Assembly: GCF_017875275.1 (NCBI RefSeq) | Contig: NZ_JAGGML010000001.1 | Span: forward strand, 1,054,001-1,118,000 | DNA length: 64,000 nt | Source: Xanthobacter flavus | Lineage (GTDB): Bacteria > Pseudomonadota > Alphaproteobacteria > Rhizobiales > Xanthobacteraceae | Reading direction: 5' to 3' | Shown here: positions 1 to 64,000 of the stretch, piece by piece | Numbering within the stretch: position 1 is the stretch's first letter | Layout: every line of letters begins with the position of its first letter | Program-made: the position numbers and the translations under genes | The notes under the pieces: model-generated | Told to the model about the DNA's origin: nothing | The model's input: only the letters and a program-made list of their open reading frames with translations | Database searches by the model: none

Positions 1-257
1 CGCCCGAACTCGGCTCTTGCCGAGTTCGGTTCGTGAAAGTCGAAGTCGGCAACAGCCGACTTCGAGGGAGAGGGGAGGAGAACGCAGGCGGCCCGACGTG
101 GATGCCCGGCACACGGCCGGGCATGACGGCGGTGAAAGGAAGCGGACCTCCAGACCCGAACCGGCCAAGCCCCCTCTCCCCTTGCGGGAGAGGGTTGGGG
201 TGAGGGGTACAGCGCCGCAAGAGCCGTCGGCCGGCACCTGTGGAGGTGCGCGCCCCC
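1..257. repeat. Intergenic repeat region: tandem hairpins and a palindromic element
   Basis: No convincing gene lies here. Two perfect 10-bp hairpins sit 12 bp apart: CGAACTCGGC (5-14) pairs with 19-28 over a TCTT loop, and CGAAGTCGGC (41-50) pairs with 55-64 over an AACA loop. The two stems differ by one base. A third palindrome, CCCTCTCCC (172-180) with GGGAGAGGG (186-194), is followed by TTGGGGTGAGGGG; this type of element is common between genes in high-GC alphaproteobacteria. A related C/G-rich block at 252-275 runs into the end of the neighbouring gene. Confidence 0.6.
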
Positions 258-1538
258 TCACCCCGCGGGGAAGGTGCAGGCGTTCTCTTCCGGCGTCGGG
301 GCGATGGCCGAGAGGGCGGTTTCCGCGCCGGGCACGGCGGGGCCGAGGATCATGAGATCCCACTGGTCCTTGACCTCGGCCACCGGGCGGGCGGTCACCG
401 TGTACATCTCCTGGATGAGCTGATGGTCCCAGGAGCGGAAATAGCCCTTGCGCGCCTTGAGGATGTCCAGCTCCGGCTCCTTCTCGAAGAAGGCGATGAG
501 GTCGGCCGCCGCCGTGCTCTTGGTCTCGATCATGGCGCGGGCCACGCTCTTGGTGGCGACGTAATCGCCCCAGGCCTGGTTCTCCGGCGGCTTGCCGAAC
601 TTCTTCACGAAGGCCGCGACGAAGGCCTTCGAGCCGGGGGTCGGCACGTCATGGTGCCAGATCATGGGCCAGATGCCGCCGAAGGTGCCCTTGCCGGCGC
701 CCCAGGCCACCGCCGTATCGAAACCGAAGCCGCCGAACGGATACTTCAGGCCGAATTCCGAATACTGCTTGATGAAGTTGGTTATCTGGTTTCCGGCGAG
801 GTTGGAGATCACCACGTCGGGACGCGACTGGCGCACCTTGAGAAGATAGGGCGAGAAGTCCGTTGCGTCGGTGGGCACCAGTTCGTCGGCGATGACCTCG
901 CCGCCATTCTGGCCGATAAAGCGCTTGGCGACGCGCGACAGATCATGGCCGAAGGCATAGTCGGCGGTGAGGAAGAAGAGTTTCTTGCCCTTGATGAGGC
1001 CGTCACGCAGCATCGCCGCGCCCACCGCCTTCACATATTGGGTATTGGCGCCTTCCACATGGAACATGTAACGGTTGCAATCCTTGCCGCGCAGCGCATC
1101 GGAATTGCCGCCCGTGTTCACGAACACCACCTTGTTGCGCGCCACAACCTGGGCAATGGCCAGCGCAGAGGCGGACGAGATCTCGCCGATGATGACCGCC
1201 GCCTTCTCGCGCTCGATATAGCGCTCCGCCTTGGAGGAGGCGGTGGCGGGGTTCACGCTGTCTTCCATCACGAGGTTGATCTTGCGGCCGTTGATGCCGC
1301 CGGCCGCGTTCAGTTCCTCCACCGCGAGTTGGACGCCCATCTGGCCATAGGCGCCGAGCGGGCCGAGGAAGCCGGTGAGCGGCGTGAGATGGCCGAAGGT
1401 CACCGTGTCGGCCTGCGCCTTCACGATCGCCGGCATGCCGACGCCGCCGAGAAGCGCGGCCGCGCCGGCGCCCTTCAGGAGCGTGCGGCGGCCGATGGAT
1501 GCGGACGCAATTCGGGCGTGAAGCGGAAAGTCAGTCAC
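258..1538 (-). CDS. ABC transporter substrate-binding protein, branched-chain amino acid type (Tat-exported)
   Basis: Periplasmic binding protein of the type-I fold (LivJ/HAAT family), expected to deliver an amino acid, amide or small carboxylate to an ABC permease. I chose the GTG at 1538 because GGAGGAG lies about 8 nt upstream; the ATG at 1556 overlaps that ribosome site. The 426-aa product begins with a twin-arginine signal (R17-R18, then TLLKGAGAAALLGG) and a cleavage site after AQA at residue 43. The mature part starts with VTFGHLTPLTG, typical of the family, and contains GQMGVQLAVEELNAAGG. No permease or ATPase gene is in the window, so it is an orphan here or its partners lie to the left. 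The gene diverges from the GntR regulator at 1671, suggesting regulation by it. The last codons (TFPAG) and stop come from a C/G-rich repeat-like block. Confidence 0.85.
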   Translation of the reverse strand: MTDFPLHARIASASIGRRTLLKGAGAAALLGGVGMPAIVKAQADTVTFGHLTPLTGFLGPLGAYGQMGVQLAVEELNAAGGINGRKINLVMEDSVNPATASSKAERYIEREKAAVIIGEISSASALAIAQVVARNKVVFVNTGGNSDALRGKDCNRYMFHVEGANTQYVKAVGAAMLRDGLIKGKKLFFLTADYAFGHDLSRVAKRFIGQNGGEVIADELVPTDATDFSPYLLKVRQSRPDVVISNLAGNQITNFIKQYSEFGLKYPFGGFGFDTAVAWGAGKGTFGGIWPMIWHHDVPTPGSKAFVAAFVKKFGKPPENQAWGDYVATKSVARAMIETKSTAAADLIAFFEKEPELDILKARKGYFRSWDHQLIQEMYTVTARPVAEVKDQWDLMILGPAVPGAETALSAIAPTPEENACTFPAG

Positions 1539-1635
1539 GGCGTCGTCTCCTCCCATGGATCCGGCTTGGATGTTGCGGTGGCAGGATTTTTCCCGTCCGG
1601 ACCGCACCGGAATGATTGCCGAATGGCTCGGCTAT

Positions 1636-1661
1636 CTGTTATCTGTGATCACACATAGCAG
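1636..1661. promoter_or_regulatory. Palindromic operator between the binding-protein and GntR genes
   Basis: A 26-bp imperfect palindrome with a perfect core TGTGATCACA at 1644-1653; 11 of 13 base pairs are symmetric, including CTG at 1636 and CAG at 1659. The core resembles FadR/GntR-type operators (half sites around GT-N-AC). It ends 9 bp before the GntR start codon, in the divergent promoter region, so autoregulation is the natural reading. Confidence 0.65.
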
Positions 1662-1670
1662 ACGCGGAAC

Positions 1671-2426
1671 ATGGAACACAAGATGCGATCCGCCACCGAT
1701 GGCGATGCCCCCGAGGCCCGCGGCGAGGCGCCGGCGGAAACGCTCGATGGCCGCGTCGGCCGCATCGTCCGCCAGACGCTGGCGGATCAGGTCTATGGCG
1801 ATCTGAAGGAGCTGCTGCTCTCCGGCCGCGCCGCCCCGGGCGAGCGCTTCACCCTGCGCGGGCTCGCCGCCGCCATCGGCACCAGCGCCATGCCGGTGCG
1901 CGAGGCCGTGTCGCGCCTCGTCGCCGAGAACGCGCTGGAAGTGCTGCCCAACCGCGCCGTGCGCGTGCCCCTCATGCCCCGCGCCCGCTTCGCCGAATTG
2001 CGCCTCATCCGCACGAGCCTCGAAGGCCTCGCCGCCGCCACTGCCGCCCGCGAGGCGACGGCGGACGAGATCGCCGAGGTGGTCCGCTTTGAACGCGCCT
2101 TCGCCGCCGAGCGGGGGAAGAAGAGACCGGACGGCGCCGCCGCCATGCGCCACAACAAGGACCTGCACTTCGCCCTCTACCGCGCCGCCCACCTGCCCAC
2201 CCTCATGGGCATGATCGAGGGCCTCTGGCTGCAGATCGGTCCCGTCCTCAACCTCGATTTCCGCGCCGGCCCGGAGCGGGTGCGGCAGGGGGAGGCCCAC
2301 CTCCACCACGCCCGCCTCGTCGCCGCCCTCAAGGCCCGCGATCCGGAGGCGGCACGCGACGCGCTGGTGGCGGATATCTGGAGCGCGGGCGACTTCATCC
2401 TCTCGCGCGACGTGCTGCCGGACTGA
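1671..2426 (+). CDS. GntR family transcriptional regulator, FCD (FadR) subfamily
   Basis: DNA-binding regulator of 251 aa. An N-terminal winged helix-turn-helix (about residues 35-100) contains VYGDLKELLLSGRAAPGERF, then LAAAIGTSAMPVREAVSRL, the GntR signature. A helical FCD ligand-binding domain follows (about 105-240) with the metal-ligand-type segments HNKDLHFALY and HLHHARLVAAL. FCD regulators usually sense organic acids or sugar acids. It lies between a divergent ABC binding protein and a downstream SDR gene (73 bp away) and has a palindromic operator directly upstream, so it probably controls this small catabolic locus. The effector cannot be told from sequence. A second ATG at codon 5 is possible as the start. 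Confidence 0.88.
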   Translation: MEHKMRSATDGDAPEARGEAPAETLDGRVGRIVRQTLADQVYGDLKELLLSGRAAPGERFTLRGLAAAIGTSAMPVREAVSRLVAENALEVLPNRAVRVPLMPRARFAELRLIRTSLEGLAAATAAREATADEIAEVVRFERAFAAERGKKRPDGAAAMRHNKDLHFALYRAAHLPTLMGMIEGLWLQIGPVLNLDFRAGPERVRQGEAHLHHARLVAALKARDPEAARDALVADIWSAGDFILSRDVLPD

Positions 2427-2498
2427 CTCAAAGCTGAATGCGCCCGAACCGGCACCTGACTGCACCGAACCCCCACTAGAAAACCTAGGGAGAACGCC

Positions 2499-3275
2499 AT
2501 GGACCTCGGCATCGCCGGCATCCGCGTCATCATCACCGCCGGCGCCGGCGGCATCGGCCTGGAGATCGCCCGCGCCTTCCTGAAGGAGGGGGCGAAGGTC
2601 GAAGTCTGCGACGTGGATGATGCCGCGCTGGAAGCCCTGGGCGACACCGCGCCGGGGGCCGTCGGCACCTGGTGCGACGTCTCCGACCGGGCCTCCGTCG
2701 CCGCCTTCATGGAGGGTGCGCTGGGCCGCCTCGGCGGCCTCGATGTGCTTGTGAACAATGCGGGAATCGCCGGCCCCACCGGCCGCGTGGACCAGATCTC
2801 GCCGGAGGACTGGGACCGTACTTTGGCGGTGGACATCACCGGCCATTTCAACGTCACCCGCCTCGCCGTGCCGGCCCTGAAGGAGAGCGACAACGCCTCC
2901 ATCATCGGCCTCTCCTCGGCCGCCGGCCGCTTCGGCTTTCCTCTCCGCTCGCCTTATGCGGCAGCGAAGTGGGGGGTGGTCGGGTTCATCAAGTCGCTGG
3001 CCATGGAATTGGGCGAATTCGGTATACGCGCCAATGCCATACTGCCCGGATCGGTGGACGGCCCGCGCATCCGCTCGGTGTTCGAGAACAAGGCGCGGGA
3101 GCGCAACATGTCCATGGAGGAGGTGCAGGCGATGGCCCTCTCCGCCACCTCGCTGAAGCGCCTCATCCCGCCGCAACACCTTGCCAATGTTGCAGTTTTC
3201 CTGTCGTCCCCGATGGGCTCCACCATCTCCGGCCAGGCCATCGCGGTGGACGGCGACATGCAGATGCTGGTGTAG
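2499..3275 (+). CDS. Short-chain dehydrogenase/reductase (SDR) family oxidoreductase
   Basis: Classical SDR of 258 aa, cytoplasmic, NAD(P)-dependent. Visible motifs are the cofactor loop TAGAGGIG (residues 13-20), NNAG near residue 86, catalytic serine in GLSSAAG near 140, and Y153-AAA-K157. The C-terminus ends in SGQAIAVDGDMQM, like 3-oxoacyl-ACP reductase-type members. An aspartate after beta-2 (VCDVDD) suggests NAD preference. AGGGAGA lies upstream of the ATG. It follows the GntR gene and is convergent with the aldehyde dehydrogenase, so oxidation of an alcohol or hydroxy acid feeding that enzyme is plausible. The exact substrate is unknown. Confidence 0.9.
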   Translation: MDLGIAGIRVIITAGAGGIGLEIARAFLKEGAKVEVCDVDDAALEALGDTAPGAVGTWCDVSDRASVAAFMEGALGRLGGLDVLVNNAGIAGPTGRVDQISPEDWDRTLAVDITGHFNVTRLAVPALKESDNASIIGLSSAAGRFGFPLRSPYAAAKWGVVGFIKSLAMELGEFGIRANAILPGSVDGPRIRSVFENKARERNMSMEEVQAMALSATSLKRLIPPQHLANVAVFLSSPMGSTISGQAIAVDGDMQMLV

Positions 3276-3288
3276 GCGCCTGAACCCT

Positions 3289-3319
3289 CGCCGCCCTCCA
3301 GCCCAGCCGGAGGGCGGCG
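3289..3319. terminator. Bidirectional hairpin between convergent SDR and ALDH genes
   Basis: Perfect 11-bp stem CGCCGCCCTCC (3289-3299) / GGAGGGCGGCG (3309-3319) with a 9-nt loop, in the 66-bp gap between two genes that end toward each other. There is no long U-tract on either strand, so termination efficiency is uncertain. Confidence 0.6.
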
Positions 3320-3341
3320 AAAGTCATTTCCGGCCTGAGGG

Positions 3342-4784
3342 TTAGATCCCGGCCTGCGACACGAACTTGGGGTTCAGATAGGCCTCGATGGCCTCCGAGC
3401 CGCCCTCCGAGCCATAGCCGGAATCCTTGATGCCGCCGAACGGAACCTCAGGCAGCGCAAGGCCCAGGTGGTTGATGGTCATCATGCCGGCCTGCACCCG
3501 GTGCGCCACCTGCTGGGCGGTCTTGGCCGAGCGGGTATAGGCATAGGAGGCAAGGCCATAGGGCAGCCGATTGGCCTCGGTGACGGCCTCCTCGAAATCC
3601 GAGAAGGGCAGCATCATGGCCAGCGGCCCGAACGGCTCCTCATTCATCATCCGCATGTCGCGGGTGACGCCGGTGACCACCGTGGGCTCGAAGAAATAGC
3701 CTTTGTTTCCAATGCGTCCGCCGCCGGTCGCCACCTCCGCGCCCTTCTGACGGGCATCGGCGATGAGGGCCTCCATGGCCGGGATGCGGCGCTCGTTGGC
3801 GAGCGGACCCATGGTGGTCCCGGCCTCAAGGCCGTTGCCCACTTTCACCCCCTTGGCGACGGTGACGAAGGCGTCCACGAACTCCTCGTAGACGTTCTCC
3901 TGAATGAGATAGCGGGTCGGCGAGACGCACACCTGACCGGCATTGCGGAACTTCGCAGCGGCGATCTGCTTGGCTGCGGCGGTCACGTCGGCATCGTCGA
4001 ACACGATCACCGGCGAGTGCCCGCCCAGTTCCATGGTGGCGCGCTTCATGTGCTCGCCGGCGAGCGCCGCCAGCTTCTTGCCCACGGGCGTGGAGCCGGT
4101 GAAGGTGATCTTGCGGATGGTGGGATGCGGGATGAGATACTCGCTCACCTCAGCCGGCACGCCATAGACAAGCCCGATGACCCCGGCCGGAACGCCCACG
4201 TCCACGAAGGCGCGGATCAGCTCGGCGGGCGAGGCCGGCGTCTCCTCCGGCGCCTTCACGATGATGGAGCAGCCGGCCGCCAGGGCGCCGCACAGCTTGC
4301 GCACCACCTGGTTGATGGGGAAGTTCCACGGCGTGAAGGCCGCCACCGGCCCCACCGGCTCCTTGATGACGAGCTGGTAGACGCCGGGCGCGCGGGCCGG
4401 AATGACCCGGCCATAGGCGCGGCGGGCCTCCTCGGCGAACCAGTCAATGATGTCGGCGGCGGCCAGCGTCTCCATCCGCGCCTCCACCAGCGGCTTTCCC
4501 TGCTCCAGCGTCATCAGGCGGGCGATGCCGTCCGCGCGCTCGCGCAGCAGGTCGGCGGCCTTGCGCATGAGCTTGGACCGATCAAAGGCGGACATCTTGC
4601 TCCAGGTGGCGAATCCGCGCTCCGTCGCTTCCAGCGCCGCGTCGAGGTCGGCGCGCGAGCAATGGGCGACCGAACCGATCTCCTCCTCCGTGGCGGGATT
4701 GATGACCGGGATGCGGCGGCCACCCTCGGCGTCGCGCCAGACGCCGTCGATGTGGAGCTGGACGTTCGGATAGGCATCGGACAT
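3342..4784 (-). CDS. NAD(P)-dependent aldehyde dehydrogenase, succinate-semialdehyde dehydrogenase-like
   Basis: ALDH superfamily enzyme of 480 aa, oxidising an aldehyde to its acid in the cytoplasm. The ATG at 4784 is preceded by AGGGAGA; a longer open frame upstream reads through non-coding sequence. Cofactor and catalytic motifs are present: [20 protein letters not shown]252 in ELGGHSP and C286 in AGQVCVSP, with the standard 34-residue spacing, plus EEPFGP. Overall character ([27 protein letters not shown]) fits the succinate- or glutarate-semialdehyde group. It is convergent with the SDR gene and could oxidise an aldehyde made by it. Substrate is inferred, not shown. Confidence 0.88.
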
Positions 4785-5076
4785 TGGGTTTTCTCCCTGG
4801 GCGTCGCGCGGCAGAGTGCACGGGCGCCAATCGAATCGCGTCTTCGTATCGGTCTTTGCGCCCCGACGTGCCGGTGGCCGCCATCCGGCAAACCGGCTGG
4901 AGCGCTGCGGGACTGAACATCGGAACAGGGCGTGGCGGGCAGGCGCCGGGGCGGGCTGACATCCTATGCGGCAACGGTGCAATTGAGAACCTGCGGTGCG
5001 CGCGGGGAAACCGGGGGGAGGTCCGCAGCGTTGGCATGGCTGGACGGCGAAACGCCGGGCCAGTCCGGAGGACCCC
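4785..5076. other. Intergenic region between divergent ALDH and small protein genes
   Basis: About 290 bp with no supported gene. It must hold the promoter of the aldehyde dehydrogenase on the minus strand and of the small gene at 5077. I see no clear -35/-10 pair or operator. Confidence 0.4.
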
Positions 5077-5370
5077 ATGAACACCGCGAACCTGCAATTG
5101 GAAGGCGTGCTCCTCGCCTTGTCACGCCTACTCGAGACCATGCGGCACAAGGGCCTCCTCACATCCGGCGAGATCGAGACGGCGCTCGCCGAGGCGGAGG
5201 ACGCCTGCCGCCGCGATGCCGCCTGCCGCACCATAAGCCCGGGGCAGGCCGAAGGGGTGCTGTTTCCCATCCGCTTCCTGCGCGCAGCCACCAATCGCCA
5301 GGAAGGCCCGGCCCCGACCTTCACCGACATCGCCACGTCCATCGGGGAGAACAAGGACAGGAACGGCTGA
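5077..5370 (+). CDS. Small hypothetical protein
   Basis: A 97-aa protein with ATG at 5077 and GGAGG about 6 nt upstream, which favours it over the longer frame from 4996. The sequence is soluble and mostly helical: [17 protein letters not shown] and [19 protein letters not shown]. It has no signal peptide, membrane segment or recognisable motif. It is separated by about 140 bp from the efflux genes downstream. I do not recognise the family. Confidence 0.6.
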
Positions 5371-5468
5371 GCCGGCGTAGGGCGCCGGAGCTTCTCAAGT
5401 CCGGCTCTGGCGCCGAGGGGTTCCCAAAGGGTATCAAGCGGCGGCACGCCCCAGCGCGGCGGGCGGTT

Positions 5469-5491
5469 GACCTCCGCGCCCTGCGGAGGTC
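5469..5491 (+). promoter_or_regulatory. Stem-loop directly upstream of the efflux operon ribosome site
   Basis: Perfect 9-bp stem GACCTCCGC (5469-5477) / GCGGAGGTC (5483-5491) with a 5-nt loop. It ends 4 nt before GGGGAGG, the ribosome site of the following TTG-start gene. Position suggests an effect on translation or mRNA stability, or a terminator-like element for the small gene upstream; there is no U-tract. Confidence 0.5.
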
Positions 5492-5507
5492 ATGTGGGGA
5501 GGCGCCT

Positions 5508-6488
5508 TTGCTGTCCTTTGTCGAACGCCATGTGATCGCCTCGATCCTCGGCTCCGTGGTGCTGGCGTTCCTCGTCTACGAAACCTCGGTGCGGTTCTTC
5601 GCCTACACGGGCGATGCCTATGTGGCGACGGATGTAATCTTCGTCGCGCCCGAGGTGTCCGGCCCCCTCGCCAAGGTGGCGGTGGGCGATGACGCCCAGG
5701 TCGCGGCCGGGGCGATGCTCGCCGAGATCGAGCGGGAGCCGTTCGCGCTGGCGGTCAGCGCCGCCGAGGCGCAGGTCGCGCTGGCGGCCGAGCGCATTCG
5801 CCTTGCCGAGGCGGCGATCGACGAGAGCACGGCCATGGTGTCCGCCGCCCGCGCGTCCCTCGACAACGCCCGGCGCCAGCAGACCCGCTCCGAATCCCTC
5901 TCCCAGACCGGCGACATCTCCGCCGAGGCGCTGGATATGGTGCGGCGGGACGCGGTGGTCGCCGCCGCCGACCTTCAGAAGGCGGAAAGCCTCGCCGCCG
6001 TGGCGCAGACCCTCGTCACCGTGCGGCGGGCGGAGCAGGCGACTGCCGCCCAGGCCCTCGCCAAGGCCAGCTACGAACTCTCCCGCACCCGCATCGTCAG
6101 CCCGGTAAAGGGACGCGTCGCGCCGCTCACGGTGCGCACCGGCGATTACGCCACCGCCGGCAGGCCCCTCGCGGCCGTGGTGTCGGATCTGAATTGGCAC
6201 ATCGTCGCGGCGGTGGACGAGCGCCATCTGGCGCGGCTGAAGCCCGGCCAGAGCGTGCTGTTCAGCATCGGCTCCGATCCCTGGCGGTCGCACTGGGGCA
6301 CGGTGCGCTCGATCTCGCCGGGCATCTCCCGCACCGCCGGCGAGGATGGTGCCCTCCCCTACGTGCCCCTGAGCACCGACTGGATCCGCCTGCCCCGCCG
6401 CTTCCCCGTGCTCATCGACATGGGCGACCTGCCGGCGCGCGCGCCGCTCTACCGCGGCGCCGACGCCCGCGTGCTGATCTGGTTCTGA
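5508..6488 (+). CDS. HlyD/EmrA-AaeA-like membrane fusion protein
   Basis: Periplasmic adaptor subunit of an efflux system, 326 aa. I chose the TTG at 5508 because GGGGAGG ends 5 nt upstream and the protein then begins directly before its single N-terminal anchor (VIASILGSVVLAFLVYE, about residues 9-25). The barrel-sandwich halves are visible: VIFVAPEVSGPLAKVAVGDD near residues 44-63 and YELSRTRIVSPVKGRVAPL near 190, flanking a coiled coil rich in Ala/Glu. The gene lies 4 bp before a FUSC-family transporter, the same pairing as AaeA-AaeB, so export of aromatic acids or similar hydrophobic compounds is likely. TTG as start is inferred. Confidence 0.8.
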   Translation: MLSFVERHVIASILGSVVLAFLVYETSVRFFAYTGDAYVATDVIFVAPEVSGPLAKVAVGDDAQVAAGAMLAEIEREPFALAVSAAEAQVALAAERIRLAEAAIDESTAMVSAARASLDNARRQQTRSESLSQTGDISAEALDMVRRDAVVAAADLQKAESLAAVAQTLVTVRRAEQATAAQALAKASYELSRTRIVSPVKGRVAPLTVRTGDYATAGRPLAAVVSDLNWHIVAAVDERHLARLKPGQSVLFSIGSDPWRSHWGTVRSISPGISRTAGEDGALPYVPLSTDWIRLPRRFPVLIDMGDLPARAPLYRGADARVLIWF

Positions 6489-6492
6489 CCCC

Positions 6493-7545
6493 ATGGCCGC
6501 GACAGGCTGGAGCGCGCGGCAGGGCCTCATCACAGCCGCGAGCGTGGTGCTCGCCCTGCTGATGGCGGCGGCGCTCGGGCTGCAGGGACTGTGGTGGGCC
6601 GCGATCTCGGCCTGGGTGGTGTCGAACCCGGATTTTTCCGCGCTCTGGCGCAAGGCCGGCATGCGCCTCGCCGGCACCGCGGTGGGGCTTTCCGCCGGCT
6701 ATGTCCTTGCGGTGGCGCTGGAGGGCATTCCGCTGTTCCAGGCGCTGGCCCTGTTCATCATCTGCGGGGTCGGCTCCTATTTGCGGTTCGGGAGCCGCTA
6801 CGGCTATGCGTGGTTCTACGGCACCATCACGCTCATGCTGATGCTGGCGGTGAGCATCGTCGAGACCGGCGCGCTCTTTTCCTTCGCGCAGAACCGTTTC
6901 CTGGAGATCGCCTGTGGCGTGGTGGCAAGCGCCGTCATTCACGCCGCCGCCCGCCCCCGGAGCGACCGGGCCGCGACCGCGTTGCCTGCCTCACCCGGTG
7001 AACCGGCAGCGCCCGCGCAGCCGGCTGATCTCGACCTCGTGCATATCGGGCTCGTGGCGGGCACATCGGCGGTGGCGATGGTGGCGCTGTGGTCCTGGTT
7101 CGACCTGCCATCGCTGCCGCAGGCCATCGGCTCTTCGCTGGCGGTGCTGGACAAGGACTTCGGCGCCATGCGGGTGCGCGGACGCCAGCGCGTGCTCGGC
7201 TGCATCCTGGGTGCGCTTGCCGGGCTTGCCGCGCTGCTGCTCCAGCTCGACAATCTGGTCGTCTATCTGACCGTGCTGGCGGGCGGCATCTTCTATTTCT
7301 CCCGCCTGCACAATGGCGGCGGGCCCCAGAGCTATATCGGCACCCAGGGCGGCGTCGCCTTCATCACCGCACTCATCACGGACGGAGGGCCACCGGATGC
7401 GCTGATGCCGGTGCTTGAACGTCTCGCGGGGATTTTCATCGGCGTCGCGCTGATGCTGGCTGCGTCGTTCGTGCTGTCCGCGCTGAAGCGCAGGCAGATC
7501 GCCCGAGAGACCGCGACCAGGCCGACGACCGGGCCGGCCGGCTAG
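6493..7545 (+). CDS. FUSC family (AaeB-like) inner-membrane transporter
   Basis: Integral membrane protein of 350 aa with two clusters of hydrophobic segments: about residues 12-160 (for example LITAASVVLALLMAAALGLQ, FQALALFIICGVGSYL, ITLMLMLAVSIV) and 180-340. This duplicated layout fits fusaric acid resistance/AaeB transporters. The FUSC-type segment MRVRGRQRVLGCILGALAGL is present. It starts 4 bp after the membrane fusion protein gene, so the two are translated together and form one efflux complex. It is shorter than E. coli AaeB (about 650 aa), lacking the large cytoplasmic domain. The substrate is unknown. Confidence 0.78.
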   Translation: MAATGWSARQGLITAASVVLALLMAAALGLQGLWWAAISAWVVSNPDFSALWRKAGMRLAGTAVGLSAGYVLAVALEGIPLFQALALFIICGVGSYLRFGSRYGYAWFYGTITLMLMLAVSIVETGALFSFAQNRFLEIACGVVASAVIHAAARPRSDRAATALPASPGEPAAPAQPADLDLVHIGLVAGTSAVAMVALWSWFDLPSLPQAIGSSLAVLDKDFGAMRVRGRQRVLGCILGALAGLAALLLQLDNLVVYLTVLAGGIFYFSRLHNGGGPQSYIGTQGGVAFITALITDGGPPDALMPVLERLAGIFIGVALMLAASFVLSALKRRQIARETATRPTTGPAG

Positions 7546-7672
7546 AGCACGCGCCGATCTGATTGCGCGATCAGCTTGGATGACGCGTTCTCTTTTTGAG
7601 CGTTCGAGGACGCTTCACCGATCGGGTTGTTTCACCTTGATCGGATCAGGACCAGCGCCCCCTCGCCCAGCC
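7546..7672. other. Intergenic tract with dispersed-repeat character
   Basis: A 127-bp gap between convergent genes. CTGAT (7558-7562) can pair with ATCAG (7570-7574), followed later by CTTTTTG, and the stretch TTTCACCTTGATCGGATC resembles a sequence often found between genes in Hyphomicrobiales. No gene is supported. Confidence 0.35.
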
Positions 7673-8455
7673 TCAGGCCAAGGCGCGTCGCAACAGCCGC
7701 CGCCCGAGGCGGGCCGGCCCGTAGTGCCATGCCAGGGCCATCCGGTCCGCGAACGCCATGCCGCTGTCGGCACGGGGCACGAACCAGGCATTGTGACCGG
7801 TGCGACGCACCAGCACATAACCCTGCGCCCGGAGCAGGCGGCGGCTGCGGCCGAACTGCACCCGATCGTCAACCAGGACAAGTCGCGGCCGGAACCGCGA
7901 GGCCGTGAAGCCGGAGAGCACATCCGCCTCCGTGCCGCCCACGTCGATGGAGAGGAAGTCGAAGCCGGTCACGCCCGCATCCGTCAGGATATCGTCGAGC
8001 CGTCGGGCCTCGACCTGCATCACGCCGCTCGGCTGCTCGCCCGGAAACAGGTGCGACCGCGCCTCCCATCCCAAGAGCCAGAGCTGAAGCGTGGCCGGGG
8101 CTCCGGGACCGGCGCAGGCGACCGGGACGACCTCGGCCTTCCGCGTCGTCCTGAGGGCTCTGGCAAGCTCCGCGGAGGGCTCGATGAGCAGACCGCGCCA
8201 GCCATTCAGTTCGAGATGATAGGTCTGGCTGCCGCGAATGGGGTCACCCGCGCCGACCTCGACAAACGTCCCGATGGCATTTCCGAGCCAGGCCGCAACG
8301 AGACCTCGCTCGTGATGAGAAGGATTGATGACACGACCGCCATCATCAGCAATCACGGCTGCACGCATGGCACCCCACCCAATTAACTGAGCGGAAAGTA
8401 CCTCTATACCTAAATTTTCACAATGGTAATCAGGTCCATATTTCTGTCGTAACAT
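7673..8455 (-). CDS. FkbM family methyltransferase
   Basis: SAM-dependent methyltransferase-like protein of up to 260 aa. Family features are TFVEVGAGDP (SAM-binding glycine loop), LELNGWRGLLIEPS and FDFLSIDVGGTEADVL, the last corresponding to the usual SIDVEG motif with E replaced by G. The start is uncertain: the ATG at 8455 has no clear ribosome site, and an ATG at 8368 gives a 231-aa protein that still covers the domain, with a weak GGTGGGG upstream. FkbM proteins O-methylate sugars or lipids. Two more FkbM genes lie in the polysaccharide region of this window. It is convergent with the efflux genes and not in an evident operon. Confidence 0.75.
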   Translation of the reverse strand: MLRQKYGPDYHCENLGIEVLSAQLIGWGAMRAAVIADDGGRVINPSHHERGLVAAWLGNAIGTFVEVGAGDPIRGSQTYHLELNGWRGLLIEPSAELARALRTTRKAEVVPVACAGPGAPATLQLWLLGWEARSHLFPGEQPSGVMQVEARRLDDILTDAGVTGFDFLSIDVGGTEADVLSGFTASRFRPRLVLVDDRVQFGRSRRLLRAQGYVLVRRTGHNAWFVPRADSGMAFADRMALAWHYGPARLGRRLLRRALA

Positions 8456-8549
8456 CCAGAACTGGAGCTAAATTTTTAGGCATAGCGGACCTTATTTGTG
8501 ATGATCGGATATCGCAGCGAAATAATCCAGACACATATTGAAATTTACT

Positions 8550-9302
8550 TCATACCATCGCCCGAAGTGTCTCGGCGAAGCGCCGTCCGGCCTGCCGGAC
8601 GGACACGCCGCCCTTGTGGGTGAGTTGGAGCCAGACCCTTCGCCGGTCTTCGGGGTCGGGGCGCCGCTCCACCAGCCCCTCCTGCTCGAGCGCTTCCAGG
8701 CGACGCAACGCGGTGGTGGTTGAGGTTCCGGCACCGGCACACAGCGCCGAGACGGAAACCTGCCGGCCGGCAGCCTGCGCCATGGCGAGATCGAGCAGCA
8801 TTTCCCAGGCGGCATCCCCGCCGGCCACGCTGGGAAGCACGCGCTTGCGGTCCATGCGCAGGCGATCCAGCAGACGCAGCAGCGCCAGGGGATCGTCGAG
8901 CAGGGTCGCCGCCCGCCACTTCTGCAGGGAAAGATCGAGCGCCCGCCGGATGGCTGCCGCGAGACTGGCGATTTCCAACGGCTTCTGGAGAAAATCCACC
9001 GCGCCCATCCGCAGGGCGGCAATGCAACTGTCCAGCGATCCGTTCCCCGTGAGAACGATGGGCAGGATCTGCGGCGCCTGACGCAGTTCGCCCACGCGAC
9101 GGATCAGTTCCAGCCCGTCGAGACCGGGCATGGAGAGGTCGGTGACCAGGACGCGGATGGCAAGATTCTGCTCGATGATGTCGAGCGCGGTCAGCGGAGA
9201 CGAAGCGCAGACCACCGACAGGTTCTCAAGGGCAAGTCCTTGCCGCACCTCACCAAGGAAATCCTTGTCGTCATCGACGATAATGACCGCAACGTCCAGC
9301 AT
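8550..9302 (-). CDS. Response regulator: receiver domain fused to a MarR-type winged helix
   Basis: A 250-aa two-domain protein. The N-terminal CheY-like receiver (about 1-120) has the acidic pocket D10-D11, phospho-acceptor D55 in VTDLSMPGLDG, T85 and K107 in FLQKPLE. The C-terminal part (about 160-245) is a MarR-like winged helix with SVSALCAGAGTSTTTALRRL as recognition region and GLVERRPDPEDRRRVWLQLT as the DR-containing wing. This combination is unusual. No histidine kinase is adjacent. Start uncertain: ATG at 9302 begins at the receiver; an in-frame GTG at 9365 preceded by AGAGG would add 21 residues. Confidence 0.8.
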   Translation of the reverse strand: MLDVAVIIVDDDKDFLGEVRQGLALENLSVVCASSPLTALDIIEQNLAIRVLVTDLSMPGLDGLELIRRVGELRQAPQILPIVLTGNGSLDSCIAALRMGAVDFLQKPLEIASLAAAIRRALDLSLQKWRAATLLDDPLALLRLLDRLRMDRKRVLPSVAGGDAAWEMLLDLAMAQAAGRQVSVSALCAGAGTSTTTALRRLEALEQEGLVERRPDPEDRRRVWLQLTHKGGVSVRQAGRRFAETLRAMV

Positions 9303-9667
9303 ACCCGAGTGCCATCCCGCCGCCGCGGCTGACGCTCCTAACGCCAGGAAACAATCAGCAGGCACGGCGGGCCTCTGTCGAAGCCGATCAAAGTTGAGCT
9401 AGGCAGGTATCATGCTAGGTGGGACCGATCCAGATCAGATCGATCCAAACCTTGCCGTTTTGGACCGATTTTTCTTCGAGGAGCAATTACTTAGAGTTGA
9501 TCGACTGCCGTGTGCGTCAATTCAGGCGAACCCTGGCCGAAGCAGCCCTAATGTGACAGCGTGACCCGGCAAGGATTCTCAGCACGAACGCGACAGCCCC
9601 CAAAGGACATGGGCCGCGCTCTGCGGACCCCGCCCGGCGACGAAGACGCGACTCGCGAGGTCAAGGA
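9303..9667. other. Intergenic region upstream of the receiver-MarR gene
   Basis: About 365 bp, less GC-rich than its surroundings, between the rpoH stop and the response regulator start. It has GGACCGAT at 9422 and again at 9462, and an imperfect inverted pair TCCAAAC (9444-9450) / GTTTTGGA (9457-9464). These are candidates for regulator binding, but nothing is decisive. No gene supported. Confidence 0.35.
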
Positions 9668-10570
9668 TCAGGCGGAGATCGCCTCCGCCTCATGGGCCTC
9701 GATCTTGCGCACCCGGTCCACGACCGCCTTTTGCACCTTCTCGAAGGCGCGCACCTCGATCTGGCGCACACGCTCGCGCGAAACGCCGAACTCGGAAGCG
9801 AGGTCCTCCAGCGTCATCGGATCATCGGAGAGGCGGCGCGCCTCGAAGATGCGGCGTTCGCGATCGTTGAGAACGGACAGGGCGCCGGACAGGGCTGTGC
9901 GGCGATTGTCCAGTTCCTCGCTCTCCGCAAGTTGCTCCTCCTGGTCGAGGCGCTCGTCCACCAGCCAGTCCTGCCACTCGCCGCCCTCCGACTCCTCGCG
10001 GATGGGGGCGTTGAGGGAGGCGTCGCCGGAGAGGCGGCGGTTCATGTCCACCACGTCCTGCTCGGTGACGCCGAGCTTGGTCGCGATCTGCTTCACCTGA
10101 TCGGGGCGAAGGTCGCCCTCCTCCAGGGCGGAGATCTGGCTCTTGGCCTTGCGCAGGTTGAAGAACAGCTTCTTCTGCGCCGCCGTGGTGCCCATCTTCA
10201 CGAGGCTCCACGAACGCAGGATGTATTCCTGGATGGAGGCGCGGATCCACCACATGGCATAGGTCGCGAGGCGGAAGCCCTTCTCGGGCTCGAACCGCTT
10301 CACAGCCTGCATAAGCCCCACATTGCCTTCGGAGATCACCTCGGAGATGGGGAGGCCATAACCGCGGTATCCCATGGCGATCTTGGCCACGAGGCGCAGA
10401 TGACTCGTCACCAGCTTGTGAGCGGCGTCGCGGTCCCCGTGCTCGCGCCAGCTTTTCGCGAGCATATATTCCTCCTGCGGCTCCAGCATGGGGAACCGCC
10501 GGATTTCCTCCAGGTACCGAGAAAGCCCGCCCTCTGCGGAGGGAATGGACATGGACTTCTGCTGGGCCAT
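9668..10570 (-). CDS. rpoH: RNA polymerase sigma factor RpoH (sigma-32)
   Basis: Heat-shock sigma factor of 300 aa. The ATG at 10570 has AAGGAGG upstream, better than the longer frame to 10645. Region 2 is intact (GNVGLMQAVKRFEP at 82-95; RLATYAMWWIRASIQEYI at 100-117), followed by the RpoH box QKKLFFNLRKAK at 132-143, which separates RpoH from RpoD. Region 4.2 helix-turn-helix is LEDLASEFGVSRERVRQIE near 260-278. It lies 160 bp downstream of rluD on the same strand, an arrangement common in alphaproteobacteria. Many relatives carry two rpoH genes; which copy this is cannot be told here. Confidence 0.97.
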   Translation of the reverse strand: MAQQKSMSIPSAEGGLSRYLEEIRRFPMLEPQEEYMLAKSWREHGDRDAAHKLVTSHLRLVAKIAMGYRGYGLPISEVISEGNVGLMQAVKRFEPEKGFRLATYAMWWIRASIQEYILRSWSLVKMGTTAAQKKLFFNLRKAKSQISALEEGDLRPDQVKQIATKLGVTEQDVVDMNRRLSGDASLNAPIREESEGGEWQDWLVDERLDQEEQLAESEELDNRRTALSGALSVLNDRERRIFEARRLSDDPMTLEDLASEFGVSRERVRQIEVRAFEKVQKAVVDRVRKIEAHEAEAISA

Positions 10571-10730
10571 CACGAGGCCTCCTTCTCCCGCGGCCCCCGT
10601 CCGGGCAGCCGCCTGTGCGGCCGCATGACGCCGACCGCGACGCATGATGATATAGATACGAATGGGGCGCGGATAGGTTTCATCCTCTCACGTCGCTGCG
10701 AGAGCGGATTGCGTTTCTGCACGCTCGCGA

Positions 10731-11801
10731 TCAGTCGCGCAGCGCCGCCTCCAGATCCGCAAGATCCTGCGGCAGCGCGCTTTCAAACGACAATTCCTCG
10801 CCCGTCACCGGGTGCGCGAAGCCGAGCCGCGCCGCATGCAGCGCCTGCCGGCCGAGGGCGGCGAGGCAGGCCCGAGCCTCGTCCGGCAGCAGCGAGACCT
10901 TGGTGCGGAAGCCCTGGCCATACACTTCGTCGCCGAGGAGCGGGTGGCCGGCGTGGGCCATATGGACGCGGATCTGGTGGGTGCGCCCGGTCTCCAGACG
11001 GCATTCGATGAGGCTCGCAACCTCCGCGCCGTTCTTGCCGACGAAGGTGCCCAGCACGTCCCAATGGGTCACCGCATGGCGGCCGGACCCGCGCACCGCC
11101 ATCTTCTGGCGGTGCGTGGGATGGCGGTCGATGGGCGCATCCACCCTGCCCTTCGGCTCGGGCGCGCCCCAGACGAAGGCGAGATAGGCCCTCTCCAGCG
11201 GCCCGGTGCGGCCGTGGTCGGCGAACTGGGCGGCAAGGCCCTTGTGGGCGGCGTCCGACTTGGCGACCACCAGGAGCCCAGACGTATCCTTGTCAATGCG
11301 ATGCACGATGCCCGGCCGCCGCACTCCGCCAATGCCCGACAGGCTGTCGCCGCAATGGTGCAGCAGCGCATTCACCAGTGTGCCCGAGGCATGCCCCGGC
11401 GCCGGATGCACCACCAGTCCCGCCGGCTTGTCGATGACGATGAGGTGATCGTCTTCGAAGGCGATGGTGAGAGGGAGGTCTTCGGCCACCGGCTCGGCCG
11501 GCTCGGGGGGCGGCAGGGTGAGAGTGTAGACCTCGCCGGCATTGACCCTCGCGGCCGCGTCCCCTACCACTCCCCCGCCGATGGACACCTGCCCTTCCGC
11601 AACGAGACGCTGGATGCGGGTGCGGCTGAGTTCGGGCGCGAGGCGTGCCAGGACGCGATCCAGCCGCTGGCCCGCATCCTCGGGCGCGACGGCGAGGATA
11701 AGGCTCGCGCCTGCGTCCTGACCGGTCTCGTCCGGCCCGATCTCATCGGTGAGGTCGTCGAAGCCGTCGGCAAGGGCAGCTTCGGTCGTCTTCGCGTTCA
11801 T
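10731..11801 (-). CDS. rluD: 23S rRNA pseudouridine synthase, RluD type
   Basis: RluA/RluD family pseudouridine synthase of 356 aa acting on 23S rRNA. An S4 RNA-binding domain lies at about residues 45-100 (QRLDRVLARLAPELSRTRIQ), followed by the catalytic domain with HRIDKDTSGLLV, catalytic D170. The later motif RTHQIRVHMAHAGHPLLGD is typical. An acidic N-terminal extension of about 35 residues precedes the S4 domain. It is upstream of rpoH and starts almost back to back with the small membrane protein gene on the other strand, so the two share a very short promoter region. Confidence 0.94.
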   Translation of the reverse strand: MNAKTTEAALADGFDDLTDEIGPDETGQDAGASLILAVAPEDAGQRLDRVLARLAPELSRTRIQRLVAEGQVSIGGGVVGDAAARVNAGEVYTLTLPPPEPAEPVAEDLPLTIAFEDDHLIVIDKPAGLVVHPAPGHASGTLVNALLHHCGDSLSGIGGVRRPGIVHRIDKDTSGLLVVAKSDAAHKGLAAQFADHGRTGPLERAYLAFVWGAPEPKGRVDAPIDRHPTHRQKMAVRGSGRHAVTHWDVLGTFVGKNGAEVASLIECRLETGRTHQIRVHMAHAGHPLLGDEVYGQGFRTKVSLLPDEARACLAALGRQALHAARLGFAHPVTGEELSFESALPQDLADLEAALRD

Positions 11802-11830
11802 TCTTGTCCCGTCAGGAGCCCCGGCCCCTC

Positions 11831-12178
11831 ATGTTCCACCGCCCGCCCCAGATCGACACCCCCGAAGAGGCGCTGACGCCGGAGCAGGAGCGCGTGATCC
11901 GCAAGTTCCGCCGCTTCTCCAGCATCTCCATGCTGGTCATGGTGCTGGGGGTGGCGGCCGTGTTCGGCGTGATCGGTTATCGCATGATCCGGGCGAAACC
12001 GCTCGCTTCCGGCGAAATGACCGCGCTTCTTCCCAAGGGCAGCCGCATCGTCTCCACCGCCGTCTCCGGCGACGTGGTGGTGGTGGCCATCGAGCTCAAC
12101 GGCGCGACCGAGATCCGCACCTTCGACGCCCGCACGCTTGCGCCGGCCGGACGGCTGCGCTTCGCGGTGGAACCCTGA
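11831..12178 (+). CDS. Small single-span membrane protein, unknown function
   Basis: A 115-aa protein with one transmembrane segment (SMLVMVLGVAAVFGVIGYRMI, about residues 33-53) and a C-terminal domain of about 60 residues rich in beta-strand character (GSRIVSTAVSGDVVVVAIEL). Alphaproteobacterial genes next to rluD often encode this kind of small protein. The start is uncertain: the ATG at 11831 has AGGAG 12 nt upstream, while an in-frame TTG at 11804 would begin 2 bp from the rluD start codon on the opposite strand. It is convergent with the LON-domain gene, 1 bp away. Confidence 0.65.
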   Translation: MFHRPPQIDTPEEALTPEQERVIRKFRRFSSISMLVMVLGVAAVFGVIGYRMIRAKPLASGEMTALLPKGSRIVSTAVSGDVVVVAIELNGATEIRTFDARTLAPAGRLRFAVEP

Positions 12179-12179
12179 G

Positions 12180-12851
12180 CTACTGGAGCGAGCCTTCGCC
12201 GTCGCCCGGCATGCGGGCCAGCATCATCTGGGTGATCGCGACCAGCATGTCCGCCCGCGCCTTGAGATTGTCCGCCTCCAGCAGCGCCTGCTTCTCCAGC
12301 GCGCCATAGGGCGACATCACCGAGAGCGCATTCACCAGCGTCTCGGTGCCGGCCTGGCGGATGCCATCCCAGTCCGCCTCCAGCTTGTTCGCGTCGAGAA
12401 AGGCCGCGAGGGCGGCAAGCACGGCATCCCGATCCACCTCCGCCTCGCCGGCCGAGACATCGAAATCTTCGGCGAACGTGCCGGTATCGATGCGGAACTG
12501 GCGGTACGGCGTCGTCACCGGCATCTCCTCGACCACCCGGAAGCGACAGATTCCGCTCAGGGTAATTAGGTAGCGCCCGTCCCCGGTCTCGCCGAACTGG
12601 GTGAGCCGCCCCACGCAGCCGACCTTATGAACAGCCGGGCCGCGCGCGCTGGCCGGCGCCGCCTCGTCCGGCTGGATCATCCCGATGAGCCGCGCGCCCC
12701 CGAGCGCATCGTCCACCATCGCCAGATAGCGCGGCTCGAAGATGTTGAGCGGCAGCTCCGCCCGCGGCAGCAGCAGCGCGCCGGTTAGCGGAAATACGGG
12801 GATCACCAGCGGAATGTCCGCCGGCGCCAGGTAGTTGCGGTTGGCAGCCAC
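12180..12851 (-). CDS. LON peptidase substrate-binding domain protein (not a full Lon protease)
   Basis: Stand-alone LON N-terminal domain protein of 223 aa. Family features: IPVFPLTGALLLPRAELPLNIFEPRYLAMV near residues 16-46, GCVGRLTQFGETGDGRYLI and a helical C-terminus. There is no AAA+ or Ser-Lys protease domain, so it cannot be a complete Lon. Its role in alphaproteobacteria is not established. It lies 110 bp downstream of the YbbN-like thioredoxin gene on the same strand and may share its transcript. Confidence 0.88.
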   Translation of the reverse strand: MAANRNYLAPADIPLVIPVFPLTGALLLPRAELPLNIFEPRYLAMVDDALGGARLIGMIQPDEAAPASARGPAVHKVGCVGRLTQFGETGDGRYLITLSGICRFRVVEEMPVTTPYRQFRIDTGTFAEDFDVSAGEAEVDRDAVLAALAAFLDANKLEADWDGIRQAGTETLVNALSVMSPYGALEKQALLEADNLKARADMLVAITQMMLARMPGDGEGSLQ

Positions 12852-12961
12852 GAAAAAAATCCTTTTCGATCGCCTGCGAGCGAAATTCCATCCGCATCGG
12901 GAAAGCGCATCGACCCAAACGATCGAAAGACGCGCCCGCCCCGGACAGGAAGGCCGCGCTC

Positions 12962-13888
12962 TCAGGCGAACATGATCGCTGACAATTTCTTACGGCCTGA
13001 AAGGGTGAGTGGATCGGTCGGGCCCCACGCCTCGAACAGCTGAACCAGCTGCTTGCGCGCCGCATCCTCGTTCCACGAGCGGTCGCGCTTGACGATGTCG
13101 AGCAGGTGGATCAGCGCGTCCTCCCGCCGGCCCTTGGCATTGAGGCCGAGCGCGAGGTCGAAGCGGGCCTGATGGTCGGCGGGGTCGAGATCGAGCTTCG
13201 CCTGAAGCGTCGCGAGGTCGCCGAGAGAGGCCGCCTGCTCTGCCACATCAAGGGCGGCGCGGGCGGCGGCGATGGACGGATCGTTCGCCTTGTCGGCAGG
13301 CGCCAGCGCCAGCGTCGCCTTCCCCTGCTCCAGCGCGCCGGCCGCCACCTGGGTACGCACGAGCCCGGCGAGCGCCTTCAGATTGTCCGGCTCTTCGCCG
13401 AGCACGCCGGCGAAGATTTCCGCGGCTGCGGTGAGGTCGCCATCCGCCAGCGCGCCCTCGGCGGCCGCGAGGGCTTCCTCAAGCCCGTCCGTGGCGGGAC
13501 CGAGGAGGCGGTCGATGAACGCCTTCACCTGCCCCTCGGGCAGCGCGCCCATGAAGCCGTCCACCGGCTGGCCGTTCACGAAAGCATAGACGGTGGGCAC
13601 GGACTGGATGCCGAGCTTGCCGGGGATCACCGGATGATCGTCGATATTGAGCTTGGCGAGGCGCACCTTGCCCTTGGCGGCCTTCACCACCTTCTCGATC
13701 ACCGGGGTCAGCGTCTTGCACGGGCCGCACCAAGGCGCCCAGAAATCCACGAGGACCGGACGTCGCTTCGATTCCTCCATCACCTCGGCCATGAAGGTCT
13801 GGGTGGTGGTCTCGATGATGTCGCCGCCGGCGCTGTCCGAACCCGCAGCCGGTTTGGCACCCATGGCGCCTGCCTGATTGAGCAGCAT
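12962..13888 (-). CDS. Thioredoxin-TPR protein, YbbN (CnoX)-like co-chaperone
   Basis: Two-domain protein of 308 aa: a thioredoxin fold (about 25-130) with WCGPC at 53-57, then a TPR-like helical region (about 150-308) as in YbbN/CnoX. E. coli YbbN carries SQHC instead of CGPC; here both cysteines (C54, C57) are present, so this version may retain redox activity, as Caulobacter CnoX does. The ATG at 13888 is favoured because the longer frame (to 13972) has an unlike N-terminus. It diverges from smc and precedes the LON-domain gene. Confidence 0.88.
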
Positions 13889-14221
13889 GTGTCGCAATCC
13901 CCGAAAATCGTTCCCCGCGGCGCCCGAAGGCGCGCAGCCGGGGGGCTCCCCATAAATGGGGCGCCGGCGCACCGACGCAATGCGGCGCTTGCCGCCTTGT
14001 ACCCCTTTCGGGCCGGGAAGGTAAGGCAGGAGGCGTCAGCGCAACCATGAGGCGCATCTGCGTGCATCTCCCGCCGCCACAGCGATGACCCTTTGTGGAT
14101 CGTTGGCGGGCCAAGGCTTGCGCAGGGGCGACGGCCCATGCACGCTGGTTTGACCTCCACCGGAAAGGCTGGCACACCCCGCGCCGATGACCGTCCCCGT
14201 TCCCACAGCCAAGATCGCGGC
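13889..14221. other. Intergenic region between divergent ybbN-like and smc genes
   Basis: About 333 bp. It has a short hairpin GCGCC/GGCGC with a CGAA loop at 13920-13933, just inside the leader of the ybbN-like gene. I see no clear promoter hexamers. No gene supported. Confidence 0.35.
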
Positions 14222-17200
14222 ATGAAGTTCGACCGCCTGCGGCTCGTGGGCTTCAAGACCTTCGTTGAGCCCACCGATCTCCTGATCGAGCCCGGCCTCA
14301 CCGGCGTCGTGGGGCCGAACGGCTGCGGCAAGTCCAACCTCGTCGAGGCGCTGCGCTGGGTGATGGGCGAAAGCTCCTACAAAGCCATGCGCGCCAACGA
14401 CATGGAGGATGTCATCTTCTCCGGCACCACGGGGCGGCCGGCGCGCAATTCCGCCGAGGTGGTGCTGCACCTCGACAATTCCGACCGGACGGCCCCGGCC
14501 GCGTTCAATGAGTGGGACCAGCTGGAGATCGTCCGCCGCATCGAGCGCGGCTCCGGATCGAGCTACCGTATCAACGGCAAGGATGTGCGCGCCCGCGACG
14601 TGCAGCTCATCTTCGCTGACGCCTCCACCGGCGCCCGCTCCCCGGCCTTGGTGCGGCAGGGGCAGATCGGCGAGATCGTCGGCGCCAAGCCCAATGCCCG
14701 CCGCCGCATCCTGGAAGAGGCCGCCGGCGTCGCCGGCCTCCACGCCCGCCGCCACGAGGCGGAGACCCGGCTGAAGGCGGCAGAGCAAAATCTGCTGCGG
14801 CTGGAAGACGTGATCACCCAACTCGGAACGCAGGTGGACAGCCTGCGCCGCCAGTCGCGACAGACCGTGCGCTACAAGTCGCTGGCCGCCGAGATCCGCC
14901 AGTGCGAGGCGACCCTGCTCTGGCTGCGCTGGCAGGACGTGACGAAGGCGCTGGCCGACGCCGAGCAGGCCGTCGAAGCCGCCAGGCACGACGGCGCCGA
15001 GCACACACGCCTTCAGGCCGAAGCCGCGCGCCTCCAGGCCCTCGCCGCCCACGCCCTGCCCGCTCTACGCCAGAAGGAGGCGGAAGCCGCCGCCGCGCTT
15101 CAGCGCCTCACCCATGCCCGGCAGGAGCTGGACGCCGAGGAGGCCCGCCTCGCCGCCCGCAAGGGAGAACTGGAGCGCCGCCTCGTCCAGCTGGCACAGG
15201 ATACCGCCCGCGAGGAGGCACTCTCCCACGATGCCGAAAGCGTGCTGGAGCGTCTCGCCACCGAGGCCGAAAACCTGCGCTTCGAGCAGGAGGAGGCGGC
15301 CGAGCGCGAGGCCATCGCCACCGACATGCAGGAAGAGGCCGCCGCCTTTCTGGAGGAGGCCGAGCGCGCGCTGGAGGAGAAGACCGCGCACTTCGCCGAT
15401 CTCGGCGCCCGGCGCGCCTCGCTGGAGCAGCTTCTGCGGGAGACACGCGACCGTTTGGTTCGAAACGCCGCCGAGCGCGCCTCGGTGGAGGCGGAGGAAA
15501 GCCGCCTCAAGCAGCAGGCCGGCACTGACGCCCTCGAAGGCTTGCGCATGGAGGCAGAGGCCGCCCGCGACGCTTTGGCCGAGGCCGAGGAATCCAGCAT
15601 CGACGCCGAAGTGGCGCACACCCTCGCCCGCCGCGCCATGGAGGAACTGCGCCCGACTTTAGCTGAGGCGCAGGCCCGCTTCGGCCGTCTGGAGACCGAG
15701 GCGCGAACGCTGGCGAAGGTGCTTCAGTCCTCCGACGCACGCTTCCCGCCGGTGGCCGACCTCGTCACCGTCGCAAAGGGCTATGAGACGGCGCTGGGTG
15801 CGGCCTTGGGTGACGATCTCGATCTGCCGGTGGACGGGGCCGCCCCTGCCCGCTGGTCTGGGGCAATCATCGATTCGGCCGACCCCGCCATGCCTGAAGG
15901 CGCGGAGCCTCTTTCCCGATTTGTCTCCGGCGCCCCGGCGCTGGCGCGTCGGCTAGCACAGGTGGGCATCGTGGCCCGCGCCGACGGCCCGGCGCTGGCG
16001 GCGCGACTCAAGGCCGGGCAACGCCTCGTCTCGATGGAGGGCGACTTGTGGCGCTGGGACGGCGTGGTGGCCGCCGCCGACGCCCCCACCGCCGCCGCCC
16101 GCCGCCTCGCCGAGCGCAACCGGCTCGCCGACATCGAGGCCGAGGCGGCCGTGGCGGAAGCGCATCTCGACGAGGTGCGCGCCACCCTCGCCGATCGGGA
16201 GAGCGTGCTGCGGCAGGCCGCCGAGGCCGAAACCATGGCCCGCGAGGCCCGCCGCACCGCCCAGCGCGCCGCCGAGGCGAGCCGCGCCACGCTGGAAGCA
16301 GCCGAGCGCCGCGCCGCCCAGCATCTCGCCCGCCTTTCCGCTTTGGCCGAGGCGCGCAACCGCCTCGCCGCCGTGCGGAGCGAATCGGAAGCGGCCCTCG
16401 CGGACGCCGAGCGCCAGCTTGCCGCGCTCGACACCCCGCAGGTGCTCGAATCGGATCTGGCCCGCGCCCGTGCCGAGACGGCCGAGCGACGCGCCGCCGT
16501 GGCGGAGGCCCGCGCCCGGCTCGATGCCTTGCGGCGCGATGCCACCCAGCGCATGCGTCGCCTGGAAGCCATCGCCGCCGAGGAACGCTCCTGGCGCCAG
16601 CGCGCCGGCGGTGCCGGGGAGCGCCTCGCCGCCATCGCCGCCCGGGAAGCGGAGGCGCAGGCCGAGCTGGCCGAGATCGAGGAAGCGCCCTCCGAATTCA
16701 TCCGCCGCCGCCGCGCCCTGATGAATGCGCTGGAAGAGGCGGAGGCCGCCCGACGCGAGGCCGCCGACCGCCTCGCCGAGGGCGAGGAGGCGCTCGCCGC
16801 TGCAGACCGGGCCGCACGCGAGGCGCTGGAGGCCATGTCCGGCGCCCGCGCCGAGGCCGCCCGCGCCGACGCCCGGCTGGAAGGCGCCCGCCAGCGCCGC
16901 GACGATCTCCAGCGCGAGATTGCCGACATCCTTGACGGTCCGCCGGACCTCGCCCGAGAGCAGGCCGGAATCAGCGATTCGTCCCCTCCCCCGAATGTCG
17001 CGGCCATCGAGGCGACGCTGGAGCGGGCGAAGCGCGACAGGGAGCGCCTCGGCGCCGTGAACCTGCGCGCCGACGTGGAGCTGGAGGAAGCCGAAGCCCA
17101 GCACACCCGACTCACCACCGAACGCGACGACCTGAACGAGGCCATCCGCCGCCTGCGCGCCGCGATCCAGAGCCTGAATCGCGAGGCGCGGGAACGGCTT

Positions 17201-17674
17201 CAGGCCTCCTTCGCCGTGGTGGACGGGCATTTCCGCAAGCTGTTCGACACGCTGTTCGGCGGCGGCGAGGCGCAACTGGTCCTCACCGATGCGGACGATC
17301 CGCTGGAAGCCGGCCTCGACATCATCGCGAAGCCGCCCGGCAAGAAGCCGCAAACGCTGATGCTGCTCTCCGGCGGCGAGCAGGCGCTGACCGCCATGGC
17401 GCTCATCTTCGCGGTGTTCCTGACCAATCCCGCGCCCATCTGCGTGCTGGACGAGGTGGACGCGCCGCTCGACGACGCCAACGTCGAGCGATTCTGCACC
17501 CTGCTGGAGGAGATGACGCGCCTCACCGACACGCGTTTCCTCACCATCACGCACAATCCCATCACCATGGCCCACCAGAATCGCCTGTTCGGCGTGACCA
17601 TGGCCGAGCGGGGAATCTCCCGTCTGGTGTCGGTGGATCTGCAGAGCGCCGAGCGCCTGCGCGAGGCCGTCTAG
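14222..17674 (+). CDS. smc: Chromosome segregation ATPase SMC
   Basis: Structural maintenance of chromosomes protein of 1150 aa. Walker A is GPNGCGKS at residues 31-38; the C-terminal head has the ABC signature LLSGGEQ near 1050 and Walker [12 protein letters not shown] near 1076. Between them are two long Ala/Glu/Arg-rich coiled coils (about 170-500 and 650-930) and a hinge near 520-640 ([20 protein letters not shown]). SMC dimers with ScpA/ScpB compact and align newly replicated DNA. ATG at 14222 starts directly at [12 protein letters not shown], the family N-terminus; the longer frame from 14093 is not supported. The coding strand is so GC-biased that long open frames occur opposite it. 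Confidence 0.96.
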
Positions 17675-17842
17675 CGACCCCGCAGAGGCTTGAGCGCGGC
17701 CTTTCCTGCGCGGCCTGGCCGCCCATGCGGAAGGCGGTGGGCGCACGCTTTCGCCCGGAACGGCAGCACAGCGGCGAAGCACGATGTCGCAGCCACATTT
17801 TTCTCTTTTATTTTCAAAAACTTGATACCTAGTGCGGCCGCC
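17675..17842. other. Intergenic leader between smc and the atp operon
   Basis: A non-coding stretch ending in an A/T-rich patch (17794-17830) upstream of the atp promoter. No terminator with a U-tract is obvious after smc. Confidence 0.35.
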
Positions 17843-17871
17843 TTGACACCCAATTTTGACGCAACTATGGT
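17843..17871 (+). promoter_or_regulatory. Sigma-70-type promoter of the F0 ATP synthase operon
   Basis: TTGACA at 17843-17848 is a perfect -35 hexamer. A 17-bp spacer follows, then TATGGT at 17866-17871 (4 of 6 to TATAAT). It lies 57 bp upstream of the atpI start codon, in an A/T-richer patch. The match is better than anywhere else I looked in the window. Confidence 0.7.
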
Positions 17872-17928
17872 GCGCCGCGGTTCGAGGGGGAGGGCTGCTG
17901 TCCTCCACCGGAGCCAGGAACTTGCGCC

Positions 17929-18312
17929 ATGTCCGGACCTGACGACACCTCCTCGCGAGGCAAAAGCGGACCGGACGGGGCGGCAGGCTCCCGGCCCAGC
18001 GATACCGAGCTCTCCGCGAGGCTTGAGCAGCTCAACTCTTCGTTGGGCCAGGTGCGTGCCAAAACCGAGGTGCCGGCCCCGAAAGGGCAGGATACTTCGT
18101 CCAAATCTGGCGTCGCGCTTGCCTTCCGGCTGGGTGCCGAATTTGTGTCGGGCGTTCTGGTGGGATCTCTCATCGGCTACGGAATCGACCGCTTCTTCTC
18201 GATCACGCCCTGGGGGCTGATCGTGTTCACGCTGGTCGGCTTTGCCGCGGGCGTGGTGAACATGCTGAGAGTCTCCGGCGAAGGCCGGAAGATCGGCTCC
18301 GGCAAGTCCTGA
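17929..18312 (+). CDS. atpI: ATP synthase protein I (AtpI)
   Basis: Membrane protein of 127 aa encoded first in the F0 operon. A hydrophilic N-terminal half is followed by two transmembrane segments: [19 protein letters not shown] (about 70-88) and [18 protein letters not shown] (about 94-111). AtpI/Z proteins help assemble the c-ring. The N-terminal 60 residues are long for the family but typical of Hyphomicrobiales. It is followed by atpB after 172 bp. Confidence 0.9.
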
Positions 18313-18484
18313 CGGGCGCTCCTCGACGGAAGCGCGGGCGGGACGAGTTTTTCGGGGTGGCGCGAGCCGCCCGGGTCATTGGGGTGGGTCCGGCGACGGA
18401 TTGCGTCCTGTTGATGCATTTGGCGGCTTCGGCCGTGATCTTGGGTTCAGCGGCCGAGGCCGCGATGGCAGGGGGCGTGTTCGG

Positions 18485-19237
18485 ATGACCGTCGATCCGA
18501 TCCACCAGTTCGAGATCAAGCGCTATGTCGACCTGCTGAATTTCAGCAGCGTGCAATTCTCGTTCACGAATGCCGCCGTGTTCATGTTCGGCATCGTGGC
18601 GATCATCTTCTTCTTCCTGACCTACGCCACCCGCGGCCGCACCCTCGTACCGGGCCGGGCGCAGTCGGCGGCGGAGATGAGCTACGAATTCATCGCCAAG
18701 ATGGTGCGCGACAGCGCCGGCAACCAGGGCATGGTGTTCTTCCCCCTGGTGTTCTCGCTGTTCATGTTCGTGCTGGTGGCGAATGTGGTGGGCCTCATCC
18801 CCTACACCTTCACCGTCACGGCCCACCTGATCGTCACCGCCGCTCTGGCGCTGCTGGTGATCGGCACCGTGATCATCTACGGCTTCATGAAGCACGGGAC
18901 CCACTTCCTGCACCTGTTCGTGCCGTCTGGCGTCCCGGCGTTCCTGCTGCCCTTCCTGGTGGTGATCGAGGTCGTCTCGTTCCTCTCCCGCCCCATCAGC
19001 CTGTCGCTGCGTCTCTTCGCCAACATGCTGGCCGGCCATATCGCATTGAAGGTGTTCGCCTTCTTCGTGGTGGGCCTGGCCTCGGCCGGTGTCGCCGGCT
19101 GGTTCGGCGCGACGCTGCCCTTCCTGATGATCGTGGCGCTCACCGCGCTGGAACTTCTGGTGGCGGTGCTGCAGGCCTACGTGTTCGCGGTGCTCACCTC
19201 GATCTACCTCAACGACGCGATCCATCCGGGTCACTGA
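18485..19237 (+). CDS. atpB: F0F1 ATP synthase subunit a
   Basis: Proton channel subunit of 250 aa in the inner membrane. The essential arginine is R176 in [12 protein letters not shown]. Several membrane segments are visible ([55 protein letters not shown]). ATG at 18485 is preceded by GGGGG and gives the usual N-terminus [11 protein letters not shown]; the open frame from 18401 is not needed. It precedes atpE by 61 bp. Confidence 0.97.
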
Positions 19238-19298
19238 CCCGGACGTCGCCTCGCCGTTCCGCCGTTTCCCCAACTCGAGTTTTCTGAAGGAGCAGTCC

Positions 19299-19526
19299 AT
19301 GGATCCCGCAGCTGGTAAGTACATTGGTGCCGGTCTCGCCTGCCTCGGCATGGGTCTCGCCGGTGTCGGCGTCGGTAACATCTTCGGCAACTTCCTTTCC
19401 GGCGCCCTGCGCAACCCGTCGGCGGCCGACGGCCAGTTCGCCCGCGCGTTCATCGGCGCGGCCCTCGCGGAAGGTCTCGGCATCTTCTCGCTCGTCGTCG
19501 CCCTCGTCCTGCTGTTCGTGGCCTGA
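19299..19526 (+). CDS. atpE: F0F1 ATP synthase subunit c
   Basis: c-ring proteolipid of 75 aa, two helices joined by a polar loop (LRNPSA, residues 37-42). The ion-carrying carboxylate is E58 in [10 protein letters not shown]. Gly-rich helix 1 ([17 protein letters not shown]) packs the ring. GAAGGAGC upstream gives a strong ribosome site. A strong hairpin follows between atpE and the b' gene, a common way to raise c-subunit output. Confidence 0.97.
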
Positions 19527-19552
19527 TTTCAGGCGCGCGACGGAAGAGGTCT

Positions 19553-19573
19553 CCCGGGCGCCAGGCGCCCGGG
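19553..19573 (+). promoter_or_regulatory. Stem-loop between atpE and atpF'
   Basis: Perfect 9-bp stem CCCGGGCGC (19553-19561) / GCGCCCGGG (19565-19573) with a CAG loop, 26 bp after the atpE stop. No U-tract follows, so it looks like an mRNA-stabilising or attenuating structure rather than a full terminator. It would favour atpE mRNA 3'-end stability and excess c subunit. Confidence 0.55.
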
Positions 19574-19636
19574 CGCAGTGATTGACACCCTGTGCCGAGG
19601 CGCCGTTGCCTCGACAGGTGCGAAGGCGGGCAAGCC

Positions 19637-20350
19637 ATGATGAAGTCGTGGAAAGTGACTGTCGCGCTGGCGTTTGCGGGTGCGGTCCTGATGGGCGCTC
19701 CCGTCTCGGCGGCGAGCGATCCTGCCGGCAAGCCGGCCGTGGTCGCGCAGGCGGCTCCGCCCACCGGCGCAGCCGGGCACGGAACACACGAGCCTGCCGC
19801 CGCAGTTCCCGGAGCGGGGCATGCGGATGCGGGCCATGGCAACAAGAGCCATTTTCCGCCTTTCGACGGCACCACCTTCGCCTCGCAGCTGCTGTGGCTC
19901 GCCCTGAGCTTCGGCCTGCTCTACTTCCTGATGAGCCGCATCGCCCTCCCGCGCATCGGCCGCATCCTGGAAGAGCGTCACGACCGCATCGCCGATGACC
20001 TTGAGGAGGCGGCGAAGCACAAGGCCGACAGCGAGGCCGCCCAGGCGGCCTACGAGAAGGCCCTCGCCGAGGCTCGCGCCAAGGCCAATTCCATCGCCGG
20101 TGAGACGCGCAACCGTCTCAGCGCCGAGCAGGACACCAATCGCAAGTCTCTGGAAGCGGATCTCGCCAGCAAGCTGGCCTCCGCGGAAGAGCGCATCGCC
20201 TCCACCAAGACCGAGGCCCTCACCCATGTGAAGGGCATCGCCGTGGACGCCACCGGTGCCATTGTTTCCACCCTCATCGGCACGAGCCCCGCTCAGCACG
20301 AGGTGGAGCAGGCGGTCGATGGCGCCCTCGCCAAGAAGGACGCGGCCTGA
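19637..20350 (+). CDS. atpF': F0F1 ATP synthase subunit b' (second b-type subunit)
   Basis: Peripheral stalk subunit of 237 aa. The membrane anchor is FASQLLWLALSFGLLYFLM near residues 80-98, followed by ALPRIGRILEERHDRIADDLEEA, the classic b/b' start of the long coiled coil. Unusually, about 75 residues precede it: a signal-peptide-like stretch (VTVALAFAGAVLMGAPVSAA, about 7-26) and an Ala/Pro/His/Gly-rich linker. ATG at 19637 was chosen; an upstream in-frame start at 19592 is possible. Alphaproteobacteria carry b and b' genes side by side, as here. Confidence 0.92.
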   Translation: MMKSWKVTVALAFAGAVLMGAPVSAASDPAGKPAVVAQAAPPTGAAGHGTHEPAAAVPGAGHADAGHGNKSHFPPFDGTTFASQLLWLALSFGLLYFLMSRIALPRIGRILEERHDRIADDLEEAAKHKADSEAAQAAYEKALAEARAKANSIAGETRNRLSAEQDTNRKSLEADLASKLASAEERIASTKTEALTHVKGIAVDATGAIVSTLIGTSPAQHEVEQAVDGALAKKDAA

Positions 20351-20493
20351 GGGCCGCGATGCCCGCGGCCGTCACGGCTGCCGGGCCTGGAATTCCGAAC
20401 GCGCCGGATCGGGTTGCGTTCTTGACGAGCCCCTGACGTTTCAACGTCGCGCAGGCCGACCGGGCTGACGCAGACGGACCCGAGGACCACGTT

Positions 20494-20985
20494 ATGAACG
20501 AGATGTCACTGGCTGAACTTTGGGTCGCCATCGCCTTCGTGGTCTTCGTCGGCATCCTCATCTATGCCGGCGCGCACCGCGCGATCGCCTCCGCGCTCGA
20601 CAGCCGCGGCCAGCGTATCTCGGCCGAGCTGGAAGAAGCGCGCCGCCTCAAGGAAGAGGCGCAAAAGCTCGTCGCTGAGTTCAAGCGCAAGCAGCGCGAG
20701 GCCGAGGCCGAGGCCGAATCCATCGTCACCGCAGCCAAGGCAGAGGCCGAGCGTCTCGCCGCCGAGGCCAAGGCCAAGCTTGAGGATTTTGTGTCCCGTC
20801 GCACCAAGATGGCTGAGGACAAGATTGCCCAGGCGGAGCATCAGGCCGTGGCCGACGTGAAGGCCATCGCTGCCGAAGCCGCCGCCAAGGCCGCCGAAGT
20901 GCTTCTCGGCCGCGCTGCCACGGGCGACGTGGCCGACCGGCTGATCTCGAACGCCATCGGCGAGGTCAAGACCAAGCTGAACTGA
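20494..20985 (+). CDS. atpF: F0F1 ATP synthase subunit b
   Basis: Peripheral stalk b subunit of 163 aa. One N-terminal membrane segment (LWVAIAFVVFVGILIYAGA, about 8-26) is followed by a continuous charged coiled coil to the C-terminus (RRLKEEAQKLVAEFKRKQRE). It pairs with b' to hold the F1 head; the F1 genes (atpHAGDC) are not in the window, as is usual in alphaproteobacteria where F0 and F1 operons are separate. Last gene of the operon, followed by a strong terminator. Confidence 0.96.
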   Translation: MNEMSLAELWVAIAFVVFVGILIYAGAHRAIASALDSRGQRISAELEEARRLKEEAQKLVAEFKRKQREAEAEAESIVTAAKAEAERLAAEAKAKLEDFVSRRTKMAEDKIAQAEHQAVADVKAIAAEAAAKAAEVLLGRAATGDVADRLISNAIGEVKTKLN

Positions 20986-21023
20986 GTTCGGCTGAAGCCA
21001 TCTTCCGATTTCCAATGTTCTCG

Positions 21024-21047
21024 AAGGCCGCCTCTGGCGGCCTTTTT
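21024..21047 (+). terminator. Rho-independent terminator of the F0 operon
   Basis: AAGGCCGCC (21024-21032), loop TCT, GGCGGCCTT (21036-21044), running into TTTTT at 21043-21047. It is 39 bp past the atpF stop codon. Confidence 0.85.
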
Positions 21048-21204
21048 CATGCCCGCGCCGTCCAAGGCCGCGCGATAGACTCCAGCCGGGACCACGCCTC
21101 CTTGCCAGCCGCGAGAGGCCTACAGGCACGGATTGCCCCCGCCCCCGCGAGCCCCGCTTCGCGGACGCCTTGATTGAGCCGCCGCGCTGGTCCATTGCTA
21201 GGGC

Positions 21205-22467
21205 ATGTGGCGCGCCGCAGACATTCGTTCTTTCAACCATGGCCGGGCGCGCGCCCGACTGCGCGCACGGCCGAGCCGGGCCGCCCTCGTCCTCCTGGCC
21301 CTGTCCACTGGCCTGATGCTCTGCGCCGATGCCTCTCGCCCGGCCTTCGCGCAAAACGATTTCTTCTTCTTCCTGCGGCCCCCCGCCAACGTGCCGCGCG
21401 GCAATCCGCAGCCTCAGCAGCGGCAGCAGCAGCAGCAACAGCGGCCACCCCAGAATTCCGGCTGGTGGCCCTTCCAGCCCCAGCCCGATCTCCTTCCCCC
21501 GCCGCCCCAGCAGGCCAAGCCCCAGGCTCCGGCCGAGCCGACGGGCGTGGTCTATGGCTCCGCCGATGCCGCGAGCCAGGGCAAGCGCGTGCCGCCGAGC
21601 CAGTTCGTGCTGGTGCTTGGCGACCGCCTCGCCGGCCAGCTGGCGCAGGGCCTCGCCGATTCTTACGTGCCCGAGCGCCAACGCATCGCCATCGTCGATA
21701 ATACGGTTGACGAAAGCGGCTTCCTGCCGACTCCGGTGGACTGGCTGACGCGCCTGCCCGACGCCATCGCAGCCGCCCGCCCCTCGGTAACCGTAGTGGC
21801 CCTCGGCTCGGACGATCTCCAGCCCATCAAGGACGGGGACAGCCAGGCCGAGCCGCTGACCGAGCGCTGGAACGAACTCTACGGCAAGCGCGTGGACGAG
21901 GTGCTCGCCGCCCTGCGTGAGAAGGCCGGGCGGGTCATCGTGGTCGGCCTCGCCCCTGTCGCCAGCGGCCAGCTCTCCGACGATTATGCCAAGCTGAACG
22001 AGATCCTGCGGGCCCGTGTGGCCCGGGCCGGGTTCACGTTCGCCAATGTGTGGGACGGCTTCGTCGACGAGGACGGGAAATACATGGCGAACGGCCCCGC
22101 GGTGGATGGCCAGCGCCGGCGCCTGCGATTCAATGACGGCGTGCGCTTCACCCGCGCGGGCGGGCGCAAGCTCGCTTTCTTCGTGCAGAAGGACGTCAAC
22201 CGCATGCTGGAGGAGAGCGCCGGCGCGAAGGCCGCGCCGACGCCGGACGCCACCAGCGGGCCGGCACGCCCCGCCGCTCTGGCCGGCGCCCCTACGACCG
22301 GCCGTGACGCGCCGCGCCCCGATGCGGTGCAGGTGTCCACCAGCGCGATGTCGGCGGCGAAGGTGCTCAAGGATGGTGTCGCACCGCCCCCCGTGCGCGG
22401 ACGGGCGGACGATTTCACCTGGCCGCCGCCGGGTGCCGAGCCGCCTGTAGCGCCGCCCGCACGCTGA
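21205..22467 (+). CDS. DUF459/SGNH-fold protein with degenerate catalytic residues
   Basis: Secreted or periplasmic SGNH-hydrolase-fold protein of 420 aa. An N-terminal hydrophobic segment (AALVLLALSTGLMLCADAS, about 29-47) acts as signal/anchor; a Gln/Pro-rich linker follows (about 68-112). The DUF459 core (about 130-345) keeps the fold landmarks, but the usual block I GDS is LGDRLAG, block III GxND is ALGSDDLQ, and block V DxxH is DGVRFTRAG. All three catalytic positions appear replaced, so hydrolase activity is unlikely. The C-terminus is Pro/Ala-rich. It is monocistronic after the atp terminator; AGGG precedes the ATG. Its role may be structural or carbohydrate binding. Confidence 0.78.
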   Translation: MWRAADIRSFNHGRARARLRARPSRAALVLLALSTGLMLCADASRPAFAQNDFFFFLRPPANVPRGNPQPQQRQQQQQQRPPQNSGWWPFQPQPDLLPPPPQQAKPQAPAEPTGVVYGSADAASQGKRVPPSQFVLVLGDRLAGQLAQGLADSYVPERQRIAIVDNTVDESGFLPTPVDWLTRLPDAIAAARPSVTVVALGSDDLQPIKDGDSQAEPLTERWNELYGKRVDEVLAALREKAGRVIVVGLAPVASGQLSDDYAKLNEILRARVARAGFTFANVWDGFVDEDGKYMANGPAVDGQRRRLRFNDGVRFTRAGGRKLAFFVQKDVNRMLEESAGAKAAPTPDATSGPARPAALAGAPTTGRDAPRPDAVQVSTSAMSAAKVLKDGVAPPPVRGRADDFTWPPPGAEPPVAPPAR

Positions 22468-22604
22468 GCACCGGCGGGCCGGGCACCGCCAGCCGGAGCG
22501 GTGCCGCAGCGCGGCAAAATCCGCTTTTCAAAGCCCAAGCGGCGCTTTACCGATTTGCTGAGAGAAGTGCGGGCGCCGCCCGCCGCATCGGTCGAGGAGC
22601 CGTC

Positions 22605-23504
22605 ATGTCCGAGGGAAATTCCGCCGCGTCCATCCGTCCGCGCCGCAGCGTCCTCTACATGCCCGGCTCCAACGCCCGCGCGCTGGAAAAGGCGCGCACC
22701 CTGCCCGCCGACGCGGTGATTCTCGATCTTGAGGACGCGGTTGCGCCTGACGCCAAGGTGGAAGCCCGCGGCCGCATCGTGGAGACAGTGAAGGCCGGCG
22801 GGTTCGGCCCGCGTGAGGTCGTCATCCGCATCAACGGCCTCGATACGCCGTGGGGTTCGGACGACCTCGAAGCCGCCGCGTCCGCGACGCCCGACGCCAT
22901 CCTGCTGCCCAAGGTGCAGTCGGTGGAACAGCTCGTCACGGTCGGCCGCCGCCTCAAGGCGCTGGACGTGCCCGCCACCACGCGCGTGTGGGCCATGATC
23001 GAGACGCCGCTGGCGATCCTCGACATCAAGTCCATCGCCGCCGCCGCGCAGGACCCGCTGACCCGCCTGTCCGTGTTCGTGCTCGGCACCAACGATCTCG
23101 CCAAGGAAACCCGTGCCGCGCTCGTGCCCGGCCGCGCGCCCATGGTGGGCTGGCTGAGCCTGGTGGTGGCCGCCGCCCGCGTCTATGGCGTGGACGTGCT
23201 CGATGGCGTGTGGAACCAGTTCCAGGATCTCGACGGCTTCAAGGCCGAGTGCGCCCAGGGCGTCGAATTCGGCATGGACGGCAAGACGCTGATCCATCCG
23301 AGCCAGATCGAGCCCTGCAACAGCGCCTTCAGCCCGCCCGAGGCGGAAGTGGCGCGCGCCCGCGCCATCATCGCCGCCTTCGCGCTGCCGGAGAACGCCG
23401 GCAAGGGCGTCATCACGCTGGACGGCCGCATGGTGGAGCTGCTGCACGCCGAGATGGCCAAGCGCACCGTGGCGCTGGCCGACGCCATCGCCGCCCGCGT
23501 CTGA
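22605..23504 (+). CDS. HpcH/HpaI family CoA ester lyase, malyl-CoA thioesterase (Mcl2)-like
   Basis: TIM-barrel CoA lyase/thioesterase of 299 aa. Motifs: RSVLYMPGSNARALEKA near the N-terminus, VILDLEDAVAPDAK, IRINGLDTPWG, AMIETPLAIL, GTNDLAKE and GKTLIHPSQI, all typical of the CitE/Mcl group with Mg2+ held by Glu/Asp. The pattern is closer to the (3S)-malyl-CoA thioesterase Mcl2 of the ethylmalonyl-CoA pathway than to Mcl1 or citrate lyase beta, judged from memory. The mesaconyl-CoA hydratase-like gene 2 kb downstream supports this pathway link. It overlaps nothing and is 7 bp from the DJ-1 gene. Confidence 0.82.
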   Translation: MSEGNSAASIRPRRSVLYMPGSNARALEKARTLPADAVILDLEDAVAPDAKVEARGRIVETVKAGGFGPREVVIRINGLDTPWGSDDLEAAASATPDAILLPKVQSVEQLVTVGRRLKALDVPATTRVWAMIETPLAILDIKSIAAAAQDPLTRLSVFVLGTNDLAKETRAALVPGRAPMVGWLSLVVAAARVYGVDVLDGVWNQFQDLDGFKAECAQGVEFGMDGKTLIHPSQIEPCNSAFSPPEAEVARARAIIAAFALPENAGKGVITLDGRMVELLHAEMAKRTVALADAIAARV

Positions 23505-23511
23505 GCGCGCC

Positions 23512-24210
23512 ATGCCTGCGGCACCCCCTCCTCCTCCGCCCCTGCGCATCGTCATGCTCGCCTATCCCGACATGACCCAGCTCGACCTCACCGGCCCGTT
23601 CGAGGTGTTCGCCCGGCTGCCGGGCGCGAAGATCGACATCGTCTGGAAAACGAGCACCACGCCGGTTAAGGACGCGGCGGGCCTCGCCATCATGCCGACC
23701 ACCGCCTTCAAGGAAATCCACGGCTGCGACGTGCTGTTCGTGCCCGGGGGACCGGGCCAGCTCGAGCTGATGGAGGATCGGGAGACCCTCGGCTTTCTCC
23801 AGGAGATGGCGGCCGGCGCGCGCTATGTGACGTCGGTCTGCACCGGCTCGCTGATCCTCGGTGCCGCCGGGCTGCTGAAGGGATACCGCGCCACCTGCCA
23901 CTGGCTGTCGCTGCCGCAGCTCGCCCACCTCGGGGCGATCCCGGTGGAGGAGCGGGTGGTGGTGGACCGCAACCGCCTCACCGGCGCCGGCGTTTCCTCG
24001 GGCATCGACCTTGCGCTGGCTCTGGCGATCGAGATTGCCGGAGCGGACGAGGCGCGGCGCATCACCCTCGCCATCGAATACCAGCCCGAACCGCCCTTCC
24101 CGCCCCGCGACAAGGAGGATCCCCGCCTTGTGGAGGAGGTGCGTGGCCGGACGCAGGGCTTCCAGGACAGACGCGACGCCGTCGCCCGCCGCATCGGCGC
24201 GCGGCTCTGA
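23512..24210 (+). CDS. DJ-1/PfpI family protein (isonitrile hydratase-like)
   Basis: Class I glutamine-amidotransferase-like fold, 232 aa. The nucleophile elbow has C110 in VTSVCTGSLILGAAGLLKG; the first strand carries IVMLAYPDMTQLDLTGPFE, matching the acidic partner of isonitrile hydratase InhA and AraC-type N-terminal domains. VLFVPGGPGQLEL follows. There is no DNA-binding domain. It is 7 bp after the Mcl2-like gene and 20 bp before DUF1737, so the three form an operon. Substrate unknown; isonitrile hydratase is the nearest named relative. Confidence 0.8.
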   Translation: MPAAPPPPPPLRIVMLAYPDMTQLDLTGPFEVFARLPGAKIDIVWKTSTTPVKDAAGLAIMPTTAFKEIHGCDVLFVPGGPGQLELMEDRETLGFLQEMAAGARYVTSVCTGSLILGAAGLLKGYRATCHWLSLPQLAHLGAIPVEERVVVDRNRLTGAGVSSGIDLALALAIEIAGADEARRITLAIEYQPEPPFPPRDKEDPRLVEEVRGRTQGFQDRRDAVARRIGARL

Positions 24211-24230
24211 CACCCGAGGGGGACTGAACC

Positions 24231-24434
24231 ATGAAGCTCTATCGCTACCTCACCGGCCCGGACGACGCCGCCTTCTGCAAGCGCGTGTCGGCCGCCCTCA
24301 ACCGGGGCTGGCAGTTGCACGGCGCGCCGACGCTGACCTTCGACAGCGTGCAGGGGCGCGTCATCTGCGGTCAGGCGATCGTCAAGGAGGTGGAGGGCGA
24401 GTGGTCGGACGCGGTGGTGCTCTCAGAGCACTGA
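24231..24434 (+). CDS. DUF1737-type small protein
   Basis: A 67-aa protein starting MKLYRYLTGPDDAAFCKRV and including LNRGWQLHGAPTLTFD, which matches the DUF1737 pattern (a short domain ending in a Trp-x-Leu-x-Gly region). Function is unknown. GAGGGGG precedes the ATG. Last gene of the small operon, convergent with the cation transporter. Confidence 0.75.
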   Translation: MKLYRYLTGPDDAAFCKRVSAALNRGWQLHGAPTLTFDSVQGRVICGQAIVKEVEGEWSDAVVLSEH

Positions 24435-24467
24435 GGCCGTGGACGCGGCTGCGGATACGGCTGGGGA

Positions 24468-25382
24468 TCAGGCCGTCGTCGCCTCGGCCGCGGCGGCATG
24501 GCCCGGCATGAGCACGATGGACACGTCCACCTCGTCGCCCGCCTCGCGGAATTCCCGCTTCACCGACTCGGTGAGCTTGGCCACCACCGCGCGGGCGTGG
24601 GCGACCGTCCAGTCGCTCTCGAAACCGAGATGCAGCTCCACGAACATCTTGCCACCAAACTGGCGGGTGCGGATGTCGCCCAGTTCGTCGAAGTCGTCGA
24701 AGTGGGTGGTCAGCACCTTGAGGATGCGCAGCTGCCCCGCCTCGTCGATGGCCTGGTCGAGCAGCGAGGCGACCGAGTTCGAGAGCATGGCGTAGATATT
24801 GTAGATCATGAACCCGATGACCACGAACGAACCCATCGGATCGAGGTAGTACAGGATCGGGATGTTGTTGAAGATCGACAGGATCACCGTGACGGTGAAC
24901 ACCGAGCCCGAGGCGATGGCCGAGACAAGGTGAACGCGGGCCTGCGCGGCCAGCACCGGCGAATGGGTCTCGTGGGCGAGGCGGGTCGCCTTGCGGTTCA
25001 GGATCACATTGCCGATCACCGCCAGCGCCGCCACGAAGAGGCCAAGCTCGGCGCCGTCCACGCCCTCCGGATGCATCACGCGGATGATGGCGCGGGTGCC
25101 GGCGATGACCACCAGAATGGTCTGCAGCAGCGCGATCATCAGCTCCGCGAGGTTTTCGAGCTTGCCGAGGCCGTAGGCATATTTGCCGGCATGGGCATTA
25201 TGGGCGAGCTTCAGCACCAGCCAGCAGGCGGTGAGCGCGGTGAGGTCGAAGGAGGTGGCGAGGAGGTCCGTGAGGATCGCCGCCGAATTGGTGAGCGTCG
25301 CGGCGAGGATGTAGAAGGGGAAGAGGCAGGCCGTGAAGATCATGGCCTGAAATGACAGCTTCTGGCTCGCCGAACCCGACAC
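24468..25382 (-). CDS. Cation diffusion facilitator (CDF) family transporter
   Basis: Metal-ion/proton antiporter-like protein of 304 aa with about six membrane spans (AMIFTACLFPFYILAATL; TDLLATSFDLTALTACWLVL) and a C-terminal cytoplasmic ferredoxin-like domain (about 210-295). GTG at 25382 has AGAGGGGG 6 nt upstream and is preferred over ATGs at 25445 or 25454, which lack ribosome sites. The typical CDF metal motif HxxxD appears modified: TM2 has TDLLATSFD and TM5 has HLVSAIASGSVF rather than HALTD, so ion specificity is unclear. The gene diverges from the mesaconyl-CoA hydratase-like gene. Confidence 0.8.
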   Translation of the reverse strand: MSGSASQKLSFQAMIFTACLFPFYILAATLTNSAAILTDLLATSFDLTALTACWLVLKLAHNAHAGKYAYGLGKLENLAELMIALLQTILVVIAGTRAIIRVMHPEGVDGAELGLFVAALAVIGNVILNRKATRLAHETHSPVLAAQARVHLVSAIASGSVFTVTVILSIFNNIPILYYLDPMGSFVVIGFMIYNIYAMLSNSVASLLDQAIDEAGQLRILKVLTTHFDDFDELGDIRTRQFGGKMFVELHLGFESDWTVAHARAVVAKLTESVKREFREAGDEVDVSIVLMPGHAAAAEATTA

Positions 25383-25575
25383 GAACGCCCCCTCTTTCCG
25401 CTTCGCCTTCCGGAGCGGCCCAGCACCTCTCCGGAACGCACCCATGAGGACCATGAGGGGGGCATGCGTCAAGCCGAACCGGCATTGCGGCCGCAATTCG
25501 GCACCTTCTCCCTTCGGCCTGTTGCGTCGCACCCACGCGCTCTGCAACATGCGCCGACAAACGGGGGGACCCTAG

Positions 25576-26628
25576 ATGAGCAAGACCAACCGGGGCAATT
25601 TCTTCGAGGATTTCAGCGTCGGCCAGGTGATCCGCCATGCGACGCCGCGCACCGTGACGGTGGGTGACGTGAGCCTCTACAGCGCCCTGTACGGCACCCG
25701 CTTCGCGGTCCAGTCGGCCGACACCTTCGCCCAGGACATCGGCTATCCCGCCGCCCCGGTGGACGACCTGCTCGTGTTTCACACCGTGTTCGGCAAGACG
25801 GTGCCGGACATCTCCCTCAACGCCGTGGCGAACCTCGGCTATGCCGGCGGGCGCTTCCTCGCTCCGGTCTATCCGGGCGACACCCTCACAGCCGTCTCCG
25901 AGGTCATCGGCCTCAGGGAGAATTCCAACGGCCAGAGCGGCGTCGTCTATGTCCGCTCGGTGGGTTTCAACCAGGACGGCGCGGAGGTGCTGGACTATGT
26001 GCGCTGGGTGATGGTGCGCAAGGCCGACCCCTCCCTCCCCGCCCCCGAGCCGGTCGTCCCCACCCTTCCGGCCGCGCTGGCGCCCGATGCGCTCGGCGGT
26101 GCCGTGCCGGTGCTCGACATCGAGGGCTGGCGGGATGACCTCTCCGGCTCCACCGCCCGGTTCTCGGACTATGCGGTTGGCGAGCGTATCGATCATGTGG
26201 ACGGCATGACGGTGGAGGAGGCGGAGCACATGATCGCCACGCGCCTCTACCAGAACACGGCGAAGGTCCATTTCAACCAGTTCACCGAGGGCCAGGGCCG
26301 CTTCGGCCGCCGCCTGATCTACGGCGGGCATGTGATCTCGATCGCCCGCGCCCTGTCGTTCAACGGCCTCGCCAACGCCTTCCACATTGCCGCCATCAAC
26401 GGCGGCCGGCACGTTGCGCCGCTGTTCGCGGGCCTGACCGTGCATGCTTGGAGCGAAGTGCTGGACGCGCAGGAGCTGCCGGGCCGCGACGACGTGGGCG
26501 CGCTGCGCCTGCGTACGGTCGCGACCAAGGACCAGCCGACCGCCGACTTCCCCCTGAAGGCGGAGAACGGCGATTACGACCCGAGCGTAATCCTCGATCT
26601 CGACTACTGGGCGCTGATCCCGCGCTGA
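25576..26628 (+). CDS. MaoC-type dehydratase, mesaconyl-CoA hydratase-like
   Basis: Two-hotdog-domain hydratase of 350 aa: first MaoC-like half at about 1-155 (GNFFEDFSVGQVIRHATPRT), second at about 175-345 (YAVGERIDHVDGMTVEEAEH). The length and the pattern GRRLIYGGHVISIARALSFNG match mesaconyl-C1-CoA hydratase (MeaC/Mch) of the ethylmalonyl-CoA pathway, which converts mesaconyl-CoA to beta-methylmalyl-CoA. The Mcl2-like gene nearby supports that. GGGGGACC precedes the ATG. The last 25 bp overlap the 3' end of the convergent esterase gene. Assignment from memory of the family. Confidence 0.8.
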   Translation: MSKTNRGNFFEDFSVGQVIRHATPRTVTVGDVSLYSALYGTRFAVQSADTFAQDIGYPAAPVDDLLVFHTVFGKTVPDISLNAVANLGYAGGRFLAPVYPGDTLTAVSEVIGLRENSNGQSGVVYVRSVGFNQDGAEVLDYVRWVMVRKADPSLPAPEPVVPTLPAALAPDALGGAVPVLDIEGWRDDLSGSTARFSDYAVGERIDHVDGMTVEEAEHMIATRLYQNTAKVHFNQFTEGQGRFGRRLIYGGHVISIARALSFNGLANAFHIAAINGGRHVAPLFAGLTVHAWSEVLDAQELPGRDDVGALRLRTVATKDQPTADFPLKAENGDYDPSVILDLDYWALIPR

Positions 26629-27854
26629 CCGGCCGCGCCGGACGCCGCCCCGGCAGAAGCTGAAGGCGGCGCAGCGCTGGCGCCTTGTGGCTTGGCAGCG
26701 GACGCCGGCGGCTTGGCTGCCGGTGGCTTGCCCCCGTCGGCCGGCGTGGCGCTCGCCGGAGCCGGCTTGGCCGCCGCGCCGGACGCGGCAGGCTTCGGCT
26801 TCGGCTTGCGCGGGGGCACGACGGGTGGCGGGGCGGCGGGCAGACCGCCATAGACCGACATGAAGCGCCAGATCTCCTCGCCGGCATCGATGTCGTGACT
26901 GCGCAAGCCGAGAAACGGCGTCGCAAGGTCCGGCTTAGTCTCGACCATGGCCGGGGACTGGTGGCCGCCGCGCTCGATGGTGATGAGTTCCACGGCGCTG
27001 CCGTCCCGGCATTCATCCCAGCGGCTGACGACGGCTGTGGTGCCGTCGCCGGGCGCGAGGTCGGGCAGCTTGCTGGCCTTGGCCGGCCCGCATCCGTCGA
27101 GCGCGGCGTAAAGGCGGGCGCTGTCGGGCGCCGAGAGGGTCGAGCCCAGCGGCGTCCAGAAGCCGCCATAGCCGATCACAGAATCCCCCGTGCCGTGAAT
27201 GAACTGGATGGAGATCGGCCGCGAGGGCTGGCACTCTTCCCTGTAATTGGCAGGGGCGGTGGACATGATGGCCGAGTAGGCGGCGAACAGCTCGGTGTGT
27301 TCGCAGGCCATGCGCTGCACCATGAAGCCGCCGTTGGAGATGCCGGTGAGATAGATGCGGTTCGGATCGGCGAAGCCGTCCGCCGCCAGCCGCCGCGCCA
27401 GCGCCACCAGGAACGCCACGTCGTCGCCCGGCCGCAGCATCATCTTCAGCCGCATGGCTGCCGGCCGCCCGTCGTTCCATGTGCGGCCCTCGCCCTCCGG
27501 ATACACCGCGACAAAGCCGTGCTTCGCCGCTGCGTCGTCGAGGCCGAAATAGGCGCGGAAGCTCTCCGGGGTCTGCGCCGCGCCGTGGAGCGCGATCACC
27601 GTGGGCGCCGGCGTGGTCACGCCGTCGGGCGTCACCACCACATAGCGGCGGGTCTCGCCGTTGACCGACAGCCGCAGGTCCTTGACCGATTCCGCGAGGA
27701 CGGGTGTAGACACGGACCAAATGAGGAACAAAAAGAGACTGGCCAGGAACATCCATCGACCAGCGGCGCCCCGCCGCAGCCACGATTGCCGCAGGTCTAA
27801 AGTCGGAGCTTGGCGTACGGGTGGGCCTTGAAAAGAGGCGGCAGAAACGGTCAT
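26604..27854 (-). CDS. Secreted PHB depolymerase/feruloyl-esterase-like (LpqC family) hydrolase
   Basis: Alpha/beta-hydrolase of 416 aa. A membrane/signal segment (MFLASLFLFLIWSVSTPVLA, about 35-54) follows a 34-aa lead. The nucleophile is S173 in TGISNGGFMVQ; PTVIALHGAAQTPESF supplies the oxyanion HG, and the acid/His part includes ERGGHQSP. This is the PHB depolymerase/LpqC esterase pattern. The C-terminal 75 residues are a Pro/Ala/Lys low-complexity tail (KPKPKPAASGAAAKP), perhaps for wall or polymer contact. ATG at 27854 has AGAGG 12 nt upstream; a start at 27752 would begin at the signal segment. It diverges from ompW. Confidence 0.78.
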   Translation of the reverse strand: MTVSAASFQGPPVRQAPTLDLRQSWLRRGAAGRWMFLASLFLFLIWSVSTPVLAESVKDLRLSVNGETRRYVVVTPDGVTTPAPTVIALHGAAQTPESFRAYFGLDDAAAKHGFVAVYPEGEGRTWNDGRPAAMRLKMMLRPGDDVAFLVALARRLAADGFADPNRIYLTGISNGGFMVQRMACEHTELFAAYSAIMSTAPANYREECQPSRPISIQFIHGTGDSVIGYGGFWTPLGSTLSAPDSARLYAALDGCGPAKASKLPDLAPGDGTTAVVSRWDECRDGSAVELITIERGGHQSPAMVETKPDLATPFLGLRSHDIDAGEEIWRFMSVYGGLPAAPPPVVPPRKPKPKPAASGAAAKPAPASATPADGGKPPAAKPPASAAKPQGASAAPPSASAGAASGAAGQRGISAQ

Positions 27855-27996
27855 GAGCCCAATAAGCCTCTTGAAATAAATGAACTTTATTGCGACCGCC
27901 ACCCTCGTCAGCAGATGCAGGCTTGCCTTGCGAATACGGCGACGGCGGGGCGGAGGTGTGTCATCACGGACACACATTGAGCCCCTCCGTTGTCAT

Positions 27997-28012
27997 TTTG
28001 ATCTAGATCAAA
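27997..28012. promoter_or_regulatory. Perfect FNR/FixK-type anaerobox upstream of ompW
   Basis: TTTGATCTAGATCAAA is a perfect 16-bp palindrome whose core TTGAT-CTAG-ATCAA (27998-28011) matches the FNR/FixK consensus at every defined base. It is centred about 75 bp before the ompW start codon and about 150 bp from the divergent esterase start. The 14-bp match is unlikely by chance in this GC-rich context. Confidence 0.85.
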
Positions 28013-28079
28013 CTGAACAAGGCCGCTCGGGAGGAAGTCTTTCCCATCAGTTACCTCAAAGGGTTTTTGGGAGCGGGGC

Positions 28080-28766
28080 ATGTCGAAGCTCGGACTTGGT
28101 ATCATTCTCGCGGCGGGGCTCAGCGCCCTCGTTGCCGGCAGCGCGTCCGCCGCCGATCTGTCCACCCCGGTCTACAAGGCCCCGGCGGTCGAGGAGCCCC
28201 TGAGCCCCTGGCAGATCCGCGTGCGTGCCCTTTACGTGGTGCCGGAGGCCGGCGGTTCGGTGACGGGCATTCCCGGTTCCGACCTCTCCATCTCCAACTC
28301 GGTCGTTCCCGAACTCGACATCACCTATTACTTCACGAAGAATATCGCCGCCGAACTCATTCTCGGCGTGACGCCCCACGACATCGATGGCGCGGGGACC
28401 ATCGCCGGTCTCGGCCAGGTGGGCAAGGTGTGGCTGCTGCCCCCCACCCTCACCCTGCAGTACCACTTCACCGACTTCGGCCCCTTCAAGCCCTATATCG
28501 GTGCCGGTGTGAACTACACCGCCTTCTTCAGCCAAGAAGCCACCAACCCGGCCTTCGCCTCGCTGAAGGTCAACGATGCGTGGGGCTTCGCCCTGCAGGC
28601 CGGCTTCGACTGGATGTTCGATCGCCACTGGGGCATCAACGTCGACGTGAAGAAGATCTTCCTGCAGCCGGACTTCCTGCTCCAGACGGTCGGCGGCGCC
28701 TACCTGCAGGGCAGCGCGCAGATCAATCCCTGGATCTTCGGCACGGGCGTGACCTACCGCTTCTGA
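28080..28766 (+). CDS. ompW: OmpW family outer membrane protein
   Basis: Eight-stranded outer membrane beta-barrel of 228 aa. A signal peptide (LGLGIILAAGLSALVAGSASAA, about 4-25) precedes the barrel. Family patterns include PWQIRVRALYVVPE, PELDITYYFTKNIAAEL, LTLQYHFTDFGPFKPYIGAGVNYT and the C-terminal ...GVTYRF ending in aromatic F, needed for BAM recognition. OmpW forms a narrow hydrophobic channel and is often regulated by oxygen; the FNR box upstream agrees. A strong terminator follows. Confidence 0.93.
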   Translation: MSKLGLGIILAAGLSALVAGSASAADLSTPVYKAPAVEEPLSPWQIRVRALYVVPEAGGSVTGIPGSDLSISNSVVPELDITYYFTKNIAAELILGVTPHDIDGAGTIAGLGQVGKVWLLPPTLTLQYHFTDFGPFKPYIGAGVNYTAFFSQEATNPAFASLKVNDAWGFALQAGFDWMFDRHWGINVDVKKIFLQPDFLLQTVGGAYLQGSAQINPWIFGTGVTYRF

Positions 28767-28792
28767 CCGATCGATCCGATCGCATCGAGAAA

Positions 28793-28820
28793 ACGCCGGG
28801 CCTGCCCGGCGTTTTTTTTT
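28793..28820 (+). terminator. Rho-independent terminator of ompW
   Basis: ACGCCGGGC (28793-28801), two-base loop, GCCCGGCGT (28804-28812), then an uninterrupted T run to 28820. It begins 27 bp after the stop codon. Confidence 0.9.
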
Positions 28821-29071
28821 CGCCTCCGCCGAAGGGAGGTCTGCCACCCTCAAGGGTCCGCTGCCCTTCCGATAGGAGCGCGGCCTTCGGATTCTGGCTT
28901 GCGGAGCGTTGGCACCGCAACAATCGGTCGCTACAAGCGCCGCTATAGGACGATCATCCAATTGCCTGCCGCTGCGTATCGATCTTTAAAGCCACCCAAG
29001 GTGCTTTGGAATCGTTGCGAAGAGACGACGATTGAGATACCTGATCGATCGATTTTTTAGGAGGAGGCCCC
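28821..29071. other. Leader region of the sdh operon
   Basis: Together with the terminator, the gap between ompW and sdhC is about 305 bp. This stretch carries A/T-rich patches (28977-28990, 29049-29060) and TGATCGATCGATTTTTT just before the ribosome site AGGAGG at 29060. No certain promoter hexamers and no gene. Confidence 0.4.
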
Positions 29072-29473
29072 ATGGCCGACAGCCCTCAGCGCATTGATCG
29101 CCCCCTATCGCCACACCTACAGATCTACCGTCCGCTGTTCACGATGATGATGTCCATTGTGCATCGCATCACGGGCGTCGGCCTGTATTTCGGCATGGCG
29201 ATCCTCGTCTGGTGGCTGCTTGCCGCGGCAACCTCCCCCTCGGCCTACGGCACGTTCAGCGCGGTGGCGGGTTCTCCCATCGGCCTTCTCGTGCTGTTCG
29301 GCTTCACCTGGGCTCTGCTGCACCACGCCCTCGGCGGCGTGCGGCATTTCATCTGGGACTTCATCCACGGCTTCGGCCCGCAGGAGCGCGTGCTGCTCGC
29401 CAAGGCCACGCTGGCCGGCTCGGTGGTGCTCACCGTCGTCGTCTGGATCATCGGCCTTGCGCTGAGGGGCTGA
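29072..29473 (+). CDS. sdhC: Succinate dehydrogenase cytochrome b556 subunit
   Basis: Membrane anchor of complex II, 133 aa, three helices. The family signature RPLSPHLQIYRPLFTMMMSIVHRITG is at residues 9-34, with H30 region contacting quinone, and heme-ligand histidine in HHALGGVRHFIWD near 90. AGGAGG precedes the ATG. First gene of sdhCDAB. Confidence 0.95.
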   Translation: MADSPQRIDRPLSPHLQIYRPLFTMMMSIVHRITGVGLYFGMAILVWWLLAAATSPSAYGTFSAVAGSPIGLLVLFGFTWALLHHALGGVRHFIWDFIHGFGPQERVLLAKATLAGSVVLTVVVWIIGLALRG

Positions 29474-29483
29474 GGAGAACGCC

Positions 29484-29888
29484 ATGAGCACCCCCCATTC
29501 CGGTCATGCCCCCATGCGCACACCGCTCGGCCGCGTCCGCGGCCTCGGCGCCGCCAAGTCGGGCACCGAGCACTTCTTCACCCAGCGTCTCACCGGCGCG
29601 GCGAACCTGCTGCTCTCCATCGCCTTCATCATCATCGTGATCTCGGTGGCGGGCCAGAGCTACGCCGCGGCCCGCGCGACGCTCGGCCAACCCCTGGTGG
29701 CCGTCATCATCCTGCTCACGCTGCTTTCCGTAACCACCCACATGCGCATCGGCATGCAGGTGGTCATTGAGGACTACGTGCACGCCGAAGGCCTCAAGGT
29801 GCTGCTCATCGTGGCCAACACCTTCTTCAGCATTGCCGTTGCCCTCGCCGGCGCCTTCGCCGTGCTCAAGATCAGCCTGGGAGGCTGA
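29484..29888 (+). CDS. sdhD: Succinate dehydrogenase hydrophobic membrane anchor subunit
   Basis: Second anchor subunit of complex II, 134 aa, three membrane helices (LLLSIAFIIIVISVAGQSYA, VAVIILLTLLSVTTHMRIGM, VLLIVANTFFSIAVALAGAF). Alphaproteobacterial N-terminus TPLGRVRGLGAAKSGTEHF is present. The heme histidine is in SVTTHMRIGMQVVIEDYVH. It is 10 bp after sdhC and 3 bp before sdhA. Confidence 0.95.
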   Translation: MSTPHSGHAPMRTPLGRVRGLGAAKSGTEHFFTQRLTGAANLLLSIAFIIIVISVAGQSYAAARATLGQPLVAVIILLTLLSVTTHMRIGMQVVIEDYVHAEGLKVLLIVANTFFSIAVALAGAFAVLKISLGG

Positions 29889-29891
29889 CAC

Positions 29892-31727
29892 ATGGCCGAT
29901 ACCGCAACGAACGGGGCCGCCGCGCCCGGCATCAACGGCGCCGCCTACCCCATCGAGGATCACACCTACGACGTGCTCGTGGTCGGCGCCGGCGGCGCGG
30001 GCCTGCGTGCCGTGGTGGGCTGCTCCGAGGCGGGCCTGCGCACGGCCTGCATCACCAAGGTGTTCCCCACTCGCTCCCACACGGTCGCGGCCCAGGGCGG
30101 CGTCGCCGCCTCGCTCGGCAACATGGGCGACGACAAGTGGGAATGGCACATGTACGACACCGTCAAGGGGTCGGACTGGCTGGGCGACCAGGACGCCATC
30201 GAATACCTCGTGCGCAACGCGCCGGCCGCCGTCTACGAGCTGGAGCACTGGGGCGTGCCCTTCTCCCGCACCGAGGACGGCAAGATCTACCAGCGCCCGT
30301 TCGGCGGCATGACCACCCATTTCGGCAAGGGCACCGCCCAGCGCACCTGCGCCGCGGCGGACCGCACCGGCCACGCCATGCTGCACACGCTCTACGGCGC
30401 GGCGCTGAAGCACCAGGCGGAATTCTTCATCGAGTACTTCGCCATCGACCTCATCATGGATGAGGAAGGCCGCTGCCGCGGCGTGGTGGCGATCAAGCTT
30501 GACGACGGCACCATCCACCGCTTCCGCGCGCACCTCACCGTGCTCGCCACCGGCGGCTACGGCCGCGCCTACTTCTCCGCCACCTCGGCCCATACCTGCA
30601 CCGGCGACGGCGGCGGCATGGTGCTGCGCGCCGGCCTGCCCCTGCAGGACATGGAATTCGTGCAGTTCCACCCCACCGGCATCTACGGCTCGGGCTGCCT
30701 CATCACCGAGGGCTCCCGCGGCGAGGGCGGCTACCTGACCAATTCCGAGGGCGAGCGCTTCATGGAGCGCTATGCCCCCTCGGCCAAGGACCTGGCCTCC
30801 CGCGACGTGGTTTCGCGCTCCATGACCATGGAGATCCGCGAGGGCCGCGGCGTGGGCAAGGCCAAGGACCACATCTTCCTGCACCTCGACCACCTCGACC
30901 CCGCCATCCTCCACGAGCGCCTGCCCGGCATCTCGGAGAGCGCGAAGATCTTCGCCGGCGTCGACGTGACCCGCGAGCCGATCCCGGTGATCCCGACCGT
31001 GCACTACAACATGGGCGGCATCCCCACGAACTATTACGGCGAGGTGCTGGACAAGCGCGCCGGCGACCCGGACAAGGTGGTGCCCGGCCTGATGGCCATC
31101 GGCGAGGCCGCCTGCGTCTCCGTCCACGGTGCCAACCGCCTCGGCTCCAACTCGCTCATCGACCTCGTGGTGTTCGGCCGCGCCGCCGGCCTGCGCGCGG
31201 CGGAGCTGGTGAAGCCCGGCGAGAAGCACCGGCCCCTGCCGGACAACAGCGCCGAGCTGGCCCTCGGCCGCCTCGACAAATACCGCCATGCCTCCGGCGG
31301 CACGCCCACCGCCGAGCTGCGTCTCAACATGCAGAAGGTGATGCAGAACAACTGCGCCGTCTTCCGCACCGGCGAGGTGCTCGAGGAGGGCCGCAAGCTC
31401 ATCCACGACGTGTTCAAGGCCTCCAGCGACATCGGCGTCACCGACCGCTCGCTGGTGTGGAACTCGGATCTCATCGAGACGCTGGAGTACGAGAACCTCA
31501 TCTCGCAGGCCATCGTCACCATGGAGAGCGCCGCGAACCGCCAGGAAAGCCGCGGCGCCCATGCCCGCGAGGACTTCCCGGACCGGGACGACGTGAACTG
31601 GATGAAGCACACGCTGGCCTATTTCGACACCACGGCCGGCACCGTGCGGCTCGACGACCGCCCGGTGCACACCTACACGCTGTCCAACGACATCCAGTAC
31701 ATCGAGCCCAAGAAGCGCGTGTACTGA
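29892..31727 (+). CDS. sdhA: Succinate dehydrogenase flavoprotein subunit
   Basis: Catalytic subunit oxidising succinate to fumarate, 611 aa. FAD binding: [14 protein letters not shown] (about 31-44) and covalent flavin histidine H63 in [10 protein letters not shown]. Active-site segments [21 protein letters not shown] and the catalytic arginine region SRDVVSRSM are intact. The C-terminus carries the usual [13 protein letters not shown]. It is the third gene of sdhCDAB, with sdhB 100 bp downstream. Very strong codon bias on this gene makes long open frames on the other strand. Confidence 0.97.
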
Positions 31728-31826
31728 GCCCCACTCGACCGCGCGCGCTGGGGCGAAGGCCCGCCGCGCGCGGCCATGGCAAGAATTCCTGCGGGCGGTC
31801 ACCGCTCCAGCGCTTCAGGACGTCCC

Positions 31827-32612
31827 ATGGTTGAGCTCACTCTTCCGAAGAACTCGCAGGTCACGACCGGCAAGACCTGGCCGAAGCCCGCCGGCGCCAA
31901 GAAGCTGACCGAGTTCCGCATCTACCGCTGGAATCCGGACGACGGGAAGAACCCGCGCATCGACACCTATTACGTCGATCGCGAGGATTGCGGCCCGATG
32001 GTGCTGGACGGCCTCATCTACATCAAGAACAAGATCGACCCGACCCTCACCTTCCGCCGCTCCTGCCGCGAAGGCGTGTGCGGCTCGTGCGCCATGAACA
32101 TCGGCGGCACCAACACTCTGGCCTGCACCAAGGGCATGGACGAGGTGCTGGTGAAGGGCGTGGTCAACATCTATCCCCTGCCGCATCTGCCGGTGGTGAA
32201 GGATCTGGTGCCCGACCTCACCAATTTCTACGCCCAGCACGCCTCCATCGAGCCCTGGCTGCAGACGGACACCGCCGCTCCCGAGAAGGAGTGGCGCCAG
32301 TCCAAGGACGACCGCGAGAAGCTGGACGGCCTCTACGAGTGCATCCTGTGCGCCTGCTGCTCCACCTCCTGCCCCAGCTACTGGTGGAACGGCGACCGCT
32401 ATCTCGGCCCCGCCGCCCTCCTCCAGGCCACCCGCTGGCTGAAGGACAGCCGCGACGAGCGGACGGGCGAGCGCCTCGACTATCTGGAAGACCCCTTCCG
32501 GCTCTATCGCTGCCACACCATCATGAACTGCGCCCAGGCGTGCCCGAAGAGCCTCAACCCGGCCAAGGCCATCGCCGAGATCAAGAAGATGATGGTCGAG
32601 CGCCAGATCTGA
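31827..32612 (+). CDS. sdhB: Succinate dehydrogenase iron-sulfur subunit
   Basis: Electron-transfer subunit of complex II, 261 aa. [2Fe-2S] cysteines: [14 protein letters not shown] and later C in NTLACTKG; [4Fe-4S]: [12 protein letters not shown]; [3Fe-4S]: [16 protein letters not shown] at 31827 was chosen (CAGGA upstream); the frame extends to 31776. Last gene of the operon, followed by a hairpin terminator. Confidence 0.96.
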
Positions 32613-32637
32613 CGCGCCCGACATCGCCGGCTCTTCC

Positions 32638-32670
32638 GGACCGCCCGCCTCACCGGCGCGGCGGTCCTTT
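32638..32670 (+). terminator. Terminator of the sdh operon
   Basis: GGACCGCC (32638-32645) pairs with GGCGGTCC (32660-32667), 14-nt loop, followed by TTTCATTTT. Twenty-five bases after the sdhB stop. Confidence 0.7.
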
Positions 32671-32920
32671 CATTTTGGGGCTGGCGCGCTGAAGGCTGGA
32701 GGCGCCGGTCGCGGCCAGGCGCCAGCCGGACGCGGGGTCCGCGGACCTGCCAGCTCCCGTTCCCCCTTCGAATTCTCCACCGGAACTCCGCCGGCTATCC
32801 GCTCTTCAGGCGAGCGCGAGCCGCGCCAGCGCGCGCTTCTCAAAATGGTAAAATATGTGTTAACGTTAATATTATACGTGACATTTTGGCGCTGGACCGC
32901 GCCAATTCGGAGGCATCGCC
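32671..32920. promoter_or_regulatory. Intergenic region with an A/T-rich island bounded by inverted repeats
   Basis: The gap between sdhB and the next gene is about 308 bp. At 32841-32888 a 48-bp A/T-rich island is bounded by CAAAATG (32841-32847) and CATTTTG (32882-32888); CCAGCGC (32826-32832) and GCGCTGG (32889-32895) form an outer inverted pair. The island contains GTTAACGTTAATATTATACG, with TATTAT as a possible -10. It probably holds the promoter of the small membrane protein. Confidence 0.5.
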
Positions 32921-33175
32921 ATGTGGATCGTTCGTGCCGTTCTTCCGGCCCTTTTCGCCTTCGCGTTCCTGTTCGCGGTGGTCACCCACCCCTCGGAAAT
33001 GTTCGTCGCGCTGGGCAGCCTTGTGCTGACGCTGAGCACCGCGAGCAGCATCATCTTCTTCGCCTTCGTCATCATGGCTGCCGTCTTCGGCTTCGAGCGG
33101 AAGTCGGGCCGTCATCTGGCCCCGGCGGCCCCGGTCCATGTCCACCGCTCGCTGCGCAGCGAGGTCAATCTCTGA
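32921..33175 (+). CDS. Small hydrophobic membrane protein, unknown function
   Basis: An 84-aa protein with two likely membrane helices: VLPALFAFAFLFAVVTHP (about 7-24) and FVALGSLVLTLSTASSIIFFAFVIMAAVFGF (about 29-59), then a basic tail (RKSGRHLAP). GGAGG lies upstream of the ATG (about 9 nt). An A/T-rich promoter-like region precedes it. Family not recognised. Confidence 0.6.
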   Translation: MWIVRAVLPALFAFAFLFAVVTHPSEMFVALGSLVLTLSTASSIIFFAFVIMAAVFGFERKSGRHLAPAAPVHVHRSLRSEVNL

Positions 33176-33240
33176 GGCTTCGGCGCCCGGCGCCAATCGA
33201 AGGCAGATCTACTTGCCGCCCGGCTCACTTGCCGCCTGGA

Positions 33241-33684
33241 TCACTTGCGGCAGGTGACCGACGGCCACGGGCTCTTGTGAAAGAACGGTTTGAGTTCGAT
33301 CAGATTAATGCCCTGCCACAGGGCGCTGGTCGGCTGCGGGCATAGCTGGAGCATGGCGGAGGTGGGATTGCCCCGCCAGTTCTCCGGAATGTTGACTACG
33401 ACGGTGAAGGCGCCGGCGTCGTAGACCGGGTCGCGCGCCCACCATCCGGCTGGCAGGCGCTGGCGCAGGTAGATGCGCAGCGACAGGAACGGATCGAACG
33501 GATAGGGGTCCACATCCGGGTTGATGCGCGGCCGCGCCGGCATGTCGCCGAAGCTCTGCATGGGGGCCTGCGCGCGCCCCGGGCCGCCCGTCAGCACGAA
33601 AATCAGCAGGCCGGCGAATAGGCCAATCAGGCTGCGACCTGCGAGGGTCCTCCCCCCTCGCCTGCGTCCGGTCTGTTCCGTCAT
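33241..33684 (-). CDS. Hypothetical secreted protein
   Basis: A 147-aa protein with ATG at 33684 and GGGAGG upstream; the frame runs further up without support. A signal peptide is visible (SLIGLFAGLLIFVLTGGPGRAQA, cleavage after AQA near residue 39, stated in parts: core LIGLFAGLLIFVLTG). The mature region has two cysteines (LQLCPQ, SVTCRK) that could form a disulfide, and several Trp/Pro motifs (PAGWWARDP, IPENWRGN). No family recognised. It diverges from the flippase gene. Confidence 0.6.
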   Translation of the reverse strand: MTEQTGRRRGGRTLAGRSLIGLFAGLLIFVLTGGPGRAQAPMQSFGDMPARPRINPDVDPYPFDPFLSLRIYLRQRLPAGWWARDPVYDAGAFTVVVNIPENWRGNPTSAMLQLCPQPTSALWQGINLIELKPFFHKSPWPSVTCRK

Positions 33685-33985
33685 CGGCCGCCTCCCGTTC
33701 CCCGTCGCCTGTGCCGCCCGCTCCCGCCCCAAAAAGCGGCAAGCCCTGCGCGACCTACCGCTTCCCTTGGGCACGCGCGCGCACTAATGCTCCCTCATAG
33801 GGCCGGATGCTGCTTTGCGGAACCGGTCCCGCACCGGCAGGTTCACGACCCCGCCGGGGCTGAATGACGGCGACGGGGGCTCGGGTGGCGAGATCGGACG
33901 AGAGGGGCGCGGGCCACATGCTGGCGTACTCCGCGCGGGGATCGGACCTCGGCCTCCCGGCTCACGGCACCGGATCGATCCGTCC

Positions 33986-35284
33986 ATGAGCGCCGCCCAG
34001 TTGCGCTCCGTCACGGGGCTCATCAACACCTACGGCATCTATCTCGCGGCCATGATGGCGCGGGGGCTCGAACTGGTCGGCAAGCTCGGCCTTTACGTGA
34101 TCGGCGCGCGCGTTCTGGGCGTGCATGACTCAGGCTATTTCTTCCTTTGCCTCACCTGGGTCGGGGTTTTCGCCACCGTCTCGCGCGGCGGCTTCGAGCG
34201 GGCCGTGGTCCGCCATGTCGCCGGAGAACTCGCCATCGGCAAGGGGCGCGCCGCCCGGCACGCCCTCTTGACCGGCGGCGTAGCCGTGCTGGTTATCGGG
34301 CTGGTCGTCTCCCTCATCACCGGCGCCTTGTCGGAGCCGATCGCCACCCGCCTCTTCCGCGACCCCGAGGCGGCCCGCCCCCTGTTCCTCGCCGCCTTCA
34401 TCATCCTGCCCCAGGCCATGTGCTATTTCGTCGGCAATGCGCTGATGGGCCTGCACAAGAGCGCCTGGGGGCAACTCGTGCAGAACGGGCTCTGGCCCTG
34501 CTTCACGCTGGCGGCGCTGCTCGCTGGTGTTCACTCCCTGGAGGGCATTCTGATCGCGCTGGCGGCAGCCAACGTCGCGGCCACGCTCATCGGCCTCGTG
34601 CTGGTCTGGCGGGATCGCCACCGCTTCGTGGACACCCCCTCCGATGTGGACGGCACGGCGGAGCAACTGCCCGCGCTGTGGCGCACGGCCATGCCGCTGG
34701 CAGTGGTTGAGACGGTGCAGATCCTCCTGCCCTCCCTGCCGGTGCTTCTGCTCGCCACCTTCGGCCAACCGGCGCAGGTGGGCGCCTTCAGCGTGGCGAG
34801 CCGCATCTCCATGCTGACCTGGGTTGTGAGCGCCTCCATCGGCAGCGTGGCGGCGCCGTCCTTCGCCGCCCGCCACCGGCAGGGCCAGTGGGACGCGCTG
34901 CGCCAGCTGAACCGCAAGGTGCGCCTGGCCATCGCGGTGTTCAGCGCGCCGCTGCTGGTCGGGATGTTCTTCTTCCCTGCGATGATCCTGCATCTGGTGG
35001 GCCCGGGCTTCGAGATCGCGGCCACCGCGCTGGTCATCCTCGCGGTGGGCCAACTGGTCTATGCCCTCCTGCCCTGCCAGGAGATCGTGCTGGCCATGGC
35101 GGGCCACGGCGGTTTGCTGCGCTGGCTCACGGTGGCGCAGACGGTGGTCTGCCTGATCCTGTGCGTGCTGCTCATCCCGCCCTTCGGCATGGTCGGCGCG
35201 GCCATCGCCACGGCCGTGTTCGCCTCCCAGCTCGCCATCGGCTCGGCGCTGGCGGTTCTGCGCACCATGCCGCGCGCCTTCTAA
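33986..35284 (+). CDS. Polysaccharide flippase (Wzx/MATE-like, oligosaccharide exporter)
   Basis: Integral membrane protein of 432 aa with about 12 hydrophobic helices, of the polysaccharide biosynthesis/Wzx superfamily. Early features LINTYGIYLAAMMARGLELVGK and LYVIGARVLGVHDSGYFFL match the family N-terminus. ATG at 33986 gives the expected start; the frame reaches 33815. It would move lipid-linked repeat units to the periplasm. It opens the exopolysaccharide cluster and is 127 bp before the Wzc-like gene. HfsF of the Caulobacter holdfast system is a possible functional counterpart. Confidence 0.82.
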   Translation: MSAAQLRSVTGLINTYGIYLAAMMARGLELVGKLGLYVIGARVLGVHDSGYFFLCLTWVGVFATVSRGGFERAVVRHVAGELAIGKGRAARHALLTGGVAVLVIGLVVSLITGALSEPIATRLFRDPEAARPLFLAAFIILPQAMCYFVGNALMGLHKSAWGQLVQNGLWPCFTLAALLAGVHSLEGILIALAAANVAATLIGLVLVWRDRHRFVDTPSDVDGTAEQLPALWRTAMPLAVVETVQILLPSLPVLLLATFGQPAQVGAFSVASRISMLTWVVSASIGSVAAPSFAARHRQGQWDALRQLNRKVRLAIAVFSAPLLVGMFFFPAMILHLVGPGFEIAATALVILAVGQLVYALLPCQEIVLAMAGHGGLLRWLTVAQTVVCLILCVLLIPPFGMVGAAIATAVFASQLAIGSALAVLRTMPRAF

Positions 35285-35329
35285 GACGCGAATTCGCGCG
35301 GGCGGTGCATCGCTTTTCGCAACAGGTGG

Positions 35330-35344
35330 TTAACGCTAAAGTAA
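35330..35344. promoter_or_regulatory. Possible CtrA-like box before the Wzc-like gene
   Basis: TTAA-N7-GTAA, one base off the CtrA consensus TTAA-N7-TTAA, 68 bp before the start codon. A similar near-match (TTAA-N7-CTTA, 37802-37816) precedes the Wza-like gene. Suggestive only. Confidence 0.3.
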
Positions 35345-35411
35345 TGGCGCTCCGGCAGTCTCACGGCGAGATTTCGACCGTTCTGCCGCGCCTCAGCCGA
35401 GGTGCGAAGTG

Positions 35412-37577
35412 ATGACCAGAGAGCTGGCCGGCGCCGCGGAGCATTCAGGGGGAAGCATGTTGATGCCGCACGCGGCGCAGCCGGACGCAACGGTTTCGTC
35501 CCCAGCCGTCGCGACCGGATCCCTCGGATTCACGGTCCGCGACTTCCTGATCGCCACCTTCTACCATATCCGGATCGTACTCCTCGCGGCCGCGCTTCCG
35601 TTCGCCATCGCCATCGGCGCGGCAGCGACGAGCCGCACCGAATACACCGCCTCCAGCCTGCTCATGGTCATCGTGAGCCGCGAGGTCTCCAATTCCCAGA
35701 ACGTGACCGATTCGGGTCCCTCCGTGCTGAGCATCGAGGGCCTCAAGCAGGTCGAATCCGAAGTGCAGATCATCGAGAGCGCGGACGTGGTGCGCGCCAC
35801 GGTGGAGCAGGTGGGCGTGGACCGACTGTTCCCGCCCGGCCGCTTCTCCGCCATCACCCGCATGTTCAGCTCCGACAAGGACGCCATGGACAAGGCGGTG
35901 GAGCGCTTCCAGGCGAGCCTGAGGGCCTCGGTCCTGGCGGATTCCAACGTCATCCGCGTCAGCTTCACCAATCCCGACCGCGAGGTGGCGGTGGAAGCGG
36001 CCGATGCGCTGGTGAAGAACTATCTCTCCGTCCGGCGCCGGCTGTTCGAGAACCCCACGGCCAAGATCCTCAACCTGGAGGTGGAGCGCTTCCGCCAGGA
36101 TCTCAGCTCCGTCGATGCCCAGATCGAGAAGCTCAAGGCCAAGGTCGGGATCATCGAGTTCAGCCAGGATGCCATTCTTGCGTCCAACCAGGTGGACGGC
36201 ATCCTCCAGCGCCGCCGCCAGGTGGCCGAGCGCGAGGTCGCCGTCACCGCCCAGCTCACCGAGGCGGAGAAGCAGCTCGCCGCCTTGCCGGACTCGGTCT
36301 TCGACTTCTCCGAGAAGACCGACGCCCTCCCCGGCGACGAGGACAACAACACTCTCACCAAGCTCCTGCTCGAGCGTGACCGCGTGTCGTCCCAGTACGC
36401 TCCCGGAAGCCAGCTGCTGCGCGATCTCGACCGGCAGATCGCCACCATCCGCGCCCGCATCAAGAGCCGCTCGGAGCGGCGCTACAACACCGATCGCGCG
36501 GTGCGCAATCCGCAGGTCAACTACATCCAGAACATGATCCTGAGCCTGCGGGTGGAGCAGGATTCGCTCTCCCGACAGAAGGACGAGCTGGTGCAGCAGC
36601 AGCGGGTGGCCGAGGAGCGCCTCGCCGCCCTGCGCGCGGCAGAAACGCCCCTCATCGAGCTGAACCGCCGGCGCGATTCCCTCGGCGAGGGTTTCCGCGA
36701 ATATCAGCGCCGCGCGGTGGCCGCCTCCATCGAGGAGGCCGCGGCCCAGTCGCGCCAGTCGTCGGTGCGGGTGGTGCAAGACGCGGGCTCCGCCGTTACC
36801 AAGCGCTCGCTGGCGCTGCCGCTGGTGGCGGCCGGCCTGTTCGCCGGCCTGTTGTTCGGCGGCGCGGCGGGCGCCATCGCCTCCACCCTGCGCACGTCCT
36901 TCATCATGCCAGGCGAGGCCGAGCGGGCGCTCGGGATGCCGGCCATCGCCGTGCTCGACGACACCGGGGAGCAGCCGGACTCCCTCGCCACCGAGCGGGC
37001 CATCAGCAGTTGCGCCACCCTCCTCCTCGACACCCGGATCGATGACCAGCCGCTCCGCGCCATCCACTTCCTGTCCCCCGAGGACGATGACGCCCTGCCG
37101 TGGTTCGCGCGCTCCCTCGCCGAGGAGTTCGCGCGCCAGCGCCAGAAGCGCACCCTCTTCGTCGATCTATGCTCGGCGACGCCCTATCCGCTCGTCGGGG
37201 CCGACAGCGCGGTGCGCGGTGGTGTCGCGGTCGCCGCCACGCCGGTTCCGCTGCTGTGGGTCGCTGCGGAGGCCGACCGCTCGCCGCTTCTCGACCTGCG
37301 CCTGCCCATCGCCGAGGCAGAGATGATGATGGCCGAGCTGAAGCAGGCGTTCGACTGCATCGTCGTCTGCTCCAACCTGCCGCGCGCCTCCCTCGTCACC
37401 CAGCGCTTCTCCCAGCTCGTGGACGGCAATGTGATGGCCGTGCAGGCCGAGCGCACCCGCAAGCCGGCCGCGATCCACCTGCGTGATTCTGTGATCGAGA
37501 GCGGCGGGCTCCTGTTCGGCTTCATCTTCCTCGGCCGCCGCTATTATCTTCCCAACTGGCTGTATAGGCGCGCCTAA
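35412..37577 (+). CDS. Wzc/GumC-like polysaccharide co-polymerase with degenerate kinase domain
   Basis: Chain-length/export protein of 721 aa. TM1 near residues 47-67 (IVLLAAALPFAIAIGAA), Wzz domain about 35-130, long periplasmic coiled coil about 190-440, TM2 about 470-490 (LVAAGLFAGLLFGGAAGAI). The C-terminal part (about 495-721) aligns in layout with bacterial tyrosine kinases: IHFLSPEDDDALPWFARSLAEEF replaces the Walker A strand, KRTLFVDLC keeps Walker A', and FDCIVVCSNLP follows. No GKT/GKS and no Tyr-rich tail are present, so kinase activity seems lost. Start: ATG at 35412 overlaps a GTG at 35409. It would span the periplasm with the Wza-like lipoprotein. Confidence 0.82.
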   Translation: MTRELAGAAEHSGGSMLMPHAAQPDATVSSPAVATGSLGFTVRDFLIATFYHIRIVLLAAALPFAIAIGAAATSRTEYTASSLLMVIVSREVSNSQNVTDSGPSVLSIEGLKQVESEVQIIESADVVRATVEQVGVDRLFPPGRFSAITRMFSSDKDAMDKAVERFQASLRASVLADSNVIRVSFTNPDREVAVEAADALVKNYLSVRRRLFENPTAKILNLEVERFRQDLSSVDAQIEKLKAKVGIIEFSQDAILASNQVDGILQRRRQVAEREVAVTAQLTEAEKQLAALPDSVFDFSEKTDALPGDEDNNTLTKLLLERDRVSSQYAPGSQLLRDLDRQIATIRARIKSRSERRYNTDRAVRNPQVNYIQNMILSLRVEQDSLSRQKDELVQQQRVAEERLAALRAAETPLIELNRRRDSLGEGFREYQRRAVAASIEEAAAQSRQSSVRVVQDAGSAVTKRSLALPLVAAGLFAGLLFGGAAGAIASTLRTSFIMPGEAERALGMPAIAVLDDTGEQPDSLATERAISSCATLLLDTRIDDQPLRAIHFLSPEDDDALPWFARSLAEEFARQRQKRTLFVDLCSATPYPLVGADSAVRGGVAVAATPVPLLWVAAEADRSPLLDLRLPIAEAEMMMAELKQAFDCIVVCSNLPRASLVTQRFSQLVDGNVMAVQAERTRKPAAIHLRDSVIESGGLLFGFIFLGRRYYLPNWLYRRA

Positions 37578-37609
37578 TCTGCACCCTGAAGCTGCAAGAC
37601 ACCACGACA

Positions 37610-37631
37610 AAGGGGCGCATTAGCGCCCCTT
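37610..37631 (+). terminator. Hairpin after the Wzc-like gene
   Basis: AAGGGGCGC (37610-37618) / GCGCCCCTT (37623-37631), ATTA loop, 33 bp after the stop. No U-tract follows, so a partial terminator or mRNA 3' stabiliser. Confidence 0.6.
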
Positions 37632-37838
37632 ATGCATTTGAGCGTCAAAGGCTTCTCTGCACCGCAGCAGGCGCTGCCCCGCCAATAAGCGAACGTTAAC
37701 CATGGCCCTTTAGGGTGCCTTTACCACGTTCGACGGTTCTCGCCGCAGGCTCATCTGTTGACGGTTCGCCAATGGCAGCCGACACACGGTTTGTTTGCGC
37801 GTTAACTATTCGCTTATGATTCGTTCCGGGGGTTATCG
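37632..37838. promoter_or_regulatory. Upstream region of the Wza-like gene
   Basis: About 200 bp of lower GC content with GTTAAC at 37695-37700 and 37801-37806 and TTAA-N7-CTTA at 37802-37816. Likely a separate promoter for the export and polymerase genes downstream; hexamers are not clear. Confidence 0.4.
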
Positions 37839-38708
37839 ATGGTCTTGCCAAAGTGCGACGGGAGAGACACCGCGCGCGGAACGGCACCGGAGATGACCGG
37901 CGCTGCGTCCCGCCGCCGTGCCGCCGCCCCTTGGCGCATCGGGCTCGTCCTCGCGAGCCTTTGTATTCTCAACGGTTGCGCCGCCATCGCGACGTCCCAG
38001 AGCACGGGCACGGAGCCCTTCACCACCGGACACGAACTGCGCTTCACCGAGGTGAATTCCGACCGTTTCAAGCCGTGGACGGACCAGGTGCCGAGCTATC
38101 GGCTCGGTCCGGGCGACAAGATCAAGGTCAAGTATTTCATCACCCGCGAAATGGATGAGGATCTCACCGTCGGTCCCGATGGATCCATCGCGCCGCGGGC
38201 GATCGGCCAGATCCGGGTGGAAGGCAGCAGCCTGTCCAGCGTGCAGGACTACATCCGCCGCGAGTCCCGCAAGGAACTCGTCGACCAGAAGGTGGTGGTG
38301 TCGCTGGAGGAGGCGGTCTCCGCCCGCGTCTATGTGGGCGGGATGGTGGCCCACCCCGGCGCCTTCAAGCTGGCCGACATGGGCACCAGCGTGCTGCAGG
38401 GCATTCTCCAGGCCGGCGGCTTCACCGAGGAGGCGCGCACCGGACAGGTCGCCCTCATCCGCCGCGGCCCCAACAACGAGCCCATGTTGCGCCTCATCAA
38501 CGTGCGCGACGTGATCCAGACCGGATTCGACGCCAACGACGTGCCGCTGGTGACCGGCGACATCATCTACGTGCCGCGCTCCTCCATCGCCGAAGTCAAT
38601 CTCTGGATTGACCAGTTCATCACCAAGGTGGTGCCGTTCCAGCGTCAGTTCAGCTATACGATCGGCTCCTACACCCAGACCGGCGGCGCAAGCTCGCTTC
38701 TGCAGTAG
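37839..38708 (+). CDS. Polysaccharide export outer-membrane lipoprotein, Wza-like
   Basis: Export channel protein of 289 aa. Signal peptide with lipobox LNGC, lipidated C47. Polysaccharide export domain at about 85-165 (YRLGPGDKIKVKYFI, VGPDGSIAPRAIGQIRVEG) followed by one SLBB-type domain (ARVYVGGMVAHPGAFKL; GILQAGGFTEEA). GGGGG precedes the ATG. It would form the outer membrane pore fed by the Wzc-like protein upstream. HfsD/UppC are counterparts in holdfast and unipolar polysaccharide systems. Confidence 0.9.
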   Translation: MVLPKCDGRDTARGTAPEMTGAASRRRAAAPWRIGLVLASLCILNGCAAIATSQSTGTEPFTTGHELRFTEVNSDRFKPWTDQVPSYRLGPGDKIKVKYFITREMDEDLTVGPDGSIAPRAIGQIRVEGSSLSSVQDYIRRESRKELVDQKVVVSLEEAVSARVYVGGMVAHPGAFKLADMGTSVLQGILQAGGFTEEARTGQVALIRRGPNNEPMLRLINVRDVIQTGFDANDVPLVTGDIIYVPRSSIAEVNLWIDQFITKVVPFQRQFSYTIGSYTQTGGASSLLQ

Positions 38709-38781
38709 ACCTGCGCCGACGGGCTGCGGCCGCGCATCATCCGTGCCGCCAGCCGAGCGGCACCCAAAAGGCTGGACCATC

Positions 38782-39591
38782 ATGTTCGCGGAGAGCGAGG
38801 CGGCCGGTTCCGTCCGGACACAGACCTTCCTGAAGGTGCCATTTGACTGCCTGGACGTGGCCGGCGCGGCCAAGGCCATCGCCACCCGCCCGCCGGGAGC
38901 GCCGTTCGCCTATGTGGTGACATCCAACGCCTCCCATCTGGTGCGGCTCAACGAGCGCGGCGATGCACGTTTCGCCGCCGCGCTCGAGGGCGCCGGCCTC
39001 AACACCCTCGATGGCTCGGCACCCCACTGGCTCGCCCGCAACGTCTTCGGCCTGGACATCCCGCTGTGCCCCGGCAGCGACCTGACCACCTACCTGTTCG
39101 AGCATGTCATCACGCCCGACGACGCGGTGACGGTGATCGGCGGCAATGACGAGATGAAGCGCCGCCTCATCGAGCGCTACGGCCTGCGCACCCTCCACAT
39201 GCACGTGCCGCCCATGGGCTTCATCGACGATCCGCAGGCGGTGGAAGCGACCATCCGCTTCGTGGAGGAGCACCCGGCGCGCTATGTCTTCCTCGTGGTG
39301 GGCGCGCCGCGGTCGGAATATCTCGCCCACATGATCCGCGCGCGCGGCAAGGCGGTCGGCACCGGCCTGTGCGTCGGCAGCGCGCTGAACTTCCTCACCG
39401 GGCTGGTGCAGCGGGCGAGCCCCGCCTTCCGCAAGCTCGGCCTCGAATGGCTCTACCGCCTGATCCAGAGCCCCGGCACCCATATCGAACGTGTGTTCGT
39501 GGATTCGCTGCCCATCTTCCGGGTGGCGGCGAAGGCGAAGCTCGATCCCGCCGCCTATGGCATGAAGCCGGCCCCGGCGGACCGCCCCTGA
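38782..39591 (+). CDS. WecG/TagA/CpsF family glycosyltransferase
   Basis: Glycosyltransferase family 26 protein of 269 aa. Family pattern: VTSNASHLVRLNERGDARFAAALEGA then NTLDGSAPHWLAR (the catalytic-region Asp), GGNDEMKRRLIERY, PMGFI, VFLVVGAPRSEYLA and GTGLCVGSALNFLTG. These enzymes add ManNAcA, ManNAc, GlcA or similar to lipid-linked intermediates; HfsJ of the Caulobacter holdfast belongs here. ATG at 38782 is inferred; the frame extends upstream to 38608. Its stop TGA overlaps the next ATG by one base (ATGA-type coupling). Confidence 0.88.
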   Translation: MFAESEAAGSVRTQTFLKVPFDCLDVAGAAKAIATRPPGAPFAYVVTSNASHLVRLNERGDARFAAALEGAGLNTLDGSAPHWLARNVFGLDIPLCPGSDLTTYLFEHVITPDDAVTVIGGNDEMKRRLIERYGLRTLHMHVPPMGFIDDPQAVEATIRFVEEHPARYVFLVVGAPRSEYLAHMIRARGKAVGTGLCVGSALNFLTGLVQRASPAFRKLGLEWLYRLIQSPGTHIERVFVDSLPIFRVAAKAKLDPAAYGMKPAPADRP

Positions 39592-41075
39592 TGGCGGGCG
39601 GGGCGGCGGACACTCCCGGCCCGGGCGGCACCGGCACGCAAGGCAGGAGCCCCGTCACCCGTCCGCGGGTGGTGATGCCCCTGCGGCGGGATGTGGCGGC
39701 CTTCTCCGCCGCCGATGCCGGTCTCGACCACGACGCGGCGCTCGTCGCCAAGTTCGTGCTTGCCGGCACCCTGCCGCTGTTCGCGCAGGTCTTCTACTAT
39801 CTGAACGAGTATCCGCCGCCTTATTTGCTGTCGAAGGCCTGGCCCTTCCTCACCCTGCCGCTCGCTTTCTATGCCGTGGCGCGGCTCAGGCTGCCGGTGA
39901 GCGGCGCCTTCCTCGCCGTGCTCGCCTACGCGCTCGGCTTCACGCCGCTGGTGTCGATGATCCAGCTCGGCAACGGCTTCCTCGACGCGCTGACCACCAC
40001 AATCAAGGCGTGGCCCTTCACCTATTATTTCAGCCTTTCAGCCTTGCTCGCCCTCCTCGCCGTGAACCCCTCCAGCATCCGCAAGATCGTGCTGGCGTTC
40101 GGCGCGGCCACCTTCATCCTCATGGTGCTGATCTATCTCGCGGCACCGACCTCCTGGTATTCCGACAATCCCGCGGACAGCAAGCTGCTGCTCTACGATC
40201 TCGAGCGCGGCTATCGCGTCTACATGCCCATGTTTTTCGGCATGATCCTGGTGTTCTTCCTCGCCCGCTCCTTCATCCTGCGGCGCAACGTGCTGTTCGC
40301 GCTCGGCGTGGCCGCGTCCTTCCTGCCCATGCTGTTCATCTTCAAGCAGCGCGCCGCCATCGGTGCCGCGGTTGTGGTGGTCGCCTTCGGCATGACCATG
40401 TCCCTGCCGCCCATGCTCCGGCGCCTCGTCATCGGCGCGGCGCTGGTGGGTGCTGCCGCGGGCACGGGCCTTGTCGCCTACAAGCTCGGCCTGTTCTCGG
40501 GCTCCCTCGACGGAGCGACCAACGCGCTCGGCGCCTCGCTCTCGGTGCGGCAGAATTCGTCCGCGCTGGCGTTCGGCTTCCTTGGCGACGATCCCATGCG
40601 CTGGACCTTCGGCGTCGGCGCCACCACCCGCTTCAGCACCACCACGCTCAACGACATCTTCGGCAACGAGCAGTTCTTCATCGCCGACCTCGGCTGGATC
40701 GGCGTGATCTTCGAGTACGGGGTGATCGGCGCGGCGCTGCTCGCCGTGCTCTACGGCTGGTGCTTCGTCTATGTGTTCCGGCTGACGCGGGACCTCACCG
40801 ACGCCTTCACCCTCGCCCTCGCCGACTATGTGCTTTACCTCATCGTCAGCTCGGCCGTGTATTCGGTGGTTTTCACCCCCGGAGAACTCGGCGTGGTCAT
40901 GGCGCTCATCGTGTATCTCGACCGCCAGCGGCGCGCCGCGCCCGTCGCGCCGACGACGCCGCCGTCCGGCTTTAGCCGGGGCGCGGAGGCTCATTCCGTC
41001 TCGCGTCACGCCCTGCGCATCGGCGGGCGCGGTGCGCGTCATGTCACGCTCGGGCGCCCCCCGCGCGCAGGTTGA
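39591..41075 (+). CDS. O-antigen ligase/polymerase-like membrane protein (Wzy candidate)
   Basis: Polytopic inner-membrane protein of 494 aa with about 10 hydrophobic segments (FVLAGTLPLFAQVFYYL; YYFSLSALLALLAV; VLIYLAAPTSWYSDNPADS) and a large periplasmic loop near residues 300-360. Start ATG overlaps the TGA of the WecG-family gene. Position between a GT and an acyltransferase in an export cluster suggests a repeat-unit polymerase; Wzy proteins are poorly conserved, so the name rests on topology and context. Basic C-terminal tail of about 40 residues. Confidence 0.7.
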   Translation: MAGGAADTPGPGGTGTQGRSPVTRPRVVMPLRRDVAAFSAADAGLDHDAALVAKFVLAGTLPLFAQVFYYLNEYPPPYLLSKAWPFLTLPLAFYAVARLRLPVSGAFLAVLAYALGFTPLVSMIQLGNGFLDALTTTIKAWPFTYYFSLSALLALLAVNPSSIRKIVLAFGAATFILMVLIYLAAPTSWYSDNPADSKLLLYDLERGYRVYMPMFFGMILVFFLARSFILRRNVLFALGVAASFLPMLFIFKQRAAIGAAVVVVAFGMTMSLPPMLRRLVIGAALVGAAAGTGLVAYKLGLFSGSLDGATNALGASLSVRQNSSALAFGFLGDDPMRWTFGVGATTRFSTTTLNDIFGNEQFFIADLGWIGVIFEYGVIGAALLAVLYGWCFVYVFRLTRDLTDAFTLALADYVLYLIVSSAVYSVVFTPGELGVVMALIVYLDRQRRAAPVAPTTPPSGFSRGAEAHSVSRHALRIGGRGARHVTLGRPPRAG

Positions 41076-41092
41076 GCGGTCGGGAGGCCGGA

Positions 41093-42145
41093 ATGCTTGA
41101 GTCGCTGCAGGTCCTGCGCGCCATCGCCGCCCTCATGGTGGTGGTGTTCCATCTCGGCGCGCCGCTTCAGCGGCTGGGCCTGGAAGCGCCATGGCCGCAA
41201 TCGGGCGCGGCGGGCGTGGACATCTTCTTCGTGCTGTCGGGCTTCCTGATGCTGGTCACCACCTACGGGCGCGACGGCTATACCGGGAGCTTCTACCACA
41301 AGCGTCTCGTGCGCATCGTCCCGCTCTACTGGATCGTGACCACCGCGAGCCTCGCGCTGCTCCTTTTCGCACCACAGCTTGTGAAGAGCGGCAAGGCGGA
41401 GGCCTGGCACATCATCGCCTCCTATCTGTTCCTGCCCGCCCGCCACCCGGTGCTGGGGACGCTGGAGCCCCTCGTGGTGCCCGGCTGGACGCTGAACTAC
41501 GAGATGTTCTTCTACCTGCTCTGGGGCATCGCCCTCCTGCTCCCGCAGGAGCGCCGGCTGGTGGGGGTCGGCGCGGTCATCGCGGGCCTTTCCGTCCTCG
41601 GCCTCGCCCTGCCGAGCGACAACACCTTCTTCGCCTTCTACACCTCGTCCATCATGCTGGAGTTCGTCTTCGGCCTGGGCCTCGGGCTCTGGTATCTGAA
41701 CGGCGCGCCCATTCCGCGCGGCTGGGGCTTCGTGCTGATCGCCTGCGGCTTCGTCTCTCTGCTGTCGCAGGGAGAGGTGCCGCCGGAGACGCGGTGGCTG
41801 AGGTGGGGCGTGCCGGCGGCCATGGTGGTGGCGGGCGCGCTGGTTCTGGAACGGGCCCGCCCGGTGCCGCGGGTCGCCGCGCTGGCGCTTTTGGGCGACG
41901 CTTCCTATTCGCTCTATCTCGTGCACGGCATGGTGCTCTCCGCCGTGGGGCAGGTGTTCGTGCGCCTCGCGCCATCCCTGCCCCTCTCCGGGCCCGCGCT
42001 CTACATCGCCTGCGGCGTCACTGCCGTGGGCGCGGCCATGGTGATCTCCGTGCTGGTCCATCTCTGGGTCGAACGGCCGCTGCTGCGGGTCATGAGCGGC
42101 CGGCGCCCGGTACCCGGCAAGGCCACGGCCGAGCGGCCGGGATGA
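41093..42145 (+). CDS. Acyltransferase 3 family membrane protein (ExoZ-like)
   Basis: Membrane O-acyltransferase of 350 aa, about 10 helices. The signature LRAIAALMVVVFHLG with the catalytic His and AGVDIFFVLSGFLML are present near residues 9-55, followed by FYHKRLVRIVPLYWI. It likely acetylates or succinylates the polysaccharide. ATG at 41093 follows GGGAGG; an upstream TTG at 41072 overlaps the ribosome site. Starts 17 bp after the polymerase-like gene. Confidence 0.88.
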   Translation: MLESLQVLRAIAALMVVVFHLGAPLQRLGLEAPWPQSGAAGVDIFFVLSGFLMLVTTYGRDGYTGSFYHKRLVRIVPLYWIVTTASLALLLFAPQLVKSGKAEAWHIIASYLFLPARHPVLGTLEPLVVPGWTLNYEMFFYLLWGIALLLPQERRLVGVGAVIAGLSVLGLALPSDNTFFAFYTSSIMLEFVFGLGLGLWYLNGAPIPRGWGFVLIACGFVSLLSQGEVPPETRWLRWGVPAAMVVAGALVLERARPVPRVAALALLGDASYSLYLVHGMVLSAVGQVFVRLAPSLPLSGPALYIACGVTAVGAAMVISVLVHLWVERPLLRVMSGRRPVPGKATAERPG

Positions 42146-42329
42146 ACCGGGCGCCCGGCCCCCGGCTTTTTCGCCGCAAGTTACCTTTCCCGCCTTGCCG
42201 AACCCCGGCAAGGTCTGTCTATTCCTACATTCATGACCGATGCTGCACCGCCCAGCGGGGGGCCGGGCGGCCCGGTGTCCGGCAGGCGTTCCGGTCCGCG
42301 ACCGGCGAGAAGCGTGAGGGGGTTTCAAG

Positions 42330-43199
42330 ATGTTGAGACGAGTGAAGAAGCTCGTGAACGAACCGGCATTCCGCGAGGCCCCTCTGACGGTGACGGGGCG
42401 CGCGATCTCCCTCGCCCTGCACGTGGCCCTCGGGCGCAGCCCCATCGCCGAGATCACCCCCGGCGCCCGGCTGAAGCTGCCGGCTGACCTGCGCTTCACC
42501 ACCACCTCCATCTATCTGCTCCGCGACAATGTGGAGCCCGAGGTGCGCTATCTCGACAAGTTCCTGCGGCCCGGCGACGTGTTCGTGGACGTGGGCGCCA
42601 ATATCGGCCTGTTCACCCTGAAGGCGGCGACCATCGTGAGCCGCGTGGTGGCGGCCGAGCCCGGCGCCGACGCGGGCCAGCAGCTCAAGCAGAACCTGGC
42701 GCTCAACGGCTTCAAGAACGTCACCATCGTGCCCAAGGCGATTTCCGACGCGGTGGGCAAGGCCGTGCTGTTCCACAATCCGCTCGGCGACGACCCGCAG
42801 GCCTTCTCGCTCATCAATGACGGGACCAGCACCGAGAGCGAGGAAGTGGAGATCACCACCCTCGACAATCTGGTGGCGGACGCAGGGGTGGCGCGCGTCG
42901 ACTGCATCAAGATCGACGTGGAAGGCGCCGAGGACCGGGTGATCGGCGGCGCGGCGAAGACGCTGGATGCCTTCCATCCGACCGTCATCTTCGAGATGAA
43001 CTGCCCGACCCTCGTGGCGGACGGCGGCGACACCGAGGCGGCCTGGAATGCGCTGGCCGCGCACGGCTATCGCTTCTTCCAGATGGAGGATAACGGCGCG
43101 TTGAAGCCGCTCGCGACCTGCCCCACCGCCTTCGGCAACTATGTGGCGCTGCATCCGCAGGGCCGCGTGCTCTCGGAAGGGGGCGCGCCGGCCGCCTGA
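42330..43199 (+). CDS. FkbM family methyltransferase
   Basis: SAM-dependent methyltransferase of 289 aa. Motifs: DVFVDVGANIGLFTLKAA, VVAAEPGADAG, VDCIKIDVEGAEDRVIGGA (full IDVEG motif) and FHPTVIFEMNCP. It probably O-methylates a sugar of the polymer. It is 184 bp after the acyltransferase on the same strand; GGGGG precedes the start by about 8 nt. The related gene at 43254 faces it, end to end. Confidence 0.85.
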   Translation: MLRRVKKLVNEPAFREAPLTVTGRAISLALHVALGRSPIAEITPGARLKLPADLRFTTTSIYLLRDNVEPEVRYLDKFLRPGDVFVDVGANIGLFTLKAATIVSRVVAAEPGADAGQQLKQNLALNGFKNVTIVPKAISDAVGKAVLFHNPLGDDPQAFSLINDGTSTESEEVEITTLDNLVADAGVARVDCIKIDVEGAEDRVIGGAAKTLDAFHPTVIFEMNCPTLVADGGDTEAAWNALAAHGYRFFQMEDNGALKPLATCPTAFGNYVALHPQGRVLSEGGAPAA

Positions 43200-43253
43200 G
43201 GCATCGCCCGGCGGCTTTTGGCGAACTGTATGCGCCCCGGCGGTGCCGGGGCG

Positions 43254-44027
43254 TCAGTCCGTCCAGTCCTTCAGCCGCGCGATGATCTCCGGCCGCGCGG
43301 CGAAAACGAAATTGTTGACGTAGACCGCATCGCGCCGCGTGCGGGACCCGTCGGGAACCAGCGCCTCGCGGTTCTGGTGGATGACTGGATCGAAGGCGGA
43401 AAGCGGCCTCATGGCGCCCCCGAGGCGGAAGAAGCCCTCATAGCCGAGCGGTGCCAGCATCCGCGCCACGTCGGCCACCGCGCCGGCCCGGTGCCGTTCC
43501 TCGGCCTCCACCAGCAGGGTCGGCCGGCTTTCCGCGAGAACGCGGGTCGCCCCCTGAAGGACGGCGCTCTCATAGCCCTCCACATCGAGCTTGATGAAGC
43601 TCACCGGCACGTCCACGCACGCATCGAGCGGGTTGAGCGCCACCGGCACGTCGTCCACTGTCCCCGACAGGCCGTTGGCGAGATTGCCGTCGATGGTCGC
43701 GAGCGGCGACATCCCCTGCGGGATGTGCAGCACCGCCTCGCCACGGGTGCTGCCCAGCGCGGTCTCGAACAGGCGCAGCCGGCCATCGGCGAGCTCGGCG
43801 GGAAAGCGCAGGCGCAGGATGCGCGCGAGGCGCGGGTTCGGCTCGAAGGCGAGCACGCGCGCGCCGCCCTTCAGCAGCCAGTAGGTGAACAGGCCACGAT
43901 TGGCGCCGATGTCGCACACCGTTTCCCCCGGCGACACCAGAAGCTTCAGCAGCCTGACCTCGCTCGCGGGATCGCGCGCAACGCGCTCGTCGATCCATGG
44001 GCAGGCCAATGCGAACAGCCGCGGCAT
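43254..44027 (-). CDS. FkbM family methyltransferase
   Basis: Second methyltransferase of the cluster, 257 aa from ATG at 44027 (GAAGG upstream). Motifs: TVCDIGANRGLFTYWLLKGG, VLAFEPNPRLARIL, SFIKLDVEGYESAVLQGA. An in-frame CTG at 44060 with AAGGGAG six bases upstream would add LTTFKSILEGR and may be the true start. It is on the strand opposite to the main cluster and likely methylates a sugar of the same polymer. Confidence 0.83.
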   Translation of the reverse strand: MPRLFALACPWIDERVARDPASEVRLLKLLVSPGETVCDIGANRGLFTYWLLKGGARVLAFEPNPRLARILRLRFPAELADGRLRLFETALGSTRGEAVLHIPQGMSPLATIDGNLANGLSGTVDDVPVALNPLDACVDVPVSFIKLDVEGYESAVLQGATRVLAESRPTLLVEAEERHRAGAVADVARMLAPLGYEGFFRLGGAMRPLSAFDPVIHQNREALVPDGSRTRRDAVYVNNFVFAARPEIIARLKDWTD

Positions 44028-44288
44028 GCGGCCTTCAAGAATGGACTTGAACGTCGTCAGAACTCACTCCCTTCCCGGTGCTCCCCACAGCTCCGGAAAC
44101 GAGGTGGAAACCCGCCAGACACCACTCCCATCGGAGCGCGTCGACGCCCAGAATGACATGGCTCCAGTGAATTTACATTGAAGATACTTCAGATATTTTC
44201 ATGCTCGCATGAATAGCCCGGAGGTTGCAGCCCGCGTGCTGCAAAACCGCACGGATACTTTCCTCGATCGGACCTGAGGCAACACGAC
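44028..44288. other. Divergent intergenic region
   Basis: About 260 bp between the FkbM gene and the GmhB-like gene. A/T-rich stretch at 44170-44215 with a small inverted repeat TTCATGC/GCATGAA (44198-44213). Probably contains both promoters; no hexamers are certain. Confidence 0.35.
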
Positions 44289-44816
44289 TTGACCGGCCAG
44301 CCCCACCGCCGTCCCGCGGTCTTCCTCGATCGCGACGGCGTGCTCAACCGGGACACCGGCTATGCCCACCGGGCCGAGGATCTGGAATGGACCCCGGGCG
44401 CGCAGGAGGCGGTGCGCCGGCTCAACGATCTCGGCTATCTGGTGTTCGTGGTGACCAACCAGTCAGGGGTCGCGCGCGGCTTTTACGGCGAGGCGGACGT
44501 GGTGGCGCTTCACCGCTTCATGGCGCAAGACCTCGCTCAGGACGGCGCGCGGATCGATGACTGGCGCTACTGCCCCTTCCATCCCGAGGCGACGGTGGCG
44601 GCCTATCGCGCCGCCCACCCCTGGCGCAAGCCGGCGCCGGGCATGATCCTCGACCTCATGGCCCACTGGCCGGTCGCGGCGGAAGCGAGTCTGCTGATCG
44701 GCGACCAGCCCTCCGACATGGCGGCGGCGGCGGCGGCTGGGATCGCGGGGCACCTGTTCCCGGGCGGCAACCTGCTCGATTTCGTCGCGGCGCTCGATCT
44801 CCCGCAAGCGGGATGA
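44289..44816 (+). CDS. HAD-family phosphatase, GmhB-like (D,D-heptose 1,7-bisphosphate phosphatase type)
   Basis: HAD hydrolase of 175 aa. Nucleophile D14 and acid D16 in FLDRDGVLNRD; motif II is VVTNQSGVARG; motif III/IV is WRKPAPGMI and IGDQPSDMAAA. This is the histidinol/heptose bisphosphatase group. The zinc-loop cysteines of GmhB are mostly missing (CPFHPEATV, HPWRKP). Start is a TTG at 44289, with GAGGC about 10 nt upstream; no ATG fits. Located among polysaccharide genes, it may act in making a nucleotide-activated heptose. Confidence 0.82.
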   Translation: MTGQPHRRPAVFLDRDGVLNRDTGYAHRAEDLEWTPGAQEAVRRLNDLGYLVFVVTNQSGVARGFYGEADVVALHRFMAQDLAQDGARIDDWRYCPFHPEATVAAYRAAHPWRKPAPGMILDLMAHWPVAAEASLLIGDQPSDMAAAAAAGIAGHLFPGGNLLDFVAALDLPQAG

Positions 44817-45863
44817 TCAGGGCACCATCTGGTCGCAGCCGGGACGCTCCAGCGTGACGCAGATGGCGAGGGAGAGGCTGCGATAGTCGGGATTGTCGGG
44901 GCCGGTCGGGCCGGGCGGCACGAGGCCGAGGCCGTAGAGCATGGCCCCCGCCTTCGGGTCCGCCATCACCTGGGATAGCAGCCGGGCCGTGCGGTCGATG
45001 GTGAAGCGCGGGCCTCCCGCCTCGGACGGCATCACGGCGATGCCAAGGGCCAGCGGCCCCCGCCACAGGCTCCGATAGGCGCGGAATGCCTCCTCGGGGC
45101 TGTAGGTTGGCCCGGCGTCGTAGGACATGATGGAGACGAGGTCGATGCCCTGCGCCTCCGGCGCCTTCAGCATCGCGCGCATCATGCCCACGAACGGCCC
45201 GAACCGCGGCTCGGCGGAGGCGAAGCGGCCTTCGCCATAGGCGCCCACGCTCCAGCCGGCGACGCTGACCACCCAGGGTCGCGGCAGCGCGGCCCGCAAA
45301 TCGGCCAGCACGGCGATGGACCGGAGATCGTCTGCGCAGGCAATGCCGCCCTCTGGCTTGCGCACGCATCCGGCATCGGCGGTCTCGTAGTCGAGGTCCA
45401 CGCCGTCGGCACCGAGATCGCGCACGAGCTGCGCCAGCGCCTTAAAATCGCGGGCGTCCCAGCCGAAATAGCCCCAGCCGCCCACGGCGAGCAGCACGCG
45501 GACCGAGGGGTGGCGGGCTTTCAGTTCAGCGATCGCGCCCTTCAGCACTACGCCCGAATAAGGAAAGGCCAGCCCGGTGCCCGAGAGGTCGAGATTTCCG
45601 GAATAGGCGAGATCCGGCTTCACGAAGCCCAGCGCCACATGGGTGTAATAGCCGGGCAGGCGCGCGAGCATTGTCTCGGCGGGCGCCTGGGTCGTCACGT
45701 CCGTCCAAGAGGCGAGGTAGGCGAGGAACGGCCGGTCGCTCGCCTGCGCCCGCGCCGCCGATGCGACGGTCAGAACCAGGGCGAGAAGCGCGATGCTCAG
45801 AACACCGATGGGCCAGCCATGCCCTTGGTGACGGTGAGCAGCATGATTCTGATGTCGAACCAT
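44817..45863 (-). CDS. Secreted glycoside hydrolase family 18-type protein
   Basis: Chitinase-like TIM-barrel protein of about 348 aa. The GH18 active site DGxDxDxE is intact (DGVDLDYE), and VRVLLAVGGWGYFG (SxGG-type strand) and DLVSIMSYD agree. A hydrophobic signal ([21 protein letters not shown], cleaved after AQA) precedes it. The start is uncertain: ATG at 45863 lies inside the phosphoglycosyltransferase gene with no ribosome site; a CTG at 45800 overlaps that gene's TGA and would rely on translational coupling. It ends next to the GmhB-like gene (convergent). It may trim or release a GlcNAc-type polymer. Confidence 0.78.
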   Translation of the reverse strand: MVRHQNHAAHRHQGHGWPIGVLSIALLALVLTVASAARAQASDRPFLAYLASWTDVTTQAPAETMLARLPGYYTHVALGFVKPDLAYSGNLDLSGTGLAFPYSGVVLKGAIAELKARHPSVRVLLAVGGWGYFGWDARDFKALAQLVRDLGADGVDLDYETADAGCVRKPEGGIACADDLRSIAVLADLRAALPRPWVVSVAGWSVGAYGEGRFASAEPRFGPFVGMMRAMLKAPEAQGIDLVSIMSYDAGPTYSPEEAFRAYRSLWRGPLALGIAVMPSEAGGPRFTIDRTARLLSQVMADPKAGAMLYGLGLVPPGPTGPDNPDYRSLSLAICVTLERPGCDQMVP

Positions 45864-47212
45864 ATGGACCAGTGCTCGATGTAGAAGAGGTCGAGCTCGA
45901 CACCGCGCTCGGCCTTCTCCAGGGTGTTGATGCCCCCGCGCATGCCGTTGATCTGCGCCCAGCCGGTGATGCCCGGCTTCATGCGGTAGCGCGCCACATA
46001 CTGGCTGATGGCCTCGTAGCGGACGTTGGTGGCGACCTTCATGTTCGGCACGTGCGGACGCGGGCCAACCACGCTCATCTCTCCGCGCAGCACATTGATG
46101 AGCTGGGGCAGTTCGTCGATGGACGTGGACCGCAGGAAATTTCCGACCTTGGTGATGCGCGGGTCGTTCTTGCTGGTGCCCTTGGACCCGTCGTCGGTGG
46201 GGTCCACCCGCATGGTGCGCAGCTTGTAGCACTGGAACACGCGGTTGTTCAGGCCCACGCGCGGCTGGCGGAACAGGATGGGGCCGGGCGAGTCCAGCTT
46301 GATGGCGATGGCCGCGCCGATGAGGATTGGCGCGGTGATGAGCAGGCCGATGGCCGCCACCACGTAATCCTCCACCCCCTTGAGCAGGCCGAGCGAGCCC
46401 TTGAGCGGCTGCTGCTGCACCTGGAGGGCCGGCTCACCGGCGATGCGGGTGAGGTTGGCGTAGTTGAGCGTGAAGCGGTCAGGGTCCAGCTCGACGATGA
46501 CGTCGGCGGCGATCTGGTACATCTGGTTGGCGATGGCGCTGATGGCCGCCGGATCGTTCCAGCTCTTGGCCACCACCACGATGTCCACCGGATTGTGCTT
46601 CACATACTCGAGCAGATCCTTCAGCCCGCCCAGCACGGGCAGACCATCGGGACCCGGCGGCGGCAGGGGTGCGCCCGGCATGTGGCCGTCGTCGAAGAGC
46701 GCGACGAAGCTGAGGAGGCCGGTGTTGCCCTCCTCCTCCTCATAGCGCCGCACGAGGTCGCGGGCGCGGCCGAGATCGCCGATGGCCACGACGTTCCGGC
46801 GCAGCACCTCGTGCGTCTGCACCAGCGACATGCCGATCCGCACCAGCACGAGGCGGCCGAAGATGAGCATGAGGGTGGTGGCGACGCCCCAGCCGAGGAG
46901 CGCCCACAGATTGGTCTGGCCGATGGGGATCAGCGCGTAATAGCAGACCGCGATGACCGCGCCCGCCGGCACGACACCGACGATGATATGGCCGATCTGC
47001 CGCAACGGGCGGACATAGTGCTCGACCCGGTAGCCGCGGCCGATCTGCAAGACTTGAACATAGACGAAAATGCCAAACGCCCAAAGGATGGCAAGTTGGC
47101 TCCAGGACAGGAAGTCCCAGCGCAGATGGGCGATGATCGCGCCAAGCGCCGCCATGACGACGTCGCACGACAGGACAAGCCGATTGACCAGTCCATGGGT
47201 CCAGCGTGTCAT
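45797..47212 (-). CDS. Undecaprenyl-phosphate hexose-1-phosphate transferase (polyprenyl phosphoglycosyltransferase)
   Basis: Initiating enzyme of polysaccharide assembly, 471 aa, WbaP/WcaJ type. N-terminal four-helix membrane part (about 10-135), a central nucleotide-binding-like domain (about 140-260), TM near 285-305, then the bacterial sugar transferase domain with [49 protein letters not shown] and [12 protein letters not shown]. It loads the first sugar phosphate on undecaprenyl phosphate. ATG at 47212 follows GGGGGACG. It is transcribed with the GH18 gene downstream. HfsE/UppE are functional counterparts. Confidence 0.93.
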
Positions 47213-47382
47213 CGTCCCCCGATCCCCGCAGTCGCCGTTCGAATCCCAGGTTCCACGGTATGTGCTTCTGGTTAAGAAGTGGTGGGCAGTCAAGGATATG
47301 GCGCAAATTGTGGCGGGAAACGCCACGCTCAGCGCCCGCACCGGAGGGCAGCGCATCCGCCGCAATCGCCGGCAGCGCAAAG

Positions 47383-47414
47383 AAAAAGCCGCCGGACCTC
47401 GTGATCCGGCGGCT
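47383..47414 (-). terminator. Rho-independent terminator of the pnt operon
   Basis: Read on the minus strand: AGCCGCCGGA (47414-47405), 8-nt loop, TCCGGCGGCT (47396-47387) then TTTT to 47383. It lies 27 bp past the pntB stop. Confidence 0.88.
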
Positions 47415-47440
47415 CCATCTCGTTCGAGATTAAGGCGTCT

Positions 47441-48847
47441 TTAGTGACCGAAGGCCTTCACCACGTCTTCGGTGACCTTCTTGGCGTCGCCGAAGAGCAT
47501 CATGGTGTTGTCCTTGAAGAACAGCTCGTTCTCGACGCCGGCGTAGCCCGCCGACATGCCGCGCTTGATGAAGAGGACGGTCTTGGCCTTCTCCACGTCG
47601 AGGATGGGCATGCCGTAGATGGGCGACTGCGGATCGGTCTTCGCCGCCGGGTTGGTCACGTCGTTGGCACCGATCACGAAGGCCACGTCCGCCTGGGCGA
47701 ACTCGGAGTTGATGTCCTCGAGCTCGAACACCTCGTCGTAAGGCACCTGGGCCTCGGCGAGCAGGACGTTCATGTGGCCCGGCATGCGGCCCGCCACCGG
47801 GTGGATGGCGTACTTGACCTCGACGCCCTCCTCCTTGAGCAGGTCCGCCATCTCGCGCAGCGCGTGCTGGGCCTGCGCCACCGCCATGCCGTAGCCAGGG
47901 ACGATGATGACCTTCTCGGCATTCTTCATGATGTAGGCGGCGTCGTCGGCGGAGCCCTGCTTCACCGGGCGGGCTTCCACGTGCCCGGCGGCGCCCGCGG
48001 CGCCGGCGTCACCGCCGAAGCCGCCGAGGATCACCGAGATGAAGGAGCGGTTCATGCCCTTGCACATGATGTAGGACAGGATCGCTCCCGAGGAGCCCAC
48101 CAGCGCACCGGTGATGATGAGCGCGGTGTTGCCGAGGGTGAAGCCGATGCCGGCCGCCGCCCAACCCGAGTAGGAGTTCAGCATCGACACCACGACGGGC
48201 ATGTCCGCGCCGCCGATGGGGATGATGAGCAGGCCGCCGAGCACCAGCGACAGAACCGTGATGATCCAGAACAGCGTGATCGAGCCGGTGAGCACGAACG
48301 CGACGATAAGGATCAGCAGCAGCAGCGCGAGGCCGCCGTTGATGAGGTGGCGCGCCGGCAGCATGATCGGCTTGCCGCTCATGTTGCCGTTGAGCTTGGC
48401 GAAGGCGATGATCGAGCCGGTGAAGGTGATCGCGCCGATGGCCACGCCCAGCGACATCTCCACGAGGCTCGCCGCGTGCAGGTGGCCGGGATCGCCGATG
48501 CCGAAGGCGCGCGGCGCATAGAGCGCCGCCGCGGCGACGAGCACGGCGGCCAAGCCCACCAGCGAGTGGAAGGCGGCGACCAGCTGCGGCATCGCCGTCA
48601 TGGCGATGCGCTTGGCCACCACGGCGCCGACGCCACCGCCGATGCCGATGCCGGCGAGCACCAGCACCCAGCCGACCCCGTCGGACGGCGGGGAGAGCGC
48701 GAGCGTGGTGAGGACGGCGATGCCCATGCCCACCATGCCGAACAGGTTGCCCTGGCGCGAGGTGGTGGGATGGGAGAGGCCCCGCAGGGCCAGCACGAAG
48801 AGAATGCCTGCAACGAGGTAGAGCAGGGCGGCGAGGTTCGCGGTCAT
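47441..48847 (-). CDS. pntB: NAD(P) transhydrogenase subunit beta
   Basis: Membrane plus NADP-binding subunit of proton-translocating transhydrogenase, 468 aa. About nine helices in the first 270 residues, then domain III from about 290 (KVIIVPGYGMAVAQAQHAL, HPVAGRMPGHMNVLLAEA, GANDVTNPAAKTDPQSPIYGMP, FIKRGMSAGYAGVEN). These match PntB/NNT exactly in order. It supplies NADPH at the expense of proton motive force. Starts 10 bp after the pntAB stop. Confidence 0.97.
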   Translation of the reverse strand: MTANLAALLYLVAGILFVLALRGLSHPTTSRQGNLFGMVGMGIAVLTTLALSPPSDGVGWVLVLAGIGIGGGVGAVVAKRIAMTAMPQLVAAFHSLVGLAAVLVAAAALYAPRAFGIGDPGHLHAASLVEMSLGVAIGAITFTGSIIAFAKLNGNMSGKPIMLPARHLINGGLALLLLILIVAFVLTGSITLFWIITVLSLVLGGLLIIPIGGADMPVVVSMLNSYSGWAAAGIGFTLGNTALIITGALVGSSGAILSYIMCKGMNRSFISVILGGFGGDAGAAGAAGHVEARPVKQGSADDAAYIMKNAEKVIIVPGYGMAVAQAQHALREMADLLKEEGVEVKYAIHPVAGRMPGHMNVLLAEAQVPYDEVFELEDINSEFAQADVAFVIGANDVTNPAAKTDPQSPIYGMPILDVEKAKTVLFIKRGMSAGYAGVENELFFKDNTMMLFGDAKKVTEDVVKAFGH

Positions 48848-48857
48848 GGGCCTCGCC

Positions 48858-49313
48858 TCACTTCTTCTTGGAGTACATGGCGAGCATCCGGCTGGTCACC
48901 ATGAACCCGCCGAAGATGTTCACCGAGGCAAAGACGAGGGCGATGAAGCCGAAGATGCGCGCGCCCCAGGCGTGGCTGGAATCGCCCACCGTGGTCACGC
49001 CGACGGCGAGCAACGCGCCCACCACGATCACCGACGAGATGGCGTTGGTGACGCTCATGAGCGGGGTGTGCAGCGCCGGGGTCACCGACCACACCACGTA
49101 ATAGCCCACGAACACCGCGAGCACGAAGATGGAGAGGCGGAACACGAAGGGGTCGATGGCCCCTCCGGTCGCCGCGTGGGCGGCAGCGCCGAGGGCGGAG
49201 GCCGCCTGGTCGGCATAGAGCTGCGCTGCTTCCGCGGCCTGCCGCGCGATCTCGGCGGCGGTGCGGGCTTGAAGTGCGGCGTCCGCCGCGGACTGGGCTG
49301 TGGCGGGATTCAT
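48858..49313 (-). CDS. pntAB: NAD(P) transhydrogenase subunit alpha part 2 (membrane part)
   Basis: Small membrane subunit of 151 aa, as in the three-subunit transhydrogenases of Rhodospirillum and relatives. An Ala/Gln-rich N-terminus of about 50 residues precedes three helices ([55 protein letters not shown]). [18 protein letters not shown] is the conserved segment. Its ATG overlaps the pntAA TGA by one base. Confidence 0.95.
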
Positions 49314-50476
49314 CAGGCCGCTCCCTCGCTGCTCGCTGCGGGATTCTTGGGTGCGAAGTTCGGATGCACGATGGCGCCGTCGCGGGTGAGGAGCGTGGCC
49401 TTCACCAGCTCGTCGTCCCACTTGACGGCCAGCGCCTTGGACGCCTTGTCGACCATCGTCTCGAAGAAGTTGAACAGGTTCTTGGCGTAGAGCGGCGACG
49501 CCGAGGCGGCGATGCGGCCCGGCACGTTGAGATGGCCGACGATTTTCACATCGCCCACCCACGTCACCTGGCCGGGCACCGCGCCCTCCACGTTGCCGCC
49601 GCGCTCGACTGCCAGGTCGACCAGCACCGAGCCCGGCTTCATGGAGGCCACCATCTCCGCCGTCACCAGGCGCGGCGCGGGCCGGCCCGGGATCAGCGCG
49701 GTGGTGATGACGATGTCCTGCTTCTTGATGTGGTCGGCGACGAGCGCGGCCTGCTTGGCCTGGTACTCCGCCGACATGGGCTTGGCGTAGCCGGCCGCGG
49801 TCTCGGCCTGCTTGAATTCCTCGTCCTCCACCGCGACGAACTTGGCGCCGAGCGAGGCAACCTGCTCCTTGGCGGCGGGCCGCACGTCGGTGGCGGTCAC
49901 GATGGCGCCGAGGCGGCGAGCGGTGGCAATGGCCTGAAGGCCCGCGACGCCCGCGCCCATGATGAAGACGCGCGCGGCCGGAACGGTGCCGGCGGCGGTC
50001 ATCATCTGCGGCAGGGCGCGGTTGAACTCGGCGGCCGCATCGATCACCGCGCGATAGCCGGCGAGGTTGGCCTGCGAAGAGAGCACGTCCATCACCTGCG
50101 CACGGGTGATGCGGGGCATCAGTTCCATGGCGAAGGAAGCGATCCCGGCATTGGCCATCGCGGCCAGCGCCGCGTCATTGCCGTAGGGATCCATGATGGC
50201 GAGCACGAGGGCGCCGGGCTTGTAAGACGAAAGTTCGGCTTCCGTCGGCCGGCGGACCTTGAGTACGACTTCCGCGCCGTTGAGCGCGTCCCATGCCGAC
50301 GGGGCGATGGTGGCGCCTGCCGCCACGAAGTCGGAATCGAGAATGCCGGACTTCACGCCCGCGCCGCTCTCCACGGCCACGGATGCGCCGAGTGCGACGA
50401 GACGCTTCACCGTATCCGGGGTCGCGCCAACCCTCGGCTCGCCGAGATCGATCTCGGCGGGAACAGCGATTTTCAT
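49313..50476 (-). CDS. pntAA: NAD(P) transhydrogenase subunit alpha part 1 (NAD-binding)
   Basis: Cytoplasmic domain I, 387 aa, alanine dehydrogenase/PNT family. Motifs: [61 protein letters not shown] (NAD-binding GxGxxG), [19 protein letters not shown]. It exchanges hydride with NADH and binds PntB. Preceded by a 50-aa membrane peptide gene 36 bp upstream. Confidence 0.97.
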
Positions 50477-50512
50477 TGCTTGATCTCTCCGGTGCTCCGG
50501 CCGCTCAGCGGG

Positions 50513-50665
50513 TCAGAGGAGGAAAATCCACATCAGGACGAGGATGGCAGCAACGCCGATGGTGCCCCACTTGGCGAGGGCCGTGAACATGGCGTACGTG
50601 CGCTCGTGCTCGGGATAATCGTTACCGTCTGCCGTGGCATATTCGATCGTGGCGTGTTCAGCCAT
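50513..50665 (-). CDS. aa3-type cytochrome c oxidase subunit IV family peptide
   Basis: A 50-residue membrane peptide, MAEHATIEYATADGNDYPEH then ERTYAMFTALAKWGTIGVAA and a final hydrophobic ILVLMWIFLL. The pattern DYPEHERTYxxFxxLxKW plus one helix matches the small bacterial aa3-type oxidase subunit IV family (CoxIV, PF07835-like). AGGGGGAT precedes the ATG. In many alphaproteobacteria such a gene sits directly before pntAA, as here (36 bp), with no oxidase genes nearby. The role at this location is not established. Confidence 0.85.
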   Translation of the reverse strand: MAEHATIEYATADGNDYPEHERTYAMFTALAKWGTIGVAAILVLMWIFLL

Positions 50666-50834
50666 CTTATCCCCCTGCTCCTAAGCGTCTTCTGAGGCCT
50701 TTACCGGAGATGGGAATGTCTGGCAACTGCCTTCTGGTGTACAGTATTCCAGATTAAACGACGCGATCCGCCAGTCGATCGCCGAGTTGGCAATGTTCTT
50801 GTTATGTTCCGATTTCGGTGCTAGCTTTTTGAGC
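50666..50834. other. Divergent promoter region, pnt operon and radical SAM gene
   Basis: About 170 bp, A/T-richer near 50740-50825. It must hold the pnt promoter on the minus strand. No hexamer pair stands out. Confidence 0.35.
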
Positions 50835-52205
50835 ATGAGCCCCGCACGCGATTCCCACGGCCCGCGCACCGCCGCCCCGCCCGTTCCGGGGGGACCAATT
50901 GCCGCGCCACTACACCCGGTGACGGCCAAGGCCGCGCAGACCAATGCCACACAATCGAAGGCCGCCCAGCCTAAAGCCATGTCCGGCGGGGCGCGCATTG
51001 CCTCCCCGCCGATCAAGACGCGCGCCGAGCGGATCATGGGGCGTCTCGCAGAGGAACGGCGGACGGCCGCCCCTGCCCTGCCAGATTCCTTACCCGGTCC
51101 CTTGCCCGCTGCTCTCGACGGCGAGACCGGGACGGGGGTGAAGGCCGAGCGGCGGCGTGGCCGGGGCGCGGTGTCCAACGCGGCCGGGCGCTTCGAGCCG
51201 GCCGCCCGTGTCTTGTTCGACGACGGCTGGCAGACGCTGGAAGACCTGCCGCCCTTCCGCACGGAAGTCACGGAGGAGCGGGCGCGCACCATCATCACCC
51301 GCAACCAGTCGCCCGACATCGCCTTCGACCGCTCCATCAACGTCTACCGGGGGTGCGAGCACGGCTGCATCTATTGCTTCGCGCGGCCGACCCACGCCTA
51401 TCAGGGCCTCTCCGCCGGCCTCGATTTCGAGACCAAGCTGTTCGTGAAGCCGGACGCGGCGGAACTGCTCGCGCGGGAGCTGTCGCACCCGTCCTATAAG
51501 CCGCGCGTCATCGCCATGGGGACGAATACCGATCCCTACCAGCCCATCGAACGGCGCTATGAGCTGACCCGGCGCATCCTGGAGGTGCTGGCCGATTTCG
51601 GCCATCCGGTCGGGATCGTCACCAAGTCGGCGCTGGTGGTGCGCGACATCGATATCCTCGGGCCCATGGCGGAGAAGGGCCTCGCGAAGGTCGCCATTTC
51701 CATGACCACGCTCGACCCGCACCTGTCCCGCACGATGGAGCCGCGCGCCGCCAGCCCCCATGTCCGCCTCGGCACCATCCGTCGCCTCGCCGATGCCGGC
51801 ATCCCCACCGCCGTCCTCACGGCCCCGCTCATCCCGGCGCTGAACGACATGGAGATCGAGCGCATCCTCGATGCCGCCAAGGCCGCAGGGGCGTCGGAGG
51901 CCGGCTATGTAATGCTGCGCCTGCCGCTGGAGATCGCCGACCTGTTCCGCGAGTGGCTCGTGGCGCATTTCCCGGACAGGGCCCGCCATGTGCTGAACCT
52001 GATCCGCCAGATGCATGGCGGGAAGGATTACGACTCAACCTTCGGCAAGAGGGGGCGCGGGGATGGTCCCTATGCGTGGACGGTGGGCCGCCGGTTCGAG
52101 ATCACGGCTCGCCGGCTCGGCCTCGCCGGACGCGGGCTGAAGCTCACCACCGATCATTTCCGCCGCCCAAAGCAGCCGGGCGAGCAGCTCGACCTCTTCG
52201 CGTAA
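50835..52205 (+). CDS. PA0069-family radical SAM protein
   Basis: Radical SAM enzyme of 456 aa. The cluster motif is CEHGCIYC (Cx3Cx2C) within NVYRGCEHGCIYCFARPTHA, followed by LDFETKLFVKPDAA, IAMGTNTDPYQPIERRYELT, SMTTLDPHLSRTMEPRA and DYDSTFGKRGRG, all marks of the PA0069/SPL-like group. The first 110 residues are a low-complexity Pro/Ala/Arg-rich extension. The reaction is unknown; members are related to spore photoproduct lyase-type DNA repair enzymes. Start: ATG at 50835; an upstream in-frame start at 50787 is possible. It is 8 bp before a VOC gene. Confidence 0.88.
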   Translation: MSPARDSHGPRTAAPPVPGGPIAAPLHPVTAKAAQTNATQSKAAQPKAMSGGARIASPPIKTRAERIMGRLAEERRTAAPALPDSLPGPLPAALDGETGTGVKAERRRGRGAVSNAAGRFEPAARVLFDDGWQTLEDLPPFRTEVTEERARTIITRNQSPDIAFDRSINVYRGCEHGCIYCFARPTHAYQGLSAGLDFETKLFVKPDAAELLARELSHPSYKPRVIAMGTNTDPYQPIERRYELTRRILEVLADFGHPVGIVTKSALVVRDIDILGPMAEKGLAKVAISMTTLDPHLSRTMEPRAASPHVRLGTIRRLADAGIPTAVLTAPLIPALNDMEIERILDAAKAAGASEAGYVMLRLPLEIADLFREWLVAHFPDRARHVLNLIRQMHGGKDYDSTFGKRGRGDGPYAWTVGRRFEITARRLGLAGRGLKLTTDHFRRPKQPGEQLDLFA

Positions 52206-52213
52206 GGAATGCC

Positions 52214-52663
52214 ATGACCGCGCCGGACCTCAGGCTTCATCTCGTCACGCTCGGCGTATCCGACCTCGCGCGGGCCGCCGCCTTCTATCGCGCGCTCGGC
52301 CTCAGGGAGAGCGCAGCGGCAGAGGGAGAAGCGGGCAACGTCGCCTTCTTCCACGCTGGCAATGTGGTGCTGAGCCTCTTTCCCCGGGATCGCCTCGCGG
52401 CGGACGCGACGCTGGACGACACCCCGCCGCAGGCCTTCTCCGGCGTGACGCTCGCCTGCAACGTCGGTTCACCGGAAGAGGCCGGGGACCTGATCGCGCG
52501 GGCGAAAGCGGCGGGCGGGCGCGTGGTGAAGCCGGCGCAAAAGGCGTTCTGGGGTGGAACGAGCGGCTATTTCGCCGACCCCGACGGGCATCTGTGGGAG
52601 GTCGCCCACAATCCCTTCTTCCCCTTCGATGCGGAGGGCCGGCTGGTGCTGCCGGGCGCGTGA
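52214..52663 (+). CDS. VOC (glyoxalase/bleomycin-resistance fold) family protein
   Basis: A 149-aa protein with two beta-alpha-beta-beta-beta modules. TLGVSDLARAAAFYRALGL and the closing GYFADPDGHLWEVAHNPFF are typical. A metal-ligand Glu is E in LWEVAHN; the N-terminal ligand position has H9/T11. TAAGGA precedes the ATG, 8 bp after the radical SAM gene. Substrate unknown. Confidence 0.85.
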   Translation: MTAPDLRLHLVTLGVSDLARAAAFYRALGLRESAAAEGEAGNVAFFHAGNVVLSLFPRDRLAADATLDDTPPQAFSGVTLACNVGSPEEAGDLIARAKAAGGRVVKPAQKAFWGGTSGYFADPDGHLWEVAHNPFFPFDAEGRLVLPGA

Positions 52664-52665
52664 GA

Positions 52666-53379
52666 TCAGGGCGCGGTGCGCCGGTCGCTGCCATAGGCGC
52701 GCAGGAACACCCGCACCGCGCCGCGCACCGACTTCTCCACCGCCGCCGGATCGGGCGCATCCGGCGCGCCGACGAGGACGGGAATGGTCACGCCATCCTT
52801 GCAGAGGGTGAGGAACTGGCTGGCCGCCTGATCCACGTCCTCGATGTCGAGCAGGCCCTGCTGCACCTTGATGCGCAGGAACACCGAGAGGCGCGAAATG
52901 CCTGCGCACGGTCCGGCTTCGAAGAAGCGTCGCCCCACGTCGGGAAACTTGCCGGAGATGGCGATGACGGTCCGCAGCAGGGCGATGCTGCTGGGACGCA
53001 GGATGGCCGCGACGAAAGAGCGGCCGATCTTGGTCAGCGCCGCCTCCAGATCCTCTTCATCCGGATCCACCACGAACATGCGTTCGGCGGTCTCGCAGCA
53101 TTCGCTGGAGACGAGCTCGGCGAAGAGGTCGTCCTTGTTCTCGAAATAGACGTAGAGCGTGCCCTTGGAGACCCCGGCCGCGCGGGCGATGTCGCCCATG
53201 CTGGCGGCATCGAAGCCACGGTCGAAGAACACCTGCCGCGCGCCGGCGAGGATCTGGTTGCGCTTTTCAGGATCCTGGCCCGCGCCGGACGCGCCTTCGT
53301 GCGCATCACTCGGTGCGCTCTCTTGCGAGCCGATCGCCTGTCTAGGCTCGAGGGCGATATCGCCGTCCCTGTCCATCAT
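52666..53379 (-). CDS. TetR/AcrR family transcriptional regulator
   Basis: Repressor-type regulator of 237 aa from ATG at 53379. The N-terminal helix-turn-helix (about 38-85) reads [19 protein letters not shown] in outline ([30 protein letters not shown]), followed by the helical ligand domain with a C-terminal TetR_C-like part. An unusual charged 35-aa lead precedes the HTH; later Met starts exist only at 53376. Two matching 15-bp palindromes lie about 200-270 bp upstream. No divergent transport gene is adjacent, so autoregulation is the only visible target. It is convergent with the VOC gene. Confidence 0.87.
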
Positions 53380-53569
53380 CCTGCGCGTCTCTTCGTCATG
53401 TCTTCGTTCTCGGTCATCGCCCATCCTGCGCGCAAGCGCATTGACGGCCCCGAAGCGCCTTGCACCGCGGCCATGGCAACGATGCCACACGGGTCGCTTT
53501 GGTGCCGACGACAGGCCATGCGAGCGAACGCGGGGTCACCGCCCGAAGGCCTTCGCAAGAATTTTTGTG

Positions 53570-53584
53570 ACCGAACCGTTCAGT
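53570..53584. promoter_or_regulatory. Operator-like palindrome 1 upstream of tetR-type gene
   Basis: ACCGAACCGTTCAGT: 6 of 7 arm pairs symmetric around C53577. It shares the pattern ACC-R-AACCGTTC-R-GT with the second site 62 bp away (six helical turns). TetR-family operators are usually of this size. Confidence 0.6.
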
Positions 53585-53631
53585 TCGCTGTTGCTTTGCC
53601 GAAAGCGGTGCGATATGTCAATGTTCATCGA

Positions 53632-53646
53632 ACCAAACCGTTCGGT
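53632..53646. promoter_or_regulatory. Operator-like palindrome 2 upstream of tetR-type gene
   Basis: ACCAAACCGTTCGGT: 6 of 7 arm pairs symmetric around C53639; differs from site 1 at two positions. Two copies with the same centre in one promoter region make chance unlikely. Confidence 0.6.
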
Positions 53647-53659
53647 CAGCCCCTTGGAA

Positions 53660-53815
53660 CCGCAACCCAGGTGCTGATTGAAATGAGGGAGGAGAGCACG
53701 CCCCCGCTCTCCTCCCTCCTTTCCCGGTTGAGGAGTTCGGTCATTTCCAGGTGCCGCAACCCTGGCGCTGACCGGATGTAGAGGGAGGAGAGCAACGCCC
53801 CCGCTCTCCTCCCTC
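53660..53815. repeat. Duplicated hairpin cassette
   Basis: Two related units of about 60 bp: 53660-53718 and 53754-53815. Each starts CCGCAACCC(A/T)GG(T/C)GCTGA and ends in a perfect 13-bp hairpin GAGGGAGGAGAGC / GCTCTCCTCCCTC (arms 53685-53697 and 53706-53718; 53781-53793 and 53803-53815) with an ACGCCCCC-type loop. The whole 53380-54045 gap (666 bp) holds no gene, only the two operators and this cassette. Confidence 0.7.
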
Positions 53816-54045
53816 TGATCTCCCCCCTCCTGAAAGCCCGAACCGCCGGTCTCTTCCCGAGACGCCGCTGGCTCGCGACATTCCGCCACACCCTCTTGGC
53901 GGCTTGCTTCCACGCCCCATTTTTCCGCTCACTGGTCCGGGCCCCTCTGGCGCAGATTTTCTGCGTGATGTCGGATCAGGCGTGATTTGCGCGCTCCGTC
54001 CAGAGGCCCCATGGTTTCCTTCCCATTGCCGAGCCCCGTGTCAGC

Positions 54046-55014
54046 ATGACCGAGCAAGGCCCCAAGACCCGGCGGCGCGCGCTGTTCATGGTGAACCCGC
54101 ACGCCCGCGGCGGCGCGCTGCCGCTCGATGGCGTGCGCGCCCTGCTCGAGACCGGTTTTGATCTCCTGGAAGCCCCGCTGCCGCCAGCCGGCGAGATCTC
54201 CGACCTCCTGCGCGCCCGCGCGGACGCGGTGGACCTTGTCATCATCGGCGGCGGCGACGGAACGCTCAACGCCGCCGCCTCCGGTCTTTTCGACACCCAG
54301 CTTCCCCTCGGAGTGCTGCCGCTCGGCACGGCGAACGACTTCGCCCGCACGCTCTCCATTCCCACCGACCCGATGGGGGCCGCGCGGGTCATCCTGGCCC
54401 ATCCGCCGCGCTTCATCGATCTCGGCGACGTCAACGGCCACCCCTTCCTCAATGTCGCGAGCATCGGCTTCTCCGCCGATCTCGCCCGCGCGCTCACACG
54501 CGAGGCGAAGCGCTATTTCGGCGTGGTCGGGTACGGCATCGTCGCTGCGCGCCTGCTCATCCAGTCGCGGCTGTTCACCGCCTACATCGAGCATGACGGA
54601 ACGGCCGAGGCTGTGCGGACCCTTCAGGTGTCCGTGGGCAACGGCCGACACTACGGCGGTGGCATGACGGTGGAGGCCAACGCCACCGCCGACGACGGAC
54701 AGCTCGATTTCTACAGCCTGGAGGTGGACCACTGGTGGCGCCTCCTCGCCCTCCTGCCCTCTCTGCGCAACGGCACCCAGGGCCAGTGGGACGATGTGCG
54801 GGCCTTCCGCACGCGGAAGGTGGTGGTGCGCACCAGCCGTCCCCGCCCGGTCAATACCGACGGCGAGTTGGTCACCTACACGCCGGCGCATTTCAGCATC
54901 CGGCCCGCCGCCATCCGCGTCCACGCGCCGCCACAGTTCGCGCCCCAGCCCGAGCGTGAAGCCGGCGGCGCGGTCCAGAATTCATCGCAACCTCTCGCTG
55001 AAGGCACCTCCTAG
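54046..55014 (+). CDS. Lipid kinase, diacylglycerol kinase family (YegS/DgkB-like)
   Basis: Cytoplasmic lipid kinase of 322 aa. N-terminal motif FMVNPHARGG and nucleotide loop IIGGGDGTLNAAASGL (about 66-81), then LPLGTANDFARTL and FLNVASIGFSADLAR, GGGMTVEANATADDGQLD, all standard for DAGK catalytic-domain proteins. It would phosphorylate diacylglycerol or another lipid alcohol. The terC gene starts directly after its stop codon, so the two are co-translated. Confidence 0.9.
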   Translation: MTEQGPKTRRRALFMVNPHARGGALPLDGVRALLETGFDLLEAPLPPAGEISDLLRARADAVDLVIIGGGDGTLNAAASGLFDTQLPLGVLPLGTANDFARTLSIPTDPMGAARVILAHPPRFIDLGDVNGHPFLNVASIGFSADLARALTREAKRYFGVVGYGIVAARLLIQSRLFTAYIEHDGTAEAVRTLQVSVGNGRHYGGGMTVEANATADDGQLDFYSLEVDHWWRLLALLPSLRNGTQGQWDDVRAFRTRKVVVRTSRPRPVNTDGELVTYTPAHFSIRPAAIRVHAPPQFAPQPEREAGGAVQNSSQPLAEGTS

Positions 55015-55758
55015 ATGGACTACCTCCTCCAACTCGCGGCCGATCCCGCCGCGTGGGTCGCCCTGGTGACGCTGGTGGCCATGGAAGTCGTGCTCGGCAT
55101 CGACAACCTGATCTTCATCTCCATCCTCACCAACAAGCTGCCGGAGCAATACCGCAGCAGGGCGCGGCGCATCGGCATCGGCCTCGCGCTCATCATGCGC
55201 CTCGGCCTCCTCGGCACCATCGCCATCATCGTGCGGCTCACGGCGCCCATCTTCGAGGTGTTCGGCCACGCCTTCTCCTGGCGCGACCTCATCCTCATCG
55301 CCGGCGGCCTGTTCCTGGTGTGGAAGGCGACCACCGAGATCCACCACAACGTGGACCCGCGCACCCACGCGGAGGACGTGAAGGACAGCAAGGTGACCAT
55401 CGGCTTCACCGCCGCCATCGTGCAGATCCTGATTCTCGACCTCGTGTTCTCCATCGACAGCATCATCACCGCCGTGGGCATGACCGAGCATATCCCGATC
55501 ATGATCATCGCCGTGATCGCGGCGGTGACCTGCATGCTGCTGGCCGCCGACCCGCTGGCGCGCTTCATCGAGTCGAACCCCACCGTGGTGATGCTGGCGC
55601 TGGGCTTCCTCATCATGATCGGCATGACGCTGATCGCCGAAGGCTTCGGCGCCCACGTTCCCAAGGGCTACGTCTACGCCGCCATGGGCTTCTCGACCGC
55701 CATCGAGGCGCTCAACATGCTGGTCCGCCGCCGTCGCGCGACGGGGGAAGGGCACTGA
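55015..55758 (+). CDS. TerC family integral membrane protein
   Basis: Membrane protein of 247 aa with about seven helices. The conserved acidic motifs are [21 protein letters not shown] (residues 22-42 region) and [17 protein letters not shown]; these Asp-rich helices are thought to bind metal ions. TerC proteins are linked to tellurite resistance and to manganese export during protein secretion. Starts at the base after the lipid kinase stop codon. Confidence 0.93.
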
Positions 55759-55918
55759 GGCGCAATTCCCGGCGCCATTCCGGGCGCCAGCCCGTCGCAG
55801 CGCCGCATTCCAACGCGCCGTGGGCCTCGCTATGCTCGCGGCGCGGGCGGGTCGGCCCGCGACTCAAGGGGACGCTGCCGGCATGGCGGCACCCCGCTGC
55901 CTGTGGCCGAGGTCGAGA

Positions 55919-56272
55919 ATGGCTCATGATTCCGCGTCCCGTTTCGCTGGCGCGCTGATTGCGGCGCTGGTGCTGATCGCGTTCGCCGCCCCGGCGCGCG
56001 CGCAGGCCTGCCTCGAGCAGATCGTTACCGTCCAGGCGGCGCTCAAGGAGCGGCTGCCGCATCCCAAGAAGCCGCCGGAGCAGGAGCAGTCCATCGCGGC
56101 CCAGACCGATCAGCAGGCGACGCCAAGCTCGCTGGCTGCGGCGGGCCTGACCCAGCCGGATTCAGGCGCCTTGGGCGCGCTCAATCAGGCCATCAACCTG
56201 CAGGCGGCGGGCGACGAGGCCGGCTGCCTCAAGGCCCTCGCCGAGGCGAAGCGCCTGGGCGGACTCAACTAA
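55919..56272 (+). CDS. Small secreted hypothetical protein
   Basis: A 117-aa protein; ATG at 55919 follows GAGGT. Signal peptide core FAGALIAALVLIAFAAPARA with cleavage after AQA near residue 29. The mature part has two cysteines (ACLEQIV, GCLKALAEA), a Pro/Lys/Gln-rich linker and helical ends. The last codons (EAKRLGGLN then stop) are duplicated directly after the stop. Family not recognised. Confidence 0.65.
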   Translation: MAHDSASRFAGALIAALVLIAFAAPARAQACLEQIVTVQAALKERLPHPKKPPEQEQSIAAQTDQQATPSSLAAAGLTQPDSGALGALNQAINLQAAGDEAGCLKALAEAKRLGGLN

Positions 56273-56305
56273 GTCGAGGCGAAGCGCCTCGGCGGACTGA
56301 ACTGA
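56242..56305 (+). repeat. Tandem duplication across a stop codon
   Basis: CGAGGCGAAGCGCCT(G/C)GGCGGACT(C/G)AACT(A/G)A occurs at 56242-56272 and again at 56275-56305, a 33-bp period equal to 11 codons. The first copy encodes the C-terminus and TAA stop; the second is in the same frame and ends in TGA. Only three bases differ. Confidence 0.85.
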
Positions 56306-56315
56306 GGCTGAGCGC

Positions 56316-57617
56316 TCAGAGCCGGTCGCGCAGGGCGTAGTAGCTGAGGCCCGCCATCATCAGCGGGGTGCGCAGCAGGGTGCCGCCGGGAAAAGGCGGC
56401 ACCGGAAGGCGGCCGAGCAGATCGAAGCGGGAAAGCTGGCCCTGCACCGCCTCGGCAAGGATCTTGCCGAACAGCGGCGCCAGCGCCACGCCCTGCCCGC
56501 TGTAGCCCGCCGAAACGAGGACGTTCGGCGACATCCGCCGCACGAAGGGTAGCCGCGACATGGTGATGGCCAGCACGCCACCCCAGGCATAGTCGATGCG
56601 CGCGTCGCCGAGTTGCGGGAAGATGCGCAGCATGAACGGCCGCACGAAGTCCGCCACATCCGGCCGCAGCCCGCGCCGATAGCTTTCGCCACCACCGAAC
56701 AGAAGCCGCCCGTCGGCGGAGAGGCGGAAATAGTTGATGACGAACCGGCTGTCCGCCACCGCCGCGTCATTGGCGATGATCTCGCGGGCCCGCTCGCCCA
56801 GGGGCTCCGTGGCCGCGATGTAGTTGCAGATGGGCATGACGTGGGCGTCGACCGCCCGGTCGAGGCCGTCCATGAGGCCGTTGCCGCACTCAAGCAGCAT
56901 GTCGGCCATGACGCTGCCGCCGGTATCGGTGGTCACGGTCACGCCGCCGGCATCCGCGACCTTGCTGGCGCGCGTGCCCTCGTGAATCTCAGCACCGGCC
57001 GCGACGGCGGCCGCGCCGAGGCCGAGGGCGAAATTGAGCGGATGCAGATGCCCGGCACCTTTGTCCAGGAGACCGCCGTAATAAGCGGAGGTGCCGACCA
57101 TGGCGCGGATCTCGTCGCGGGACAGCGGCACCAGGGCGTCATAGCCGTAGTCCGTTGCCAGCGTGCGGGCGTAATCGTAGCTGTCCGGAACGTACCGGGC
57201 CTTGTGATCGGCGAGGATCAGCCCGTCCCGCAGGTCGCACGGAATGTCGTATCGGGCGACGAGGCTGCGCACCAGCGCCTTGCCCTCTTCCGCGAGGTCC
57301 CACAGCTTGTGGGCGTCGTCTTTCCCCACGGCCTTTTCCAGGAAGTCCTGGCCGCGGCGCTGGCCGCTGTGAAGCTGCCCCCCGTTGCGCCCGGAGGCGC
57401 CCGAGCCCACCCGCGCGGATTCCAGCACCACCACCTTGAACCCGGCCTCGGCGAGATGAAGGGCGGCGGACAGCCCCGTATAGCCGGCGCCGATGATGCA
57501 CACATCCGCGCGCACCGTGCCCTTCAGCGGCGGGAAAGCGGGGAAGGCGGTGGCCGTCGCCGTGTACCAGGAGCGGGCATGGCCGGCCGGGTTGAGCGGC
57601 GCGGCGACACGGTGCAT
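56316..57617 (-). CDS. FAD-dependent oxidoreductase, gamma-glutamylputrescine oxidase (PuuB)-like
   Basis: DAO-family flavoenzyme of 433 aa. FAD motif VCIIGAGYTGLSAALHLAEAG (GxGxxG) starts near residue 40; then VVLESARVGSGASGRNGGQ, a pattern strongly linked to PuuB/OrdL. The tail has YSGQGVALAPLFGKILAEA. It would oxidise gamma-glutamyl-polyamine to the aldehyde, with H2O2 release. ATG at 57617 has AAGGAAAA upstream. It follows the PuuA-like gene by 38 bp on the same strand, supporting the assignment. Confidence 0.87.
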   Translation of the reverse strand: MHRVAAPLNPAGHARSWYTATATAFPAFPPLKGTVRADVCIIGAGYTGLSAALHLAEAGFKVVVLESARVGSGASGRNGGQLHSGQRRGQDFLEKAVGKDDAHKLWDLAEEGKALVRSLVARYDIPCDLRDGLILADHKARYVPDSYDYARTLATDYGYDALVPLSRDEIRAMVGTSAYYGGLLDKGAGHLHPLNFALGLGAAAVAAGAEIHEGTRASKVADAGGVTVTTDTGGSVMADMLLECGNGLMDGLDRAVDAHVMPICNYIAATEPLGERAREIIANDAAVADSRFVINYFRLSADGRLLFGGGESYRRGLRPDVADFVRPFMLRIFPQLGDARIDYAWGGVLAITMSRLPFVRRMSPNVLVSAGYSGQGVALAPLFGKILAEAVQGQLSRFDLLGRLPVPPFPGGTLLRTPLMMAGLSYYALRDRL

Positions 57618-57655
57618 GGCGTTTTCCTTCTTCTTCTCGTTGGGCACCGTCGGCC

Positions 57656-59059
57656 TCATACATTGAGCAGAAGGTACTCCCGCTCCCAGGGCGAGATCAC
57701 CCTCATGAAGGTTTCGAACTCGGCCTGCTTCACCGCCGCATAGGCGGAGACGAACCGGGCGCCGAGCACCTCGGCAAGCGGTTCGCTCTCCTGAAACGCC
57801 GCAACCGCCTCCAGGAGCCCGCGGGGCAGGTCGAAATCGAGATTTTTCGCGTCGCCGTCGATGGGATCGGTGGCACGCAGGTTCTCTGTCAGGCCGAGAT
57901 AGCCGCAGGCGAGGGAGGCGGCGATGGCGAGATAGGGGTTGGCGTCCGATGATGGCACCCGGTTCTCCAGCCGCCGCGCCTCGGGGGTGGAAGGCGGCAC
58001 GCGCAGACCGGCCGTCCGGTTGTCGTAGCCCCATTGCAGGTTGATGGGCGCCATGGAGTCGCGCGTCAGCCGGCGGTAGGAATTCACATAGGGCGCCATG
58101 ATGCACATGACGGCCGGCAGATATTTCTGGTGGCCGGCGATGAAGGAGAAGAACTCCGGCGTCGGGTCGCCGTCCTCGTCGGAGAACAGGTTGCCCCCGG
58201 TGGCGGTGTTGAGCACCGACTGGTGGATGTGCATGGCGCTGCCCGGCTCGTTGGCGATGGGCTTGGCCATGAAGGTCGCGTAGATCTTGTGGGCGAGCGC
58301 CGCCTCGCGGATCGTGCGCTTGAACAGGAACACCTGGTCCGCCAGCACGAGCGGATCTCCGTGGCGCAGGTTGATCTCCATCTGCGCCGCGCCGTCCTCG
58401 TGGATCAGCGTGTCGATCTCCAGCCCCTGGGCCTCGGAATAATCGTAGATGTCCTCGAACAGGGCATCGAACTCGTTCACCGCCTGGATCGAATAGGACT
58501 GGCGGCCGATCTCCGGCCGGCCGGAACGGCCCACCGGCGGCTTCAGGGGATAGTCGGGATCGGTGTTGGGCTCGACGAGATAGAACTCGATCTCCGGCGC
58601 CACCACCGGCTTCCAGCCCTTCTTCTCGTAGAGCGAGATGACGTGACGCAGCACCTGCCGGGGGGCAAGCTCCACCGGACGCCCGTCGCGGTGGTAGGCG
58701 TCATGGATCACCTGGGCGGTGGGGTCCTGCGCCCACGGCACCGAGCACAGGGTGGCAAGGTCCGGCTCCAGCACGAGGTCGCTGTCCGCGATCACCGAAT
58801 CGACCAGCCCGTCATAGTCGGGATATTCGCCGGAGATGGTCTGGAAGAAGACCGACAGCGGCAGGTTCATCACGGGCGAGGAGAAGAATTTGGACGCCGG
58901 CATGATCTTGCCGCGCGCCACGCCGGCGAGATCGGGAACGGTGCATTCGATCTCGGTGATGCCCCGGCTGGCCATCCAGGCCTTGGCTTCCGTCAGCGAT
59001 GACACACCCCGCGGGGCCGTTGCCTGAGCCTTCTGCGCACCCTTGCTGCGTTTCGCCAT
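57656..59059 (-). CDS. Glutamine synthetase family protein, gamma-glutamylputrescine synthetase (PuuA)-like
   Basis: GS-fold ligase of 467 aa. ATP/Glu sites: APEIEFYLVEPN, HEDGAAQMEINLRHGDP, ATFMAKPIANEPGSAMHIHQS, then NLQWGYDNRTAGLRVP and RLENRVPSSDANPYLA. The RVP/RLENR variation and N-terminal ARGKIMPASKF are typical for PuuA-like rather than nitrogen-assimilating GlnA. With the flavoenzyme downstream it forms the first two steps of gamma-glutamylated polyamine breakdown. No puuC/puuD or regulator is adjacent. Confidence 0.88.
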   Translation of the reverse strand: MAKRSKGAQKAQATAPRGVSSLTEAKAWMASRGITEIECTVPDLAGVARGKIMPASKFFSSPVMNLPLSVFFQTISGEYPDYDGLVDSVIADSDLVLEPDLATLCSVPWAQDPTAQVIHDAYHRDGRPVELAPRQVLRHVISLYEKKGWKPVVAPEIEFYLVEPNTDPDYPLKPPVGRSGRPEIGRQSYSIQAVNEFDALFEDIYDYSEAQGLEIDTLIHEDGAAQMEINLRHGDPLVLADQVFLFKRTIREAALAHKIYATFMAKPIANEPGSAMHIHQSVLNTATGGNLFSDEDGDPTPEFFSFIAGHQKYLPAVMCIMAPYVNSYRRLTRDSMAPINLQWGYDNRTAGLRVPPSTPEARRLENRVPSSDANPYLAIAASLACGYLGLTENLRATDPIDGDAKNLDFDLPRGLLEAVAAFQESEPLAEVLGARFVSAYAAVKQAEFETFMRVISPWEREYLLLNV

Positions 59060-59325
59060 GATGTCCTCGCGCGTGAACCGCTCACGCCCGAGCAGGGAAC
59101 ACCTGCGCCGCTGCCGGTGTCAACGCGACCCGGTGCCGGCAACGCTCACGTTCGGGGTAGATGCGACAGCGAGGGCGGTGTCCCGGCGCGGGATTGCGGC
59201 AGGCGCCTCCTTGGAACAGCCATCGAACGAATCGCGACCGAATCGCAGTGCCCGCCGCGTTCCCCCTTCTCCCCCTACGAGATGTTGGGGTGTGGGATGA
59301 GCGGTAGCGGATTCAGGCCGGCCGC
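59060..59325. other. Intergenic region upstream of puuA-like gene
   Basis: About 265 bp containing the puuA promoter region and the 3' side of the DUF3108 gene. A short inverted repeat GTGAACCGCTCAC lies at 59075-59087. No gene or clear promoter hexamers. Confidence 0.35.
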
Positions 59326-60201
59326 TCAGCGCGGGGCGTTCACAGGGACGGTGTTTGCCTTAACCTCAGTTTCCAGCGAGGTCGCCTCCAGCAAAGCCGT
59401 GCCGATCATGGTGGCGACGGACACGCGAAACGGCGCCATCAGGCGGGTGCCGGCAATCGGCACCAGCCACACGGAGATGTCCTTGTTCTCCGTCATGTAC
59501 TTGACCGTATAGCGCGAGGGCCGGTGGCCTGCGACGGGCTGGTAACGCACCGAGCACACCACCGCAGAGCCCGCATATCCCGCCACCTTCACCGCCTCGG
59601 TGCGCTGGTAGGTCAGGGCCAGGTCGTAGCGCTGGCGCCCGTCGAACACCGGGACCGAGCGGGCGCAGGCCGCGGCGGACAGCATGTCGCCGGTGCCGGG
59701 CACGTAGACGAAAGCGCCACTCATGGGATCGAGGATGTTCTGCAGCACCGACTGCTCGATGGGAACGCGGTCGGCGGCCGGCTTCAGCGGCGGCTCCACC
59801 TCCATCTCCTTCAACGCCCCGGAAGCCATGGCGAGGCGCGCTGTTTCCGCCTTGCCATCGGCCTCGGCATTGAGCGCGTAGACCTTCGGCACCAGCTTTC
59901 CGCCGGAGATGGTCCCACGCGAGGCCGCGACGCCCTTGCCGGAGGAGACCGCCCGCAGCACGCCGGTGACGCGGGCCGAGCCGGAAATCTCATAGGCCTG
60001 ATCGCCGGCCGCGACGGTGATGGAGCCCCGGCCCAGCTCGACGCCGCCGACGGTCAGCACATATTTGGCGTTCAGCTTCCCGTCCGCGCGGGCAGGCCCG
60101 GCGAGCGCCGTCCAGCCGGCAATCATCAGGATACCAGCCACGGCGGCAGCGGCACGGGGCCGGGAGCGAGGCAGAAGAGCAGTCATCGGGGTCGTCGTCA
60201 T
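59326..60201 (-). CDS. DUF3108 domain protein, secreted
   Basis: A 291-aa protein with an N-terminal signal (AAAVAGILMIAGWTALAGPARA, cleavage after RADG region near residue 36). The mature part is beta-rich and matches the DUF3108 pattern: YVLTVGGVELGRGSITV, YEISGSARVTGVLRAVSSG, then VLQNILDPMSGAFVYVPG with the conserved DP and two cysteines (AAACARSV, AVVCSVRY). DUF3108 resembles lipid- or outer-membrane-associated periplasmic proteins; function unknown. Start ATG at 60201 lacks a strong ribosome site; 60186 is an alternative. Confidence 0.78.
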   Translation of the reverse strand: MTTTPMTALLPRSRPRAAAAVAGILMIAGWTALAGPARADGKLNAKYVLTVGGVELGRGSITVAAGDQAYEISGSARVTGVLRAVSSGKGVAASRGTISGGKLVPKVYALNAEADGKAETARLAMASGALKEMEVEPPLKPAADRVPIEQSVLQNILDPMSGAFVYVPGTGDMLSAAACARSVPVFDGRQRYDLALTYQRTEAVKVAGYAGSAVVCSVRYQPVAGHRPSRYTVKYMTENKDISVWLVPIAGTRLMAPFRVSVATMIGTALLEATSLETEVKANTVPVNAPR

Positions 60202-60522
60202 TGCATAGTCCGGATGGAGATGTCCGGGGGGCCGGCGGACCCTTGTCCCAGAGGCATGCACAGGGAAGGCGGCTGAACTGTGACCCCTGCCCTGACCTGC
60301 AGGCGGCACCAGCGAGCCGTCCTGCCGGCCCGATCGCGGCAGACCCTGTCGGCAGAGGCCGGGGCGACGCCGCGCGAATCCGCATGGGTCATTGACTTTA
60401 CGGCGGTTTGTCACGATCTTTCCAGCCTACCCTGAGAGGCGGGTTGCGCAGACGACGGCGAGGACCGGCGCCGCGGCCCGTTTACCTCGGGGGATCGTGT
60501 TGATTGCCAAGGAGCTGAAGCC
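60202..60522. other. Divergent region between the DUF3108 gene and infC
   Basis: About 320 bp. TTGACT at 60392-60397 could be a -35 for infC, with GATCTT (60415-60420) a poor -10 at 17-bp spacing. AAGGAG at 60509-60514 is the infC ribosome site. No gene. Confidence 0.4.
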
Positions 60523-61059
60523 ATTCGCCGCCCTATGAGACCCGTCGCGCCGGAGAAGGATGGACCGCGCGTCAATGAGGAAATCCGCATCCGCGAAGTC
60601 CAACTGATCGACCAGGACGGTCAGAACCGCGGCGTGGTAGCAATCCGCGATGCGCTCACGCTGGCGCAGGAAGCCGGGCTCGATCTCGTCGAGATTTCCC
60701 CCAATTCCGCGCCCCCCGTCTGCAAGATCCTCGATTACGGCCGCTTCAAGTACCAGAACCAGAAGAAGGCCAGCGAGGCGCGCAAGAAGCAGAAGGTGGT
60801 CGAGGTCAAGGAGATCAAGCTCCGCCCGGGCATCGACGACCACGACTACGACGTGAAGATGCGGGCCATGCAGCGCTTCTTCGAGGAAGGCGACAAGGTG
60901 AAGGTGACCCTGCGCTTCCGTGGTCGCGAGATGGCGCATCAGGACATCGGCTACAAGCTGCTCCAGAAGCTCAAGGAAGATGTGTCGCCGGTGGCCAAGG
61001 TCGAGGCCGAGCCCATGCTCGAGGGCCGGCAGATGATCATGATTCTCGCCCCCCGCTGA
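60523..61059 (+). CDS. infC: Translation initiation factor IF-3 (probable AUU start)
   Basis: IF-3 of 178 aa, binding 30S subunits and checking start codons. N-domain: INEEIR-type start ([19 protein letters not shown]), then [16 protein letters not shown] variant [20 protein letters not shown]; linker with [21 protein letters not shown]-domain [30 protein letters not shown]. The strong ribosome site AAGGAG (60509-60514) lies 8 nt before ATT at 60523, which reads [16 protein letters not shown], matching the common MRRP start of relatives. The first ATG (60535) is 20 nt away. An AUU start is the known autoregulatory feature of infC in E. coli. Followed by a terminator. Confidence 0.93.
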
Positions 61060-61086
61060 CCCGGGCCTTGAGGACGGAATAAAGAA

Positions 61087-61115
61087 AAAGCCCGGCGCAG
61101 CGCGCCGGGCTTTTC
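61087..61115 (+). terminator. Rho-independent terminator of infC
   Basis: AAAA GCCCGGCGC (61091-61099), AGC loop, GCGCCGGGC (61103-61111), TTTT. It cuts infC off from rpmI-rplT. Confidence 0.9.
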
Positions 61116-61183
61116 TCGTTTCTGACCTCTCAGACCCACCCCTCCCGATGAGGGGCGCGGCCGCGTGAACGGCCGCGCAAGCC

Positions 61184-61867
61184 TCACGGGCAGGGGTGCT
61201 GGAGCCCGTCGTAGCCGGTGTAGGTACCGGTGTTCGGGTTGTACGACCGGAAGCGCGACATGCAATACGCCACCGCATCGTTCGTATAGACCGGCTCGGC
61301 ATTGGCCGCCGCCACCGCGCCGAGCGCCAGTCCGCTGGCGACTCCGAGGGCGATCCACGCGCCGGTGTTGTTGTAATAGCCCCAGCCCCAGCCGGGACGA
61401 TACCAGCCCCAGCCCGGACGCCACGGTCCCGGCCCCCAAGCGCCCGGCGGCGGGCGCCAGCCTGGACGGCCCCAACCCGGTCCGCCGGGTCCCCAGCCGG
61501 GACGGCCAGGACCCCAACCGGGACGGCCCGCATAGACCGGACGGCCGACATAGCCGGGACGACCGACGAAACCGGGGCGACCCACATAGCCCGGACGACC
61601 GACGAAGCCGGGACGGCCGACATAACCGGGGCGCCCCACATAGCCGGGACGGACGCCCACCCGGGGGCCGCCCATGCGCACGGCCCCGACCCGCGGTCCG
61701 CCGCCGCCGCGCCAGGCGACGGTTTCAACCGCGCCGGCATTGGCAAGCGCGGGATTGGCAAGGCCAAGGCGCAGCGCTTGTGCATTCGCGACGGGAACCG
61801 AAAGCGAAAGCATGCCGCCGGCGACCGCAGCCGCTGCAAACAATGCCACCCTTCTTGTGCCGAACAT
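61184..61867 (-). CDS. BA14K family protein with hexapeptide repeats
   Basis: Secreted or membrane-tethered protein of 227 aa. Signal peptide (VALFAAAAVAGGMLSLSVPV, cleaved after ANA near residue 28). A repeat tract of RPG(Y/F)VG hexapeptides (about residues 72-115) is followed by Gly/Trp/Pro repeats (GRPGWGPG), then a hydrophobic segment (WIALGVASGLALGAVAAANA) and the conserved C-terminus AYCMSRFRSYNPNTGTYTGY ending HPCP. That last block is the BA14K signature, first known as a Brucella 14-kDa immunoreactive protein. GGGAG lies 8 nt before the ATG. It diverges from a paralogue at 62065. Confidence 0.83.
   Translation of the reverse strand: MFGTRRVALFAAAAVAGGMLSLSVPVANAQALRLGLANPALANAGAVETVAWRGGGGPRVGAVRMGGPRVGVRPGYVGRPGYVGRPGFVGRPGYVGRPGFVGRPGYVGRPVYAGRPGWGPGRPGWGPGGPGWGRPGWRPPPGAWGPGPWRPGWGWYRPGWGWGYYNNTGAWIALGVASGLALGAVAAANAEPVYTNDAVAYCMSRFRSYNPNTGTYTGYDGLQHPCP
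61527..61653 (-). repeat. 18-bp tandem repeats coding RPG(Y/F)VG
   Basis: About seven 18-bp units inside the BA14K gene. Y and F units alternate, giving a 36-bp higher-order period (for example GTCGGCCGTCCCGGCT on the coding strand). The terminal unit is degenerate (RPVYAG). Confidence 0.75.
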
Positions 61868-62064
61868 GATCTTCACTCCCTCAACACTTTCCATCTTCAG
61901 CGCTCTTTGTGTCGAATGTTTCGCGGACGTCGCGGAACTTGCGGCTGGAAAGCGGCGAAGTGGTGCATTCAATCGTTTGCGTGCCGCCGCCAATCACTCG
62001 TGCGTGACCAGAGGCATCCTTGCATCGCCCGGCGGCGTTGACCGGGAATAACAAGGAGTTCGGT

Positions 62065-62604
62065 ATGCATCATCTGTTGCGCAAGACCTTCCGGCGGATC
62101 ACCGTCGGCCTCACCTCCGCGGCCATCGTCGTTTCCAGCGTCGGTGTGGCCACTGTGGCGACGGCTCCGGCCGCATCGGCGCAGGCGTTGCGGGCCGGTG
62201 CCGCATCCATGAAGGTCCAGGCCGCGGCACCCGACGAGGTGCAGGTGCGGCGTGGCGGGCCAAGGCGCGGACCGGGATACGTCAAGCGAGGGCCGGTCCG
62301 TGGACCGGGCTATGGCCGCCCCGGATACGGCCGCCCCGGCTGGCATGGGCCGCGCCCCGGCTATCACGCGCGCTGGGGACGCCCCTATTGGCGGAACGGC
62401 AGCTGGTACTACCGCAATAACAACGGCGCGTGGATCGCGGCCGGCATCGCCGGCCTCGCCCTCGGCGCGGCGGCGGGTGCGGCGGCGGCCAACTCGAACA
62501 GCGGTAGCAACGCGGTCGCCTATTGCTCGCAACGCTTCCGCTCCTACAACCCCGCCACCGGCACCTACACCGGCTATGACGGGCTGCAGCATCCCTGCCC
62601 CTGA
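62065..62604 (+). CDS. BA14K family protein (paralogue)
   Basis: A 179-aa paralogue with AAGGAG before the ATG. Signal peptide (VGLTSAAIVVSSVGVATVAT, cleaved after ASA near residue 37). A Gly/Arg/Pro-rich middle (RRGPGYVKRGPVRGPGYGRP), YWRNGSWYYRNNNGAWIA, a hydrophobic Ala/Gly helix, and C-terminus AYCSQRFRSYNPATGTYTGY ending HPCP, nearly identical to the neighbour at 61184. The two are divergent and probably arose by inverted duplication. Cell-surface role likely; function not established. Confidence 0.83.
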   Translation: MHHLLRKTFRRITVGLTSAAIVVSSVGVATVATAPAASAQALRAGAASMKVQAAAPDEVQVRRGGPRRGPGYVKRGPVRGPGYGRPGYGRPGWHGPRPGYHARWGRPYWRNGSWYYRNNNGAWIAAGIAGLALGAAAGAAAANSNSGSNAVAYCSQRFRSYNPATGTYTGYDGLQHPCP

Positions 62605-62626
62605 TCCCGGCCGTTCTGGTTGACGA

Positions 62627-62655
62627 AAAGGTCGCCGCCTTGCGCGGCGGCCTTT
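62627..62655 (+). terminator. Terminator of the BA14K gene
   Basis: AAAGGTCGCCGC (62627-62638), CTTGC loop, GCGGCGGCCTTT (62644-62655), one G-U type pair. 23 bp after the stop. Confidence 0.8.
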
Positions 62656-62862
62656 CTTCGTGTCCCGATGCCGGCCCACCGCCTGTTGCGCGCAGCCTGG
62701 GCGGGGCGGCACTTGCCTTTATGCCTCCTCTCCTGTAACGACTGCCGCCTTCGAACTCGCCGGCGATTAAGGGCTGCCGCGCGGGTTCATACCGCTCAAC
62801 AGCAACAAGAGGCTGAGCGTCCACCGCCCTCGCGGGCGCGGACCCATGCCACGGAGAGCCAA
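62656..62862. other. Leader region of rpmI-rplT
   Basis: About 207 bp before rpmI. It must carry the promoter for the ribosomal protein genes and perhaps an L20 control site, but I could not draw a structure with confidence. Confidence 0.35.
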
Positions 62863-63063
62863 ATGCCCAAGATGAAGACCAAGTCGGGAGCGAAGAAACG
62901 CTTCCGCCTGACGGGTACGGGAAAAGTGATCGCGGGTCAGGCCGGCAAGCGCCATGGCATGATCAAGCGCACCAACAACCAGATCCGCAACCAGCGCGGC
63001 ACGACCATCCTCGCCGAGTGCGACGGGCGCGTCATCCGCAAGTCGTTCCTGCCGAACGGCTGA
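62863..63063 (+). CDS. rpmI: 50S ribosomal protein L35
   Basis: 66-aa basic protein: [20 protein letters not shown] start, [20 protein letters not shown], end [16 protein letters not shown] precedes the ATG. Separated from infC by 1.8 kb holding the BA14K pair. Confidence 0.98.
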
Positions 63064-63091
63064 CGCCACTGCGATCTGAAGGAGCTTTCCC

Positions 63092-63454
63092 ATGGCCCGC
63101 GTGAAACGTGGCGTTACCTCACACGCCAAGCACAAGAAGGTCTACAAAGCCGCAAAGGGCTTTTACGGCCGCCGCAAGAATACCATCCGCGCTGCGAAGT
63201 CCGCCGTCGAACGGTCGATGCAGTATGCCTACCGCGATCGCAAGGTGAAGAAGCGCAATTTCCGCGCGCTCTGGATCCAGCGCATCAACGCCGGCGTGCG
63301 CGCGCTTGATCTCGACCTGACCTATTCGCGATTTATCGATGGTCTCGGCAAGGCCGGGATCGAGGTCGACCGCAAGGTGCTCTCGGATATCGCCATCCAC
63401 GAGCCCGACGCGTTCAAGGCCCTGGTGGAGAAGGCCAAGGCCGCTCTCGTCTGA
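63092..63454 (+). CDS. rplT: 50S ribosomal protein L20
   Basis: 120-aa protein, full length. [59 protein letters not shown] and the [15 protein letters not shown] region are canonical. It binds 23S rRNA early in assembly and represses its own operon in many bacteria. AAGGAG precedes the ATG. Confidence 0.98.
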
Positions 63455-63525
63455 GAGGCGGCCCTCGCCTGATCGCAGCGCCCGGCGCGCTGCCTTCTCC
63501 TCCCGTCTTTTCCGAGACCTTCAAG

Positions 63526-63557
63526 AGCCCCGTGCGGATCGTCCGTCCGGGGCTTTT
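63526..63557 (+). terminator. Terminator after rplT
   Basis: AGCCCCG (63526-63532) / CGGGGCT (63548-63554), a 15-nt loop with internal pairing, then TTTT. About 71 bp after the stop. Confidence 0.75.
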
Positions 63558-63637
63558 GCCATTGGGCGCGGCCCGTCTATAAGCGGCGCGACCCGACGCC
63601 GGCCCCCCGCCGGCCTTTCGCTTTCCGGGATAGGCCC

Positions 63638-64000
63638 ATGTCCGCGACACCATCCGCCACCGATCCGAGCGCCCTGGAAGACCTTCAGGAATGCCTCTCC
63701 GCCGCCATCCTGCGCGCGCAGGACGAGGCCGGCCTTGAAGAGGTCCGCATCGCGGCCCTCGGCAAGAAGGGGTCGGTCTCCGAACTGCTGAAATCGCTCG
63801 GCGGCATGAGCCCGGACGAACGCAAGGTGATGGGCCCCGCCATCAACGGCCTGCGCGACGCCGTGCAGGGCCTCCTCTCCCACCGCCGCGCCGCCCTGAA
63901 GAGCGCCGCGCTGGAGGCGCGCCTCGCCACCGAAAAGGTGGACGTGACGCTTCCCGTGCGCGAGGCCGCCGCCGAGACCGGCCGCGTCCATCCGATCGCG
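63638..64000 (+). CDS. pheS: Phenylalanyl-tRNA synthetase alpha subunit, 5' part
   Basis: First 121 codons, cut by the window end. The N-terminal coiled-coil arm is visible: [30 protein letters not shown], stated in parts ([35 protein letters not shown]), ending in [19 protein letters not shown] at the start of the catalytic domain. Order rpmI-rplT-pheS is standard. GGGATAG lies near the ATG at 63638. Confidence 0.95.

Follow-up and report, generated by a model that had tools for sequence, protein, structure and literature searches.

The infC gene of Xanthobacter flavus very probably begins at AUU, a member of a start-codon class conserved in Alphaproteobacteria

Translation initiation factor IF3 discriminates against start codons that mismatch the initiator anticodon at the third base. 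The gene for this factor, infC, raises a question in Xanthobacter flavus. We analyzed a 64,000-nucleotide stretch of its genome (the window), in which the infC frame, when restricted to ATG, GTG and TTG starts, opens at 60535 only and ends at 61059. Four codons ahead of that ATG stands an ATT behind a Shine-Dalgarno (SD) sequence. Does translation begin at this ATT, and would IF3 in that case repress its own synthesis, as in Escherichia coli?

The start site of infC and its surroundings

The identity of the gene is secure. Its product is a TIGR00168 equivalog match (255 bits), carries PF05198 and PF00707, both above cut-off, and matches the IF-3 chain 8jsg_A (E 2.7e-61); with one match across the genome, infC is single-copy. 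The initial annotation had placed AAGGAG at 60509-60514, 8 nt ahead of ATT 60523, with the first ATG at 60535, and direct reading of the letters reproduces this exactly. The spacer occupies 60515-60522, and the distance from AAGGAG to the ATG is 20 nt. The infC start thus combines a codon that mismatches the initiator anticodon at its third base only with a strong SD, which pairs at -7.7 kcal/mol with respect to the ATT and at +0.2 kcal/mol with respect to the ATG; the ATG of rplT, also within the window, has an SD pairing at -8.0 kcal/mol. The chance background for such a start was taken from the 64 kb window. There, 97 of 3041 AUH triplets (AUU, AUC or AUA) have an SD at least as strong as that of the infC ATT, and two of 220 open reading frames of at least 100 aa, infC among them, hold an in-frame AUH with an SD of -7.7 kcal/mol or better before the first NUG. 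ATC 28046 also passed this mechanical test; its signal-peptide-like reading frame begins at a later ATG, and the match was put down to chance. Within the window the pattern is suggestive and not decisive; it is the conservation in relatives that makes it convincing.

Table 1. Features of the infC locus (positions within the window)
Feature	Position	Strand	Evidence
Probable -35 element of the infC promoter, TTGACT	60392-60397	+	conservation
Probable -10 element, GATCTT, 17 nt past the -35 element	60415-60420	+	conservation
Shine-Dalgarno sequence, AAGGAG	60509-60514	+	read directly; pairing energy -7.7 kcal/mol
infC, translation initiation factor IF-3, 178 aa from AUU	60523-61059 including stop	+	TIGR00168, PF05198, PF00707
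AUU start codon of infC (very probable)	60523-60525	+	sequence, SD, conservation in relatives
Codons 2-4 (R-R-P; CGC CGC CCT)	60526-60534	+	protein-level conservation, synonymous changes
First in-frame ATG (codon 5)	60535-60537	+	without SD
Intrinsic-terminator-like hairpin 3' of infC	61086-61114	both	terminator scan

Fifteen upstream regions were aligned, 13 from the genus and two from the family, and TTGACTT and CGATCTT are unchanged in all of them. A generic sigma-70 scan reported no promoter at infC, so the promoter call rests on this conservation; the candidate -10 element matches TATAAT at three of six positions. The terminator scan found two terminators, both of them the hairpin behind infC, once per strand, against a mean of 0.7 in shuffled sequence. 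The leader (60427-60570) showed no unusual folding, its fold being weaker than those of its shuffles (z +2.2), and thus gives no evidence for an RNA switch. At the Rfam gathering score nothing was found at infC, and the single hit in the window was a terC RNA (RF03067, 49.4 bits) at 53929-53983 on the forward strand. It precedes a diacylglycerol-kinase-like reading frame (54046) and then a TerC-like membrane protein (55015), both named from the look of their sequences.

A DUF3108 gene lies upstream of infC on the opposite strand, and two genes of BA14K type, at 61187-61870 (reverse strand) and 62065-62601 (forward strand), stand between infC and rpmI-rplT. The first of these carries a run of GYVGRPG-like repeats.

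Start codons of infC in relatives

IF3 was sought in four sets of genomes: the organism with its relatives (31 genomes, 29 with a match), an order sample (61, 58 with a match), a class sample (115, 110 with a match) and a phylum sample (120, 119 with a match). The first three sets amount to 192 genomes, of which 183 matched, and all 183 infC genes were read; the phylum sample supplied 65 additional genomes, 61 of them outside Alphaproteobacteria. The candidate list held seven start codons, three of them AUH. A stricter rule placed the start at least three codons ahead of the domain anchor, with an SD of -4.5 kcal/mol or better, a threshold chosen after a first look at the data.

The candidate with the best SD (n = 248) was ATA in 87 genes, ATT in 73, ATC in 71, ATG in six, GTG and TTG in five each, and none in one. 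Under the stricter rule, 164 of the 183 alphaproteobacterial genes have an AUH codon behind an SD. The order sample (n = 75) holds 74 AUH starts (48 ATT, 15 ATC and 11 ATA) and one GTG; the remaining class sample (n = 108) has ATA in 64, ATC in 18, ATT in eight and 18 genes off the rule. ATT stands at the start in all 13 genomes of the genus, the organism's own included, and in one genome of a neighbouring genus (G014). Among Pseudomonadota outside the class, 59 of 61 genes are AUH. We also read 80 named loci, nearly all titled Alphaproteobacteria, of which 76 are AUH (40 ATA, 30 ATT, six ATC), AUU occurring under Rhizobium- and Bradyrhizobium-like names and in Brevundimonas, and AUA mostly under Rhodobacter- and Sphingomonas-like names. 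The other four comprise an ATC with a weak SD, two loci called CTG, in one of which (L336) the conserved place is taken by ATA, and one locus without a candidate. The apparent infC start in Roseomonas sp. GC11 (L286) is a CUG preceded by an SD; a Neoroseomonas relative (L288) has AUA. The named locus nearest to the window gene is that of Aquabacter cavernae, at 91% identity. In Marinicella sp. W31 (L267), called as having none, an SD and an ATT are present and the frame is broken before the IF3 domain (2459-2560, in this assembly).

The same preference emerges when the codon is left out of the search. In a codon-blind profile of alphaproteobacterial infC, an in-frame AUH stands behind the SD in 22 of 74 places at 6 nt, 42 of 51 at 7 nt, 47 of 59 at 8 nt and 45 of 74 at 9 nt, and falls to 0-6% at 10-19 nt. 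NUG occupies three of 258 places at 6-9 nt; at 7-8 nt the figures are 89 of 110 for AUH and zero for NUG. As a control, rplT was found in 40 of the 138 loci given, and the stricter rule returned ATG in 35 of the 40 (33 with a strong SD, two with a weak one); of the other five, four are ATC ties with an adjacent ATG and one is the Marinicella locus. The median SD energy of the 164 AUH infC genes (-8.55 kcal/mol) is close to that of the 40 rplT genes (-8.25 kcal/mol), so infC has not merely been given a weak ribosome site.

The codons that follow the start behave as coding sequence. In the order sample, codons 2-4 mostly read R, R, P (or A, R, R): among 74 genes, codon 2 is R in 50 and A in 18, codon 3 is R in 71, and codon 4 is P in 50. 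These residues are written with 12, six and nine distinct codons, respectively, and without stops. Upstream of the start, stop codons occur at places -2, -3, -5 and -6 in some genomes of the sample, and the conserved elements of that region are the SD and, directly before the start, a common NCC (GCC, ACC or CCC, 48 of 74). A start at the ATG would leave the conservation of codons 2-4 unexplained, and the IF3 protein is accordingly predicted to start at or before codon 2.

A tree of 181 IF3 genes, a quick build with the start codon kept outside the data, implies that AUU, AUC and AUA replaced one another at least 27 times, versus five changes between AUH and another codon. AUG is absent among these 181 genes, though AUA to AUG is a single transition; the tree omits short loci and any gene whose SD is weak, and with them all alphaproteobacterial ATG cases.

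On these comparisons, AUU, a rare initiation codon, very probably serves as the infC start in the window organism, as it does in E. coli. The AUU start proposed in the initial annotation is borne out by the conserved SD-AUH geometry, by the synonymous variation after the start and by an ATG that lacks an SD, and the alignment of upstream regions suggested there gave the ATT of the genus and the AUH of the class reported above. The MRRP N-terminus that it took to be common in alphaproteobacterial IF3 agrees with R-R-P as the usual form in the order sample. Its expectation that the start codon is kept in relatives holds for the AUH class and fails for ATT itself; relatives lacking ATT, which it named as a refutation, would misfire as a test, since many carry ATC or ATA and the conserved thing is AUH. 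The finding is correct, ordinary in kind and broader than first stated.

The exceptions are concentrated in small genomes. AUH behind an SD occurs in 138 of 141 alphaproteobacterial genomes of at least 2 Mb versus 26 of 42 smaller ones (138 against 3, and 26 against 16; Fisher p 2.6e-9, kinship ignored), so that 16 of the 19 off-rule genes are in genomes below 2 Mb, a pattern that is partly circular because the rule itself requires an SD. The SD is weak in nine of the 16, and the other seven offer a non-AUH candidate whose SD is stronger than -4.5 kcal/mol; loss of the SD is therefore only part of the story. ATG is the best candidate in seven of the 183 genes, all in genomes below 2 Mb (G095/L217, G132/L212, G169/L216, G175/L151, G180/L208, G187/L194 and G188/L193), and in five of the seven the SD is weaker than -4.5 kcal/mol. 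The three larger genomes differ from one another: in G066 a GTG with a strong SD occupies the conserved place; in G143 that place holds AUA, and a TTG upstream scores better by 0.2 kcal/mol; G177 has no start candidate. The two exceptions outside Alphaproteobacteria are a GTG (G194) and a gene with no candidate (G228).

Other phyla were covered through records filed as plasmids, of which 22 were read out of 76 matched (7 Bacillota, 2 Actinomycetota, 2 Bacteroidota, 1 Fusobacteriota and 2 Cyanobacteriota among them), and the picture outside Pseudomonadota is correspondingly thin. In both Bacteroidota genes the annotated start is ATG and none of the AUH candidates has a good SD; the start is GTG in Paenibacillus polymyxa and ambiguous in Arthrobacter. 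AUH is the best candidate in the other six Bacillota, in Fusobacterium and in Nonomuraea. The plasmid genes of Azospirillum have AUA behind an SD in all five read (L340, L341 and L356-L358; 15 are listed), and those of Nostoc have AUC behind an SD in both (L354, L355). The N-terminus of the Azospirillum plasmid genes differs from that of the copy in A. brasilense BR 11026 (L285, on a 1.0 Mb contig, with AUA). The plasmid-borne infC genes of Azospirillum and Nostoc are probably second copies. Plasmid infC adjoins rpsU in L340 and L358.

Existing records annotate infC in different ways. One Sinorhizobium meliloti record and one from Vibrio give it an ATT start, and those of Falsirhodobacter and of three Azospirillum plasmids an ATA start; the annotated start lies downstream in two other Azospirillum plasmids, at an ATG, and in two Nostoc plasmids, at a TTG. 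That calling places the start four codons late, as was first supposed, is right for NUG-only callers and does not extend to all records. In this genome, NUG-only calling would drop four residues from the corrected IF3.

IF3 feedback and competing readings

We infer that ribosomes initiate at AUU 60523 in this organism, and we think it highly likely, on the comparative evidence, that infC is translated from this codon behind its strong SD under negative feedback by IF3 of the E. coli type. Autorepression would be the best reading of the window gene, as a known feedback rather than a new mechanism. AUU pairs with the initiator anticodon CAU at bases one and two and mismatches at the third, and this mismatch would lead IF3 itself to destabilize initiation. 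In E. coli, IF3 responds to just such a strong SD joined to a third-base mismatch. Initiation on the infC message would be poor while free IF3 is abundant and would rise as IF3 becomes scarce. Selection in the class would keep AU and a non-G base behind the SD, while the third base would drift. Codon discrimination by IF3 is treated in PMC5472188 and PMC10158994, and the latter states that more IF3 lowers the use of AUU with the CAU anticodon. Plasmid-borne infC genes keep the AUH class.

Three other readings were weighed. An AUU start that only holds IF3 synthesis at a low and steady level, with no IF3 feedback in the class, is unlikely; our literature searches found no experiment on IF3 autoregulation in Alphaproteobacteria, which favors this reading, but a low constant rate could be obtained instead by a weak SD or by GUG or UUG, whereas infC pairs an SD of rplT strength with codons of the class rejected by IF3, and their third base varies among U, C and A. 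The use of both starts, which would yield a full-length IF3 and another that lacks its first four residues, is distinctly improbable: an ATG four codons downstream is present in all 15 of the closest genomes aligned, yet it has no SD and is missing from 49 of the 74 order-sample genes. A start at ATG 60535, with ATT and AAGGAG coincidental, is scarcely credible, for although no common start codon precedes this ATG in the frame and 25 of the 74 genes have an ATG exactly four codons past the AUH start, it shares both of these weaknesses and has ahead of it the protein-conserved, stop-free codons 2-4.

With IF3 autorepression from AUU as the preferred reading of the window gene, a wider statement is plausible, if held with noticeably less confidence: in Alphaproteobacteria, selection would act on the infC start-codon class, with AUU, AUC and AUA interchanging behind a strong SD and AUG nearly shut out, and this constraint would have disappeared chiefly in reduced genomes, along with the SD in about half of them. 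The AUH starts of the plasmid-borne genes are what sensing of the total IF3 pool would predict. The infC starts would then form a class-wide record of IF3 autoregulation and of its abandonment. A textbook feedback loop would be extended to a whole class in which the codon class, and not the codon, is conserved; the drift among AUU, AUC and AUA together with the avoidance of AUG would serve as a comparative test of third-base discrimination by IF3, and the small-genome exceptions are places to look for its loss.

Comparison with known systems

The AUU start of E. coli infC and the autoregulation by IF3 are reportedly the work of Butler, Springer and Grunberg-Manago (1986, 1987). In E. coli K-12 the annotated start is ATT behind TTGGAGG, and two further E. 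coli records also have it at ATT; the window gene is alike in being an IF3 gene with a strong SD and an AUU start. The surroundings differ. In E. coli, infC sits between thrS and rpmI-rplT, whereas the window gene has the oppositely oriented DUF3108 gene upstream, a conserved promoter-like site of its own, a downstream hairpin, and two BA14K genes that separate it from rpmI. The thrS-infC-rpmI-rplT operon of E. coli is thus not found here, and infC appears to form a separate unit, unlike its E. coli counterpart.

A non-AUG start of infC is not new in kind, having been published for E. coli, Bacillus subtilis, Streptomyces, Staphylococcus aureus and Xanthomonas. Earlier work is also said to have named infC, and the extent to which the breadth of the pattern can count as new is limited accordingly. 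A term search of the article text of ribosome-profiling papers on Caulobacter (PMC4117421) and Sinorhizobium (PMC10117765) returned zero occurrences of infC. In Sinorhizobium meliloti Ak57 (CP090106), known from annotation, the start is given as ATT behind GAGGAG with the protein I(M)RRPFKAD... PMC5472188, PMC13009471, PMC1805508 and PMC5559785 give ATC for Streptomyces, AUA for S. aureus (by Ribo-Ret), AUU for B. subtilis and ATT for Xanthomonas (from peptides), and non-AUG infC starts or their autoregulation are also among the subjects of PMC1780047. These genes share the AUH class with the window gene and belong to other phyla or to another class. Among class-sample genes from orders other than that of the window, AUA is the commonest start (64 of 108).
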